This document shows positions 1-57,129 of a DNA stretch of 57,129 nt, piece by piece. The notes beneath the pieces were generated by a model, which saw only the letters and a list, made by a program, of their open reading frames with translations, was not told the DNA's origin and searched no databases. Location of the stretch: contig WHTN01000001.1 in the NCBI GenBank assembly GCA_009377715.1, positions 25,092-82,220 on the forward strand, written 5' to 3'. Origin of the DNA: Dehalococcoidia bacterium. Its GTDB lineage: Bacteria; Chloroflexota; Dehalococcoidia; SM23-28-2; WHTN01. The translations under genes and the position numbers were made by a program. Numbering within the stretch: the stretch's first letter is position 1; each line of letters begins with the position of its first letter.

Positions 1-581
1 ATGATCCACTTGTGCACGCCCCCGATGATCTCCGTGCCGACTTCCACTCGATCGAAGGCTACGTCGAGGTACCACGCAAAGTCGCCGAGGTACTCGGTTA
101 GCGACGGCGCTTCGGGGTCGAACGTGCCGAAGATAAGGCCCTTATACGAAGCGACCTGGGCCACCGGCACCAGCCCCCACTGCTCCATGTCGAGTTCTTC
201 GTAATAGTACTCTTTGTAACCCGGCACGCCCACTAGCTTACCGTCGTTGCCGTACGTCCAGCCGTGATAGGTGCACGTAAAGGCGGCGGCGTTGCCTTCG
301 TCGGCGCGACAGACGCGCATGCCGCGGTGGCGGCAGGTATTTAAGAACGCCCCGACCTTCCCGCGCGAGTCTCGCACTATTAGGACCGGGTCTTCGCCCA
401 TATACGCAGAGACGAAGTCGCCTGGATTGGGGATCTGCGACTCGTGGGCGAGGTATAGCCAGCAGCGAGCGAAGACGCGTTCGAGTTCCATCTCGTATAG
501 CTCTCGATCGACGAAAAGTCTGCGGCTAATGAGGCCGCGATCGAGATCGACAAGATTCCGGACGTCTGCAGTGTCAAGCAT
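1..581 (-). CDS. Rieske aromatic ring-hydroxylating dioxygenase, alpha subunit (3' end beyond window)
   Basis: The minus strand is open from an ATG at 581-579 to the window edge (about 193 residues seen). The start has a GGGAGGCG ribosome site about 8 bases upstream. A Rieske [2Fe-2S] motif is complete: Cys83-X-His85 and Cys103-X2-His106 (CRHRG ... CTYHGW). This is the N-terminal domain of the alpha subunit of non-haem iron oxygenases, which hydroxylate or demethylate aromatic and related substrates using electrons from a reductase. The catalytic iron domain lies outside the window, so the substrate cannot be guessed. No partner subunit is visible upstream. Forward-strand open frames here are shadows. 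Confidence 0.9.
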   Translation of the reverse strand, partial: MLDTADVRNLVDLDRGLISRRLFVDRELYEMELERVFARCWLYLAHESQIPNPGDFVSAYMGEDPVLIVRDSRGKVGAFLNTCRHRGMRVCRADEGNAAAFTCTYHGWTYGNDGKLVGVPGYKEYYYEELDMEQWGLVPVAQVASYKGLIFGTFDPEAPSLTEYLGDFAWYLDVAFDRVEVGTEIIGGVHKWI

Positions 582-901
582 AGATTTCGCCTCCCGTTCC
601 GATTCTCCCTCAAATTTACCTCAACTTACCCAAATGCGGCAAGAGATACGGTTTGCACGAAAAGTGGCTAAGAGAGCTAATCTTTGTTGCAAGACCTTGG
701 GCCTATGTCATTCTGAACGAAGTGAAGAATCCGAGCACCGAAATAGTACGGATTCACTCCCGGAGTTTATCCTATCTCCGAGGGCGACTCGCTGGGCGAG
801 AGTTGTATCGAAGGGGGTCGCTCAAGAGATGACCGGATAGATAAGTGTGCGAGTTGCCGGCATAAATAGATAACCATCTCGGCGTGTTAACCGGCACATT
901 C
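582..901. repeat. Intergenic spacer with a composite palindromic repeat (CATTCTGA type)
   Basis: No gene is seen in this 320-base spacer. From about 706 to 836 it holds a repeat beginning TGTCATTCTGAACGAAGTGA and ending with a GGCGACTCGCTGGGCGAGAG / ATCGAAGGGGGTCGCT block. The same two blocks recur in the same order at about 24631-24793, so this is a dispersed composite element, not a gene. Short open frames through it are repeat translations. Confidence 0.7.
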
Positions 902-983
<82 letters not shown>

Positions 984-1225
984 CTGTTGTATCTGTTTTG
1001 CGTTCATCGAATCCCTTTCTTAAAGGCAATCAAGTGCGCTGATTCCCCATCCGGGCGAGAGCGAAACATCTGGCAATTTAACGCTTGTCCACTCGCTCAC
1101 GAGCACCTGATTATCCTCTGGCGCAGGCTATTGTTTACCAGCCCAATGATGGCTGTCAATGAACAATTGGCACTTTTGGGGGAGTCGTGTTGTATTGGCG
1201 CTATCGATAGGGGTGACGTTATCTA
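984..1225. other. Element left-end spacer, no gene seen
   Basis: Between the left tRNA and the first promoter I see no convincing coding frame. There is a small perfect palindrome, CTATCGATAG, at 1201-1210 just ahead of the promoter for the HTH gene. In the circular form this stretch would lie upstream of the restored tRNA. Confidence 0.4.
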
Positions 1226-1255
1226 TTGACATACTCTATTCGTTTGTGGTAATAT
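1226..1255 (+). promoter_or_regulatory. Sigma70-type promoter for the excisionase-like gene
   Basis: TTGACA at 1226-1231 is followed, after an 18-base spacer, by TAATAT at 1250-1255. Transcription would begin near 1262, about 44 bases before the GTG start of the HTH gene. The near-consensus boxes make this a confident call by sequence alone. Confidence 0.7.
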
Positions 1256-1305
1256 CAGGGTGGACAGCAATTACAAATAGCCAACACGTAACGAGGTGAA
1301 TAAGA

Positions 1306-1500
1306 GTGTTAGAGGTAATCGAAACGTCGGCAGGCTGGTTATCAGCTTCGCAGGCCGCCCGACAATTAGGCATAAGCACCCAATGGGTGCGACACCTAGC
1401 CGAGACCGGCAAGGTCACCGGCGTTCGCACGCCGTTGGGCTGGCTGCTTGACCGTGACAGCGTTGCACAGGCAGCAGCAGAGCGCATGATAACCAGATAG
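1306..1500 (+). CDS. Small excisionase/MerR-like helix-turn-helix protein
   Basis: This 64-residue protein starts at a GTG with ACGAGGTG about 8 bases upstream. Residues 12-40 (LSASQAARQLGISTQWVRHL) form a helix-turn-helix of the MerR/excisionase type, followed by a short wing (GVRTPLGWLLDRDSV). Proteins of this size and fold in integrative elements usually act as recombination directionality factors or small repressors. Its place at the element end opposite the integrase suits an excisionase, but the assignment is inferred from fold and position only. It has its own near-consensus promoter at 1226-1255. Confidence 0.7.
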   Translation: MLEVIETSAGWLSASQAARQLGISTQWVRHLAETGKVTGVRTPLGWLLDRDSVAQAAAERMITR

Positions 1501-1613
1501 GTTTCATAGGCTGCCCGCAACCGCATGAGGGCTAGCTCCATCGAACGGACTAGCATGATAGCAAGTGGCCTAGTAACTTAGTCCGACAACTGAATACTGG
1601 TCACGTAGGCTCT

Positions 1614-1689
1614 AAGCCGAACGGGAGAAGGGGATTTTCGGAAAGGGGTAGAAGCAATTCTACCCCTTTCCCCTGAAACTGTTCGGCTT
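1614..1689. repeat. Nested inverted repeat with terminator-like inner hairpin
   Basis: An outer 9-base stem (AAGCCGAAC at 1614-1622 with GTTCGGCTT at 1681-1689) encloses a perfect 14-base inner hairpin (1640-1653 with 1658-1671, loop GCAA). The inner hairpin alone could be a terminator for the HTH gene. The closed outer stem makes a branched structure, which is unusual for a terminator and is compatible with a structured RNA or an origin element. The rest of 1501-1845 holds no gene. Confidence 0.65.
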
Positions 1690-1803
1690 TGTTTATTGCT
1701 TAGGAGCAGTCGGCGAGGAAAGAGAAGGAGGGCAGGTCAGACGGACAAGTAAACCAAGTAGGGCGCACACCATTGACGGGCCGAAAGGCATAGAAAAAGA
1801 AAA

Positions 1804-1826
1804 GCTCAGGTCAGTCACACCTGAGC
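1804..1826. promoter_or_regulatory. Hairpin/operator-like inverted repeat before the ATPase gene
   Basis: GCTCAGGT (1804-1811) and ACCTGAGC (1819-1826) are perfect inverted arms around a 7-base loop. The repeat ends 19 bases before the TTG start of the ATPase gene, with the AAAGGA ribosome site between. It may be an operator or an mRNA hairpin controlling translation. Confidence 0.45.
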
Positions 1827-1845
1827 CAAGTGAAAGGACACTAGT

Positions 1846-3432
1846 TTGCCTAGGGATCAGTATACCACAAATCAAGAACAACAGGAACAACAGCAACAAC
1901 AGCCGCAGCCACAGCGTCGCAGTCAACCCCAGCAGACGCACGAGAAGCGCCTAGCTGCCCTAAATCGCCTCAAACAGAATGGCAATATCCTCTACGGGTC
2001 AGGCAGACTGATCTACCTCTGGGGCGGCGAATCCCCAAATGCCCAGCCACTCAGGTTCGACAAAGACCGGCAGCAGATAGAGTCCACCTTTGGGATCACG
2101 ATTGACGACGATCTGCTTAAGCTGCTGAGGGATAGCGCCCAGCCTCTCACTGTTGCTCGCTACAGCTATCGAATCCCAGATGGCTTGATTATCGGCCTAC
2201 ACCACGATGTCTTCGAAGATGGCCTATGGAGCCTGCTACTTACAGGCGATGACATTAACTTAGTCCCAGCAGGCTACGGTCGAGTCATGGTTATCGGTGG
2301 TGGCTGCCCCGGCATAAGCATACCCCATTGCATCTGTGGCCCCGAATGTGCTGACGGACGACCACACTTCAAACTCCCCGACGCATACGAGCCACTAATC
2401 CCGTGCACCAACGTAAGCCTGGGTCTGACCCCAGCCGAGGTTAGGTCAGTCCTGGCCGTCTGGGACTACGTCGTGACTCTCGACAAGCGGGGCAAGCCGA
2501 TCCTAATCATCACGGGGCAGCAAGGTAGCCTCAAGACAGGCACCGCTAGGTCGCTGGTCAAGCAGATGGAAGGCTTGGAGCGGGATGTTAGCATACTCCC
2601 CAAGAGTCCGCACGACCTAGCGGTCACCGCCAATAAGCATCGGGTCATCGCCCTGGACAACGTTGAAACACGGGGCTGGCTGCCCGACATGGTGACGGCG
2701 ATAGCGACAGGCGCACAGTGGGAAGCTAGGAAGCTTTACAGCGACGGCGAGACTGTAAGCTTTGACATCCGCAGCGGCCTCATCATCACCTCGATAGACG
2801 TGCCATTCAACAGGCAGGACGTAATAGATCGCAGCATCGTCTTCGAGCAGAGGCGTGTCGGCGGTTTCCTATCCGAGGACGTAATTGAGGCTCGCATGAG
2901 AGACCAGCGGCACGCTATCTGGCAGGCCAAGCTACATGACCTAAATCACATAATCCAGCTAGAGCGGGACAGGCCCTCGGCGGTGATTGGCTACAACTTC
3001 CGAATGGCCGACTATGCCGCCGTTGGCTCCCTCGTCTGGGATGAACCACAAGCCGAGCGCATACTATCGGCCCTCGTCAAAGCCCAGTCACGTATCACCC
3101 TTCGGGATGATGCGGTCATGGAGCGTTTGGCGGCCCTAGCCCGTGAGCGAGGTGTTTTGACGGGCAGCGCAGGCCAGCTTCGGGATATGCTTGTCGCCCC
3201 ATTCAACGAAGCGCCGCCTGAGGCACGGACGGCCAAGAAGCTGGGTGGGCACCTCCGACGGATGCAGGACAACGCCAAGCTTATGAACCTAGATATAAGC
3301 TGGGCCGACGATCCGCACCTGAACCAGTTAATCTACACGATCAAGTGGGCCAAGCCCACCGTAAACGAGCCAGCAAGCTTTAGATCGAGCACCGAGCAGC
3401 AGGGGGTGGCTCTCGGCGCTGGAAGTATCTAA
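1846..3432 (+). CDS. Replication-type P-loop ATPase (helicase-like)
   Basis: The protein has 528 residues from a TTG start with AAAGGA upstream. Residues 9-30 are a Gln-rich tail. A cysteine cluster follows (Cys154, Cys162, Cys164, Cys168). A Walker A motif (GQQGSLKT, 224-231) and a Walker B-like HRVIALDN (about 265-272) form an ATPase core. The layout resembles plasmid and phage replication initiators/helicases of the SF3/AAA+ type that remodel origin DNA. I cannot name the exact family. The neighbouring palindrome at 3436-3596 starts four bases after its stop codon, fitting a rep gene beside its origin. Other ATP-dependent roles cannot be excluded. Confidence 0.65.
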   Translation: MPRDQYTTNQEQQEQQQQQPQPQRRSQPQQTHEKRLAALNRLKQNGNILYGSGRLIYLWGGESPNAQPLRFDKDRQQIESTFGITIDDDLLKLLRDSAQPLTVARYSYRIPDGLIIGLHHDVFEDGLWSLLLTGDDINLVPAGYGRVMVIGGGCPGISIPHCICGPECADGRPHFKLPDAYEPLIPCTNVSLGLTPAEVRSVLAVWDYVVTLDKRGKPILIITGQQGSLKTGTARSLVKQMEGLERDVSILPKSPHDLAVTANKHRVIALDNVETRGWLPDMVTAIATGAQWEARKLYSDGETVSFDIRSGLIITSIDVPFNRQDVIDRSIVFEQRRVGGFLSEDVIEARMRDQRHAIWQAKLHDLNHIIQLERDRPSAVIGYNFRMADYAAVGSLVWDEPQAERILSALVKAQSRITLRDDAVMERLAALARERGVLTGSAGQLRDMLVAPFNEAPPEARTAKKLGGHLRRMQDNAKLMNLDISWADDPHLNQLIYTIKWAKPTVNEPASFRSSTEQQGVALGAGSI

Positions 3433-3435
3433 TCG

Positions 3436-3596
3436 GCGGTAAGTGCGGTAAAGCGGCTTCTATTTCCTATTCTTTCTATTACTACTACTACCCTTCCCCT
3501 TTTTTATTCTTCTGTGCACAGAAGGAAAGAATATAGGGGGTAGGGTAAGATAGAGAGAAGAATAGAGATTCAATGCCGCTTTACCGCACTTACCGC
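3436..3596. repeat. 161-bp imperfect palindrome with perfect 22-bp ends
   Basis: Bases 3436-3457 are the exact reverse complement of 3575-3596 (22 of 22). The same centre (3516/3517) carries a perfect 16-base palindrome, CTTCTGTGCACAGAAG, at 3509-3524. Between them the left arm is pyrimidine-rich and the right arm purine-rich, so much of the remainder also pairs. DNA could extrude a cruciform; RNA would form one long hairpin. It lies just after the ATPase gene, so a replication origin or terminus is the leading guess; a transcription terminator is possible. Confidence 0.8.
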
Positions 3597-3678
3597 AAAC
3601 GGCAAACGGCAACCAAGAAATAAGAGTCATAGAGCCAAGTCCAACGACCTGGTGGGAGAAGGGGAGAAGGATTTAATC

Positions 3679-4527
3679 GTGATAGAGGCAACAACAAAGG
3701 ATTACCAAATTGCACGACCTAGAAGTGGCGTCACCGACGGGAGATATTGTATACCCCTAGATGGCAAGCTAGAAGGCGACTGGGTAACAATCCACCTGAC
3801 ACATCAGGACGGGAAGCCTGAGTTACAGGTAGCCCAGTTCCTCGTGGGGCCAAGTGATAGTAACGATGATACCGACTGGCACCCGTTCGCTCTCGTTGAC
3901 GACCTTACACCGCTCAACTCTCAGCGATCAGGCACTCGGCAACGTATGGCCCTTGCCAAGCTACTTGAGTCCAAAACGCCAGAAAGCTATGGCAGGCTCT
4001 ATGCACGGCGATCAGGACGCTGCTACCTTTGCGGTCGGAAGCTGGATGACGAAGTGAGCCAACGTCGAGGGGTAGACCCCCGCTGTGCTTCCTTCGACGG
4101 AGTTATTACACTCAAGACGCCGCCGCTGCCAAAGCTCGATCCTGATACATGGGCCTATATACTCTGGAACCTCACCGACGGCTACCACGTCAAATCCCGC
4201 TGTGCCAAACACAGGTGCCCGATCTGCTATTCAACTATGTTTACGATTGAGAGTGCTGACGATGAGACCTGCTTCTGGCTCAACCACCCTGATCTGAAGT
4301 TGATTGACAGCGAGCGTGAGCAGTGGGAGAGCTTCTGGGACGGTCATGGGAACTTACTGACTAGCCTTAGAAATTGGGAACTTCTGACCTATGACAACCC
4401 TAATTTAAAGCGTATCGTCCCATTTAAAGTGTTCTTTAAGAACCCTTTGGAACGCAGGCGACTCTCTCGATTGTCGATAGAACAATTCCGGGCCTGGGGA
4501 CAATCGGATACTGTAGTAAAATTCTAA
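3679..4527 (+). CDS. Zinc-finger protein of unknown function (DUF6011-like finger)
   Basis: I place the start at GTG 3679 because GGGAGAAGGA lies about 9 bases upstream; an earlier in-frame GTG at 3652 lacks such a site. The product is 282 residues. A finger-like segment in the middle (CYLCGRKLDD, then a second Cys about 15 residues on) resembles the DUF6011 finger common in phage proteins. A second pair follows (RCAKHRCPIC). The C-terminal third is rich in Trp, Arg and Leu and has no motif I know. It may be a DNA-binding or replication accessory protein of the element; that is inference from the finger and the rep-gene neighbour. Confidence 0.6.
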   Translation: MIEATTKDYQIARPRSGVTDGRYCIPLDGKLEGDWVTIHLTHQDGKPELQVAQFLVGPSDSNDDTDWHPFALVDDLTPLNSQRSGTRQRMALAKLLESKTPESYGRLYARRSGRCYLCGRKLDDEVSQRRGVDPRCASFDGVITLKTPPLPKLDPDTWAYILWNLTDGYHVKSRCAKHRCPICYSTMFTIESADDETCFWLNHPDLKLIDSEREQWESFWDGHGNLLTSLRNWELLTYDNPNLKRIVPFKVFFKNPLERRRLSRLSIEQFRAWGQSDTVVKF

Positions 4528-4798
4528 TTTCCGAAGGGGAGAGAGGGTGGATCACCGCATTCCCAGACGTAATCCCTCTCTAACCCTACCAAGCGACCAC
4601 CGACCGATTACAGAAATGCAGATCGGCCCCCGAAACCCCCATTTACCCCGCCCGACAAAATGAAAACTAACCCTGAAAAGCCTAACTTTACCCGAAGGAT
4701 GCCCCGTGATGATGCTATCTGGCCCCTTCTGACCAAACGGCAGCTATTAACGACTATTAGCGCAGGTTATTGCCCGCTGGACAGATGATCTAACATTA
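4528..4798. other. Spacer with a possible 42-residue ORF
   Basis: No gene is certain here. A short frame (ATG 4660 to TGA 4788, plus strand) could encode 42 residues, but it has no ribosome site. It runs through a GCCCCGTGATGATGCTATCTG sequence related to the iterated CCCCGTGATCAAC motif found elsewhere in the element, which argues it is regulatory DNA rather than coding. Confidence 0.3.
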
Positions 4799-4817
4799 TA
4801 GATGTTGATCACGGGGC
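4799..4817 (-). repeat. Element motif GCCCCGTGATCAACATCTA, inverted copy
   Basis: The reverse strand reads GCCCCGTGATCAACATCTA, identical over 19 bases to 9330-9348 on the plus strand. Shorter matches sharing CCGTGATCAAC lie at 5944-5957 and 6448-6463. All are intergenic and inside the element, and the core contains the palindrome TGATCA. This suggests a protein-binding site used across the element. Confidence 0.6.
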
Positions 4818-4870
4818 ATGTAGGCACGCAATTTCGTTTTTCGTAGGGGGGCGAGAGGCCACCTGCTATT

Positions 4871-5292
4871 TTATTCACATCCAACCCCATCATTGTTCCT
4901 ATCCAAATCATACGGGTCTGAACCGATTACCCTGACAGGCCCGCGTATGTAGTTCGGGCCATTCCCCGTTCCACCTGCGCAATCATAGTCCCCTCTGCCA
5001 GGCAGGACACAATCGCCATAGGGGTCGGGATCAGGGTATGAGGGATGGGGGCATGGCGTCGGGCTGGCCGTAGGCGTGGGACTGATGTAGGCGTGGCAGT
5101 GGGCGTCGCTGTATTGTCAGGTCTCAACGTGGGAGTCCCAGTTACAGTTGGAGTGGGTGTCGGCGTCGGCCCATCACCATCTCCCTCGCAACCGCTCGCC
5201 GCACCTATGACTATGAGTAAGACGACTACTGGTATGGCAACCTGCCACCACGAGCGAAGACTTCTATACCAGAGCCAACTTGTTCTAAACAT
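4871..5292 (-). pseudogene. Excalibur-domain lipoprotein, frameshifted
   Basis: The N-terminal frame (ATG 5292) gives a lipoprotein signal ending GAASGC and a Thr-Pro-rich linker. After about 5077 the coding sense moves to another frame, which ends at TAA 4871-4873. That frame reads on through Thr/Pro residues into DPYGDC and a C-terminal SDPYDLDRNNDGVGCE, the calcium-binding Excalibur signature. The 422-base length is one short of a multiple of three, so one base lost (or two gained) in the linker accounts for it. Excalibur domains are often fused to thermonucleases; here the nuclease gene lies divergently at 5402. Repaired, it would be an exported about 140-residue Ca-binding protein. Confidence 0.75.
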
Positions 5293-5401
5293 CACTATAC
5301 CCTACATAAACTGCCTGATCTTATACAGACTTTCCCGAACGCTTGTCAAGCGACACTACGCTATTGCGCCAATCTGAACTATAGATGATAATTTCACGCT
5401 A

Positions 5402-5941
5402 ATGAGACGACGAAGATCCCGAACAGCGGCGAGCTTCCTTAGCTCGGTTCTTCTGGTCGTGCTCGTTGGCCTGGCTGTCTGGGTCATACCACGACTGCAA
5501 GAGGACTCGGACGCCACCCCAAGATCAACATCGGACGACGTAGGCGATACAGTTGAAGTCATCCGTGTCGTGGACGGCGATACCATACGAGTGAACATCG
5601 ACGGCCAAGATATGCCAGTCCGCTACATTGGCATCGATACCCCAGAGACAGTTGACCCCAACCGACCCGTCGGCTGCTTCGGCCAAGAAGCCTCAGCCCG
5701 AAACAGGGAACTACTCGAAGATCAGCAGATCAGGCTAGAGAGCGACATATCCGACACAGACCAGTACGGTCGGCTACTTCGATACGTCTGGATAGGCGAC
5801 CAGATGGTTAACGAAATCCTGCTGCGAGAAGGCTACGCCCAGGTCACCACCTACCCGCCGGACGTGAAGTATGTAGACCGATTCCTCGAAGCGCAACGAG
5901 AGGCCAGAGATGCAGAACGTGGATTGTGGGCCACTTGCTAA
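5402..5941 (+). CDS. Secreted or membrane-anchored thermonuclease (SNase family)
   Basis: This 179-residue protein has an Arg-rich start and one hydrophobic segment (about 11-29), so it is exported or anchored with the nuclease outside. The staphylococcal-nuclease fold is clear: VVDGDT (Asp58, Asp60), Arg74, Asp79 and Glu82 in RYIGIDTPE, and Arg124 in QYGRLL, matching the catalytic Ca site and both catalytic arginines. It ends in the typical AQREARDAERGLW segment. It would cleave DNA or RNA outside the membrane. It is divergent from the Excalibur lipoprotein, which may be its former fusion partner. Inside a mobile element it could act in DNA entry, scavenging or competitor exclusion; this is speculation. 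Confidence 0.88.
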   Translation: MRRRRSRTAASFLSSVLLVVLVGLAVWVIPRLQEDSDATPRSTSDDVGDTVEVIRVVDGDTIRVNIDGQDMPVRYIGIDTPETVDPNRPVGCFGQEASARNRELLEDQQIRLESDISDTDQYGRLLRYVWIGDQMVNEILLREGYAQVTTYPPDVKYVDRFLEAQREARDAERGLWATC

Positions 5942-6795
5942 TCTCCCCGTGATCAACCAAATTCCGAATATTCAATGTCACCCAGACCCACAAGATCACA
6001 TTATCTGAATTTGTATTTTTTATATGTTAGAGATGTTGACCTAATGATGTTAGAGAGGGAGGGGGATAGGAAAGAGGAAGTGGGGCATACGAAGGGAGTG
6101 AATAAGATAGAGAACGGGGGGGAGAGGAGAGAAGGAGAGAAGGAGAGAAGGAGAGAAGAAGACAGATGAAAGGATGAAGAAGATAGAGAAGCAGAGAAGC
6201 AGAGGGAACGTAAGGCGCAGCAGTGGCGAGAGGAGAAGGCAAAGCGTAGACCAGCGAAGCGACCAAATGTGCAGCGCAGAGGCGTTAGCGTCTATGCCTC
6301 AGCATCACCCTGGAAGGGTCATGCCTCGGCTTGCGTAGAGGTAGAATGGCCCGGCGTTAGACCATGCGTCACCTCACTCTGGCTCAGTTCCATTCCACCC
6401 CACTCCGCATCCACTTCGCTTCGCTCGGTCACGCTGGGAACGTATACCTCCGTGATCAACATCGCTCAACTACACCGGTCAACTTCCGACGAAAGGAAGG
6501 GCCAAGAGGGCTAGTGAACGATTGTCCTGAGCAGCGATATTGGCCTAGTCAGCAGCCACCATGACTCACTTGCGACTTGCTTCAACAAGCTGCTGCCGCT
6601 GCCCACAGGCTCCCCGGAGCGAAGCGACGGGCCTAAGTCAGGAAGCATGCACACGCCCGACGCGATGATACGAAGGTGGTCGTGCATCTGTCATCTGTAT
6701 TTCCATTGACCGCTGCCCAGCCGCCTTGAAGAGGGAGGAGGTGAAGGCTGATTGCTGCGCTGGACGGATAACGCCCTACAGGCCGGAGGTGCCTA
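5942..6795. other. Long noncoding stretch with purine-strand repeats
   Basis: No convincing gene is seen over 850 bases. From about 6050 to 6220 the plus strand is almost pure purine and includes an 8-base unit GAGAAGGA repeated about four times (6128-6160). Two partial copies of the element motif (CCGTGATCAAC) lie at 5944-5957 and 6448-6463. Open frames on either strand are low-complexity or lack ribosome sites. The purine bias suggests simple-sequence expansion and could allow triplex formation. Confidence 0.5.
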
Positions 6796-7287
6796 ATGCA
6801 AGATACCGATGTAAGAATAGCTACAGTCAACACCGAACCGACAATCATGCGATTGGCTGAATTGATGCTGAAACCACACTATCAGGTAATCCCGATTCAC
6901 TGGACTGAGAGCATCCTTGAGACCATAAAGGACGCGTGTCCGGACATCGTCATGATGGATGCGCATCCGGACGCAATAGACGCCAACCGGAAACTGGCCA
7001 AGTCCCTAAGGTCGGATTCGGCAACCGCGAAGACCCCCATCGTTGTGCTTTCGGCCAATATTCCGCCCCCAACAGGGCCGATACCTGATATACAGAGGGT
7101 TCCTGGCGTGACTCTGCTCGGGCCGCCGCTCACGATCAGGCGTTTAAGGGCGACCATTAATAAGCTGGTGGCCGAAACGGAACCAGATGAAAATGACGGA
7201 GACGGACAATCGTTTGTTCACTCAAGGCATTACTCGCGCTGTTGGCCCCGTGATCCGGGCGCAGACTATTATTCTCTCGCCGCATAA
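6796..7287 (+). CDS. Degenerate response-regulator receiver protein
   Basis: A 163-residue protein with GGAGGTG seven bases before its ATG. It follows the receiver (REC) pattern: an N-terminal strand (RIATVNTE), a CPDIVMMD segment carrying the usual phospho-acceptor Asp, a TPIVVLSAN strand, and a C-terminal helix. The acidic pair that binds Mg is replaced by Asn-Thr-Glu and the conserved Lys by Gly-Pro (LLGPPLTI), so phosphorylation by a normal kinase is doubtful. The last 35 residues look unstructured. No kinase or output domain is adjacent. It may be a pseudo-receiver used for protein binding. Confidence 0.65.
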   Translation: MQDTDVRIATVNTEPTIMRLAELMLKPHYQVIPIHWTESILETIKDACPDIVMMDAHPDAIDANRKLAKSLRSDSATAKTPIVVLSANIPPPTGPIPDIQRVPGVTLLGPPLTIRRLRATINKLVAETEPDENDGDGQSFVHSRHYSRCWPRDPGADYYSLAA

Positions 7288-7709
7288 TCCACACCGCTAA
7301 AAACCGTCGCTGATCCCGTTGTTACGTCCGACAACCAGCAAGTTTATATGTGCGTGTCCCTACGGCGACAGTAGTCCAGCCATTCTAGGCAGCACCACTG
7401 CCCACCGAGCCACATATAAACTTGTGTTAATTGACCCCGCCCCGAGCGGAGCGAGGGGGACCACTCATGATCAGGACTTGTCTCGACTACGTTGCAACCA
7501 TGCCCCAACTAGAAGCACTGAGGCCAGCAGAATAAGAAGATAAACTATGACTAAGAAATCTCGCCTGTCGAAGAAGTGATCGTGACAGGTCTCATCATCG
7601 GCAACACGATAAAGCAGACCCATACTCAGGCTGAGACTCCCCTCCCTGCGAAACAGTGATGATATATTATTGGGTGCCTATCCTGCTCTGGCTGGGGCAG
7701 GGGGCATCC
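7288..7709. other. Spacer with a 13-bp inverted repeat; possible structured RNA
   Basis: AAGTTTATATGTG (7340-7352) is repeated inverted as CACATATAAACTT (7411-7423), enclosing 58 bases. No strong coding frame covers it. The AT-rich closing stem and GC-rich interior could be a small structured RNA or a recombination-type site. The rest of the spacer shows only very short frames. Confidence 0.45.
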
Positions 7710-7934
7710 TCACCGCTGGGGGCTTCGGCTTCCAGCGGCTTTCTTCTCTACTCGAACATTCTTTCTCAAGAACTCATCCAAGTCCGCTTGACTGAATAAC
7801 TTCACACGCCGATCTAACGGCGAGGTTACGTAGGGGATCAAGCCCTCTTTAGCCAGTTGTGAAAACTTAACCCTCGATACTCCTAAATGTTCCGCCGCCT
7901 CATGAAGCAGCAGATGCTTTTCATTAATGCTCAA
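7710..7934 (-). CDS. Small HTH regulator (excisionase/MerR-like)
   Basis: This 74-residue protein starts at TTG 7934 with GGAGGAA about 12 bases upstream. Residues 10-35 (LHEAAEHLGVSRVKFSQLAKEG) form a helix-turn-helix and the wing follows (DRRVKLFSQADLDEFL), as in helix_turn_helix_17/excisionase-like proteins. It faces away from the SWIM gene across paired near-consensus promoters (8006-8091). Repeated AGAAAGGTAAA sequences beside both promoters are good candidates for its operators. It likely represses itself and the rightward operon, the arrangement of a lysogeny-type switch; this role is inferred from position. Confidence 0.75.
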   Translation of the reverse strand: MSINEKHLLLHEAAEHLGVSRVKFSQLAKEGLIPYVTSPLDRRVKLFSQADLDEFLRKNVRVEKKAAGSRSPQR

Positions 7935-8005
7935 AGTGCTCTTGTTTCCTCCACACGGACATCGTGCCTAATTATCTTGCCTCAAAGTATTGCCATGCTG
8001 GCATA

Positions 8006-8034
8006 AATATACCAAATGAGAGAATATTTGTCAA
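8006..8034 (-). promoter_or_regulatory. Leftward promoter of the divergent switch
   Basis: On the minus strand TTGACA (8034-8029) and TATATT (8011-8006) are separated by exactly 17 bases. It drives the HTH regulator at 7710-7934. Its -35 box is 28 bases from the -35 box of the rightward promoter, so one bound protein could block both. Confidence 0.75.
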
Positions 8035-8062
8035 GAAAGGTAAAAAAAGGCCAAATAGGGTA

Positions 8063-8091
8063 TTGACAAGTAAGATAAGACCCGCTAAGAT
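8063..8091 (+). promoter_or_regulatory. Rightward promoter of the divergent switch
   Basis: TTGACA (8063-8068), a 17-base spacer, then TAAGAT (8086-8091). Transcription would begin near 8098. AGAAAGGTAAA occurs on each side, at 8035-8045 and 8098-8108, placed to act as operators for the neighbouring HTH protein. Confidence 0.75.
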
Positions 8092-8155
8092 AGGTAAAGA
8101 AAGGTAAATGAGGATGCCTTTCAAACCAGCCAGCAAACAGGAAAGGAGAAGGGAA

Positions 8156-8491
8156 ATGACGAATGGAAGCAGCGCAGTCCAGGTAGAGGTCGAAGTCCAA
8201 GAGACCAGACTAGACCGTGCGCATCGGCTGTTAGAGGAGGGCAGCGTATACAAGGCGCACGGCTACGAAGATTGGTGCTGGATCGTAACGAACGGCGGCG
8301 GGATTGCCTACGTAATAGACGGCGACCGTATGGCCTGTAATTGCCCAGACATGGTGCAGCGACTGGGCGACCCCGTTCTGCGGCAGTGCAAGCACCTGCT
8401 GGCCGTCCGGCTGGCAAAGGGCGAGCGGGTGGAATACCCCAAGCCCACACGGAAGCTAAGACTACAAGACTTGTATGAAGGGGTAGCCTAA
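8156..8491 (+). CDS. SWIM zinc-finger protein
   Basis: I take ATG 8156 (GGAGAAGGG upstream); an in-frame ATG at 8108 would sit only about 10 bases after the predicted transcript start. The 111-residue product carries a SWIM signature: Cys-X-Cys (ACNCPD) followed by Cys-X-His (QCKHLLAV). SWIM domains bind DNA or protein and occur in transposases, SNF2 proteins and recombination helpers. This is nearly a stand-alone SWIM domain with a short N-terminal tail. It is first in the rightward operon of the switch, so it is probably an early element function. Substrate unknown. Confidence 0.78.
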   Translation: MTNGSSAVQVEVEVQETRLDRAHRLLEEGSVYKAHGYEDWCWIVTNGGGIAYVIDGDRMACNCPDMVQRLGDPVLRQCKHLLAVRLAKGERVEYPKPTRKLRLQDLYEGVA

Positions 8492-8518
8492 CGGCTGCCC
8501 CCTAGAAGGAGAAGAGAG

Positions 8519-8932
8519 ATGCCAACAAACAAACAGTGGGACAATGCTCTGTTAGACGAATTTCTATACGGTGGGGATGAAGACCGCCGTAAGGTGCCTG
8601 CTGCCTGGGAAGAGCTAAGTGCGCTGCGAGCATCGGTTGATCACCAGAAGATCAACGAGTTTTATGATGATGATGGGCACCTTTATATCTGGGCTTCGGT
8701 CACATCCGCAAACAGCTTGATTCACTCCGCTGGCGGCATCAACGCTGGCAGTGTTGACGAAATGAAGATCATCGAACTAGCACTAGAAGCGGCACCGGGC
8801 CTGTCATGCGCTTTGCAGGATATGTATCGACAGGCATTTATGGACGGCTTCGCCGCCGCACTCTCTGGTATGCTCACGGACGCTAATCTCCCCCAATGGA
8901 GGCAAGAGCTAGCCGGACTAGTCAACCCATAG
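8519..8932 (+). CDS. Hypothetical element protein
   Basis: A 137-residue acidic protein (ATG 8519, AGAAGGAGAAGAG just upstream) that I do not recognise. It lies 27 bases after the SWIM gene on the same strand, so co-transcription from 8063 is likely. No signal peptide, membrane segment or metal motif is visible. The C-terminal half (MYRQAFMDGFAAALSGML) looks helical. Confidence 0.65.
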   Translation: MPTNKQWDNALLDEFLYGGDEDRRKVPAAWEELSALRASVDHQKINEFYDDDGHLYIWASVTSANSLIHSAGGINAGSVDEMKIIELALEAAPGLSCALQDMYRQAFMDGFAAALSGMLTDANLPQWRQELAGLVNP

Positions 8933-9022
8933 GGCAACTAGCGACGCAGCAAACAGCGAGGACAAGCGGGGGTGAGAGGCCCCGCCCAATGAACCAAACA
9001 CACACGGGAAGGAAATTTAAGC

Positions 9023-9325
9023 ATGTCACTAAGCCTAATGTTAGTCCCCCTAATGGACTGCCACACCGTCAGCGATAAGCTCTTTGACGCCATCGAACCT
9101 GCGATAGAGGACTACAGCGAGATCAGGTATGGCTACGTCAGGATCACGCCGTCGCTATACAAGATGCTCACTGAACTAGCCACCCAGGGCGACGAGGGCG
9201 CTAAGGCCCTGTTAGACAAGGCCGAGCAGGAAGTCGGTAGCGAGAAGGCATTAAGCGAAATACTAGACGGCCTTACCGACGATGACGATGAGGACTGCCC
9301 GCTGGTCGAGGTGATGCTAGGCTAG
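9023..9325 (+). CDS. Hypothetical acidic element protein
   Basis: A 100-residue protein from ATG 9023 with GGGAAGGAAA upstream. The C-terminal third is strongly acidic (LTDDDDEDC), which is common in phage-type inhibitors and DNA mimics, but I have no family match. It is third in the rightward operon and is followed by the element motif at 9330 and a hairpin at 9389-9421, so it probably ends the operon. Confidence 0.6.
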   Translation: MSLSLMLVPLMDCHTVSDKLFDAIEPAIEDYSEIRYGYVRITPSLYKMLTELATQGDEGAKALLDKAEQEVGSEKALSEILDGLTDDDDEDCPLVEVMLG

Positions 9326-9329
9326 ACTG

Positions 9330-9348
9330 GCCCCGTGATCAACATCTA
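9330..9348 (+). repeat. Element motif GCCCCGTGATCAACATCTA
   Basis: Nineteen bases identical to the inverted copy at 4799-4817. The motif sits directly after the stop codon of the 100-residue protein and before a terminator-like hairpin. Confidence 0.6.
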
Positions 9349-9388
9349 CCGTCCTGAACCAAACAACTCCTACCCACTGCACACAGCA

Positions 9389-9421
9389 ACCGAGGCTCGG
9401 TCATAACGGCCGGGCCTCGGT
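9389..9421 (+). terminator. Terminator-like hairpin after the early operon
   Basis: ACCGAGGC (9389-9396) pairs with GCCTCGGT (9414-9421) around a 17-base loop. There is no long T run, so it may be a weak or factor-dependent terminator. It separates the early operon from the next promoter at 9461. Confidence 0.5.
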
Positions 9422-9460
9422 CGTTAAATCGCCGCTGACTATAGCAGCCGCCTATACCTA

Positions 9461-9490
9461 TTGACGAACACTATATAAGTATGCTATAGT
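9461..9490 (+). promoter_or_regulatory. Promoter for the zinc-ribbon gene and giant gene
   Basis: TTGACG (9461-9466), 18-base spacer, TATAGT (9485-9490), ending 17 bases before the ATG at 9508. It would transcribe the zinc-ribbon protein and the large gene overlapping it. Confidence 0.65.
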
Positions 9491-9507
9491 GAACGGAGGC
9501 GACCTCT

Positions 9508-9729
9508 ATGACAACCACCACCGTTGAAGCAATTGTCCCCGCTCGCAACTTAGTCCCCAAGCAGGTAATCTGCCCCCTGCCCGAATGCGGCCTCGAAGTA
9601 ACAGGCTACGGTCGCCGCACTTACTGCACCGATAGACACCGCTGGCTGGCTGCCACGAGGCGACGCAGAGCTAGATCGCAGCAATTTAGACAACTAACCC
9701 ACGAACCGAGGAACCCCGATGGTATTTGA
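9508..9729 (+). CDS. Small zinc-ribbon protein
   Basis: A 73-residue protein from ATG 9508 with GGAGG upstream. A single finger (CPLPECGLEVTGYG ... YCTDRHR) could hold one Zn, and the tail is Arg-rich (TRRRRARSQQFR), so nucleic-acid binding is likely. It overlaps the start of the giant gene by 11 bases, implying translational coupling. No family name is certain. Confidence 0.65.
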   Translation: MTTTTVEAIVPARNLVPKQVICPLPECGLEVTGYGRRTYCTDRHRWLAATRRRRARSQQFRQLTHEPRNPDGI

Positions 9730-12700
9730 CCCTAGTATGATCCCGCAGACTTCTGAGCGGGTCAGACATTGGACGGAGACTCTTAGCAACGCACAGTCTC
9801 CTAAAGACATACTCTACCACGCTCCCGATCTATTCACCGAGACGGTCAAAAGTCAGGGTGGCCTACCAGACACTATCCCCCTCGGCACCGACATATTCGA
9901 CCCAGCGATCCACGAGGCCGTCAACCAGATGAACGACGATCAGCGCTGGCGTTATGCAACCGTCGTCGGGCAACTACTCGGTGAAGGCTGGGCAGCACCC
10001 AACAGAGACTTAGCCCCACAGCCTGATGAAGCGGAAGTCCTCGACCCAGGCACAAGCTGGCTCGGGGGCGTCAAAGGATTCTTCGGCGGCGTCGGCAAGA
10101 AGGCGTTAGACGTGCTGGACTCCAAGCCGATTAATAAAGCCTTCGACGCTCTTAACTGGGGCGGTGACAGGCTAGAGAATGCCATCGGCTTCACCGAGCT
10201 TGCAGCCACGCATCCAGATTCTACTCACCGCCCCAGGCACCCTCTGGGAAGCGGGCAGGCTCTACGCCGAGACGCTATTCCAATACGGCAAGAAGGAAGA
10301 CATCATCCGCAGGTTGCAAGAGGGTGAATCGATAGATGTGCTAATGCAGGCGCCAGCTCTGGCACCACCACGCTGCCGTGAGAGACGAGGTTGCAAGAGG
10401 GTGAATCGATAGATGTGCTAATGCAGGAATACGGCACATCCGCCTCGGCGGTCTTCCTAGACACTGCCTTCAAGATAGCCCTCGACCCCCTCTGGCTAGT
10501 TGGCCCCGTCAAGGCAGCCACTATAGCAAGCAGGGGTGGCAGGCTGGCGGAGGCGACGAGCAAATTAAGCCCAATCCTAGAGAAGCTGCCAGGCCCGCTG
10601 CGTAAAGCAGCGGCTGGCATAGGAACCCCGGTAGACGAAGAACTGCTACTCGCTGGCCGCAAGGCAGTCATCGAAGGCGATTTAGCTTTCAAGTCCACCG
10701 GTGAGGTAGGCCAAACCAGACGGCTCTATGGCCTATTCCGGCTGACCCCGAAGGCCAAAGCTTCCCAAGATGTCAACGACATCGCCGTCGCTGTCTCAAG
10801 CCTGCTACAACAGCACACATCAATAACTAGCCTTGAACTATCCCTGATTGGCACTGCCTTAAAGTCAGGCCGCATCGACGACATACCTACCGTCTACGGC
10901 AATCTATTCCATAAGCCGATGGCCCGTACAATGGGCCAGCGAATGAACGCCGCCGGACTAGACTTTGAAGGTTTAGCCAGCCTCAAGAAGCCTGTGCTCA
11001 ACGACATGAAGGCATGGCAGGCAGCGCCACCCGAGATAAGACGGGGTATGTATCCCACCTACGAGATCCGTAACGCCGCCGTGATGAATGAGATCATGGA
11101 CGAGCAGACCGGCTGGCTGCGGAAGCTTAACGACTATCACGGCCTGGACGCCGAACAGCCTGGCTGGATGCTGGCCGTCGGCAACTGGGTGAATTCAGTA
11201 AAGCCCTGGCTCTCGATGTTTACATTGAACACACCCCGATTCGTCGTTACCAATGTCGCCAACCACCTATTCACCCTAGCAGGCTACGACTTTGGCCCCA
11301 GGGCGCTTAGATCGACCGATTGGGCCTTGAACGAAGCCTCCAAGCTGGGCTTCTCGCCTGCTATGACCAAATCCCTAGCGAAGGCCCCAGAGCAAGCCAT
11401 CGCCACCAACGTGGGCGCAGGCACCGGCAAGTTCCGCATCTTATCACCGTTCGTGGCTATGGCGACTCACGTGGACAAGCGCATGGGGCTGAGAGCGATG
11501 TCCCTGTCACTTGAAAAGGCATACCGCTGGAACTGGCGCTTCGAGAGACAGGGTGGCATAGTCCCCGATCTCACCGATGACTTAGTAAACGGCCTCGGCG
11601 CAGACGCCACCGCCCGCTTCAAGGGCCAGATACTACGCCTCAACCCAACACCCGAATCGTGGGATGGCTTCGAGGCTGCTGTTAAGAATAACGTGGCCTC
11701 GCCCACTGCCATGTCCTTCATCATGCGTAAGGCGGCTCAGGAAGGCTGGGATGAAGGCAGGATAACAGAGGAAGTATCAAAGTTCGGCGATTCCTTCCTA
11801 GACCACGTAGACGGCATTCTCACAAAGAATCAGGACGACTTGCCTACGCTCGCCTCTGAACTGCGCCACACCCAGGACGACCTATTGCGAGAAGTCCATA
11901 CCATGCGTGACTACGACCACCTCAGCCCGCTGGCCCGTGAAACGCTAGTAGGCCGCTACGGGGTAGACGCCGACGCCCTAACCCGCCAGTGGGAGAACGC
12001 CCAGGCGGAGACAATACAAAGACTCCTACGGGCACACGGCTTCTCCAACGAGGAAGTGCAAGACGTGTTCCGTCTCATGGATGACACCTATTCCCATCTT
12101 GGCTCAGTCCGCAACGATACTTGGAATCGCATATACGCCCCAGGGCGGCGGCTAGACCAAGAAGTCTACTCCGACTGGGAAGCCTACTACCCCATGCGCA
12201 ACGAGGCTTTCGAGGGCATGCGGAAGGGTATCCATGACAAGATCGCCCAGCGTAACCCTAAGCTAGCCACACGCATAAATTCTCTGTTCGACGAGCTTAA
12301 ACTGACACAGCAGCGGGTAGACGAGAACTTGCGTAACACCCTCAAGACCGCTGGCAGCCAGCCGACCGACACGATCATCTTCGCCTCCCGCCAAGACCCG
12401 GTTCACAACTTATTCGAGGCGCACTTCCGCTTCTCGGAAGCACAATATGCGCAGGCACGGAATACCTGGATGCAGCGGCTGGGTTTCGAGGCAGGCAAGG
12501 GCAAATACGCCTTAGCAGGTGAATACCCAATGGTGGGCGATGTAGTGTCTCTGACCAACCATGCCTACGTCAGGCTGATAGACGACATGATCGAGAACAT
12601 CGATCTGGTGGCGCAGAGGACGCCCCTATCACTTACGCCAGAGACCCAGCAGGCGATGCTTAATTACATTGATGAGCTACGGCCCATCCTCTCGGACACT

Positions 12701-14869
12701 TACGCCGCCTCGGTGAAGTCCAGCCAGTTGATGTATGACTTCTCGATAATCAACTATCAACGAGGCTACGGCATCGACTCGCTGGCAATGGCTATCTACC
12801 CTTACCACTTCTGGCCCACTAGGACTTATGGCCCACTGGATGCGCAGGACAACTGCCCGCCCAGGCTATATCGCCGCCATAGCTCGCCTCTACGAAGGGC
12901 AGGAGGCGCTAACCGAGGGTCTGGCCGACCGGCTTAAGAACAAGTGGCGTGTCCCAATCCCCGGACTCTCTAGCATGGTTCCCTGGGCTGACGACGGCGT
13001 ATTCGCCGACCCCGATAGCCATTATGTTCCCACTGGCCCAGCAGCGGGCGCAGGAGGACTTCGATAACGACTCAGTCGGCTACCTCGGCAATATGGTCGA
13101 GTTCGCTTCTAAAATAGGCCCAGGGTTCGCTCCCTGGGTCTCAGGCCCCTTCGCCTTCAAGGGCATACACGGCGGAATGGGATAGCTGGGTGAATAACCA
13201 AGTCGCCTCCCTCCCCTTCGGTCTGCCAGGCAACAAAACACAGCGTGGCATCTACGCCCTGACCCACATGGGCCAAGACCCAGAGGGCCTGTTCGCTGAA
13301 GACATACGCCGTGACTTCTATCTGGCACGCTCGCCCACCAGCGACTTCCTCCGCCACGTCGCCGGTCTTCCACCAGGCGACAAGTTCGACGCCTACCGTG
13401 CCTCCCGCATGATGATGGCGCTGGTAGTCCAGAAGTCTAAAGACATGTCGCCCGCCGATAAGGATTCCTTCGTGACCGACGCCATCCGGCAGCTACGAGC
13501 TAGTCAAGGCCCGCTGTGGGACGAGGCGGTAGACGCCGCCCAGACAGAGTTTGGTCTGCGTGCCGTGACAAGCTGGACTATCGGCGTGCCCGTGACCCTC
13601 TACGCCAAAGGCGAGGACATGATCCGTCGCAACTACGAAGGCGGCAATGAGATCGAGCAGGGGCTAGACGATGTGTTCCGTGCCTGGATCAAGGACGCCT
13701 ACGCCAGAGGTATGCCGGAGGACATAGGCCAGTTCTACGAGCTATTCCCCGAATACCGAATGAAGGAGATTGGCTCGGCGATAGGCCGTGACCTAGCCGA
13801 GGGCACCAGCGACGCCATGACTAAGATAGACCAGACGCTCTACTTCGTAGACCGTGAGATGGTAGAGAAGCGCTATGAAACTGACTTGAGGGAGATAGCC
13901 GCACAGAAGGAAGCTCTAGAGAAAAGCGGTGCAATGACCAAGCGTGAAGGCCGCACCCAGCGAGAGATGTTGGACAACGACTACGATTACCTACTTGCCC
14001 TGCGCACCCGTGACTTCGAGGCCCTAGAGAAGCGATACCCGCTGGCCTTGCAGAACCCGCCGTCTTACACCCACACGGCAGGCGAGCGGGCGCTGATGAC
14101 CCTGGTGGACGTCTTCTATACCCTCAAGCCAGACGAATTCAACACGCCAGTGGAATATCAGGCTGCACGGCAGCGCTTCTTACAAGCCCTCCCCGCAGCG
14201 GACACACAGGATACTATGGTGGCCCGCCTGCGGCTGGACGTGCAAGCCGAGCTTATTCGGCTCAACTACAGCAAGCGGCTGACCGAGACATACAACTCCA
14301 ACTCCGAGGTTGGCACTGCATCCCGCCTGATCGAGGAGCGCAATAAGAAGCTGGACGACATAGCCGCTCAGTATGCCAAATACGTGACCCGTGACGAGTT
14401 CGAGCGACACCGCACTCGAAACCAGACGCCGCCGACGCCGCAGTATCAGGAATACCGCATCGCCTCAGCTGAGATCAGCGAATACATGGCCTTGAAAGAG
14501 AGCATGGGGCCGACTGAATCAAACCAGGAGCGGGCCATAGCGTCCGCCTTCTGGAAGTCACACCCCTTGCTAGAGAAGTATTACGGCGAAGACCCGCTGC
14601 CGATGAACACGGTCGAACAGCGGATAGCGAAAGTTAAGCTCGACCAGCTATGGGATGAATATTACTAGCTCAGCGACGCCGGTGCGCAGGCCCAGAGAGA
14701 CTTTATGACTGTGCATCTGGACGAGTTCAACGAGAGCCGAGGCATGTTCGGCCTAGACCCGATCAGGGTTAAGAACTACCAGCAGGAGACTCCGTTTATT
14801 AGCCTGGACGGTGGGCCGCTGGATGACCTTCAGCGGACGATATACGAATCGCTTACTTCCGTTCACTAG
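9719..14869 (+). pseudogene. Giant element protein gene (about 1,690 codons), broken
   Basis: One gene is spread over shifted frames: 9719-~10205, ~10205-10387, 10391-~12827, ~12827-13013, 13013-~13170, then 13190-14668, an in-frame TAG (14666-14668), and 66 more sense codons to 14869. Each frame change equals one extra base in a short run, except a 77-bp duplication at 10311-10427. The summed changes are a multiple of three and the sense continues across each break, so one ancestral ORF is well supported. The product would be soluble, helical, with weak hydrophobic stretches (AMAIYPYHFWP). Size and style recall large polyvalent proteins or injected virion proteins of phages, but I see no definite domain. 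It fills the place expected of late genes. Confidence 0.7.
10311..10427. repeat. 40-bp direct repeat, offset 77 bp, inside the giant gene
   Basis: Bases 10311-10350 and 10388-10427 are identical. The 37 bases between have no counterpart in the reading frame. The 77-base offset shifts the frame by two and exactly links the frame before and after it. It may be a recent tandem duplication or an assembly artefact at a repeat junction. Confidence 0.75.
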
Positions 14870-15827
14870 CCTCGACAAGCAGCACTATGTTCGAGGCTGT
14901 AACGTGCAAGGCAAAAGCGGCGATGTGTTCTGGCACTTCAATCCGCTCCTGCCCCTGACCATGCCCACTAGTTCTATTCCGCAAGGTTGGGATTCCCGAC
15001 TCAAGGAGCGAACGAACCGCTCCGAATTGACTTTGGAGAGAAGCTGGCACCAGTTCATTCTCGAACATGATCTTGATCAGAGGCTGCGCAGTGGCATTTT
15101 CTGGGTATCCCCATCCCTTCAAATCGCAGATCGTCTTCATAGTGCTCTCGAACGCTTTCAGAGCGTCGGCGATAGCCTCTTTATACCTTCCGTTACGGTA
15201 ATGCGTGTGAGCGGACATGACTCCTCGGACGCTCCCCTCGAAGCGCTTACGATGCAGTAGTGATATCGCTGGAACGATGGCCTCATTGTGAAGATACTGC
15301 GAATCCATTCTCATCAAAGAGCCATCAACAAACTGATAGCCTAACCCATATTCAAGGAAACGGTGGTTTAGTTCCTGTATAGCATCATCAGCATCCTGCG
15401 TAATCTGGCTTTCCTGCCTGCTGCTGGCATACTTATGCCTGATTTCGCTATCGATCACCTTAAACGAGACCTCAATGATGTCTAGGGCGTTATCGGTCGT
15501 TCCATCAAGAATGAACTCCTGGCATTGACCGAACTCATTATGGTTTTCGCTGCCCAGTGCGAAGACGCCAAGTTCTCGGCAGAGGGTTATATGAATGGCT
15601 TTCCAAGCTAGGTTGCTCACATATTCAGTGTGGGGGCCGCCGTAGATACCGCCACCGACAAGGTAAGGCCCAATGGCAGAATTCCAGATATGCACAACCT
15701 GCCTGCGGAACTCGATGGGGAGAGGATCATAAATAAGTGGCTCCACTTCGTCGCCACGAGCAAGCCTCCGATGCCGCTTGGAAAACGTCTCGTATATGGG
15801 CACGTCTCCACCATGATAAATGCCCAA
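14853..15827 (-). CDS. AbiJ_NTD4 / HEPN-type abortive-infection protein (STM4504/CBY_0614-like)
   Basis: This 324-residue protein matches, by recall, the STM4504/CBY_0614 family: an N-terminal PIYETFSKRHRRLARG and FRRQVVHIWNSAIG segment (AbiJ_NTD4) and a C-terminal helical domain starting around FESTMKTICDLKGWGYP. Near the end RNRTSGHGQG fits the HEPN ribonuclease motif R-N-X4-H. Members are proposed toxin/abortive-infection proteins that cut RNA after phage attack. It is oriented against the giant gene and overlaps its 3' end by 17 bases. It is the most plausible host-benefit cargo of the element. Enzymatic activity is inferred from the motif only. Confidence 0.72.
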   Translation of the reverse strand: MGIYHGGDVPIYETFSKRHRRLARGDEVEPLIYDPLPIEFRRQVVHIWNSAIGPYLVGGGIYGGPHTEYVSNLAWKAIHITLCRELGVFALGSENHNEFGQCQEFILDGTTDNALDIIEVSFKVIDSEIRHKYASSRQESQITQDADDAIQELNHRFLEYGLGYQFVDGSLMRMDSQYLHNEAIVPAISLLHRKRFEGSVRGVMSAHTHYRNGRYKEAIADALKAFESTMKTICDLKGWGYPENATAQPLIKIMFENELVPASLQSQFGAVRSLLESGIPTLRNRTSGHGQGQERIEVPEHIAAFALHVTASNIVLLVEASERK

Positions 15828-15851
15828 AAGACGAACTTCTAGGGCAAATCA

Positions 15852-16313
15852 CTATTCGCACGATTCGAACAATCGCTGCGCCTGCGTTTCGAGTTGACCA
15901 GCCTCGGTGCCAACGACCAGTAATACACCCGCCAAATCGCTGATCACTCCCTCATTCCTCTCCCTGGCGGCAAGGGACATAACCTGGAAATGCACAGCCA
16001 ACTCAGCCAGAATCATATCTACGCTCTCATGCCACAGCCCTGCTTCCGATGGGGGCCGAAGATCACGCCATTCTTCTAGATAGTCATTGATCGACTCCGC
16101 CGAGGCCACTACGTATTGCTCGATCCCTGCGAAGTCCGTCCTGCCTGTAACTAACGGCAAGTTACGCTGGGTCTCCTCCATCCTGTTAAAGATGCGAAGA
16201 GCCGAGTCTGAGTAAGTGCAGAGTTCCGATCTCTGATTGCAAGCGAGCACGAAGAACGAAACTTCGATAACTAGCAGTAGAGAAGCACGTAAGATAGAAG
16301 CGAGATTCGTCAT
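15852..16313 (-). CDS. Predicted lipoprotein of unknown function
   Basis: From ATG 16313 (AAGGTG six bases upstream; GTG 16322 and ATG 16316 are alternatives) this gives about 153 residues. The N-terminus is a lipoprotein signal ending FFVLACN (lipobox Cys about residue 25). The rest is helical, charged, and unrecognised. It lies between the HEPN gene and the integrase on the same strand. Small lipoproteins in prophages often alter the surface to exclude other phages; here that is only a possibility. Confidence 0.6.
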   Translation of the reverse strand: MTNLASILRASLLLVIEVSFFVLACNQRSELCTYSDSALRIFNRMEETQRNLPLVTGRTDFAGIEQYVVASAESINDYLEEWRDLRPPSEAGLWHESVDMILAELAVHFQVMSLAARERNEGVISDLAGVLLVVGTEAGQLETQAQRLFESCE

Positions 16314-16399
16314 CATTGTCACCTTAGATTGTTGTCCAACAGACTATGCCGCTTGGCGGTGTCCCGCAAGTCATCCTCAACCATAGGGGCATACGTCGT

Positions 16400-17329
16400 C
16401 TACAATCGGAGCCTATCCACAGGTGAATGCCGTTCGTGCGCACGTAAAGCGTCCTCATGCTCAACTGCCGTCAAATACCTAAGCGTCATCCGAATATCAT
16501 CATGCCCGAGCAGCATCTGTAACGTCTTCACGTCCCCACCGCTCCGTAGGTAATAGACGGCAAAGGTGTGCCTGAAGGTATGCGGCGATGATCTCACGCC
16601 ACTTATGCCTGCCCTCGTTGCAAGTCGCCTTATCATGTATCGAAGCCCTTGCGGTTGCAGAGGCTCCATCTGGGCAGTCAAGAATAGCTCCGGTCGGGCG
16701 GAATCCCGCACAGCCAGATACCGCCGAATACTCCGCTGGCAGCGGTAGCCCATCCTGACCAGCCGTTCCTTACTTCCCTTGCCCCATAGCTTTACCGTGC
16801 CCCGTTTTAGATCAATATCATGGACTTGGATGGTTGTAACCTCTTCTAACCGTGCGCCAGTATCCAGAAGGAAGCGAACTATGGCAGCATTCCGAAGGCC
16901 AAGGTAAGTATTTGCTGGACACAATGAAAGAAGCCTCTGGATGTCTTCAGGAGTGAAGATGGTCATGGCGAGCTTGGGAACCTTAGGTCTGGGGATAGCC
17001 CGCATTGGCGACGGGGCAACTAACGCTTCCCGTTCGGCCCAAGTGAAGAACGCCGACAAGGTGCGCCAGTAAGCATCTACCGTTATCGGCTTGGCTGGAC
17101 GCCGTGATGAAACGCTGGTTCCACCCCATCTGACGCTCTCATGCCGCACGTAGGACAGTATTTGTCTAATATCCGCCGAAGTGACATTAGCTAAAGCTGT
17201 GTTCCCTACCAGGCGCTCGATTCGGCCCAGCATGCCTTCATAGAAGCTGATGGAATCATCGCTCAGATTCTCTGCCCGCTTTGACAGTAAAAAGTCATCT
17301 ATGGCATCCTCAAGGAGGATGTCAATCAA
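16400..17329 (-). CDS. Tyrosine integrase of the element
   Basis: The catalytic set is complete: Arg in DTGARLEEVTT, His-X2-Arg in SPHTFRHTF, His in LLGHDD and Tyr in TLRYLTA. An N-terminal SAM-like core-binding domain precedes it. From TTG 17329 it has 309 residues, usual for XerC/D-like phage integrases, but that start has no clear ribosome site. The frame stays open upstream through the tRNA to ATG 17500, where the 'protein' is merely the tRNA translated (a known misannotation), so the longer form is unlikely. It sits next to attR and would recombine within or near the tRNA-Pro repeat. Confidence 0.9.
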   Translation of the reverse strand: MIDILLEDAIDDFLLSKRAENLSDDSISFYEGMLGRIERLVGNTALANVTSADIRQILSYVRHESVRWGGTSVSSRRPAKPITVDAYWRTLSAFFTWAEREALVAPSPMRAIPRPKVPKLAMTIFTPEDIQRLLSLCPANTYLGLRNAAIVRFLLDTGARLEEVTTIQVHDIDLKRGTVKLWGKGSKERLVRMGYRCQRSIRRYLAVRDSARPELFLTAQMEPLQPQGLRYMIRRLATRAGISGVRSSPHTFRHTFAVYYLRSGGDVKTLQMLLGHDDIRMTLRYLTAVEHEDALRAHERHSPVDRLRL

Positions 17330-17406
17330 GTGCGCTGGCTGGACGTTAGAGGGACTTGAGTCAGACGAATCTGGTGGTCTTGCGGAGAGAATTATATCTG
17401 AGCTTT

Positions 17407-17488
<82 letters not shown>

Positions 17489-17691
17489 ACCAGCTAACAT
17501 CCTAGCATATAAGAAGTAACCCTAGCTAGGATAAAAGCGTTCCTAATATAAGCGAGGTAAGCCTGATACAGCGCGCCTCAATGCAACGTGACATAAGAGC
17601 GCGGAGTAAAAGTATCGTCGTTGACGTAAACAGATATGCCTGTATATGATGATCGAGGTCGGCGGCTGATCAGCGCCGGCTAAGTTTTCCT

Positions 17692-18303
17692 ATGTTACAG
17701 CTTGATGAGATCGCTAATTCGATAAGGAACTGCGTTAACTGCGATCTTCACAAAGGTCGCGTACACGCCGTTCCCGGCTATGGCTCGGAAAACGCCGAAA
17801 TTATGTTTATCGGTGAGGCGCCTGGCTACTATGAAGACCAGCAGGGCAAACCCTTTGTTGGGGCGGCGGGCAAGTTTCTGGACCAGCTACTCGCTCTGGC
17901 TGGCCTCGATCGTGAACAAGTCTATATCACAAACATAGTTAAGTGCCGTCCCCCGAACAACCGTGATCCCTTGCCGAACGAGATAGACACTTGCCGCGCG
18001 TGGCTGCAACAGCAGTTGGACACTATCAAGCCAAAAATTGTGGTAACGCTTGGGCGTTATTCTATGGCCTACTTCTTTCCCGGCGAAACCATCAGCAAAA
18101 TACACGGGCAGCAGCGAAAACGCGACGATCTACTCATCATCCCGATGTACCATCCAGCGGCGGCATTGCACCAAGAACGCTTTCGCCACATGATCGAGGA
18201 TGACTTCCGTAAGTTACGCACCGTCTTGGAAGAGTCGAATAAGCCGCCTGCCTCCGGCGAAAAACCGGCCGAAGAAGAACCACACCAGATGCGATTACTG
18301 TAG
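17692..18303 (+). CDS. Family 4 uracil-DNA glycosylase (Fe-S type)
   Basis: A 203-residue protein carrying the family 4 hallmarks: GEAPG (41-45) in the uracil-pocket motif, HPAA (154-157) in motif B, and four cysteines (14, 17, 85, 101) placed to hold a [4Fe-4S] cluster. It removes uracil from DNA in base-excision repair. The acidic tail after 185 is not conserved in the family. It is 13 bases upstream of RNase J, so the two may be co-transcribed. Confidence 0.93.
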   Translation: MLQLDEIANSIRNCVNCDLHKGRVHAVPGYGSENAEIMFIGEAPGYYEDQQGKPFVGAAGKFLDQLLALAGLDREQVYITNIVKCRPPNNRDPLPNEIDTCRAWLQQQLDTIKPKIVVTLGRYSMAYFFPGETISKIHGQQRKRDDLLIIPMYHPAAALHQERFRHMIEDDFRKLRTVLEESNKPPASGEKPAEEEPHQMRLL

Positions 18304-18316
18304 AGAATAGGAGCAT

Positions 18317-19969
18317 ATGGCCTCAAATATACTGCGAGTTATTCCCCTCGGTGGACTAGGTGAGATCGGCAAGAACATGATGGTTCTTGAGTTGGACAAC
18401 GACATGATCGTTGTCGATGCCGGTGTGATGTTTCCGGAAGAAGACATGCTCGGCATCGACCTCGTCATACCGGACATAAGTTATATCCTCGATAGAAGCC
18501 ATAAGTTGCGCTCTTTTATCATCACTCATGGTCATGAAGACCATACAGGCGCTTTGCCATACGTACTCAAGCAGATAAAAGCGCCGGTATACTGCTCCCG
18601 CTTGGCACGCGGCCTTATCGAAGTCAAGCTTAAGGAGCATAAGCTCGCGGGCCAAGCAGAGGTTCGGACCGTAGGCGCAGGCGAGCGGGTCAGGTTCGGA
18701 GAGTTCCAGGTGGAGTTCATCCAGGTTGCGCATAGCATTCCGGACAGCTTCGCTTTAGCCATAAGTACGCCGGTGGGCACGGTGATACACACCGGCGATT
18801 TTAAACTCGACTACACGCCAGTCATGGGGCAAGCCACCGACCTAGCGAGACTTGCCCGTCTGGGTAACGAAGGTGTGCTTTTGCTGCTCTCCGATTCGAC
18901 TTATGCGGAGATCAGTGGTTATACGCAATCGGAGCAGGCTGTAGGCGACGCGCTAGATAGGATCATCGCGAAAGCTCCCGGCAGGGTCATTATCGCGACG
19001 TTCGCTTCCCTCATCTCCCGCATTCAGCAGGTTATAGACGCCGCGGCCCGCTATGACAGGCGTGTCTTTGTGATCGGCCGTAGCATGGTGGACAACGTTC
19101 AGATGGCCCTTGAGCACGGTTATCTGAAGGCCCCTGAAGGGGTGCTCGGCACTCTCGATGACTTGCGCCGCACACCTGATGAAAAGACGGTTGTTGTGAG
19201 CACAGGCTCCCAGGGCGAACCTACTTCTGCCCTGGTGCGTATGGCGAACAACGACCATCGTAATATCAACATTGTGGAAGGCGACACCGTTATCCTCTCC
19301 TCCACGCCTATTCCTGGAAACGAGATGCTTGTCAACAGGACGATCGATAATCTCTGCCGGCTCGGTGCGAACGTGTTGCACGGCCGTATCGCCGATGTTC
19401 ACGTGCGCGGCCACGCCGCCTCGGAAGAGCTGAAACTCATCCTGGACCTCGTAAAGCCGAGGTTCTTCGTGCCGGTGCATGGCGAATATCGCCATATGCT
19501 TGCCCATGCCAAATTGGCCCAGATTATGAATGTTCAGGATGACAATATTTTCGTAATGGAGGATGGCGATGTCCTTGAACTCGACGGCGCTGATGGCTCC
19601 ATCGTCGAACGTGTGCCGGCGAGCCACGTCTACGTGGACGGCTTGGCCGTGGGCGTCGACCAAGTTGTCCTACGCGACCGGCGGCATCTCTCCACGGACG
19701 GCATCGTAGTGGTGATCATGGCCGTTGATAAGCAGACCGGCCAGGTTATAGGTCGTCCGGATATTGTCACACGGGGCTTCCCCGAGGTAGAAGGGGTGGA
19801 GGATGTCCTCGAAAGCACGAGGGACGTCGCTGTAAACGCTTTAAGCGGCGCCGCCCATGTCGCCGAGTGGAGCGATACCAACACGAAGGTAAAAGACGCT
19901 GTTGCCCAGCATCTTTACGATAAAATACGACGTCGGCCGATGATTTTGCCGATGACCCTGGAGGTGTAG
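18317..19969 (+). CDS. rnj: Ribonuclease J
   Basis: 550 residues, typical for RNase J. The metallo-beta-lactamase motif HGHEDHTGALP places His71, His73, Asp75 and His76 at the two-Zn centre; later conserved motifs (GDFKLDYTP, the beta-CASP STGSQGEP, and VHVRGHASEEELK-like segment) are present. It degrades and processes RNA by endo- and 5'-3' exonuclease activity in the cytoplasm. AGGAGC precedes the ATG. The next gene, ftsK, starts five bases after its stop. Confidence 0.95.
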   Translation: MASNILRVIPLGGLGEIGKNMMVLELDNDMIVVDAGVMFPEEDMLGIDLVIPDISYILDRSHKLRSFIITHGHEDHTGALPYVLKQIKAPVYCSRLARGLIEVKLKEHKLAGQAEVRTVGAGERVRFGEFQVEFIQVAHSIPDSFALAISTPVGTVIHTGDFKLDYTPVMGQATDLARLARLGNEGVLLLLSDSTYAEISGYTQSEQAVGDALDRIIAKAPGRVIIATFASLISRIQQVIDAAARYDRRVFVIGRSMVDNVQMALEHGYLKAPEGVLGTLDDLRRTPDEKTVVVSTGSQGEPTSALVRMANNDHRNINIVEGDTVILSSTPIPGNEMLVNRTIDNLCRLGANVLHGRIADVHVRGHAASEELKLILDLVKPRFFVPVHGEYRHMLAHAKLAQIMNVQDDNIFVMEDGDVLELDGADGSIVERVPASHVYVDGLAVGVDQVVLRDRRHLSTDGIVVVIMAVDKQTGQVIGRPDIVTRGFPEVEGVEDVLESTRDVAVNALSGAAHVAEWSDTNTKVKDAVAQHLYDKIRRRPMILPMTLEV

Positions 19970-19974
19970 GGTAG

Positions 19975-22377
19975 ATGGCTAAAGCTAGGGTGCAACCCGT
20001 TAAGCGGCCTGCCAGCAGCCCCCCGACGAAACGTCGCCGCAAGCGGGTTGTGAGTAATCGTGCGGCCAGCTTTGACCTGAGCATACCCTCTTTCGCCATA
20101 CCTCCTAAGGTATTAGCCGGCCTAGCGGCTGTCGCGGGAATTTTGGCGCTCCCCTGGCTGATCCCGGCGCTTTTCGATGTGATTAGCTTCGTTAGCCGGG
20201 GCATGATCGAAGTCTTCGGCATCGGGCTATTGCCGGTCTCAATATTGATGGCTTTGTCTCTCTGGCTTGCCGCTGGCAGACCCTTGCCTGCCTCTCAGGA
20301 TGCGTTGCGCTCCGCACTTGGAATAGCGTTGCTAATTGTAGCTTTTAACGGCATCACGTCCCTTTACAGGCCTGTCTGGCAAATTGGCGGCGTATCGATC
20401 GAGGAAGCAACGGCTGGCGGGCGCATAGGGAGCATCTTTACAGATAGCGCCGCGGGCGCCTTGGCGCTTATTGTCCTTCTTGTCGCAGGTCTTGGTCTGG
20501 CCTGGCCGCGCAGCCTAGTTTTTGCCGGTGGCAGTACTATGTGGTTCGGCAAACATCTGCTTGAGTTACAGATCCCGCAGCGAGTGGGGCGATTGTTAGG
20601 CAGAGCCTTGGTCGCCTTCGTTCCGAAGTCTTACGAACCGAAGCCCGATAGCACTCAACTCCCCGGCGTTCTGCCGCCAACCAACGTAAGCGACTATGCC
20701 TTACTCGACGAAGAATCGTTTGAAGTCATCGAAGGCAATCTTGCCGACGATGAAGATGAAGGATCTCCGAAGCGACTGGCGAAGGCGCAGACCAAGAGCC
20801 TTGCGCCCGGCGCAAACGGCGATGGATTTGCTGCCATGCATCCGCTGCATTCCGCCTGGGAGACGCCGGCTATCGATATTTTGAAGGCAACCGTGGAGAA
20901 CGGCACTAAGACAACGGACAACAACGTTCGCGCACAGCTTATCATGGATACGTTACGTAGCTTTGGTGTCGATGCCAAGGTCGTCCAGATAAACCAAGGG
21001 CCAACCGTAACCCAGTTTGGGATCGAACCGGGCTGGGAGATCAAGACGCGCACGGTGGCCGAGCGCGATGTTAACGGACGTATTGTCTACGACAAGGACG
21101 GCAGCCCAAAGTCGAAGACTGAAGTCGTGTCTCGCACGCGAGTTCGCGTCAATCAGATCACCGCTCTCGCTAACGACCTCGCGTTGTCCCTCGCTGCCCC
21201 TTCGATCCGCATCGAGGCGCCGGTGCCAGGAAAGCCCATAATTGGTATCGAAGTCCCGAACAGTTCTCCATCGGTTGTAACGCTGCGGGCCGTTGTGTAG
21301 AGCAACTCATTCCAGAAGCTGCTGGGTCGCACGAAGCTCGCACTAACGCTGGGCAAGGGCGTCTCGGGCGAACCGGTGGCAGCCGACCTCACGAAGATGC
21401 CGCACCTGCTTATAGCAGGGGCAACAGGCTCCGGTAAAAGCGTGTGCATCAACTCGATAATCACCTGCCTCTTGATGCACAACACGCCGGAAGAAGTCCG
21501 CTTCGTCATGGTCGACCCCAAGCGCGTGGAATTGGCGCAGTTCGCCAGTATACCCCATCTCGCTTTCTCCTCGATCATCATCGATCCTGAAGAGGTGGTC
21601 GGCGCCCTTCAGGCTGTCATCCACGAGATGGAGGAACGTTACCGCAAGTTCGCCTCTACGGGCGTTCGCAACATCGAAGGGTATAATCGCAGTCCTAAAG
21701 CCGGCCGCAAATTGCCCTACTGGGTCGTTATCATCGATGAGCTCGCCGACCTCATGATGGCGGCGCCTTATCAAGTCGAAAGGCAACTCTGCCGCCTTGC
21801 CCAACTGGCTCGAGCTACCGGTATACACCTGATCGTAGCGACCCAGCGGCCTTCGGTGGATGTTATCACTGGCCTTATTAAAGCGAACTTCCCTACCCGG
21901 ATCGCTTTCGCTGTGACCTCACAGGTAGACTCCCGGACGATCATCGACGGTGGCGGCGCCGAGAAGCTGTTGGGACGGGGCGATATGCTGTTCATGCCCA
22001 CGGACGCGGCCAAGCCGCGGCGTTTGCAGGGAGTATATGTCTCCGACGAAGAGATCGAACAGGTTGTGGAGTTCTGGACTGGGGACCGCTTCGATGGCAT
22101 GCGCCCCGAAGTGGCCGATCATCTGCTCGAAGAGGCGAAAGTGGCGACTCAGGAACAAGGTGAAGATGACCGGCTTATGAAGCAGGCGCGTGCTTTGGCC
22201 ACGGAACACTCCCGTATCTCAACGTCACTGCTACAACGACGACTTCGAATCGGCTATCCTAGAGCTGCAAGGCTTATGGAGCAGCTCGAAAAGGAAGAGA
22301 TCGTCGGCCCTTCGGAAGGCGGAGGCCAGTCCAGGCGCGTCTTGAACGCTAATGACGAAGATAATAACGACTACTAA
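19975..22377 (+). CDS. ftsK: FtsK/SpoIIIE DNA translocase with an in-frame TAG
   Basis: Codon 442 (21298-21300) is TAG; both sides are in the same frame and read as one 800-residue FtsK. The N-terminal part has about four membrane segments (residues 40-180) and the alpha domain; the C-terminal part has Walker A GATGSGKS (482-489), a LPYWVVIIDELADL Walker B, and the winged-helix gamma domain at the end. FtsK pumps chromosome ends apart at the septum. Homologues have Glu at the TAG position (V-L-E-S), one G-to-T change from GAG. Other genes nearby stop at TAG (rnj, accDA, purF), so recoding is unlikely. Sequencing error or a nonsense mutation remain. Confidence 0.85.
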
Positions 22378-22394
22378 TTAGCCACCTTGATGTC

Positions 22395-24191
22395 ATGAGA
22401 GATTGGTTTAGGGCGTTAGCCCCTTCCGGCCGCCGTCAAGCGTTTGAACAAGACCCTGACGCACAGCTAGCTGGAGAGCCGTGTTTAAATTGCGGCGCGA
22501 ACCTCAAGTCGTCGCCGCAATTTGCTCGCTATTACGTCTGCCCGGAATGCCATTACCACTACACCATGCCTGCTCGCAAGCGAATCGAGATCCTGGCGGA
22601 CCCCGAAAGCTTTAAAGAGTCTAATCGTCACCTTACCACGCAGGACGCCGTTCAGGCGGCCAGCCGGAGCCGCTATCGCAGCCAGCTTAGGGAGGCTCGC
22701 CGGCGCACCGGACTTTCGGAAGCCGTGGTCACCGGCGAATGTAATATCGTTGGCCGAGAAGTCGTTCTAGCTATCATCGACTTCGGCTTCTTAGGTGGCA
22801 CTGTAGGCAGCGTAGTGGCCGAGAAGATTACGCGCGCCTTTGAGCTCGCGGCCCGGCGAAAGCTGCCGATCGTTACGGTGATAAGTAGCAGCGGGGCGCG
22901 AACGCCCGAAGGGCCTTCGACGATCATGCAGGCAGGCAAAATGCTCGCCGCCGTGAGAAGGCTCAGCGCGGAGCGCGTGCCTCATATCTCGATATTGACC
23001 AGCCCTACTACGGGCGGTATATACGCGGCTTTTAACAACGTCGCAGACGTTATATTGTCGGAACTTGGCGCAATAGTCGGCTTCGCACCGAGAGGGACCA
23101 TCACCGGCGGTCCTATGCCTCAGAACTTCGATACCGCGGAGGCGTATCTGGAGCGCGGCGCCATCGATCAGGTGGTCGACCGTCTAGAACAGCGAGAACT
23201 GCTCTCGGTTATCGTAGACCTGCTCGGATGGCGCTACCGCTTGACGCTGGCGGGGCGCTGGCGGCGTCAACTATACGAGACACCGTCGTTGCCGGTCTTG
23301 CAGACCTTACAGCTCGCCCATCACGAGCAACGTCCCACCAGTGTAGATTATATAAGTCATATGACATCGACTTTCGTTGAGTTGCATGGCGATCGTATTA
23401 ATCGGGATGCGACCAATGTGATCTGCGGCCTAGCGGACCTGGGTGGCGAAGCGGTTATGATCATAAGCCAGCAGCGGCCCCAACAGAGCGAGCAAGAACC
23501 GCGCCACGGTGCTTGGATAGCACCCGAGGGTTTCCGTAAGGCTCGGCGCGCAATGCTAATGGCGGCCAAGTTCCATCTTCCCATGATCTCTCTCATCGAC
23601 TCGCATGGCGCTTCCCTCTCCCTCGACGCTGAGCAGCGAGGCATAGGCTACGCTGTCGCCCAATGCGTTGCTACGATGTCCGACCTGCCCACGCCGGCGA
23701 TAGCAGGCATCATCGGTGAGGCTAACGGCGAGGGTTTTCTCGCCTTTGGTATGGCGGACCGGACTCTCATGCTCGAGAACGCTATCTACTCGCCAGCTTT
23801 GCCCAACGATGGCCTGGAGATCGATCAGAGCAGGAGTGAGGTCTATTTAGGGGCGAACGATTGTAGGGAGTTGGGTTTGATAGACGAAATAGTCTACGAG
23901 CCCAGCGGTGGCGCCCACACCGATCACCCAGAAGCCGCGCGGCTTCTTAAAGGCGCGATCTTGCGGCATTTAGCCGAATTACAGCCCCAACCTATACGCA
24001 GGCTTTTGGCCCTTCGATACAAAAGATTCCGCAACTTCGGCCATTACAGCAATATACGCTCGGCCCTCTATCAACCCGTTGGCAAGATACGCCGTCGCTT
24101 TATCCATGAAGCTCGTGGCGCTCTCGCCCGAGTCTTTCCTTCTCTGAAACCACGCCAGCCCGACGACAGCCAAGATATCTCTATCCCGTAG
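22395..24191 (+). CDS. accDA: Acetyl-CoA carboxylase carboxyltransferase, fused beta-alpha
   Basis: One 598-residue chain joins the beta subunit (Zn ribbon Cys30, 33, 49, 52; GARTPEG and TTGGIYAAF) to the alpha subunit (from about 300; LHGDR, EGFRKARRAM, DSHGASLSLDAEQRG). It would transfer carboxyl from biotin to acetyl-CoA for fatty-acid synthesis. Some alpha motifs are loose: where AccA usually has a GEGGSGGA loop this has GEANGEGFLAFG, so another acyl-CoA substrate is conceivable. It follows ftsK by 17 bases. Confidence 0.85.
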   Translation: MRDWFRALAPSGRRQAFEQDPDAQLAGEPCLNCGANLKSSPQFARYYVCPECHYHYTMPARKRIEILADPESFKESNRHLTTQDAVQAASRSRYRSQLREARRRTGLSEAVVTGECNIVGREVVLAIIDFGFLGGTVGSVVAEKITRAFELAARRKLPIVTVISSSGARTPEGPSTIMQAGKMLAAVRRLSAERVPHISILTSPTTGGIYAAFNNVADVILSELGAIVGFAPRGTITGGPMPQNFDTAEAYLERGAIDQVVDRLEQRELLSVIVDLLGWRYRLTLAGRWRRQLYETPSLPVLQTLQLAHHEQRPTSVDYISHMTSTFVELHGDRINRDATNVICGLADLGGEAVMIISQQRPQQSEQEPRHGAWIAPEGFRKARRAMLMAAKFHLPMISLIDSHGASLSLDAEQRGIGYAVAQCVATMSDLPTPAIAGIIGEANGEGFLAFGMADRTLMLENAIYSPALPNDGLEIDQSRSEVYLGANDCRELGLIDEIVYEPSGGAHTDHPEAARLLKGAILRHLAELQPQPIRRLLALRYKRFRNFGHYSNIRSALYQPVGKIRRRFIHEARGALARVFPSLKPRQPDDSQDISIP

Positions 24192-24214
24192 GGTCATTCC
24201 CGCGCAGCAGGACA

Positions 24215-24244
24215 GTAGGGGGCACGGCCTGCCGTGCCCCCTAC
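24215..24244. terminator. Bidirectional hairpin between accDA and desulforedoxin genes
   Basis: Perfect 14-base arms (24215-24228 with 24231-24244) close a tiny loop. It lies between convergent genes and could end transcription from both sides, although neither side has a clear T run. It may also be a mobile palindrome. Confidence 0.6.
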
Positions 24245-24284
24245 ATCGATTGTCTTACGATGCGCCCTAGCCAAGCGTATTTTA

Positions 24285-24428
24285 TTAGTCGGCAGAAGGA
24301 AGCACCTTCGGCTGAAGGAGCGTCATCGGCTTGCCACAGCAGTGCACTTCGCCCTCGCTGCCCTTGATGCAAAGCGCCTCCGTGCCACACGTCTCGCACT
24401 TATAGCGTTTGCCAAGCTGATTCGGCAC
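24285..24428 (-). CDS. Desulforedoxin-like iron protein, 47 aa (second of pair)
   Basis: A 47-residue frame from GTG 24428 (AAGGGA about 10 bases upstream) to TAA 24285. It reads NQLGKRYKCETCGTEAL ... EVHCCGKPMTLL, the rubredoxin-like desulforedoxin pattern: Cys-X2-Cys and later Cys-Cys binding one Fe, then Gly-Lys-Pro-Met. Such domains serve as electron carriers or as the N-terminus of superoxide reductase. It starts seven bases after the stop of its paralogue (24435-24554). Confidence 0.8.
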   Translation of the reverse strand: MPNQLGKRYKCETCGTEALCIKGSEGEVHCCGKPMTLLQPKVLPSAD

Positions 24429-24434
24429 GCTAAG

Positions 24435-24554
24435 TTATCCCTTCAGTTGCATCGGCTGGTCGCAGCACGCGAGTTCGCCCTCGCCGCTGCGCGTGACGAT
24501 TATTTCGCAGCCGCATTTGCTGCACGTATACCGTTTGCCCGCTTGGTTAGCCAT
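24435..24554 (-). CDS. Desulforedoxin-like iron protein, 39 aa (first of pair)
   Basis: A 39-residue frame (ATG 24554, TAA 24435) reading NQAGKRYTCSKCGCEII ... ELACCDQPMQL. Cys-X2-Cys and Cys-Cys match desulforedoxin/desulfoferrodoxin-N. It is closely similar to the next gene, so the two arose by tandem duplication. The pair could carry electrons to a peroxide- or superoxide-reducing enzyme; no such enzyme is adjacent. Confidence 0.82.
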   Translation of the reverse strand: MANQAGKRYTCSKCGCEIIVTRSGEGELACCDQPMQLKG

Positions 24555-24630
24555 AGCTAGTGATCGGATAAGACGCTTAAGTTGCCAATCCCGCAGAAAT
24601 CCAATTTGTCACTCTGAGGCCTTCGCTTCA

Positions 24631-24793
24631 TGTCATTCTGACCGAAGTGAAGAATCCGTGCCCTAGCCTTGAACCGAAATTTGCTAGCGGATTCTTCGTC
24701 GCTTCCCTCCTCAGAATGACATGATTTTCTTCGCTCACCTGCCTCCGAAGGCGACTCGCTGAGGCGAGAGTTTATCGAAGGGTCGCTTAAAGA
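24631..24793. repeat. Composite palindromic repeat (CATTCTGA type)
   Basis: TGTCATTCTGACCGAAGTGA at 24631 is mirrored by TCCTCAGAATGACATG near 24709-24724, and is followed by GGCGACTCGCTGAGGCGAGA and TCGAAGGGTCGCTTAA. The order matches the copy at 706-836. The surrounding 24555-24822 holds no gene. Confidence 0.75.
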
Positions 24794-24822
24794 TGGACAT
24801 TTTATCGGCAGGGCCACCATCT

Positions 24823-25389
24823 TTACTGCGTTACTTGAATGATACCCTTCATCGACGTAGGGTGGAAGTCGCAACGGAATTCGAAACTGCCGGCCTGATC
24901 GAATTGAAAGGTGATGACTCCTGTCCCGCCACCTCGTATGGTATCCGGGTTTGTGCAAGGTTCGGGGCCGTCGGTTGTACAGAGGTTAGCCTCGTACCTA
25001 TTGTCCGGGCCAGCTACATGAAGGTTGTGGCCCACTTGTGCCGTGTGGTTGACGTTAACCGTCACCTGTTGGCCGACTTTAGCGTTGATAGTCACGCCGG
25101 GTAGGCCCGTAAACTTCCGGTGGACGTACCAGTTGTCGCCTATCGGGAAGCTGACATCTCCTTGAGCGTCGGGTGTACACTGACCCGTATTGACGTCGCA
25201 GGCGCCCGGCCCTGCCGCGTTCGCGGCTGGCGTGGCGGTAGCAGTTTGTGTAACCGTTGCGGTTGGTGCAATAGTTGCGCTGGCCGCGTCTTCCTCGTCC
25301 CCTCCGCAGGCTAGAATAAGCAGAGCCACCAGTGCCAGGACGCTCAGCGCGAAGAAGCCTTTAATTCTTGACGATGCAATAATGCTCAA
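24823..25389 (-). CDS. Cupredoxin-domain lipoprotein
   Basis: Start TTG 25389 is preferred (GGAGG seven bases upstream); GTG 25395 is nearly on top of that site. The 188-residue product has a lipoprotein signal ending ILACGG and a Thr-Ala linker. The single cupredoxin domain has the type I Cu ligands: His in GHNLHVAG and Cys-X2-His-X4-Met in CDFHPTSMKG. It would sit on the outer face of the membrane as a copper electron carrier. The homologous domain at the C-terminus of the cytochrome c upstream suggests both serve the same respiratory chain. Confidence 0.85.
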   Translation of the reverse strand: MSIIASSRIKGFFALSVLALVALLILACGGDEEDAASATIAPTATVTQTATATPAANAAGPGACDVNTGQCTPDAQGDVSFPIGDNWYVHRKFTGLPGVTINAKVGQQVTVNVNHTAQVGHNLHVAGPDNRYEANLCTTDGPEPCTNPDTIRGGGTGVITFQFDQAGSFEFRCDFHPTSMKGIIQVTQ

Positions 25390-25413
25390 GTTCACTCCTC
25401 CAAGCTAGATCTG

Positions 25414-25440
25414 AATGTGAAAGCAAAACGCTTTCACATT
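25414..25440 (-). terminator. Perfect 11-bp hairpin
   Basis: AATGTGAAAGC and GCTTTCACATT form perfect arms with a five-base loop (AAAAC). It lies between the cytochrome-cupredoxin gene and the lipoprotein gene, both minus strand, so it may attenuate or end transcription of the upstream gene. Confidence 0.55.
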
Positions 25441-25487
25441 TCCCCGATCTACGCTAGACGGAGGAGATTGGATTCTTCGTCAGCTAT

Positions 25488-26624
25488 CTACGGGCCGACG
25501 ATTATGCTGCCGATCATATTGGTAGGGTGGAAATCGCAGCGAAATTCGTAGGTGCCGGCCTGAGCGAAGTTGAAGCTTAGCGTGGCCGTCTCCTCGCCTC
25601 TGACAGGGTCCGGGTTCGAGACGACATCGTCGCTTGTCTCGTATTGGGTGTCGACGCCCGTGATGTGCATATTGTGGATGTTGTTGCCGGCGTTCGTGAG
25701 GTTGACGGTTACCGCTTGCGCTACCTCGGCCTCGATCCTGTTCTGCACAAACCGGTCGTCCTGCATCTCAACGGCTATCATGCCGGTTGGGCCCACGGCG
25801 ACCGTTTCGCCGCCAGTCCCCGGCGATGGCTGAGTGCGCGCTATCTGGCCGCATGAGGTCTCGTTCATCGGTCCCGTTGGGGGCTCTTGCGGCGGCTCGT
25901 ATACGTCCGTGCCGGCGGCGTGATCGACAGCCTCGGTGCCGAGCTGGCCGCGCTCTACGATGAGGTTATTGCCCTCGACGCGCGTGATGCGCACGATCTC
26001 GTTCTCTATGCGTAGCAGACCTTCGCTGGCCTCCCGAGGAAGGCCGCTGGCATCGCTTAATGGGATCGTCGTAGCGTCTGCGGTAACGGCGCTCGCGACC
26101 GTCTTGCCGGTCTCGTCGCCGGTGCTCGCGCCGTGCCCGTGGTTCGCTATCTCAAGCGCCTCTTCCCATCCTTGGGTCGTTTCCTGGCCTAGCTCAGGAT
26201 CCTCAAATCCACCTTGGCTGCTGGTTATAAGCGTCACCAGCTGCTTTATCTGTTCGTCGTTTAGTGGGCCTCCCTGGTCAAGGCTCCACGCCGGCATGAT
26301 CGTGCCGACCCTTCCACACACGATTGTGTCCCTGATCCGCGCCTGTAGCTGCTCTAGCTCTAGTGCGATGTCCGGCCTGTTCTCGGGCAGGTTCAACGGT
26401 AGTCCGGGGAGGTCGCTGCGCTCCAACACGCCCAGGCCCTGGTTGCCATGGCACGTTCGGCAGAAAGTAGCGAACAGGTTCGCGCCGCGCTCCACGGTTT
26501 TGTGCTCCTGCTCTTCTATCCTGTCGTCGGCGCGAATCGGGTCCCAGAGCCAGTACAGCGTCACCGATATAACAAGGAGAAAGAGCAGGCCTATCATAGT
26601 GTTGACCTGCTTGCTAGTGTTCAT
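25488..26624 (-). CDS. Membrane cytochrome c fused to a cupredoxin domain
   Basis: 378 residues. An N-terminal membrane anchor (about 8-28) leads to one c-type haem site, CRTCH (Cys55, Cys58, His59), with a likely Met ligand in IMPAW. A middle module (TTIPLSDASGLP ... RITRVEGNNL) is of unknown role. The C-terminal domain is a cupredoxin with HNMH and CDFHPTNMIG copper ligands. It lies directly after the Rieske genes and cytochrome b, so it probably takes electrons from that complex on the outer face. The fusion of haem and copper carriers may replace a soluble cytochrome. Confidence 0.88.
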   Translation of the reverse strand: MNTSKQVNTMIGLLFLLVISVTLYWLWDPIRADDRIEEQEHKTVERGANLFATFCRTCHGNQGLGVLERSDLPGLPLNLPENRPDIALELEQLQARIRDTIVCGRVGTIMPAWSLDQGGPLNDEQIKQLVTLITSSQGGFEDPELGQETTQGWEEALEIANHGHGASTGDETGKTVASAVTADATTIPLSDASGLPREASEGLLRIENEIVRITRVEGNNLIVERGQLGTEAVDHAAGTDVYEPPQEPPTGPMNETSCGQIARTQPSPGTGGETVAVGPTGMIAVEMQDDRFVQNRIEAEVAQAVTVNLTNAGNNIHNMHITGVDTQYETSDDVVSNPDPVRGEETATLSFNFAQAGTYEFRCDFHPTNMIGSIIVGP

Positions 26625-26633
26625 AAATCAACC

Positions 26634-27674
26634 TTAAGGATAAGGAGTAGCCCGCCTAGGATTGTCGTTGCCGCCCTGGGTTATATCCCCGGTCTGGACG
26701 ATTACGCTGCCATCGGCTTGCTTTTCGATCAACATCGTATCCATCGGGCGTGGCGCCGGGCCGAACACTCGTACGCCGCCCTTCGTATACGTCGAGCCGT
26801 GGCACGGGCAGCGGAACCAGCCTGTGTTGCCACCGAACACGAAATCTTCCCTCCACGGCACCGTGCAACCCAAGTGTGGGCATTTTTGCCATAGCGCCAA
26901 CAGGCCGCCATCGCTTGCTTCGCCAAGTTCGCCGGAAACACCCTCGCCCGGCTGGAGATTCACGAGCCAGAACTTGCCCCTGACAACCTGAAGGGGAGGG
27001 CCGCCTGGCTCAGGGACCTGCTCTGCCGGCACACCTATGGGGCCACCGAAACCCACCACCTTGCGCGGGTAAAGAAAGTCTAAGCTTGTCAGGGCCGTGG
27101 CCATCGTTAGCCCAAAGGCGGTCCAGAAACCGCCCAGCAGAAGCATGCGACGCGAGATCCCCCTCTTCTGCCGTGTAGTGTCAGCAACGGGTGTGCGTGC
27201 CCGGGCTGCCGCTGACTCTGCTCGAATGGCAGACAACAGCCTTTCAGCGTGTCCACTCGCCATACGCCAGCTAAACGGCGTCACTGGTGGCCGCGCGGCC
27301 GGGCGCGCCGGCGTAAACGTTGGTGGCGCTGCCGGCTCCTCTTGAGCAGCGGTTGAGGCGGCGATCGGCTCCGTTCGAGGCTCCTCAGCCTGGGCTGGGG
27401 TCGGTGGGGCTGCGGGTTCGCCGGGTTGTGGCTGCGCCGGCTCCGGCGTAGTAGCCGACGCTTCGACCGGTTGTTGGGGTTGGGCTGGTTCGGCCTGGCT
27501 TGGAACGGCCGCCTGTCGTTCGGCTGGAGGCGTCTCGCCTCGCTCTGCGGCGCGTTGACGTCTCAACTCCGCGGAGAGTTCGCGCGCCCGTCGTACCCGT
27601 TCGTCGGATGAAAGAGAGCGAATATCGCTAGTGTCTGCGCCTTCGTTCCTCTGCTCGTTATTAGCGTCCGCCAT
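26634..27674 (-). CDS. Rieske iron-sulfur protein with long Pro/Ala/Gln N-terminus
   Basis: 346 residues (ATG after GAGGACTA). Residues 1-160 are a low-complexity Pro-Ala-Gln-Glu tail facing the cytoplasm; a twin-Arg-like SRRMLLLGGFWTAFG anchor follows; the Rieske domain has CPHLGCT and CPCHGSTY, binding [2Fe-2S] with two Cys and two His, plus the two disulfide Cys. It is the electron-accepting subunit of a cytochrome bc-type complex. The paralogue directly upstream lacks most of the tail. Confidence 0.92.
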   Translation of the reverse strand: MADANNEQRNEGADTSDIRSLSSDERVRRARELSAELRRQRAAERGETPPAERQAAVPSQAEPAQPQQPVEASATTPEPAQPQPGEPAAPPTPAQAEEPRTEPIAASTAAQEEPAAPPTFTPARPAARPPVTPFSWRMASGHAERLLSAIRAESAAARARTPVADTTRQKRGISRRMLLLGGFWTAFGLTMATALTSLDFLYPRKVVGFGGPIGVPAEQVPEPGGPPLQVVRGKFWLVNLQPGEGVSGELGEASDGGLLALWQKCPHLGCTVPWREDFVFGGNTGWFRCPCHGSTYTKGGVRVFGPAPRPMDTMLIEKQADGSVIVQTGDITQGGNDNPRRATPYP

Positions 27675-27704
27675 TAGTCCTCACTGTCCTAGCGCCTGTT
27701 CTAT

Positions 27705-28398
27705 CTAGGGGTATGGTATCGTCCTCTTTGGATTATCGTTACCACCCTGCGTGATATCGCCCGTATCGACGATAATGCTTCCGTCGGCCAGCTTGGAGAC
27801 CGACATCGTATCCATGGGATGAGGCGCGGGCCCATCTATGCGGATGCCCGCCTTAGTGTAGGTCGACCCGTGGCACGGGCAAAGGAACCAGCCGGTTGTG
27901 CCGCTGTATACCTCATTTTCCTGCCAAGGCACTGTGCAGCCGAGGTGTGGGCACTTCTGCCACAGGGCGACGAGACCTCCATTTGCCGGCCTCCCCAAGG
28001 TCGCCGTATATGCCCTCGTTCGCTTGCAGATTTGCTAGCCAGAACTTCCCCTTAATGAAACGCACGGGAGCGCTCCCCGCTGCTGGAATCTGTTCGGCCG
28101 GCACAGCGATCGGCCCGCCAAAACCCACAATCTTACGAGGGAAAAGAAAATCTAGCCCGCTCAGAGTCGTAGCCACCGCCAGCCCTAAGCCTGTCCAGGA
28201 AGTTCCTAACAGAAAGCTCCGGCGGGAAATAGGTGAGCCGCCCGGCGTTGCTATCGCTACAGGCGTCGCCGCTTGTAGCGTTGCTGCCGTTGTCGCGACG
28301 CGCGTATTAGCTAGCAGTTGCTGTGCCGGACCGGCCGCGATTCGCCATATGCCTGACTGATCGTGTTGGGCCTGCGATTGAGTATACCCTTGCGCCAT
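27705..28398 (-). pseudogene. Second Rieske iron-sulfur protein, frameshifted
   Basis: The start at ATG 28398 follows the subunit IV stop by two bases. The N-terminal frame gives the anchor (ISRRSFLLGTSWTGLG) and GDLGEA; from about 27985 the sense moves to the next frame, [16 protein letters not shown], with CPCHGSTY intact. One extra base in a CCGGC run explains it, and the 694-base length is a multiple of three plus one. Apart from this lesion the gene is fully conserved with the neighbour at 26634, so an assembly error is quite possible. If real, the upstream complex relies on one Rieske protein. Confidence 0.85.
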
Positions 28399-28400
28399 AT

Positions 28401-29315
28401 TTACCCCTCGTCCACCACGATGCCCCAAGGTGGCACCAGTTCCTGACCTGGGCCGCGAAAGAAGCTGCCGGTAACCGTTAGGACTAAGAAGGTGAAGAAA
28501 AAGCCAGTAAACAGCACGAGCATCAAGTCCCGGCGCGTCCGCAGCCAGCCGAGCATGAAGACCGTGTATATCATAGCGACCGTAAAGCCGAAGATAAGAC
28601 TGAGCGGAATGACCTGCCCCGACATGATGCCCGGGAGGTTAAGGTGGAAGTTGCACCATAGGTGCAGATCCTTGAAATAGATGTCACAGACTTGTTGGTT
28701 GAATGGCACAGGTATGTTTCTTAGGTCCTCCGGCCACGCAAAGCGTCCCTCGAAGTCCTTTACGCTAAGAAGCCCTTTGTTCACAAGGACTTCGCTGCCA
28801 TCCAGCTGGGTCTCTCGAATAGGCTGAAGGCCCGGCACCCAGCGGGTGATCGCTTCGAATTTGCCAGCATCGAACAGGATTAACAGGATGTTTATGGCAG
28901 AGGCGTAGATCGCTCCGAAGCCGAAGATCTTTACCGCGTTTTTCGTGCCGAACCAGACGCCCCGGCCTTCGGTATCGCGGTCGAGGTAGGGGACCATTAT
29001 CAGACCTATAATGGCGATCGTCGGCAAGATCACGCCTGCCCAAGCCTTGTCCATGTGCAGCAGCAACTCCTGGAGATTCAGGAAGTACCACGGCGCCTTG
29101 GAGGGGTTAGGCGTAATGTCCGGGTTAGCCCGGTTTAGCAGCGGCGCGTCGATGAAGACCGATAGCAGGATAAAGGTGATAGTAAAAAGAACGGCGCAGA
29201 TAAATTCGGGGAAGAGCAAGTCTGGCCATACCAGAAGCTCCTCTTCTCTTTCCCGGCGCTGCCTTGGCCTGGCTGGTCGCTGGGCTGCGGGTCGCGCCGT
29301 CTGTTCTATCGCCAT
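28401..29315 (-). CDS. Cytochrome b C-terminal half / subunit IV-like
   Basis: About 304 residues from ATG 29315. Several membrane helices are clear (for example FICAVLFTITFILLSVFI and WAGVILPTIAIIGLIMV), with a QELLLHM loop and PWYFLNLQELL resembling subunit IV of b6f and the C-terminal cytochrome b of split bc complexes. It forms the quinol site with the N-terminal cytochrome b gene immediately upstream. The predicted start lies 26 bases after the cytochrome b stop; a GTG at 29369 would overlap it. The N-terminus is unusually Arg-rich. Confidence 0.85.
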   Translation of the reverse strand: MAIEQTARPAAQRPARPRQRREREEELLVWPDLLFPEFICAVLFTITFILLSVFIDAPLLNRANPDITPNPSKAPWYFLNLQELLLHMDKAWAGVILPTIAIIGLIMVPYLDRDTEGRGVWFGTKNAVKIFGFGAIYASAINILLILFDAGKFEAITRWVPGLQPIRETQLDGSEVLVNKGLLSVKDFEGRFAWPEDLRNIPVPFNQQVCDIYFKDLHLWCNFHLNLPGIMSGQVIPLSLIFGFTVAMIYTVFMLGWLRTRRDLMLVLFTGFFFTFLVLTVTGSFFRGPGQELVPPWGIVVDEG

Positions 29316-29340
29316 CGCTTCGCTATTTTCTTCTCTGCCC

Positions 29341-30117
29341 TTAGAGAGGTCTAGCCATCCCGCCGTCACGTCTGATGCGCCAGAAGTGGACGGCCATGAA
29401 TATCGCGGCCGCCAGCGGTAGCGCCAAAACGTGCAGCGTGTAGAAGCGTATGAGCGCGTTCTGCCCGATTTCGAAGCCTCCGAACAGCACCAACTGCGTC
29501 TCGTCGCCGAGGTAAGGTGCCGAACCGCCGATACCGTGGCCGACGGTGATAGCCCAGAGGGCTAGCTGGTCCCAGGGCAGCAGGTAGCCGGTGAAGCTAA
29601 GGAGCAGGGTGAGTACGAGCAGGATAACGCCCACCACCCAGTTGAATTCTCTAGGCGCCTTATACGCGCCGGTATAGAAGACGCGGAACATATGTAAGAA
29701 CACGAAGATGACCATACCGTGCGCTGTCCAGCGGTGGACGTTGCGCATTAACTGGCCGAAGCGCACGTCCGTCTGTATCGCTTGAATATCGTTATACGCG
29801 CGGTCAACCGAGGGCACGTAGTAGAACATGAGAAGCACGCCTGTGACTGTGAGCATCAGGAACATGAAGAACGTTAGCCCGCCGAGGCAGTAGGTGTGCG
29901 TTATTTTGACGTGCGTGCGGTGTATTCGCGTGGGGTGGAGATGGAGGAAGACGTTGGTCGCTACCGCCAGCATCTGATTCCGGGGGGTATTGGGGTAGCC
30001 GGAACGGAAGATGGACTGCCAGACGAAATTGTGGAACATCTTATCGTAGATAAGATCGCCCAGTATCTGAAACCGCTCTCGCGTATTTCTGGGTCGTCCG
30101 GGCTGTTCGACTGCCAT
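29341..30117 (-). CDS. Cytochrome b, N-terminal half (b6-like)
   Basis: 258 residues after AGGAGGACGTTAGTT. Four transmembrane helices carry the four haem ligands: His in NVHRWTAHG and FLHM, and His in TLHVLAL and VHFWRI. Length and split form match cytochrome b6. It binds two b haems in the membrane and passes electrons from quinol. It leads the operon with a 34-residue protein upstream. Confidence 0.93.
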   Translation of the reverse strand: MAVEQPGRPRNTRERFQILGDLIYDKMFHNFVWQSIFRSGYPNTPRNQMLAVATNVFLHLHPTRIHRTHVKITHTYCLGGLTFFMFLMLTVTGVLLMFYYVPSVDRAYNDIQAIQTDVRFGQLMRNVHRWTAHGMVIFVFLHMFRVFYTGAYKAPREFNWVVGVILLVLTLLLSFTGYLLPWDQLALWAITVGHGIGGSAPYLGDETQLVLFGGFEIGQNALIRFYTLHVLALPLAAAIFMAVHFWRIRRDGGMARPL

Positions 30118-30130
30118 AACTAACGTCCTC

Positions 30131-30235
30131 CTAGCGGGACCACCAATAGCCGAAAGCCACCATGATCGCCATAGAGCCTGCTATGGTCAGCAGGACTGCT
30201 AGAAACTCGAAGCCCTCGTGAACGTGTCCGAACAT
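30131..30235 (-). CDS. 34-residue single-helix membrane protein, likely bc-complex subunit
   Basis: ATG 30235 to TAG 30131, with AAGGACA upstream. It has one hydrophobic helix (EFLAVLLTIAGSMAIMVAFGYW) and ends in WWSR. It lies 13 bases before the cytochrome b start, behind a near-consensus promoter at 30286-30314, so it is the first gene of the operon. Small single-helix subunits stabilise b6f/bc complexes; the size and place fit that role, but no family match was recalled. Confidence 0.72.
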   Translation of the reverse strand: MFGHVHEGFEFLAVLLTIAGSMAIMVAFGYWWSR

Positions 30236-30285
30236 AGCTCTGTCCTTATCGTTACCGCTGTGCGGGTCTCCGATTCCAGCTAGCG

Positions 30286-30314
30286 ATTTTAATGTCGCCG
30301 TTCCTTAATGTCAA
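30286..30314 (-). promoter_or_regulatory. Promoter of the cytochrome bc operon with overlapping palindrome
   Basis: On the minus strand TTGACA (30314-30309) and TAAAAT (30291-30286) are 17 bases apart. The -35 box lies within a palindrome, AATGTCAACTGACATT (30307-30322), likely a repressor or activator site. The start would be near 30279, giving a 44-base leader to the 34-residue gene. Confidence 0.75.
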
Positions 30315-30322
30315 CTGACATT

Positions 30323-30549
30323 GTGAAGTCTATTGCAAGCCTAGTCTAGTATCATGGTATGCCTGTGTCAACGGCCTTTAGGCGATACTTTTAAAACTAT
30401 GTTGAGGCGGAATTCTTGTCTGTCATTGCGAGCCCTTTGTGTGACTGTTCTCCGCTCACCCCGAGCCCTTCGGCAAGCTCAGGATGTACTTGTCGAGGGG
30501 CAATGTCTCTATCATAGGGGCGGCCTTCCCGTGCGAGTGAGCACCTGCC
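30323..30549. repeat. Spacer with GTCATTGCGAG and TCGACAAGCTCAGG type repeats
   Basis: No gene is seen. Pieces of two dispersed repeat families lie at about 30420-30505 (TGTCATTGCGAGCC, then CTCACCCCGAGCCCTTCGGC and AAGCTCAGGATG). Confidence 0.55.
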
Positions 30550-31062
30550 TTAGCACGAACTACCTTCGGAAGAGAACCGTGCCACAACCGACCGTATAAA
30601 GTCCGTCTTGCTCTCCGTATAGCCCTCGCGGTCGGTGCGGAACTTTTCGGCCATTGCGACTTTGAGCTTGTAATATTCGTCCGCTATCAACGCATTATCC
30701 CGCAGCGCGTTGCGAAACACGAGATGCCGGATCCAAAACTCGCTGCCTAGATCCACCATGTGTAGATGATATCCAGGCTTGCTGAAGTAACGCCGATCCG
30801 GTAGGGCTACCTCGTGCTCAGGCTTGTAGACATAATCGAGGCGACTGAGTGGTTCGACGCACCTTGTCGCATCGCTAAGGCTTCCTACGCCGGCCATGAT
30901 ATCGACGATCGGCTTCGCGCCCAGCCCCGGTACGGACGTACTACCAATGTGCTCAATGGCAACTATTGCGTCAGGGGTAGCTTCGAGTATGCGTCGGCTC
31001 TCCTCGTCGTAAAGGCGTGGCCAAAGCGGATTGTACGGCACGATGATCACTGACTCGGGCAT
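30550..31062 (-). CDS. GrpB family protein
   Basis: From ATG 31062, 170 residues. The GrpB signature is visible: VPYNPLWPRLYDEE, IEHIGSTSVPGLGAKPIVDIM and YHLHMVDLGSEFW. GrpB proteins are nucleotidyltransferase-like (GSTS, KPIVD) but their substrates are mostly unknown. An in-frame extension to 31098 runs into the palindromic repeat at 31075-31200, so the later start is preferred. It stands alone. Confidence 0.85.
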   Translation of the reverse strand: MPESVIIVPYNPLWPRLYDEESRRILEATPDAIVAIEHIGSTSVPGLGAKPIVDIMAGVGSLSDATRCVEPLSRLDYVYKPEHEVALPDRRYFSKPGYHLHMVDLGSEFWIRHLVFRNALRDNALIADEYYKLKVAMAEKFRTDREGYTESKTDFIRSVVARFSSEGSSC

Positions 31063-31074
31063 ATCGTTACTCTC

Positions 31075-31200
31075 GTCAATGCGAGCGCAGCGAAGCAATC
31101 TCAGCCCGTTCTACTACGTTGGGCTTTAAGCCCGATCAGATTGGCTGTCGTTATCGCAATTCAGAGATTACCACGGTCGCCTTCAGCGACCTCGCAATAC
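31075..31200. repeat. Palindromic intergenic repeat (GTCATTGCGAG type)
   Basis: It begins GTCAATGCGAGCGCAGCGAA and ends with the inverted equivalent CCTCGCAATAC about 120 bases on. Copies with the same ends and length lie at 46502-46616 and 47663-47784. Confidence 0.75.
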
Positions 31201-31202
31201 GG

Positions 31203-31492
31203 TTAGAACTCATCGTATAAGTCACGCCAAGTTGGATTAACCGCCTCAATCAGTTCCAGTTTTCCCTTTCCTTGAACCAAATTTGATTTGTTTCTCTCGA
31301 AATATCGTAATTTCAGGATCGCCGAATATCTCGAAGTAAACAAGCTTACGAACGTTATAGCGTAGCGTAAATCCGTCATGCGGTTTCTCCTGATGCTCGT
31401 ATATCCGTCTCTTTAAGTTCGTTTGTAACTCTAGTATAAAGCACAGTGCCAAGCCTGCTCGTCATAATATAGACGTAATACCGCTTATCCAT
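31203..31492 (-). pseudogene. GIY-YIG nuclease family gene with two frameshifts
   Basis: Three frames joined read as one short GIY-YIG protein: DKRYYVYIMTSRLGTVLY at the start, KRRIYEHQEKPHDGFTLRYN and LVYFEIFGDPEITIFREKQIK in the middle, and IEAVNPTWRDLYDEF at the end (TAA 31203-31205). Two single-base additions, near 31412 and 31262, explain the shifts. The usual YIGVT strand reads YTRVT, so the catalytic region is also altered. This suggests a decayed small nuclease gene. Confidence 0.8.
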
Positions 31493-31498
31493 AGCCAA

Positions 31499-32206
31499 CT
31501 ACCACGGCCGCGTGCGCCGCAGTCGCAGCAGCCCCTGCACATCCTCCGACACCGTCCGCCGGATGTTGACGCGCGTGTCCGAATCCTCGATCCAGCGCAC
31601 AGGGATGTCCTTGACGCGATAGCCGCGCTTCTCCGCCAGGATCAGCAACTCCGTATCGAAAAACCATTCGTCGTTCTCGATAAGTGGCACCAGTTCTTGG
31701 ACGGCGCGCTGGCTCGCGGCCTTGAAGCCGCACTGCGCATCGCTAAAGCGGGTGCGAAACATCCCCTTGATCAGAAAGTTGTACCCCCGAGACAAAATCT
31801 CCCGCTTGATCGAGCGCTCAATATCGGCGCCGCGTGTCAGCCTCGTGCCCGTCGCAACGTCGTAGCCCTCCTCCGCGATCGCCGCGATCAGCTTCGGGAA
31901 CGCGGCCAGTTCGGTCGAGAGGTCTACGTCCATGTAGCTCACGATGTCTGCATTGCTGCCGAGCCACGCTGCCCGCAACGCCCGTCCGCGACCTTTTTGC
32001 GGGATGTGCAAGACAGCGGTCTGAGTAAAATCTTCGGTCAGGCGCTGGGCGACGGCTAGGGTCGAATCGATGGAGGCGTTATCGGCGATGAGGATACGCC
32101 ACTCGTGAGGCAGGTTCGCCGAGAGGAAGCCGTGCAGCTTCTCGATGCTGCTCGGCAATACATGCTCTTCGTTATAGACGGGGATAACGACGTCGACAGT
32201 TGCCAT
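31499..32206 (-). CDS. Family 2 glycosyltransferase (dolichyl-phosphate type)
   Basis: 235 residues with the GT-A fold of family 2: VVIPVYNEE, a nucleotide site (ADNASIDST), and a metal-binding SYMDVDLST. The C-terminus (DVQGLLRLRRT) follows the pattern of polyprenyl-phosphate glycosyltransferases. It would transfer a sugar from a nucleotide donor to a lipid carrier at the inner membrane face. There are no transmembrane segments. Its acceptor cannot be told. Confidence 0.85.
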   Translation of the reverse strand: MATVDVVIPVYNEEHVLPSSIEKLHGFLSANLPHEWRILIADNASIDSTLAVAQRLTEDFTQTAVLHIPQKGRGRALRAAWLGSNADIVSYMDVDLSTELAAFPKLIAAIAEEGYDVATGTRLTRGADIERSIKREILSRGYNFLIKGMFRTRFSDAQCGFKAASQRAVQELVPLIENDEWFFDTELLILAEKRGYRVKDIPVRWIEDSDTRVNIRRTVSEDVQGLLRLRRTRPW

Positions 32207-32262
32207 TTTTACTTGGGCCAGCCCGCGTCCATGCTAAGCTGAGGATCTTAGAAAAAACAAGA

Positions 32263-33795
32263 TCAGTGCCGGAAGTGGCGGATGCCGGTAAAGACCATCG
32301 CGATGCCGCGTTCGTCGGCGGCCTTTATCACTTCGTCGTCACGGATCGAGCCGCCCGGCTGCACGATCGACGAGATCCCGCCTTCCGCTGCCTGCTCGAT
32401 GCTGTCCGGAAAGGGGAAGAACGCGTCCGAAGCCAGCGCCGCTCCCTGCGACTGCTCTCCCGCGGCCCGCAAAGCTAGGAAGACGCTGTTCACGCGGTTT
32501 GGCTGGCCCGCGCCCATGCCCAGAAGCATATTGTCTTTCGCGACTACGATAGCGTTCGACTTGATATGCTTGGCTACCTTCCAGGCGAAGCGGAGGTCGC
32601 GCATCTCTTCCTCGGTCGGCTCCCGGCTCGTTACGGTCAGCAGCTCTAGTTCCGTATCGGCGTGAGCGTCTGGCGTTTGCACCAGAAAGCCGCCGCCTAC
32701 ACGGCGAAACTCCGACGGCGCGTCGCCTTTACCGGCATTGTCTACCGATAGGAGGCGCAAGTCGCGCTTGCGGCGCAGCACTTCGAGGGCCGCCTCGTCG
32801 AAACTCGGGGCGATGATTATTTCGTAAAAGGTCTTCGCGATCTCCTGTGCGGTCGCGCCGTCGAGCGGGTGGTTAATCGCGACGATGCCGCCGAACGCCG
32901 AGACGGGATCGCCTGCCAGCGCGCGTTGGTAAGCTTCGACGAGATCGTCGTAAGAGGCGAGGCCGCAGGGGTTTGTGTGCTTGATAATGGCAACCGTTGG
33001 CGCGGCGAAGTCTTGCACCGCCTTCCAGGCTGCATCGGCGTCCAGATAATTGTTATAAGATAACGCCTTGCCGTGTAGCTGCTGCGCTCCCATCACGCCT
33101 GCATCAGTCGAGCCGAGCGTCGTCTCCTCACGATATAGCGCTGCAACTTGATGCGGGTTCTCGCCGTAGCGTAGGTCCTCCAATTTACTTAGCGCGATCG
33201 TCATCTCCGAAGGTAGCGACTCTTCGCCGCGTCGCAAGTACTGGGAGACGGCCGTATCGTACATCGCCAAATGCTGAAACGCCTTCTGCGCAAGCCTCCT
33301 CCGCTCTTCTTGCGGCACGTCGCCTTTTTGAAGCATCGATAAGCATATTTCGTAATCGTTAGGATCGACGACTACGAGTACGTTCGGGAAATTCTTCGCC
33401 GCCGCGCGGATCATCGTCGGGCCGCCGATGTCGATATTCTCCAACGCCTCGTCTAGGCCTACGTCAAGCTTGCTAACGGTCTCGACGAACGGATAGAGGT
33501 TGACCATCACCAGATCGATGGTCTCGAAACCTTGCTTCGATAGCTCCTGCATATGCTCAGGTTCGTCGCGCCGCGCCAGAATGCCCGCGTGCACGGCGGG
33601 ATGTAGCGTCTTCACTCGTCCGCCCATTATCTCTGGAAAGCCCGTGATGTCCGACACGCTCTTGACCGGAACGCCGGCTTCAGCGATCGCACGCTGCGTG
33701 CCTCCGGTGCTAAATAGCTCGACGCCGAGATCGGCCAGCCCTCGCGCGAATTCCAAGAGGTTCGTTTTGTCGTATACGGAGATAATGGCTCTCAC
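32263..33795 (-). CDS. purH: Bifunctional AICAR transformylase / IMP cyclohydrolase
   Basis: 510 residues, near the family norm. The N-terminal IMP cyclohydrolase (YDKTNLLEFARGL, GGRVKTLHPAVHAG) and C-terminal transformylase (NNYLDADAAW, IKHTNPCG) are complete. It performs the last two steps of purine synthesis. It follows the aspartic-protease-like gene by four bases and purM, purF further upstream, all minus strand. Confidence 0.96.
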   Translation of the reverse strand: MRAIISVYDKTNLLEFARGLADLGVELFSTGGTQRAIAEAGVPVKSVSDITGFPEIMGGRVKTLHPAVHAGILARRDEPEHMQELSKQGFETIDLVMVNLYPFVETVSKLDVGLDEALENIDIGGPTMIRAAAKNFPNVLVVVDPNDYEICLSMLQKGDVPQEERRRLAQKAFQHLAMYDTAVSQYLRRGEESLPSEMTIALSKLEDLRYGENPHQVAALYREETTLGSTDAGVMGAQQLHGKALSYNNYLDADAAWKAVQDFAAPTVAIIKHTNPCGLASYDDLVEAYQRALAGDPVSAFGGIVAINHPLDGATAQEIAKTFYEIIIAPSFDEAALEVLRRKRDLRLLSVDNAGKGDAPSEFRRVGGGFLVQTPDAHADTELELLTVTSREPTEEEMRDLRFAWKVAKHIKSNAIVVAKDNMLLGMGAGQPNRVNSVFLALRAAGEQSQGAALASDAFFPFPDSIEQAAEGGISSIVQPGGSIRDDEVIKAADERGIAMVFTGIRHFRH

Positions 33796-33799
33796 TCAA

Positions 33800-34183
33800 T
33801 TAAGCCTTTCGGGTTCTTTGCATATTTAGCAGAAGGATGTCCGATTCCTTAAGTTCGCCTGTAGAAGGGTCTACCGCCCAGCCCATTCCCTCTAAAGTTC
33901 GCACGCCCACAAGAACTGTTTCTAAGGTGTCGATTATAAGAACCGACTCTACCATACTTTTGCCTTGGAGCAATATATGGGCGTATGACTGATCGAGGAC
34001 TTGAACGCCCGAAGCCGTTCGGACTCTAATTTGACCCACTATGTTTAATCCAAGCTGCTGAGCTAAAGGCCTCGGCAAAGTCGTCCACGTGGCGCCGGTA
34101 TCCACTAAGGCATCAAGGATTTCAATTGTCCCGTCGATTCTTTCTGGGTTGGACAGTTTTAGATTCACCCTGACGTGTCCCAT
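33800..34183 (-). CDS. Retropepsin-like aspartic protease (clan AA)
   Basis: A 127-residue protein with the DTGA catalytic triplet in DALVDTGATWTTLP and a following hydrophobic-hydrophobic-Gly segment (LVGVRTLEGMG), as in small bacterial clan AA proteases that work as homodimers. It has no signal peptide, so it acts in the cytoplasm. It is wedged between purM and purH with almost no spacing, so it is co-transcribed with purine genes; its target is unknown. Confidence 0.8.
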   Translation of the reverse strand: MGHVRVNLKLSNPERIDGTIEILDALVDTGATWTTLPRPLAQQLGLNIVGQIRVRTASGVQVLDQSYAHILLQGKSMVESVLIIDTLETVLVGVRTLEGMGWAVDPSTGELKESDILLLNMQRTRKA

Positions 34184-34185
34184 CG

Positions 34186-35256
34186 TTAACTCCAGATAAC
34201 ACCCTTGCCTTTTACAACCTCACCCACCGCAATCGCCTCCGGCAGGTGACGCATTACTTCGCCGGCGTTTTCAGGCGCGCAGGCTAGCACGATGCCTATG
34301 CCCATATTAAACGTACGGTACATCTCTTCGTCGCTTATGCCGCCGCGCTGCTGGATCAGCGAGAAGACAGCTGGCACTTTCCACGAATCACGCTCGAAGC
34401 GGGCGGCTAGGCCCTCCGGCAGGATGCGCGGCACGTTCCCGGGCAAGCCGCCGCCCGTGATATGAGCGATCCCCTTCGGTAGAGGCGGCTCGTGAGCCGC
34501 CCGCGCCGCCAGCAGCGGCTTGAGGTCGCCGTAATAGCAGCGATGTGGCGTGAGCAGCGCCTCGCCCAGCGTCGTCCCGAGCTCATCGTAATGTTTATCG
34601 AGGGCCGCCCGTTCGTGCTCAAGGTCGCCGCCAACTCCTATGCCGAAGACGTGCCGCGCTAGCGAATAGCCGTTGGTGTGGAGGCCGTTCGATGGCAAAG
34701 CTAGGAGGACATCGCCTTCGCGAATTGCACTGCCATCGATCACACCCGACCGCTCCACGATGCCGACGATAAAGCCGACGAGATCGAAGTCGCCGGGCGC
34801 GTAAACGTCCGGCATATCAGCCGTTTCGCCGCCCAGCACTGCGCAGCCGGCGTCCTTACAAGCAGATATGATGCCCTGCAAGAGGGCTGCTTTCTGCTCG
34901 TTCGTCAGCGAACTGCTCGCGATGTAGTCGAGGAAGAAAAGCGGATGGGCGCCAGTCGTAAGAATGTCGTTGACGCAGTGGTTTACGAGGTCGATGCCTA
35001 CCGTGTCGTACCGACCCATCAGCGAGGCGATCTTCACCTTCGTGCCGACGCCGTCGGCGCTCGCTACGAGCACCGGGTCGGTATACCCGCCTCCGAGCTT
35101 GAAAAGCCCGGCGAATGGGCCAATGTCTGCTAACACTTCGGGACGTCGCGCGGTCGCAACTAGACGCTTGATCTGGTCTACGAAACCTTCGCGGGCAGCT
35201 ACGTCAACGCCGACATCGGCGTAGGTCATAGCCTGCGGTTGCTGTTCAGACGTCAT
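34186..35256 (-). CDS. purM: Phosphoribosylformylglycinamidine cyclo-ligase
   Basis: 356 residues, close to the family norm. AIR synthetase motifs are clear: YADVGVDVAAREGFV, VASADGVGTK and GGGLPGNVPRILPEG. It makes AIR from FGAM with ATP. It starts nine bases after the purF stop; an internal ATG at 35229 is a possible alternative start. Confidence 0.95.
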   Translation of the reverse strand: MTSEQQPQAMTYADVGVDVAAREGFVDQIKRLVATARRPEVLADIGPFAGLFKLGGGYTDPVLVASADGVGTKVKIASLMGRYDTVGIDLVNHCVNDILTTGAHPLFFLDYIASSSLTNEQKAALLQGIISACKDAGCAVLGGETADMPDVYAPGDFDLVGFIVGIVERSGVIDGSAIREGDVLLALPSNGLHTNGYSLARHVFGIGVGGDLEHERAALDKHYDELGTTLGEALLTPHRCYYGDLKPLLAARAAHEPPLPKGIAHITGGGLPGNVPRILPEGLAARFERDSWKVPAVFSLIQQRGGISDEEMYRTFNMGIGIVLACAPENAGEVMRHLPEAIAVGEVVKGKGVIWS

Positions 35257-35265
35257 TGGCTTTGA

Positions 35266-36726
35266 CTAACGGCGCCGATCGACGTCCCAACCTTCGCCGG
35301 CCGGGATAAGCGACTCTGAGGAGTCGTTGTGCTCGAAGACCAGCTTGTCCATCTGTAGCTGGACGGGAATGGGGTATTTGCCGGTGAAACAGGCGTTGCA
35401 GAATTCTTCTTGGGGCAGGCCGATCGCCTTCGCGAGACCCTCTAGACTTAGGTAGCCTAAGGTGTCCGCGGCTATATGTTCGCGTATCTCCGGCACGCTC
35501 TTCTGCGCGGCGATAAGCTCCCACTGCGTCGCCATATCGATGCCAAAGTGGCACGGGTGGCGGATCGGCGGAGCGCAGATCCGCATATGTACCTCGCGAG
35601 CGCCGGCGCGCCGCAATAGTTCGATAATCCGCGGCGTTGTGGTGCCGCGCACTATGGAGTCGTCTACTACCACCACGCGCTTGCCTTCGAGGACTTCTCG
35701 AAGCGGATTGAACTTGAGATGAACGCCGAGCTCGCGGATACGCTGGTCGGGCTGAATGAAAGTCCGGCCGACGTAGCGGTTCTTCACCAACGCCTCGACG
35801 TACGGTATCCCCGACTCATTCGCATAACCGATGGCCGCTGCCGTTGCCGAGTCTGGTACGCCCGTCACGATGTCAGCGTCTATCGGGTGCTCTCGCGCTA
35901 ATTGCGCCCCCATAGCCATACGTACTGGGTGGATAAGTTTGCCTTTGAGCAGGCTGTCCGGTCGCGAAAAGTAAATGAACTCGAAGAGGCAAAGGGCGTG
36001 TCTCGTCTCTTCCATCGTTTTTATAGAGGTAAGGCCGTTCTCATCGATATAAACAGCCTCGCCCGGCTCGACCTCTCTCACGAACTCCGCGCCTAGATGG
36101 TCGAGAGCACAAGTCTCGGAAGCGACGACCCAGTTGCCGTTCAAAAGGCCGAGACTTAGAGGTCGCACGCCTAAAGGATCGCGAATGGCTATGATAGCGT
36201 CCGGCGTAAGGATCACTAGGCAATACGCCCCTTCAAGCCTGCGCATCGTATGGCGGAGGCGCTCCTCCCATGTATTGCCGGGGGCGCCGGCCAGCAGATG
36301 GGCGATTATCTCGCTATCGGTGCTGGTCTGGAAGACTACGCCTTGCTCTTCAAGCTGGCGTCGCAGGGCCTCGCTGTTTACCAGGTTCCCGTTATGGCCA
36401 AGGGCCATCGGTCCGCAAGCGCCGTTTACCTGTAGAGGCTGCGCGTTGACGATATGGCTGGAGCCGGTAGTGGAGTAACGCGTGTGGCCTATCGCCATAT
36501 GGCCTGAGAGATGGGGCAGGTCCGATTCGTCAAAGACTTGGGCTACCAGGCCCATGCCTGTACGGAGGTGTATGTTCTTGCCATCTGAGGTCGCTATGCC
36601 GGCGCTTTCCTGGCCCCGGTGTTGAAGGGCGTAAATACCGTAAAAAGTAAGGCGTGCTACGTCTTCACCAGGCGCATAAATCCCGAAGACGCCGCACGCC
36701 TCTCGTAAACTCGAATGGTCTGTCAT
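35266..36726 (-). CDS. purF: Amidophosphoribosyltransferase
   Basis: 486 residues. The class II glutamine amidotransferase domain opens with a ten-residue propeptide and catalytic Cys11 (REACGVFGIY), typical of the Bacillus-type enzyme; the phosphoribosyltransferase domain has VVVVDDSIVRGTT. It commits PRPP to purine synthesis. Cysteines spaced in the C-terminus (Cys in RICAPPIRHPCHFG, EEFCNACF) suggest a [4Fe-4S] cluster. Confidence 0.96.
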   Translation of the reverse strand: MTDHSSLREACGVFGIYAPGEDVARLTFYGIYALQHRGQESAGIATSDGKNIHLRTGMGLVAQVFDESDLPHLSGHMAIGHTRYSTTGSSHIVNAQPLQVNGACGPMALGHNGNLVNSEALRRQLEEQGVVFQTSTDSEIIAHLLAGAPGNTWEERLRHTMRRLEGAYCLVILTPDAIIAIRDPLGVRPLSLGLLNGNWVVASETCALDHLGAEFVREVEPGEAVYIDENGLTSIKTMEETRHALCLFEFIYFSRPDSLLKGKLIHPVRMAMGAQLAREHPIDADIVTGVPDSATAAAIGYANESGIPYVEALVKNRYVGRTFIQPDQRIRELGVHLKFNPLREVLEGKRVVVVDDSIVRGTTTPRIIELLRRAGAREVHMRICAPPIRHPCHFGIDMATQWELIAAQKSVPEIREHIAADTLGYLSLEGLAKAIGLPQEEFCNACFTGKYPIPVQLQMDKLVFEHNDSSESLIPAGEGWDVDRRR

Positions 36727-36824
36727 AAAGACACGCGTTGCATATAAAGACCTTCGTTAAGGATTAGGCAGCTATGCACTTTCACGGTATCACATCGATA
36801 TTGGTCGTGCAAGACTAGATAGGA

Positions 36825-37406
36825 TTACTTTTCATAGAGGCTAGTTAAAAGCTCTATGATCTCTTGGACCTCGGCATTGCGCCATCCGGCCCAGACTTCG
36901 CCTTGCTGAAACTTGTCTACCTCCGGTTTGGCTTCTTCCGGCGTTTTGCCCTCTCGTAATACGTTGTACATCGACATTTGCTCGTTAGCCAGCGCCGGTC
37001 GTTCGATCCAGTGGGCGAGATACTTGTGATCGCGTGTGTAGAAGACTGCGGTTGGGATAGATTGATACTCGCCTCGATTGAGAAACTCGCTCATGATGTC
37101 CATGTGTTGGTCACGTGGGAAGACCCGCATCTCCATTCCGGCCGCTTCGGCGATACGCGCCATCACTGGCATCCCGCGGTAGACGTCCGGACACCAGTCC
37201 TCGCCTATTACCAGCATCTTCGCCGGGCCGTCGAGACGCGTGACCAGAGCGCGCAACGCTTCTACGTTCTCGCTGGATATGTGGGTATCGTCGTAATTTG
37301 CCGCGAACTTCTCTTTGTTGCGCTCTATCTGAGCTATGTAGTCGCTATACGTAAGACCTGAGGCGAAGCGTTCGGGGGTTACTACGCTGTCTTTAACGGA
37401 AGCCAT
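36825..37406 (-). CDS. Thioredoxin-fold protein with single active-site Cys
   Basis: Start ATG 37406 is chosen because AGGAGG lies seven bases upstream; ATG 37412 is too close. The 193-residue product has a thioredoxin-like segment MLVIGEDWCPDVYRG in which only the first Cys of CXXC is kept (Cys72). This is the 'thioredoxin family' form seen in DUF953-type and Bacillus YtpP-like proteins. It may be a monothiol redox protein. Not near any partner. Confidence 0.8.
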   Translation of the reverse strand: MASVKDSVVTPERFASGLTYSDYIAQIERNKEKFAANYDDTHISSENVEALRALVTRLDGPAKMLVIGEDWCPDVYRGMPVMARIAEAAGMEMRVFPRDQHMDIMSEFLNRGEYQSIPTAVFYTRDHKYLAHWIERPALANEQMSMYNVLREGKTPEEAKPEVDKFQQGEVWAGWRNAEVQEIIELLTSLYEK

Positions 37407-37522
37407 AGGCATCCTCCTCGTGATCTAGTGGTGACAGAAAAAGTGTAGCATAGCCGCTTTTGGGAAAGCAAACGCCAGTTTTCTGCTCTAACCTTTTTAT
37501 TCTGGGTTAGACGCCAAAAAAC

Positions 37523-37551
37523 TTGACACTCCCTAGTAGCCTACCTAAAAT
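37523..37551 (+). promoter_or_regulatory. Promoter of rpsU
   Basis: TTGACA (37523-37528), 17-base spacer, TAAAAT (37546-37551). The transcript would begin near 37558 and the ribosome site AGGAGG at 37580 follows. Confidence 0.8.
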
Positions 37552-37594
37552 TGGCGACAGGCTTCTAACTTAATTACCGTAGGAGGTAGTCTAT

Positions 37595-37786
37595 TTGTCC
37601 GACGTAGTAGTAGGGGAACACGAAACTTTTGAGGCGGCGCTGCGGCGCTTCACCAAGAAGGTGCAGCAAGAGGGCATCCTGGTAGAGGCACGGCGCCGCG
37701 AGCATTACGAGAAGCCGAGCGTTAAGCGCAAGAAGAAGGAAGCTGCCAAGCGACGCAAGAGCCTCAGGACCTCGATGCGAGGTTAA
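37595..37786 (+). CDS. rpsU: Ribosomal protein S21
   Basis: A 63-residue basic protein from a TTG start behind AGGAGGTAG. The S21 pattern is clear: [37 protein letters not shown]. It binds the 30S platform and helps start translation. It has a strong promoter and precedes yqeY by ten bases, a common pairing. Confidence 0.95.
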
Positions 37787-37796
37787 AACTTTTTGT

Positions 37797-38255
37797 ATGT
37801 CTCTGGCAGAACGGCTCGATGAAGATCTGCGAGAGGCGCTAAGAAGCCGTGATGAGCGACGTAAAATAGCGCTTCGTATGGCAAAGGCCGCCATCCACAA
37901 CGCCGAAGTAGCCGCCAGGGCTACACTTGATGATGCAGGTATCGTAGCTGTCCTGAGCAAACAGGCCCGCCAGCACCAAGAGAGCATCGAAGAATTCCGT
38001 AAGGGCAACCGGTCTGACCTGGTCGCCAAAGAAGAAGCCGAGTTAGCTTTCCTTAAGGCGTACCTTCCTGAGCCGATCTCACAGGCCGAGATCGAGCAGG
38101 CCGCGCGTGAAGTTATCGCCGTCGTCGGCGCGATCGGCCCCGCCGATAAAGGTAAAGTGATGCAGGCCCTTATTCCTAAGCTCAGCGGCAAAGCCGACGG
38201 CCGCCAGATCAACGCCGTCGTCACCGAACTTCTCTCCAGTCGATCCTCGCGCTGA
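37797..38255 (+). CDS. GatB/YqeY domain protein
   Basis: A 152-residue stand-alone YqeY protein (LDEDLREALRSRDERRKIALRM, FRKGNRSDLVAKEEAELAFLKAYLP). The domain is shared with the tail of GatB, where it contacts tRNA; the free protein's role is unproven. It forms an operon with rpsU. Confidence 0.92.
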   Translation: MSLAERLDEDLREALRSRDERRKIALRMAKAAIHNAEVAARATLDDAGIVAVLSKQARQHQESIEEFRKGNRSDLVAKEEAELAFLKAYLPEPISQAEIEQAAREVIAVVGAIGPADKGKVMQALIPKLSGKADGRQINAVVTELLSSRSSR

Positions 38256-38277
38256 TTCTACCTTAATATTAGGGCGT

Positions 38278-38370
38278 CCAGAGGGCATCCCTCTGGCGGG
38301 GTTTTAAAGGGGTGTCCCCTTTAACCCTAATTTTTAGTCCGAAGGACTACCTTGAACCCCTTGAGGGGTT
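38278..38370 (+). terminator. Row of hairpins after yqeY
   Basis: CCAGAGGG/CCCTCTGG (38278-38296), TTAAAGGGG/CCCCTTTAA (38304-38324, then ATTTTT) and AGTCC/GGACT (38336-38348) follow one another, with CCCCTTGAGGGGTTTGGGG beyond. The second with its T run is a likely terminator; the row may be a dispersed element. Confidence 0.65.
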
Positions 38371-38448
38371 TGGGGTGAAAATGCAACTTCACCGCCACGC
38401 GGTTTCTTGGTATGATAATTCACAAAGACGCCTTCATCGCTGATTGAC

Positions 38449-39048
38449 ATGTTCGACATATTTGGCCGCCGCAAACAAGACCGCGAGACCTACGGCGACC
38501 GTTTGCCTCCTGGCCAGAAGCTCACGGACGGCTGGCCCGTCCTGAATTACGGCAGCACCCCACGCATCGACCTCGATAAGTGGGAATTCAGCGTCTGGGG
38601 CGAGGTAGAGGAGGACCTAAGTTGGACTTGGGACGAGTTCCTCGCTCTCCCCAGCACAGAAGTTACTTCCGACATCCACTGCGTGACCGCCTGGAGCAAA
38701 TTCGACAACGAGTGGGAGGGCATACCTTTCCGTGCCGTCATGGAGCACATACGCCCAAAGCCGGGCGCCCAATACGTCATGGTGCACTCCTATGGTGGCT
38801 ATACGACGAACGTCCCGCTCGCCGACCTTATGGACGACGACGCAATGTTCGCCTACAGACACAACGGTAAAGACCTGGCGCGCGAACACGGTGGCCCGAT
38901 GCGCCTCGTTGTGCCGAAGCTCTACTTCTGGAAGAGCGCGAAGTGGGTGCGAGGCCTAGAGTTCATATTGGAGGACAAGCCCGGCTTTTGGGAGATGTAC
39001 GGTTATCACATACGTGGCGATCCGTGGAAAGAGGAACGATATTCTTAA
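38449..39048 (+). CDS. Sulfite-oxidase-like molybdopterin oxidoreductase
   Basis: 199 residues with the sulfite oxidase/MsrP core: Cys78 in SDIHCVTAWS is the molybdenum ligand, and GGPMRLVVPKLYFWKSAKWVRG binds the cofactor. It has no signal peptide, so it is cytoplasmic, and no dimer domain. Substrate unknown; it may reduce or oxidise sulfur or nitrogen compounds. It stands alone. Confidence 0.9.
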   Translation: MFDIFGRRKQDRETYGDRLPPGQKLTDGWPVLNYGSTPRIDLDKWEFSVWGEVEEDLSWTWDEFLALPSTEVTSDIHCVTAWSKFDNEWEGIPFRAVMEHIRPKPGAQYVMVHSYGGYTTNVPLADLMDDDAMFAYRHNGKDLAREHGGPMRLVVPKLYFWKSAKWVRGLEFILEDKPGFWEMYGYHIRGDPWKEERYS

Positions 39049-39071
39049 AAACCGTCTTGCGAGCTCTCTAG

Positions 39072-39225
39072 CATGTCATTCTGAGCGCAGCGAAGAATCT
39101 ACCTTGGCTCAGGATAAACTCCGCAAAGCAATCTTACCTGTATCGACGCTCGTTTTCCGCTCACCCTGAGCTTGTCGAAGGGCGAACTAACAAACACTCG
39201 TAGGGACAGGGCTTTAGCCCTGTCC
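39072..39225. repeat. Row of dispersed repeat fragments
   Basis: CATGTCATTCTGAGCGCAGCG at 39072-39098, CTCACCCTGAGCTTGTCGAA at 39161-39186, and a perfect hairpin GGACAGGGCTTTAGCCCTGTCC at about 39204-39225. No gene lies in 39049-39245. Confidence 0.6.
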
Positions 39226-39245
39226 GAACATGTAAGGGAATAGAA

Positions 39246-40238
39246 ATGACCACAGTACAAATCGAGGCAATAGACCGTAAGCTGCTGAACCAGATCCAGA
39301 TGGACTTCCCGCTGGACCCCCGGCCGTACGCTCTCATCGGCGAGCGGCTTGGCATCTCCGAGGACGAAGTCCTCGAACGGTGTCGCCGCCTCAAGGAAGC
39401 GGATATCATCCGCCAGATCAGCGCTATCTTCGATAGCCGTCGCCTCGGTTACAGCAGCACGCTCGTCGCTATGGACATCCCTGATGATCTCCTTGAAGGA
39501 TCGGCGATGATCATCTCCGAACATCCCGGCGTTAGCCATAACTATAAGCGCGACCACGGTTTTAACCTCTGGTTCACTCTCACGTTACAGCCCGGAGCGA
39601 ACGTGGCCGACGAAGCCGAAGCGCTCGGCGCACACGGTAGTGCCAGGCGCGTCCGCGTAATGCCCGCGCTGCGACTTTTCAAGATCGGCGTCGAGCTTGA
39701 CCTCGAATCCGGCACTAACGCCGCCCGCGAGGGCGTCTACGAACAGACCCGACCCTACGCTACTCGCCCCAAGATCAGCGAAGATGATAAGCGTTTCATC
39801 TTGGTCTTGCAGCAAGACCTACCGCTAAAACCGTTCCCGTTCCAGGAGTGGGCGGTAAGCCTCGGCGTTTCGGAAGACGAACTCTTCGCGAAAGCGAAAG
39901 AATTTGAGCAGATCGGCATTATGCGTCGCTTCGCCGCGGTCCTGCGCCACCAGCGCGCTGGCTTCTTGGCGAACGGCATGATCTGCTGGCGCATCCCAGA
40001 GAATAGGGTCGAGGAGCTAGGCTGCCGCCTCGCCGAATATCCTCAGGTCAGCCACTGCTACCAGCGTCCCATCTTCGCCGACTGGCCTTACAACGTCTTC
40101 TCGATGGTACACGCCCTCTCCCGCGATAAGTGCGAAGAGCTAGCGGTGCAGATGTCAGGCGAGATCGGCGTTACTGAATACGCGATCCTCTACAGCACCA
40201 AGGAGTACAAAAAAGAGCGTGTGAAGTACTTCCTGTAG
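39246..40238 (+). CDS. Siroheme decarboxylase, AhbA/AhbB (NirDL)-type tandem fusion
   Basis: 330 residues made of two AsnC/Lrp-like halves (1-165 and 178-330). Each half has a winged helix and a ligand domain; the second carries RRFAAVLRHQRAGFLANGM and the first SHNYKRDHGFNLWFTL, both patterns of siroheme decarboxylases. These convert siroheme to didecarboxysiroheme for the alternative haem or haem d1 pathway. The fused form suggests both steps or subunits are in one chain. No other pathway gene is in the window; an ordinary AsnC regulator is a less likely alternative. Confidence 0.82.
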   Translation: MTTVQIEAIDRKLLNQIQMDFPLDPRPYALIGERLGISEDEVLERCRRLKEADIIRQISAIFDSRRLGYSSTLVAMDIPDDLLEGSAMIISEHPGVSHNYKRDHGFNLWFTLTLQPGANVADEAEALGAHGSARRVRVMPALRLFKIGVELDLESGTNAAREGVYEQTRPYATRPKISEDDKRFILVLQQDLPLKPFPFQEWAVSLGVSEDELFAKAKEFEQIGIMRRFAAVLRHQRAGFLANGMICWRIPENRVEELGCRLAEYPQVSHCYQRPIFADWPYNVFSMVHALSRDKCEELAVQMSGEIGVTEYAILYSTKEYKKERVKYFL

Positions 40239-40252
40239 CAGCGACGCTGGTT

Positions 40253-41110
40253 TTAACCGTAACTCCTTCGTATTGTGTAATTTCGGATGATGTCGTCCAT
40301 TATTTTCTTGGCGGTTTGATTTTGGCTGGCTAGCATTAACGCATAGATTGGGCCGCCCTTAGAATTCCTCATGATAACGTGATCGCTGACGTGCTTGAAT
40401 ACGGTTTGTAATTGCTCGGCATAGACTCTTGCCAGCTTATCTGGGTCAATCCCTTCTCTTGTAACTCTTGGTGTGCCAAATAAAGCTCCCTGCGTTGAAT
40501 ATAGGCTATCGACCCAATCATCACGCCCCATGACTCTTGTCAGCATCTGCCGATTGGCTTGAGTAGGTTCGCCCTGTCGGCTTAAGTTACGGAAGATTCC
40601 CATTAGTGAAAAGTTTATAAAGACGTCAAAAATTCCGGCTCTGCCAAGCCTCTCTACCGTTTGCCAATCGAGCTCAAGCCCGTACGGATCTAGAAAAACT
40701 AACCCGCGTTCCTGTCTGCCAAGCTGAGAGATTATTTCATTAATAACTTCGTTTGCGTCTGCTCGGCGTACATCTGTCCTTGCTTCTTCCGCGCGTTCTT
40801 CGATAATGCTGTTGAGCCTAGAGACGCGACTCTGGTCTTGTTCTATGAACCAGAGGTGATCGAACGGTGGTTTGCAGTCGAGAGCCAATAAAGGTGACCC
40901 TTCAAGATAAGCTTGAATCTCTTGTTTTTCCTGGATTCCATCGGCTTCCCGTGCAGATAGCAAGCCCGGTCCAGCAAATCCATCGATATAATGAAATGCC
41001 CTAAGCCATCTCTTCTTCTGTCCGTTCATGATCCTTGCGTACGGCAGGAGGTAATCTTTCAGCATTTTGAGTTTATTTTGTGACCATTCCGGTACACCGC
41101 GCGACTCCAT
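40253..41110 (-). CDS. Three-Cys-motif partner protein TcmP
   Basis: From ATG 41110 (GGAGG 9-10 bases upstream) 285 residues. Typical TcmP features: FHYIDGFAGPG, GSPLLAL, DHLWFIEQD and LVFLDPYGLELDW, which look like a methyltransferase-type Rossmann fold. The family is named for its gene partner with a three-cysteine motif, which is exactly the upstream gene here, two bases away. The function of the pair is unknown. Confidence 0.85.
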   Translation of the reverse strand: MESRGVPEWSQNKLKMLKDYLLPYARIMNGQKKRWLRAFHYIDGFAGPGLLSAREADGIQEKQEIQAYLEGSPLLALDCKPPFDHLWFIEQDQSRVSRLNSIIEERAEEARTDVRRADANEVINEIISQLGRQERGLVFLDPYGLELDWQTVERLGRAGIFDVFINFSLMGIFRNLSRQGEPTQANRQMLTRVMGRDDWVDSLYSTQGALFGTPRVTREGIDPDKLARVYAEQLQTVFKHVSDHVIMRNSKGGPIYALMLASQNQTAKKIMDDIIRNYTIRRSYG

Positions 41111-41112
41111 AC

Positions 41113-41877
41113 TTAAACCTCCGGCCATCCGTCCCATGTATCGCCTTCAAGCACTCGCCCTGCGCTCGTCGGCCTCGGCCCTCCCCATTGTTTGAAGAAG
41201 AAAGCCACGCCAGCGGTAAAGCATTGTTCTCTTAACTGTCGAGCCCAATCTAATGCGCTCGCTTTAGGCTTCCATCTGGCTACACTACAAGTCTCGACCA
41301 GTCTCCGTTTGGCTGGGCCACCACTCTCGCCGCCTACGATTACCCAATTTAAAGTGTCTGGTCCAAGCCATTTTGCTAAATTCATTGGCCCAAGCAATGG
41401 TTCACAGGATACAAAGTGTACCTTCGCAGGAATTCTTAAAATCACGGGTATTCTGCTATCTGCCCACCATTGGTTCTCGGCGGAGACGCCAATCCAAACG
41501 TTTGGTGGTGGTGCACCCCAGTCGTCAAAAAAAGCTGCCATTCGATCTGGCCTTTTGGTCAGCACTTGGTATACATGCTGAGGGGTCCGCTCCATAACAG
41601 ATATGACCTCTGCTATAAACGACACAGGAACAGCCTCATGGAACAAATCTGCCATTGAGCACGTAAAAATCATACGCGGACGCTTCCATTTCATCGGCCA
41701 CTGCAGGCGTTCTGGATGTGTTTTGATCTCTGTTTGATTTGGCGTAAATGGCTTGCCGCCATACCGCCGAGTAATTCTCTCTGCATAACAATATGCACAT
41801 CCAGGGCTGACCTTCGTGCAGCCCGTGACGGGGTTCCATGTCGATTGCGTCCATTCAATAGCGGTACGTTCAGCCAT
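41113..41877 (-). CDS. Three-Cys-motif (DUF5131, phage Gp37/Gp68-like) protein
   Basis: From ATG 41877 about 254 residues. The motif NPVTGCTKVSPGCAYCYAE gives Cys-X6-Cys-X2-Cys, like a radical-SAM cluster site, followed by GGES and TKRPDRM patterns of the DUF5131 family found in phages and mobile islands. With TcmP it forms a two-gene module. It may modify a nucleic acid or protein; nothing here shows which. Base use looks more AT-rich than neighbours, consistent with transfer. Confidence 0.85.
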   Translation of the reverse strand: MAERTAIEWTQSTWNPVTGCTKVSPGCAYCYAERITRRYGGKPFTPNQTEIKTHPERLQWPMKWKRPRMIFTCSMADLFHEAVPVSFIAEVISVMERTPQHVYQVLTKRPDRMAAFFDDWGAPPPNVWIGVSAENQWWADSRIPVILRIPAKVHFVSCEPLLGPMNLAKWLGPDTLNWVIVGGESGGPAKRRLVETCSVARWKPKASALDWARQLREQCFTAGVAFFFKQWGGPRPTSAGRVLEGDTWDGWPEV

Positions 41878-42056
41878 TTTAATTCCCTCAGAACACACGT
41901 TCTATTATAGTTCTAGACAACAACAGTTTAAAGCGATTACTGTCTATTTTGCCCGTGTGGCTCTAACTTTTAACGTAACCTTAATATTCCCTCAATATTG
42001 CTATTACCGCCGCGGACGCTATAATCAACAGGAACTTATATTCCAATAATTCCATC

Positions 42057-42738
42057 ATGAAGGATTCGCGAATACTGCTGGCCGTTCTTGTGCTTGTCGC
42101 TATCGTGACGGTAGTGGGACTTGGTACGTACCTTGATTCGGGTTCGAAGTCGGTTTACATCGTCCGCGCCCAGGACATATGCTTTACGCCTTTTCCGGAC
42201 GACGTATCTTCAGCTTCGCTCGACCCCTCCTCAGGAGCAGCCAACTCGCTGTTCACGGTACACCTCGTCGACGTCCCGGTGGATGAGGTCGAGGACCAGC
42301 CGGTTGAAGTGTTCTGGAACTGGGACTTTTTCTCAGAGCCGGAGGTAATCGGCGTTGGCTCAGTCCCGGCCGGCACCACTGCCGTTAGCGTAGACGCTTT
42401 TGTGCCGGAAGACGCGGATCCTGGTACCCACACCGTAGTCCTCTGCCGGTTCAGCAATCAGGATGGCTATACATACTTACAGCGCGACTTTACCGTCGAA
42501 GAGCAGACCTCTAGACGATAACGTTGCAGCTGCCACGCTCGATCCCGATTCAGACTTAGCCGGTTCGCCGTTTACTGTTCACCTCAGCAACGTGCAGGTA
42601 GACGAGGGTTCCGACATGCCGGTGGAAGTGATCTGGGACTGGGGTGGCGATGCCGTGTGGGAATTGATTGGTCAGGGGCACGGTGCCAGCGGGCAGTTCA
42701 ACGGCCATTCGCCTCTTGCATACGATCACGGTTACTAA
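42057..42738 (+). pseudogene. Exported two-domain protein, frameshifted
   Basis: An N-terminal anchor (ILLAVLVLVAIVTVVG) precedes a domain (VSSASLDPSSGAANSLFTVHL ... PVEVFWNWD). After an apparent single-base insertion near 42510 the next frame repeats this domain: AAATLDPDSDLAGSPFTVHL ... PVEVIWDWG. The duplication shows that both frames were one gene. The second domain is cut short at 42738. Function unknown; likely a membrane-anchored extracellular adhesive or binding protein. Confidence 0.6.
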
Positions 42739-42832
42739 AGTCATCATCCCTAGTGAAGTTCAGAACGAAACTAATACCAAACATGACGAGGAACCCTAAT
42801 GCGACAAGAGAGCCAAGAGTGACCTTCTTCAA
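42698..42832 (-). CDS. Possible 44-residue membrane protein
   Basis: TTG 42832 has GGGAGGAA eight bases upstream, a strong ribosome site. The frame (KKVTLGSLVALGFLVMFGIS ... ) has one membrane helix and an acidic-basic tail. It overlaps the 3' end of the opposite-strand exported protein, so one of the two calls may be wrong here. It may form a cluster with the two minus-strand frames upstream. Confidence 0.45.
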   Translation of the reverse strand: MKKVTLGSLVALGFLVMFGISFVLNFTRDDDFSNRDRMQEANGR

Positions 42833-42892
42833 TTGCTATTCCTCCCCAACCATTTAGTCACAGTCTAGCCACCCTTCCCGAACACGGCCTTC

Positions 42893-43051
42893 TCATATAT
42901 TTTTAGCAAGGACGACAGCAGCAACTATCGCGAGACTAAGTGCCAAAGGGCTGAACCCGTATTCTCCAAGGGTCAACGTGCTTACGACGACAATCAGAAA
43001 GAAGACCCCGAAGCCCGTTATGATTCTGTGCTTGCTTGCCCATGCCCTCAT
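42893..43051 (-). CDS. Possible 52-residue two-helix membrane protein
   Basis: ATG 43051 to TGA 42893. Two hydrophobic segments (GFGVFFLIVVVSTLTLG and LALSLAIVAAVVLA) are separated by a short acidic turn. The ribosome site is weak. Same strand as 43093-43356 and 42698-42832, so a small operon is possible. Confidence 0.5.
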   Translation of the reverse strand: MRAWASKHRIITGFGVFFLIVVVSTLTLGEYGFSPLALSLAIVAAVVLAKNI

Positions 43052-43092
43052 ATAGAATTACTAATTCTCATCGACGATCATGTGGATATCGT

Positions 43093-43356
43093 CTATGCAA
43101 GCCGCCTTCGATTAGGCGAAGGCAGTATGTTGTCATCTTCTTCCACCGACAGCACATCATCGGCGCCTTTAATCTGATTGCGGCCGATGATGCCACACAT
43201 TGCTACGAGGAACTCCGCCTGCGCCTCGGTGATGCCGTTTATCCGGCGCCGGAGCATCCGCGTTGACAGGTCAACACCGTTCCTCTTGTGCTCTAAATAC
43301 ATGCCCATAGCAAACGTAAATAAATCTCTCCACCCATCCGCCGTGTTCGCATCCAT
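43093..43356 (-). CDS. Hypothetical 87-residue protein
   Basis: A soluble protein with no signal or metal motif, not recognised (WRDLFTFAMGMYLEHKRNG, GITEAQAEFLVAMCGII). It is divergent from the ParB-like gene, about 213 bases away. It might be a small regulator paired with the membrane proteins downstream; only position supports this. Confidence 0.55.
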   Translation of the reverse strand: MDANTADGWRDLFTFAMGMYLEHKRNGVDLSTRMLRRRINGITEAQAEFLVAMCGIIGRNQIKGADDVLSVEEDDNILPSPNRRRLA

Positions 43357-43569
43357 CTTAACGCTCCATAGCTACGTAAGGTTAACTAATCGGACGTAAG
43401 ATACGTTAGAACCGTTGCGGAGATCATAGCTAACATTAAGTATAAAGGGAGCATTTTTTGAACAAAATATGAGTACCGGCACAGCACTAAAAATTATGGT
43501 AATTATATATTTGCCGTACCAACAGGTTTATAATGTCGGCGTCTCCTGATCTTAATCGGAGGTGCTTGC

Positions 43570-44494
43570 ATGGCACAACCTCTATTGATTCCAGCAGCAG
43601 ACCTTCTCGTAGATGTCGGGAATCCACGCCTCGCGCAAAGCAGCCAAGGGCAACGTGAGACACTGCGCGCACTTGCCCAAGAGCAAAAGCGTAAACTGGT
43701 AGTCCTGGCGAAGGACATCGCTGAATACGGTCTCAATCCTGGCGATCCGTTCTACGTCATAGAACTGGCCAACGGCACACCTCAGCGCTTCATCGTGCTT
43801 GAAGGCAATCGTCGCCTCGCAGCTTTGCGAGCACTGGAGAACCCCAGTATATTCGAAGGGGCTGTTAGCACCAACGTGTTAAGTTCCCTCCGCCGCCTAG
43901 CACAGTCCTACGCACGATCACAAATTGAGAATATAAATTGCGTGCTATTTGCAAGCAGGGATGAGGCTGAGCATTGGATCGAGTTACGGCACACTGGGCA
44001 GGCCGGTGGCGCAGGGATTGTTCGCTGGGGGAGTGATGCTGCGTCCAGATTCAAGGCGAGAGGTGGAACTGGGCCGACAGACACACAGGCTCTCGACTTC
44101 TTAGAAAGGCGAGGAGATATTACGAATGTCGAGCGAGCAAACGTTCCGGCAACGACCCTCCGACGACTACTTGACACCCCCGGAGTGCGAGAGAAGATCG
44201 GCTTAGCTCTCGAAGACCGACGACTCAAGATATTGGGAGATGAGGAGCCTGTGGCCAAGGCCTTGCAGTGGATCGTCACAGGTCTTACAGATGGCACCAT
44301 AAAGGAGCCGCAGGTCTCCAATGTCGAAGACCGCACGCGGTTTTGCCAATGATCTACCCGCAGACGTGGTTGCCTCTCCTACGGGCGCTGCGCCTATAGA
44401 CATGGCCTCAGTCTCGACACCGACCAGAACACCGAAGCCGATGCCCAAGGAGCCAAAGCCTAGCCCGTTTCTTATACCAACAAAGACGGCTTAG
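43570..44494 (+). pseudogene. ParB-like nuclease-domain protein, frameshifted near its end
   Basis: The N-terminal 120 residues follow the ParB/Srx fold: LVVLAKDIAEYGLNPGDPF and VLEGNRRLAALRAL. At 44340-44343 a run of four T has one base too many; the next frame reads FANDLPADVVASP and ends at TAG 44494, and the total length is a multiple of three plus one. Repaired, it has about 307 residues. Free ParB-domain proteins of this kind occur in mobile and defence regions; whether it cuts DNA or binds a nucleotide is not known. Confidence 0.75.
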
Positions 44495-44559
44495 CGCTTT
44501 GCTTAAGCCTCATACTTGGCATCGGTGTAGTTACGTACACTTATGGCGGTGGCCAGGCT

Positions 44560-45179
44560 ATGCTGACCAACCGGAACTTCGGAGTGCCGGCAGTCGTCAG
44601 AGTCTATCCCGTGGCGCTGGCGATCGCCCTCGTTTCGGTGATCCTATCGCGCGTCGTCGATTTCCAGCCGGGCCTCGTCTACGGGTTCGTGGCTGCTTAC
44701 GCGGTCGTAGTAGCCACAGATTTCGATCGCAGACAGAACGGGCACGTCGTCTTTTTCCCCGCTTTGGCCTTGTTAGCCGTGTCGCTGATCGCCTGGGTCC
44801 TCGTTATCCCTCTGCGAGACGCCGCCGAAAACGGAGATAGCTGGTGGATTACCACGTTGGAAGGGGCAGCGGTTGCTATCTTCGTGGGTGCGATAGAGGG
44901 CTTGTTCTTCAATATGATACCCCTCACCTTCATGGATGGGAAAAACTTCAGCAATGGAGCATGCCGATTTGGGTGGCGATGTCCTTCATTACAGGCTTCC
45001 TCTTCTGGCACATCATCCTCAACCAGGAGAGAGCCCACATAGATGCGCTCCAGGAGGGCACCGTAATCATGGTGCTGAGCCTCTTGGCCGCCTGCTTTAC
45101 GGTAACGTTTGTTACCTGGATGTACTTCCGCGGGCGTCTGTACGGATGGAACGCGTTTCCCTGGCGACGAACCGTCTAG
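44560..45179 (+). pseudogene. Polytopic membrane protein, frameshifted
   Basis: The first frame has about four membrane helices (VYPVALAIALVSVILSRV, GLVYGFVAAYAVVVA, ALALLAVSLIAWVLVI, GAAVAIFVGAIEGLFF) and reaches IPLTFMDGK at 44942. In the other frame KLQQWSMPIWVAMSFITGF carries on to 45179. A run of five A that should be six explains the shift. EGLFFNMIPLTFMDG resembles the 'FGLLP motif' membrane proteins of actinobacteria and Chloroflexota, of unknown function. Confidence 0.72.
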
Positions 45180-45351
45180 AATGTCTCTCGTAGTTGCAGG
45201 TCTTTAGACCTGCAAACGCTTCAGCAGCCTAAAGGTTTGCAGCTACGGTACCGAATCGCGTCCCTGGCGACGAACCGTCTAGAATAGCTTCCGTAGTTGC
45301 AGGTCTTTAGACCTGCGAAACATTTAGCAGACCTTTAGGTCTGCAGCTACG
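45152..45351. repeat. Tandem duplication: gene end plus GTAGTTGCAGG palindrome
   Basis: 45152-45247 and 45257-45351 are near-identical, about 105 bases apart. Each has CCCTGGCGACGAACCGTCTA (the end of the upstream gene) followed by a palindromic element CGTAGTTGCAGGTCTTTAGA ... GCAGCTACG. A single copy of the palindrome is at 47562-47618. The duplication has carried the last codons of the membrane-protein gene with it. No gene lies in 45180-45423. Confidence 0.8.
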
Positions 45352-45423
45352 TACTGCAACAGAAAAGAATCGCCCCATCACAGAAGAGAAATCTGCTAGC
45401 CTGGGACACGCTAGCATAAAATT

Positions 45424-46710
45424 CTAACCCGCGCTCCCTATAATTACGCTTGCTGTTCGTTTCTCTTGTCCGCGGTAGTATTCAACATCGATCTGATCGC
45501 CTGAGCGGTATTGCGTTAGGGCCTGAACTAGGTCGCCGCTGTTCCCGATCTCCAAGTCGCCGATCTTAATTATGATATCGCCGGGTTGCAGCCCAGCCCG
45601 CGCTGCTGGCGAGTTTGCAGATACGGTTGTGAGGCCTATGCCGCTGCTGACCGCCAGATTATTTGCTGCGGCAACGCCGGGCGTAATGTTTACTGGGGTC
45701 ACTCCCAGGAAGCCGCGTTCTATCCTACCGCCAGCTAGAAGCTCATCCACTATCGGCTTGGCGTTATCTATAGCGATGGCGAAGCCGATGCCCTCCACGG
45801 TTGCCCCCGGGATACGCGCCGTGTTTATGCCTATGACCTCTCCTCTAACATTGACCAGCGGGCCGCCGCTGTTGCCTGGGTTGATCGCCGTATCGGTCTG
45901 GAGCAGCCCCGTCAGCGTCACCCGCTCGCTCTCCTGGAGGCTGCGGTCTTTGGCACTAACTACGCCTGTGCTTACCGTAGGGCTTCCCTCTAACGCCAGC
46001 GCGTGACCGATGGCTACCACCGTCTCGCCGACGCGCAATTCTGAAGAACTCCCAAGGGCGACGGGCGCTAGGTCTCCGGCCTCGATCTTAATCACCGCCA
46101 GATCGGTTAGCTGATCCGTGCCGATCACGTTCGCGGTGAACGTTTGGTTATCGAAAAGCGTGACGGTTATGCGCTGTCCCATACGTCCGCCATTGAGACG
46201 CAAGACGTGATCGTTAGTGATGATCCGGCCTTCCTCATCGAGGATGAAGCCAGTGCCGACGCCGCTCTGTGGCACCGGTTGCCCGAAGATGTCGGCCGTC
46301 GCCCCCTCCGTCTGCACCTGCACCACGGATGGCCGCAGCTTCTCGACGATGTCCGGTATGCTGAGACTATCGTTATTGTTGTTATTAGATGACGTCTGCG
46401 AACTGGAGGTGGAGTTCGCGTTGCCCGACGAAGAGGCGTCGTTGTCTTCGCCACAGGCGATACTCGTTACAGCGATTACGCTTGCCAGAACTAGCAATAT
46501 TGTCATTGCGAGCGAAGCGAAGCAATCTCTGCCCGTTCCACTACGCTGAAATATGTGGCTGAACTTATGGGTTATTGAGAGATCGCTTCGGTCGCCTACG
46601 CGACACTCACAATGACGTAAGTACCCGTTCACCCTGAGCTTGTCGAAGGGCGCTGTCAGGAACGAAAGCAATAAGTAATACAATCTCCCAGGCCCCTTTC
46701 TTTTTCTCAT
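45424..46710 (-). CDS. htrA: HtrA/DegP-like serine protease with PDZ domain; repeat inserted in signal peptide
   Basis: Start ATG 46710 has GGAAGGGATG upstream. Trypsin triad: His in IITNDHVL, Asp in DLAVIKI, Ser in NPGNSGGPL; PDZ domain from about 330 (GLQPGDIIIKIGDLEI). The N-terminus reads MRKRKGPGRLYYLLLSFL, then about 53 repeat-encoded residues (TAPFDKLRVNG ... FASLAMTI), then LLVLASVIAVTSIACG. Without the insert this is a perfect lipoprotein signal peptide. The insert (about 46497-46655) keeps the frame open. A start inside the insert (ATG 46507) would give only a short leader. The protease would act outside the membrane in protein quality control. Confidence 0.88.
   Translation of the reverse strand: MRKRKGPGRLYYLLLSFLTAPFDKLRVNGYLRHCECRVGDRSDLSITHKFSHIFQRSGTGRDCFASLAMTILLVLASVIAVTSIACGEDNDASSSGNANSTSSSQTSSNNNNNDSLSIPDIVEKLRPSVVQVQTEGATADIFGQPVPQSGVGTGFILDEEGRIITNDHVLRLNGGRMGQRITVTLFDNQTFTANVIGTDQLTDLAVIKIEAGDLAPVALGSSSELRVGETVVAIGHALALEGSPTVSTGVVSAKDRSLQESERVTLTGLLQTDTAINPGNSGGPLVNVRGEVIGINTARIPGATVEGIGFAIAIDNAKPIVDELLAGGRIERGFLGVTPVNITPGVAAANNLAVSSGIGLTTVSANSPAARAGLQPGDIIIKIGDLEIGNSGDLVQALTQYRSGDQIDVEYYRGQEKRTASVIIGSAG
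46502..46653. repeat. Compound palindromic repeat inside the htrA reading frame
   Basis: GTCATTGCGAGCGAAGCGAA ... CACAATGAC (46502-46616) has inverted ends and about the same length as repeats at 31075 and 47663. Directly after it lies CACCCTGAGCTTGTCGAAGG (46631-46650) of a second family. Both are dispersed in this window. Confidence 0.85.
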
Positions 46711-46742
46711 GTCATCCCTTCCTAACCCTACGACCTCCCTCA

Positions 46743-47444
46743 CTACTGCCGATACTGCATAGTCGCTCGCTCGCGCCTACGAAAGACCCATACCATCAGG
46801 AAACCGCTCGCGAAACCGCCGACGTGTGCCCACCAGGCGACGCCTCCTTCGGCGCCAACCGCAACACCGATAGTGGCGGCACCGCTCAGGAGCTGCATTA
46901 AGAACCACAAGCCAATAAGTAACGCCGCCGGTACGGCGACCGTGAAGAAGAGAAGCAAAGGGATAAAGACGCTAACCATAGCTCTCGGATAAAGCACTAG
47001 GTACGCGCCCAAGACGCCCGCAATCGTGCCGCTCGCTCCGACCATTGGCACGCGGCTGTCGCTATCGAAGAAGACCTGCAACGCAGTGCCGCCAAGGCCG
47101 GCCAGTAGATAAAACGCTAAGTAGCGGATATGGCCCATCGTGTCCTCAACGTTGTCGCCGAATACCCACAGGTACAACATATTGCTTATGAGATGCAGCC
47201 AGCCGCCGTGTAGGAACATCGCCGTGAAGGAGGTGACAAGGACTTCTGTCCCTTCACTGGAGGGGTTTTCGACGAAGTTGCTCAGTTCAACCGGGATAGC
47301 GCCCCAATCGAAGAAAAAGACGTTTAGCTCTTGCCCCGACCCGAGGGGGAGCTCGTAAAAGAAGACGATTACGTTCGCTACGATAAGTCCGTAATTGACG
47401 AACGAGAAAGTGCGAGTGCGTACGCTATCGCCGACTGGAATCAA
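46743..47444 (-). CDS. Rhomboid family intramembrane serine protease
   Basis: Start TTG 47444 is chosen for its AGGAGG nine bases upstream; the frame is open upstream to 47492. 233 residues with six membrane helices. Catalytic Ser138 in VGASGTIAG and His in HVGGFASGF; the HLISNMLYLWVFG helix is typical. It cuts membrane proteins within the bilayer. It is next to htrA (33 bases), and the two may form a proteolysis unit. Confidence 0.9.
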   Translation of the reverse strand: MIPVGDSVRTRTFSFVNYGLIVANVIVFFYELPLGSGQELNVFFFDWGAIPVELSNFVENPSSEGTEVLVTSFTAMFLHGGWLHLISNMLYLWVFGDNVEDTMGHIRYLAFYLLAGLGGTALQVFFDSDSRVPMVGASGTIAGVLGAYLVLYPRAMVSVFIPLLLFFTVAVPAALLIGLWFLMQLLSGAATIGVAVGAEGGVAWWAHVGGFASGFLMVWVFRRRERATMQYRQ

Positions 47445-47785
47445 TGGGGATCGCCTCCTGAAATAAATTGTAGCACGGGGTAAGCGGCGCACCTGAGAGT
47501 AGGATTAGGATGTTATGCTATTGCAACGTCGCCTAAAGGTTTAATTCCTGCTAGGTAGAGAGTAGCTGCAGACCTTCAGGTCTGCTTAACTAGGCAGGTC
47601 TTAAGACCTGCAACTACGATGGTCTTCTCCGCTCACCCCGAGCCTGTCGAGGGGTATTGCCCGTCATTGCGAAGCGCCGTGGCGCTCAATCTCCGCCCGT
47701 TCAGTTACATTCGCTTAATTGCACTTTAGCTGTCGTTATCGTTGAGGGATTGCCACGGCCGCTTTTCAGCGGCCTCGCAATGACA
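47445..47785. repeat. Spacer filled with three dispersed repeats
   Basis: No gene. From left to right: palindrome of the GTAGCTGCAGACC type (47562-47618), a CTCACCCCGAGCCTGTCGAG block (47634-47658), and a GTCATTGCGAAGCG ... CCTCGCAATGAC unit (47663-47784) ending two bases before the stop of the adenosyltransferase gene. Confidence 0.75.
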
Positions 47786-48382
47786 TTATTTCTTCCAGAG
47801 CCGCTCCTCATTCTTGGCCGCCTTATTTACATAACGCGCAAGAACGAAGAGCAGGTCCGAGAGGCGATTGAGATACATCACGATGTTCGCGTTGACGCGC
47901 TCAGAGCGGCCTAGCGTGATCACAGACCGTTCCGCTCGACGGCATACCGTACGTGCCAGGTGAAGCAGCACTCCGGCCTGGTTCCCTGACGGCAAGATGA
48001 AAGTATGGAGTGCGGGCAGTCGGGAGTCATAGCTATTGATGGCTTCTTCGATCTGCACGATCTTGTCGGTAGGCAGGACGAAATTGGTCTTAGCGTCACG
48101 TCTCACCGGCTTCGGGCTGGAAAGCTCGGCGCCTATATCGAAAAGGTCGTTCTGGATACCCTGCAACAGCTTCGAGAGCGCACGCTGGCTCACGGCAGTT
48201 ATAGCCACACCCAGCGCGGCGTTAAGTTCGTCGATATTGCCGCAAGCTGCGATGCGCGGGTGGTCTTTTGGCACGCGCTGGCCGCCGAAGAGGGCCGTCT
48301 CGCCCTTATCGCCGGTGCGGGTGTAGATCTTGACCTTGGTCTGCTTTTCTTGCGGTTTCGGCTGGGTCCTGCGCGTTGCCAT
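47786..48382 (-). CDS. Cob(I)alamin adenosyltransferase (PduO type)
   Basis: 198 residues; ATG 48382 follows GGGAGGCAGT. PduO hallmarks: KIYTRTGDKGETALFGG near the start (ATP site), and VCRRAERSVI and NRLSDLLFVLARY towards the end. It attaches adenosyl to cob(I)alamin. It overlaps the ABC ATPase by 77 bases, an unusually long overlap, and belongs to the riboswitch-controlled cobalamin operon. Confidence 0.93.
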   Translation of the reverse strand: MATRRTQPKPQEKQTKVKIYTRTGDKGETALFGGQRVPKDHPRIAACGNIDELNAALGVAITAVSQRALSKLLQGIQNDLFDIGAELSSPKPVRRDAKTNFVLPTDKIVQIEEAINSYDSRLPALHTFILPSGNQAGVLLHLARTVCRRAERSVITLGRSERVNANIVMYLNRLSDLLFVLARYVNKAAKNEERLWKK

Positions 48383-49178
48383 ACTGCCTCCCTTCCGTCC
48401 TGCCGCTCGACGTCACCACCGGTAAGCCGTTATAGGGATGCGAAAACACATCGATACGTGAGGTGTATACGTCAGCCAGCAGCTCCTCCCGCAGAACTTC
48501 CTCCGGCCTACCTTCGGCTATTAAACGCCCCTGGCTCAACATTACGAGACGCTGACAGTAACGAGCCGCTAATGTCAAGTCGTGCATAGCGACTAGCACC
48601 GTTAGTGAGCGTTCGCTCGATGCGCTCTCTAAGAGCTCCATCGTCGCCGCTTGCTGGCCGATGTCGAGATGCGCGGTCGGCTCGTCGAGAAGCAACACCG
48701 GCGTCTCCTGCGCCAGCGCACGGGAGATAACGACCCGCTGGCGCTCGCCCCCTGAGATCTCGCCGAGCAGCCGGTCCGCGAGGTGCCAGGTGTCCGTCGC
48801 TATCATCGCGTTGTGTACCGCCTGCAAGTCGCGTTCGCTTTCGGATTGTAGCAGACCGAGATGCGGCGTGCGTCCTAACATCACAAGATCGAACGATCGA
48901 AAGTTGTCCGGAACGTTCGGGTTTTGGGGTACCACCGCCACCAAGCGGGCCAGTTGCCGCTGTGAAAGGTCTGAGACGTCTTCGCCTAAGAGAGTAATCT
49001 TGCCGCTGCTAAGCGGTACAACGCGGGTGATCGCGCGGATGAGCGTGGACTTGCCGCAGCCGTTCGGCCCGACTAGGCCGACGATTTCGCCGGCACCGAT
49101 CAGCAGGCTAACGCTGCTCAGCGCTACTCTAGGGTCATAATTTACGGATATATCCTGGACCTTTATTGCGCTCGTCAT
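48306..49178 (-). CDS. btuD: ABC transporter ATP-binding protein, cobalamin/haem/siderophore type
   Basis: 290 residues with Walker A GPNGCGKST, signature SGGERQR and Walker B VLLLDEPTAHLD. It powers the neighbouring permease. The last about 25 residues (RTEGRQYGNAQDPAETARK ...) lie in the overlap with the adenosyltransferase start and look unconserved, perhaps because the original stop was lost. Gene order and riboswitch point to cobalamin. Confidence 0.92.
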   Translation of the reverse strand: MTSAIKVQDISVNYDPRVALSSVSLLIGAGEIVGLVGPNGCGKSTLIRAITRVVPLSSGKITLLGEDVSDLSQRQLARLVAVVPQNPNVPDNFRSFDLVMLGRTPHLGLLQSESERDLQAVHNAMIATDTWHLADRLLGEISGGERQRVVISRALAQETPVLLLDEPTAHLDIGQQAATMELLESASSERSLTVLVAMHDLTLAARYCQRLVMLSQGRLIAEGRPEEVLREELLADVYTSRIDVFSHPYNGLPVVTSSGRTEGRQYGNAQDPAETARKADQGQDLHPHRR

Positions 49179-50254
49179 TAGATCACTATCCGCTGGCTAT
49201 GTCGGCGTAGCAAGTACAAGAAGAACGGTCCGCCGCTAAGGGCTGTGATAATCCCTATCGGAAGTTCCGCCGGCGCGATAACACTGCGGGCGATGAGGTC
49301 GCACAGGATCAGGAAAGCGGCCCCCAGAAGCGCGGATAGTGGTATGAGATGCCGGTAGTCCGGGCCCCAGAGCAGTCGGATCATGTGCGGGACGATTAGT
49401 CCCACGAAACCGATGATCCCTGTAAGCGAAACCACTGCCGCTGCTGCCAGCGATGCTGATAAGAGAAGAAGGATCGTGGTGCGTTCCACGTTTACACCCA
49501 GTTGGCGGGCCTGCTCTTCACCTAATTGAAAAACGTTCAGGATACGGGCGTGAGCCAGCGCTATCGCCAGCGAGATTGCTATGTACGGAAGGACATAGCC
49601 GACTCGCTCCCAATCGCTCGACCCCAAACCGCCTAGCAGCCAGAAGAGTATCGTTAGCGTCCGCTCAGTGTCGAGGAGCATTATAAGCGCCGTTATCGAC
49701 GTCCCTATGGAAGAAACGGCGATCCCTGCAAGCACCAGGCTGGCGGCAGGCATCGATGGCCCGGTGCGGGCAAGGCCGTACGACAGAGTCACGGCAATGA
49801 GCGCGCCCACGAACGCCATCAGGGGCAGGACGCTAAAGCCCGAAAAAGTGTACGGAACGTCTGCCACTGTGGCGATGGCCGCTCCGAGACCGGCCCCTGC
49901 CGCCACGCCGATAAGATACGGGTCTGCCAGGGGATTGCGAAGTACCGCCTGGTAAGTGCTGCCTGTAAAGGCTAGCGTCGCTCCTACCAAGCCGGCCATT
50001 ACCACTCGTGGCAGCCTTACGTCCCATACGATGGTTTCCCAACTGGCAGACCAGTCGTGCTCTAGCAAAAGGCCGGGCAGCTTCGAAAGGATGATCTGTA
50101 TAACTGCATCCGGCGGGATGTTTGCTGCCCCATAAGCGGTCGCCACAACTACGGCAACTATCAACGCTGCCGCGCTTACCAGCAGTCGCGGCCACAATAA
50201 GGGGCGTAAGGCCGCCGCCTCATCGGCGATGAAGCGATTGACGAAGAGCCTCAC
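49178..50254 (-). CDS. btuC: ABC transporter permease, FecCD/BtuC family
   Basis: 358 residues, about ten membrane helices, with family motifs such as RLPRVVMAGLVGATLAFTGS and NPLADPYLIGVAAGAGLGA. It overlaps the genes on both sides by one to four bases, so the operon is translationally coupled. It moves cobalamin through the inner membrane, judged by the riboswitch. Confidence 0.92.
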   Translation of the reverse strand: MRLFVNRFIADEAAALRPLLWPRLLVSAAALIVAVVVATAYGAANIPPDAVIQIILSKLPGLLLEHDWSASWETIVWDVRLPRVVMAGLVGATLAFTGSTYQAVLRNPLADPYLIGVAAGAGLGAAIATVADVPYTFSGFSVLPLMAFVGALIAVTLSYGLARTGPSMPAASLVLAGIAVSSIGTSITALIMLLDTERTLTILFWLLGGLGSSDWERVGYVLPYIAISLAIALAHARILNVFQLGEEQARQLGVNVERTTILLLLSASLAAAAVVSLTGIIGFVGLIVPHMIRLLWGPDYRHLIPLSALLGAAFLILCDLIARSVIAPAELPIGIITALSGGPFFLYLLRRHSQRIVI

Positions 50255-51186
50255 GGGAACAGCTCCGGATAGAGAAGCTCAGCCAGCGTCTCCATCGCGT
50301 CGACTATGCGAGGCCCTGGACGGCTCACGATGGCCGGGTCCACGGCATGGATGCGGTTCGTTTGTACCGCCTCGATCTGGCTCCAGCCTGGCCGTGACTT
50401 TACCGATTCCGCAGTTACGCCCGCAGCCTCATCTGCCAGGACGATCACCTGCGGGTTACGCTCGATAACCGCCTCAGCGGATAGTTGGGGCGCAGCTATA
50501 GCAGCGTCGGCGCCGATGTTTTGGGCCCTCAACGTTTCGTACAGGTCGCCCACAAAGTCGCGTGGCGTAACCGTAAATAGTGTGGGGTCTAGCTCGTGAA
50601 ACACGCGCGGCCTTTGGCTAATGCCGCTAAGCTTACTCTCGATGCTATCGATCCGGCCCTGCATCTGTCTAACCAGCGCCTCGGCCTCGGCTTCGTGGCC
50701 CGTGGCTTCACCGAGCGTATGGATCTGCTGGAGGATACCGTCGACTGAGTTAGGCGCTGTTAGATATAACACCGGTGTGCCCAGGTCGTCCAGCTTGCCC
50801 ACAATGCCAGCGGAATCGAAGAAGATGAAGACCAGATCGGGCTGAGCAGCCACTATCGCCTCCACGCTCGGCTGGAACGAGTCCAGCTTCGGCTTCGACG
50901 TCGCCTCGGGTGGATAGTTCGAGAAGTTATCGACCGCTGCGATCTGCGGGCCGGCGCCGATAGCGTACAGTATCTCCGTCGCCGCGGGCGAAAGCGACGC
51001 AATGCGTTGCGGTTGTGCCTCGATCGTTAGTTGCTCGCCGTCGCTTCTATCGATAGTCACTGGGAAGGGGCCGCCGGCTGTTAGGGAAGGCGATGTTTCA
51101 TCATCGTTGCCGCCGCAGGCTACGACGAGCAACACAAACATAGCCGTTATTAGTGGACATAGCTTATTAAGAGCAGTTGTGAACAT
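50251..51186 (-). CDS. btuF: Cobalamin-type substrate-binding lipoprotein
   Basis: Start ATG 51186 follows GGGAGGTTT. The lipoprotein signal ends LVVACGG. Residues in the mature part match the BtuF/FhuD fold: RIASLSPAATEILYAIGAG and ANPDLVFIF-like QPDLVFIF. It captures the vitamin outside the membrane for the permease. First gene of the operon, 56 bases after the terminator of the riboswitch. Confidence 0.9.
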   Translation of the reverse strand: MFTTALNKLCPLITAMFVLLVVACGGNDDETSPSLTAGGPFPVTIDRSDGEQLTIEAQPQRIASLSPAATEILYAIGAGPQIAAVDNFSNYPPEATSKPKLDSFQPSVEAIVAAQPDLVFIFFDSAGIVGKLDDLGTPVLYLTAPNSVDGILQQIHTLGEATGHEAEAEALVRQMQGRIDSIESKLSGISQRPRVFHELDPTLFTVTPRDFVGDLYETLRAQNIGADAAIAAPQLSAEAVIERNPQVIVLADEAAGVTAESVKSRPGWSQIEAVQTNRIHAVDPAIVSRPGPRIVDAMETLAELLYPELFP

Positions 51187-51240
51187 AAACCTCCCTATCG
51201 CGAACCCTATTGTGAGGCGCGGCAACAAGGCTTGAAACCA

Positions 51241-51272
51241 AAAACCCTTGCCCAGAGAAGGACAAGGGTTTT
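51241..51272 (-). terminator. Riboswitch expression platform: rho-independent terminator
   Basis: On the minus strand a 10-base stem (AAAACCCTTG with CAAGGGTTTT) with 12-base loop ends in a run of T. It lies between the cobalamin riboswitch and btuF and would stop transcription when the vitamin is bound. Confidence 0.85.
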
Positions 51273-51318
51273 ACTTTTCTCGTCGAGTCTGCCCATGCCT
51301 TTACCTCGAAGGCTGTCT

Positions 51319-51480
51319 TATCGACGAAGGCAGGCGACCTGACTCCTTCACTTTCTCCGCCGCTCATGCTGAGCTTGTCGAAGTATGAGCGGTTAAGTTG
51401 GTGAAGATACAGTTGCGGGACAGTGCCGGCTTCTCACCGGCTTCGCTCTTAGTCCGCTGTAGCGGACACCTTCGCCGTCG
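51319..51480 (-). ncRNA. Cobalamin riboswitch with repeat-derived extra arm
   Basis: On the minus strand the conserved core is clear: GAAGCCGGTGAGAAGCCGGC, then ACTGTCCCGCAACTGTA (the B12 box region), and GAGTCAGGTCGCCTGCC near the 3' end. P1 can form between CGAAGG at the 5' side and CCTTCG at the 3' side. It controls btuFCD and the adenosyltransferase by a terminator. Between the B12 box and the last helix an arm CCGCTCAT ... ATGAGCGG (51362-51394) contains TTCGACAAGCTCAG, a dispersed repeat of this genome. Confidence 0.93.
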
Positions 51481-51514
51481 CTATTAAATTGTCAGCGTAA
51501 GCCTACCAGTGGAT

Positions 51515-52324
51515 TCACTGCTCGTCAAGGACTTCGGGACTTTGCTCCAGGTCTGCAGCACGTCCTTGGAAAAGGCTAATCTCCGACCAACTCGTGCCGG
51601 AATTCAAGGTAAAAACATAATAGGCGAGGGTAATGAGCAGCCCTTCGGCTATAAGTTTCAAGCCCTCTTCGGCGATCGCCAGCATAGTGCCTACGGCATT
51701 GAATAGGGGGGAGGAGTCACCTAAAACCGTGGATAATATGTCTTCGCGGTTCGTAACTACGTCAGCAACGATGCTGGCGAAAGAGATGACGAGTGCCGCA
51801 ATGAGCAACGGTAGACCGGCTTTATATCGCGCGAGCGTGTCTCTGAAAGCGATGATCGTCGCGATAGCGAGCACAGCGTAGATTGCAAGTATAGTGTCAT
51901 CGATTCTGTCCGTAAGGCTGTTCTCTTCCAGGTTAAATACATTGTGGATGGCCATGTCTAATCTTTCATGGATCATCCATTGTTCGTCGATCGCTAAGAA
52001 TAGGAACCCGAACCCGATGAGGGCGAGGATAAGGGAAGATGAACCCCACATTCCGCCCGGCGACTGTGATTTATCCCATAAGGCGGCGCTCAAAAGCAGC
52101 CCGGAGATGGTCAGAAGTTGAACCGACGACAACAGAGTGACGAAGCAGTACATGCACTCCCCGAAGAGATGCAACGTATCTCCGGTCGCAAAGCCGATTA
52201 TGGCCGCGATGAAGACCGTGACGGCCTCTACGATGATGAGTGACCTGATTATCGCGGCCAGGTTACTGTCTGGTGGTAATAGGTTCTGGAGCGTCAACAC
52301 TACTTTTGCTAATACGACGGGCAA
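51515..52324 (-). CDS. Polytopic membrane protein of unknown function
   Basis: 269 residues with about six to seven helices (IIRSLIIVEAVTVFIAAIIGF, SSLILALIGFGFLFLAID, LLIAALVISFASIVADV and others). A HERLDMAIHN stretch between helices carries two His. I cannot name the family. It stands by itself between the riboswitch region and the DUF429 remnant. Confidence 0.75.
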   Translation of the reverse strand: MPVVLAKVVLTLQNLLPPDSNLAAIIRSLIIVEAVTVFIAAIIGFATGDTLHLFGECMYCFVTLLSSVQLLTISGLLLSAALWDKSQSPGGMWGSSSLILALIGFGFLFLAIDEQWMIHERLDMAIHNVFNLEENSLTDRIDDTILAIYAVLAIATIIAFRDTLARYKAGLPLLIAALVISFASIVADVVTNREDILSTVLGDSSPLFNAVGTMLAIAEEGLKLIAEGLLITLAYYVFTLNSGTSWSEISLFQGRAADLEQSPEVLDEQ

Positions 52325-52346
52325 AATAGCGTCGTGTTACACCAGA

Positions 52347-52984
52347 CTAAGTGATAGCGGTTCGCGTCGGCAGATAGATAAGCCCCTCTTCAGGGACTCC
52401 TAGGGCAGCGGCCATGCCAGTATCGTACTGATAGGCCGTATACGCCGCGATAATGGCGTCGCCCTCGTCATGGCTAATCGGACGTTCGGGGTCTGGCAGG
52501 CCATTTACCAAAAGCTGCAGCCTCTCGTATAGCCAGGCGCGTCCGACCGGCGTCTGCTTCTTCGGTACCGGCCGTCCGAATAACATCACCTTCGCCGCGA
52601 AAGGATACACCTCGATCACATCGATGCCGCGCGCCTCGATGGCTCTTCGTAGACTGATGCCTCTGTACGCCATTGATTTTATGATTGAGCGTTTGCCGGT
52701 AACGTAGAGGCTGATGCCCAGTCGCAAAATTTCTCTTTCGGCCGCTTTTAACCGGTCCGCTGCCAGAGGCTGACAAGGGCAGTCCTCTTCCAGGCATCAT
52801 AGACCGAGTGGCAAACTCAACGGTGCATCGATACCGCAACGCCTGGCTGCATGGAGTCGATCCAGTCCAGGATTGCATTATCGTCGCGCAGAAGCCGGAG
52901 ATCGCTGAGATGACCGACCTCGTCTAGCGTCGCGCACGCGGTAGGCCGCCTCGCGCTGCCTGTTAGGTCGATGCCCAGGTACAC
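52347..52984 (-). pseudogene. DUF429 family protein, frameshifted and with a stop
   Basis: The N-terminal frame starts at GTG 52984 (YLGIDLTGSARRPTACATLD) and runs to about 52818; one base seems missing, after which the frame reads APLSLPLGL, TGA, CLEEDCPCQPL and then YVTGKRSIIKSMAYRG and VIEVYPFAAKVMLFGRP to 52347. These are DUF429 motifs (RNase H-like fold, proposed nuclease). Two lesions suggest decay or error. Confidence 0.75.
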
Positions 52985-52990
52985 GGTACG

Positions 52991-53764
52991 CTAAGCGATA
53001 ACGCGTGCTACGAGGATCACGAATAGCGCCACTAGAGCCGTCGTCGCAAACTCGCTCGTCGATTGCCAGTTCAGGCGTCGGGCGAAGTAGTGCTGGAGCA
53101 GCCCTGTAACCACGTAGAACGATGTGAGCAGGAACGCTGCTCCCAGAAGGCCGTCCAGCGGGGTGAAGTCCAGAGCCCAGCGCGCTTGGGCCATGACGTA
53201 TCCCACAACTGCGCCGTATGTTGCTAGGCGATAGATGTTGTCTTCGCTTTCCCTGAGTATCTCGGGCGTAAGTAGAGCGCTAGCCAGCCCGACTACGAAG
53301 CCAGACTCGATGACGCCAAGGTCGAACTCGTACGTCAGCGAGTAGAAGGCGAAGGCGACCAGGTAGACAGCCGCGTTCAATACTATACGGGCCGTCTGAG
53401 TGATGGGCGAAGGGTTGTCAAGCGATACGCATAGCATATAAAAAATCGCTCCTACGGCGGGAGTGACCGATATAGCGACTGGTAGCGCCCAGAAGCCATC
53501 GAGTATGTGCTCCAGCGAAATTCCCGTGGCGATCACCGTTAGGATCGGCATGATCAGATAGACCGCAGTCTCGGTCACATCGCCCGGTTCGTCTACGATG
53601 TATTGCCGCAGCACGAAATCCAGACCGAAGCCGGCTATGGCGACCAGCACAAGTAGTAACCACTGAGGCGTCGGCTCGATGGCTAGATAGAACGCCATGC
53701 CTAGGCCGATTACGACTGACAGGATGTTTAGACGCGGATTGGAAAGAAGCTCTGATCGGGACAT
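52991..53764 (-). CDS. Membrane protein of unknown function
   Basis: 257 residues with about seven helices and a short basic start. No known motif. It is followed six bases later by the DUF429 remnant. Its start codon lies next to a short palindrome ACATACTGGCCTAGTATGT (53761-53779) that may control it. Confidence 0.75.
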   Translation of the reverse strand: MSRSELLSNPRLNILSVVIGLGMAFYLAIEPTPQWLLLVLVAIAGFGLDFVLRQYIVDEPGDVTETAVYLIMPILTVIATGISLEHILDGFWALPVAISVTPAVGAIFYMLCVSLDNPSPITQTARIVLNAAVYLVAFAFYSLTYEFDLGVIESGFVVGLASALLTPEILRESEDNIYRLATYGAVVGYVMAQARWALDFTPLDGLLGAAFLLTSFYVVTGLLQHYFARRLNWQSTSEFATTALVALFVILVARVIA

Positions 53765-53820
53765 ACTGGCCTAGTATGTCTTTTGCATATGGAATAGTCA
53801 AATATCGTCAAGTAGGATAC

Positions 53821-53847
53821 AATGCAATCTATCCGGCACATTGCATT
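53821..53847 (+). promoter_or_regulatory. Operator-like inverted repeat before vapBC
   Basis: AATGCAAT (53821-53828) and ATTGCATT (53840-53847) are perfect inverted arms 18 bases before the antitoxin start. VapBC complexes bind such sites to repress their own genes; the assignment is by position. Confidence 0.65.
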
Positions 53848-53864
53848 TTCGCTAAAGGAATGGC

Positions 53865-54128
53865 ATGAAAACTATAGTTGGAAGCATCACTCAACGAGGA
53901 CAAGTTACCATCCCAGCCGAAGTCCGGAAAATTCTTGGCGTAGAGCCTAGGGGTAAGGTGGCCTTCGAAATCGTAGACAACCAAGTTCGCCTCGTCCCGC
54001 TTAAATATACGCTGGAGTCAGCGTTTGGTGCGGTTAAGCCCCCTACCTCGACCAAGGATTTGAACAAAGCTATCAAAGATGCTAAGGAAGAAAAGGTTGA
54101 TAGAGACGCCGAACTGTACCGCTCGTGA
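53865..54128 (+). CDS. vapB: VapB-type antitoxin (AbrB/MazE fold)
   Basis: 87 residues. The SpoVT/AbrB DNA-binding domain is clear: GSITQRGQVTIPAEVRKILG, GKVAFEI. The acidic-basic tail would bind the toxin. It overlaps the PIN-domain toxin start by four bases (GTGA). Confidence 0.9.
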   Translation: MKTIVGSITQRGQVTIPAEVRKILGVEPRGKVAFEIVDNQVRLVPLKYTLESAFGAVKPPTSTKDLNKAIKDAKEEKVDRDAELYRS

Positions 54129-54535
54129 GATTTGTAGACACTAACATATTTCTGCGTTATCTGGTCCCTGGCGATCCCGCCAAAGCACAGGCATGTTACG
54201 CACTTTTTAAGAGAATAGAAGCGGGGGAGGAGATAGTTACTACATCCGAAGCCGTTATCGCCGAGGTGACGTACGTCCTGCGCTCTCGCGCTCATTATGG
54301 CCTTGCGCAGACAGAAATTAGCGATCTTCTCCGTCCTCTTCTCACTTTAAATGGCCTACGGATCCTCGAAAAAGAGCTTTATAGTAGGGCGCTAGACCTT
54401 TATGGATCGCATTCGTTTCTGGATTTCGAAGACGCACTCGGCATCGCTCACGTAGAACGCGAGAATCTAAGCGACATCATCAGCTACGATACAGGTTTCG
54501 ATCGCATCCCAAGGATCACACGCACCGAGCCCTGA
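54125..54535 (+). CDS. vapC: VapC-type PIN-domain toxin
   Basis: 136 residues from GTG, overlapping vapB. The PIN fold has its acidic residues: Asp5 in RFVDTN, Glu in TSEAVIAEV, Asp in LDFEDALG and the last Asp in ISYDTGFD. It would cut RNA (often tRNA) when freed from VapB. Confidence 0.92.
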   Translation: MRFVDTNIFLRYLVPGDPAKAQACYALFKRIEAGEEIVTTSEAVIAEVTYVLRSRAHYGLAQTEISDLLRPLLTLNGLRILEKELYSRALDLYGSHSFLDFEDALGIAHVERENLSDIISYDTGFDRIPRITRTEP

Positions 54536-54543
54536 TCGCCAAC

Positions 54544-57129
54544 TTACACTGCCGCTTTGCCTGACATCGCCAGCCGCTGCAGCACTTCGAGCAAGCGCCC
54601 CTGCCAGGCGTAATCGTTCGGCCGGTAGTCCACCCTAAGCTGAGTCCTACCCACAGCCGCTTTGCCCGCAAGCTCTCGGCGCAAGGTCTCTCGCGGTAAG
54701 AATTTGCTTTCGCTCACCCTCACCACGATCTGCTCGCCTTCCAGACCGATGGATTCGACGCCGGCCTCCTGACCGAGAACGCGTAAAGCGGCGACGTAAA
54801 GCAGGCTTAAGACGAGCTGCGGTGGGTCACCGAATCTATCGCGCAACTCCTTCTCGATCTCGTTCACCTGCTCGACGGTGGTCAAGTTAGCGAGCCTCTG
54901 ATAGATTGCCAAACGCTGGTTGAGGTCTGCAACGTACTCATCCGGGATGTACGCGGCTATGGGTAGCGTGACGCTAGCCGACACGGCCGCGCTCGGTTTC
55001 GGCATCTCCCCTCGCCGCAGCGCCCGCATCCGCTCGACCTGTTCACTCAGCAACCGCGTATAAAGGTCGAGGCCGACCGCTGCCATATTGCCGCTCTGCT
55101 CCGGGCCAAGCAGGTTTCCTGCTCCGCGGATCTCCAGGTCCCGCATCGCTATCTGAAAACCGGCCCCAAGCTCCGTCGCTTCGAAGATCGTTTGCAGGCG
55201 CTTTTGTGCGGCTTCGGTTAAACGAGCGTTGCGATCGTATATGAGGTAAGCGTACGCGCGCTCAGCCCCCCGTCCGACGCGCCCGCGTAGCTGATAGAGC
55301 TGCGCCAGTCCTAGGCGGTTCGCCTGGTTGATGATGATCGTGTTAACGTTTGGGATATCCAGCCCCGATTCGATGATCGTTGTGCAGATGAGCACATCGG
55401 TCTTACCTTCGGAAAACTCAAGCATCGCGGCCTCAAGCTGGTGTTCGGGCATCTTCCCGTGAGCGATGGTAAAGCTCGCCTCCGGTAATATTCGGCGTAG
55501 CCGCTGGGCGACCTGCTCGATGCTCTGGACGCGGTTGTGTACAAAGTAGACCTGGCCCCCTCGCTCCATCTCCCTCAGGATCGCTTCACGGACCAGCCGG
55601 TCGTCGTTCTCCGCAACGTACGTCTTGATCGGCAGGCGCTCCTCAGGCGGCGTCTCCATCGTCGAGACGTCGCGTATGCTGCCTAGCGCCATGTAGAGCG
55701 TACGCGGTATCGGCGTGGCTGAAAGCGTCAACACGTCGATGTCTTGGCGCATCTTCTTAAGATACTCCTTATGAGTGACCCCGAACCGTTGCTCTTCGTC
55801 GATGATCAGCAGACCCAGGTTTTTGAACTGAACGTCCTTTTGGAGCAGGCGGTGGGTGCCGATGATAATATCGACGCCTCCATTCGTGAGTCCGGCGATC
55901 ACCTCCCGCTGCTCCTGCTCGGAGCGGAAGCGCGATAGCACTTCGACTCGGATCGGAAAGCCGGCGAGACGTTCGCTAAACGTGCGCCCGTGCTGCTGGG
56001 CGAGCACGGTAGTTGGTACCAGTATCGCCACTTGCTGAGCGTCCATTACCGCCTTAAAAGCGGCCCTAATCGCTATCTCCGTTTTTCCGTAGCCGACATC
56101 GCCGCAGACTAGCCGGTCCATTGGCCGCTCCCGCTCCATGTCCGCCTTGATATCTCGTAAAGCGGTTAACTGATCGGGCGTTTCCACGTATGGGAAGGCC
56201 GCCTCCAACTCTTGTTGCCATGGGGTATCAGGATTGTACGCATGCCCGTGTAGCATCTCGCGCGCCGCGTATAGGTTGAGCAGTTCGCGCGCCAGTTCTG
56301 CCGTTGCCCTCCGCACGTGCTCTTTCGTCCGTGCCCACTCCTGGCTGCTGAGCCGTGTCAGCGAAGGCGCATGATCGGCGGGGCCGGCGTAGCGTGAGAT
56401 GCGGTCGAGTTGCTCCATGGGCACGAAAAGCTTGTCGCCTTCAGCATAGTGAAGCTCGAGGTATTCGGTCTCGCGTTCCTCGAAACTCTTCTGCACTAGC
56501 CCGGCGAAACGTGCGATGCCGTGATCGATGTGTACGACATAATCGCCTGTCGAAAGCTCCGCCAGGAACGATTCACGGTTGAAACGCTGGCGCGGTGGCG
56601 TCCGTCGCTGTTTGGTGAAGCCGAAGATCTCCGCATCGCTCAATACGGTCAGGGAAGAGTCACCGGCGTTAAGATGCCAGCCGGCGGGCAGCGAGCCACG
56701 GATAATATGTACGCTTGCGGGCGAAATGCCATCGGTTATCGAATCTCGTCGGTCTGTCGTAACGCCCTGCTCTTTGGCCAACGCTGCCAGTCTCTCGGCC
56801 TGCTGCGAGACCATCACGACGCGCTGCCCCTCCCTTACTAGTCCAGCGACGTCGGTGGCCAGTGTGCGTAATCTTCCTCCGAACGCCGACGGTGTGGTAA
56901 ACGGCATTCCGCTGTCTTCTGGGCCAGCCGCCCAGCGGCTCAACTCTAGCCGCTGCTCAAAACCTTCGATCGTGTCCCAAAGCTCCTCCGGTGGTATGTG
57001 GGGCAACGGCATGCCCTTGGGCAGCTCTCCGAGCTTCACCAGATCGTCGTGAACGTCTATGGCCTGCTCGGCGATCTGGTCGAGATGTGACCGGACTTCC
57101 GTTGGTTCATCCAAAATGACGAGCGTTTG
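54544..57129 (-). CDS. mfd: Transcription-repair coupling factor (5' end beyond window)
   Basis: The frame is open to the window edge; about 861 of the usual 1,100-plus residues are seen. Present: the RNA-polymerase interaction domain (LSTGDYVVHIDHGIARFAG), the RecG-like ATPase with VCGDVGYGKTEIA (Walker A) and LLIIDEEQRFG (Walker B), SATPIPRT, and the C-terminal domain. The N-terminal UvrB-like domain is cut off by the window end. It removes stalled RNA polymerase and recruits UvrA. Confidence 0.96.
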   Translation of the reverse strand, partial: QTLVILDEPTEVRSHLDQIAEQAIDVHDDLVKLGELPKGMPLPHIPPEELWDTIEGFEQRLELSRWAAGPEDSGMPFTTPSAFGGRLRTLATDVAGLVREGQRVVMVSQQAERLAALAKEQGVTTDRRDSITDGISPASVHIIRGSLPAGWHLNAGDSSLTVLSDAEIFGFTKQRRTPPRQRFNRESFLAELSTGDYVVHIDHGIARFAGLVQKSFEERETEYLELHYAEGDKLFVPMEQLDRISRYAGPADHAPSLTRLSSQEWARTKEHVRRATAELARELLNLYAAREMLHGHAYNPDTPWQQELEAAFPYVETPDQLTALRDIKADMERERPMDRLVCGDVGYGKTEIAIRAAFKAVMDAQQVAILVPTTVLAQQHGRTFSERLAGFPIRVEVLSRFRSEQEQREVIAGLTNGGVDIIIGTHRLLQKDVQFKNLGLLIIDEEQRFGVTHKEYLKKMRQDIDVLTLSATPIPRTLYMALGSIRDVSTMETPPEERLPIKTYVAENDDRLVREAILREMERGGQVYFVHNRVQSIEQVAQRLRRILPEASFTIAHGKMPEHQLEAAMLEFSEGKTDVLICTTIIESGLDIPNVNTIIINQANRLGLAQLYQLRGRVGRGAERAYAYLIYDRNARLTEAAQKRLQTIFEATELGAGFQIAMRDLEIRGAGNLLGPEQSGNMAAVGLDLYTRLLSEQVERMRALRRGEMPKPSAAVSASVTLPIAAYIPDEYVADLNQRLAIYQRLANLTTVEQVNEIEKELRDRFGDPPQLVLSLLYVAALRVLGQEAGVESIGLEGEQIVVRVSESKFLPRETLRRELAGKAAVGRTQLRVDYRPNDYAWQGRLLEVLQRLAMSGKAAV

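Follow-up and report, generated by a model that had tools for sequence, protein, structure and literature searches.

A compound of two dispersed repeats lying in frame within the predicted lipoprotein signal of an HtrA-like protease of a Dehalococcoidia bacterium

Palindromic repeats that lie in frame within bacterial genes have already been published, and one of them forms part of a signal peptide. The Rickettsia palindromic elements (RPEs) are dispersed palindromes of ~105-150 bp with terminal inverted repeats that are found in frame within conserved protein genes (PMC2229807, PMC10969869), and of the RPEs described first, almost half are located in genes (PMC10969869). The element described here resembles them by description, as it is a dispersed palindrome with terminal inverted repeats situated in frame in a protein gene. 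It differs in that insertion into genes is not recurrent, with one credible case among ~62 copies, and in that the insert combines the palindrome with a second repeat. In Yersinia, the RU-2 repeat in YPO1552 contributes to the predicted signal itself, whereas the present insert lengthens the n-region of a seemingly pre-existing lipoprotein signal. The family is also similar to the intergenic MITE/REP-like bacterial repeats, being short and dispersed, with inverted ends and a strong hairpin, and located mostly between genes.

The window analyzed here is a stretch of 57,129 nucleotides. On its minus strand, a continuous open reading frame at 45424-46743 encodes an HtrA-like serine protease with Trypsin_2 and PDZ domains. 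The GTG at 46743 is the first in-frame start codon, while the ATG at 46710 is the likely start. From this ATG the frame reads MRKRKGPGRLYYLLLSFL, followed by a repeat-derived stretch running from GYLRHCECR to GTGRDCFASLAM, then ILLVLASVIAVTSIACGED, a hydrophobic core, and a lipobox. The likely original start and n-region MRKRKGPGRLYYLLLSFL occupy 46657-46710 (minus strand), with AGGAAGG just before, and the core ILLVLASVIAVTSIA with the lipobox cysteine, recognized by sequence composition, lies at 46453-46500 (minus strand). We consider it probable that a repeat compound was inserted in frame into the signal of an already existing lipoprotein HtrA, that the ATG at 46710 is still used, and that the insert is a tolerated passenger. 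A rhomboid gene at 46743-47492 (minus strand) directly precedes the HtrA frame, and no promoter or terminator pattern was found within 46440-46900. Elsewhere in the window, a cobalamin riboswitch (51312-51488, minus strand) has ABC-transporter and cobalamin genes downstream on the same strand, and the tRNA genes at 910-983 and 17415-17488 have identical scores (63.4 bits) and are possibly duplicates.

The palindromic element within the signal (46502-46616; 115 bp, full length) has the ends GTCATTGCGAG and CTCACAATGAC and a three-way-junction fold. A family profile was built from 25 copies, the HtrA copy among them, which the profile matches at an E-value of 5e-24 (nhmmer). Searching the stretches around repeat matches in the bacterium's own genome with this profile gave ~62 copies, 30 of them full length, with GTCATTGCGAG and CTCGCAATGAC as the family ends. 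The exact 11-mer end occurs 37 + 33 times in the genome vs. 1 + 1 times for the reversed control. As RNA, the element is predicted to form outer and inner stems with a single side hairpin (-48.1 kcal/mol, z -4.6). At gathering scores, it had no match in Rfam, and its repeat sequences were unmatched as such in the literature (none for the 12-mer, and for wider strings the matches listed were unrelated by title). The identity of the repeat and its copy numbers are points in favor of an insertion.

The second dispersed repeat (46625-46651; 27 bp, core CCGTTCACCCTGAGCTTGTCGAAGGGC) lies 8 bp from the palindrome and has more than 40 other matches in the same genome, in agreement with the first-pass annotation, which had described the insert as a compound of two dispersed repeat families. 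A possible extension of this repeat to 46674, seen in one copy (L200), is weak and was rejected. A compound with the same spacing as in htrA, in which the matched 22-mer lies exactly 12 bp away from the palindrome, is present at L185 and L201, and this recurrence at identical spacing also argues for the insertion. An alternative spacing of 8 bp occurs three times, one of these compounds being at 47633-47784, where both families are again joined; it is intergenic, between the rhomboid and cobalamin adenosyltransferase genes. Beside it, at 47558-47621, lies a palindromic-looking stretch of CAGACCTTCAGGTCTG-like units.

The HtrA frame passes through both repeats without a stop. Cuts of 150, 159, or 174 bp each restore an open, compact lipoprotein signal, which further supports the insertion. 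The 159-bp cut had been proposed in the first-pass annotation as an in-frame, stop-free insert whose deletion restores the signal; it is indeed in frame and yields MRKRKGPGRLYYLLLSFLMLVLASVIAVTSIACGED. The 115 bp of the palindrome are not divisible by three, and cutting them out by themselves shifts the frame, so that the in-frame unit is the compound and not the palindrome on its own. Among these cuts, the one that leaves the neatest empty site is the 174-bp cut between two copies of AGCAATA (inner copy 46493-46499, outer copy 46667-46673), which yields MRKRKGPGRLYYLLLVLASVIAVTSIACGED, with MRKRKGPGRLYYLLLVLAS as the predicted empty-site DNA reading. The resulting signal is more compact than that of the 159-bp cut and the nearest to the orthologues in length: the lipobox cysteine is residue 86 at present, 28 after the 174-bp cut, and 19-25 in the order-level orthologues. 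The orthologue signal length is thus another point for the insertion. An in-frame compound does lie at 46497-46655, as first annotated, but the exact borders are not fixed and 46500-46666 is preferred. Because no target duplication was found at other copies, which itself counts against the insertion, the 7-bp direct repeats (chance ~2% for 25-nt flanks) are suggestive only. It is highly improbable that the insert is a reversible switch, in which palindrome-aided slippage between these direct repeats would toggle between a normal and an extended HtrA signal, and just as improbable that such slippage, by removing exactly 58 codons, would alter the amount of HtrA exported.

Each frame in the HtrA orientation is open in only 4-5 of the 30 full-length copies. 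However, the closest other copy (L164:4326-4440, 90% identity over 116 bp) is intergenic and shares the open frame of the HtrA copy. The absence of stops therefore carries less weight, and this counts against the insertion. The two copies differ by nine non-synonymous and three synonymous changes that look neutral; these changes lend no support to purifying selection on the codons of the insert and fit the expectation for a passenger.

The repeats could instead merely separate the rhomboid gene from htrA, the upstream open frame being accidental and the true start being the ATG in the palindrome end (46504-46506, minus strand, in the HtrA frame), which would give MTILLVLASVIAVTSIACGED. In favor of this, almost every other copy lies between genes, and in the one immediately ahead of miaA (L171:2379-2499) the same frame likewise stays open as far as the gene (GRDCFTSFAMTEDMNKRK), which makes start calling there ambiguous. 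In addition, the codon-usage call places the htrA start inside the repeat end, and 46657-46710 has a poor coding score; both count against the insertion, although this segment comprises 18 codons only and the calls come from a simple score of codon usage rather than from a full gene finder. On the other hand, the ATG at 46506-46504, the only one within the repeat, has no ribosome-binding motif ahead of it, and the resulting signal would be devoid of basic residues, unlike those of the orthologues, while a well-formed start and basic stretch are present upstream in the same frame. A start with a ribosome-binding motif and a basic and a hydrophobic stretch was found in 0.4% of upstream-segment shuffles and in 0.17% of random 91-mers from the window, figures that are optimistic, as the criteria were set after viewing the sequence. 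Such an upstream start is thus unlikely to have arisen by chance, which again speaks for the insertion. Overall, a start inside the repeat, raised as a question in the first-pass annotation, is the less likely option, and we regard the purely intergenic placement as possible but rather unlikely.

With the insert in place, the original core remains the most strongly hydrophobic stretch (best 15-residue mean 2.84), a further point for the insertion; it is preceded by ~66 residues with a net charge of +8 and followed by acidic residues. By composition, the features of a lipoprotein signal, i.e., a basic n-region, a hydrophobic core, and a lipobox cysteine, are present whether or not the insert is included. 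Sec and lipoprotein signals can tolerate long positive n-regions, and signal peptidase II removes everything ahead of the lipobox cysteine. In our proposed scenario, the compound of the 27-bp repeat and the 115-bp palindrome would have entered the signal peptide of an existing htrA in frame, translation would still begin at the ATG at 46710, and the extension would form a long, net positive n-region of ~66 residues. The insert would be tolerated because a basic stretch still precedes the core ILLVLASVIAVTSIA and the lipobox, which could thus direct export and lipidation, and because the part before the cysteine is removed. As all residues before the cysteine would be cleaved, the whole insert would be lost with the signal, leaving no trace in the mature protease, which would be unchanged; the insert would be a passenger and not an adaptation.

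The insertion could also have broken export or translation, so that htrA is decaying or the protease is poorly exported, with other HtrA-like proteins compensating. The strong RNA hairpin and the further HtrA-like matches in the genome are compatible with this. Nevertheless, the frame of 439 codons is intact, the catalytic motifs DHV, TDLAVI, and GNSGGP are present, and the codon usage of the mature part is normal. Loss of function is in our opinion distinctly unlikely, and a still functional signal is preferred.

A protease match was found in 97 out of 100 genomes (own included). The best orthologues from other genomes belong to the same order and show 51-54% identity, and a search of a second genome collection gave a sequence from a Chloroflexi MAG as the best orthologue (46% identity). 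Alignment to relatives, suggested in the first-pass annotation, was informative in part: where the start is readable, the lipoprotein signals of the same-order orthologues are compact and show no such extension, but the comparison reaches the order level, with no other member of the same family among the genomes searched, so that an empty site was not seen. That no relative closer than the order showed an empty site counts against the insertion. So does the fact that no rhomboid gene was found beside the htrA orthologues of the relatives examined, which is also in line with an assembly artefact, i.e., a false junction between sequences that share a repeat, the assembly being a draft of 109 contigs in which the repeat is abundant. 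In contrast, the longest exact match to another examined copy is 39 bp, which is short for a misjoin, and the two sides jointly make a proper in-frame signal. An artefact therefore appears very unlikely, and we retain the insertion as the probable origin.

The palindrome family is essentially intergenic and spread across the class. In the own genome nearly all copies are intergenic, a point against the insertion, and the HtrA copy is the only credible displaced N-terminus among the ~62 checked. In the stretches examined from other genomes of the class, two of the 70 complete elements reach the border of a called gene and no element is located within one, which likewise counts against the insertion. 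A stricter element pattern was present in 21 out of 100 genomes (own included), with zero control matches. A partial palindrome at L179:2083-2154 lies ~100 bp upstream of the called start of another HtrA-like gene of the same genome. Like MITEs, the family is short and present in many copies (30 full length) with terminal inverted repeats; target site duplication was not seen, the flank sharing of 27 full-length copies being 2.93 nt vs. 2.96 nt expected. The REP-associated Y1 transposase (PF01797) was not found in the own genome (G000, 93.6% complete), nor in the element-rich genomes G034, G036, G052, and G096, and a link to REP transposases was rejected on the basis of these five genomes.

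The first-pass annotation had likened the insert to the in-frame palindromes of Rickettsia. In-frame insertion is the best reading and would work alike, but it concerns a single copy of an otherwise intergenic family. Since in-frame repeats are known from other bacteria, the HtrA case, although neat, is fairly ordinary; it joins those known from Rickettsia, Wolbachia, and enterobacteria as a candidate from an uncultured lineage. Start-codon calls beside such repeats are unreliable. The case suggests how a repeat may survive inside a gene, namely in the portion of a secreted protein that is lost on cleavage.
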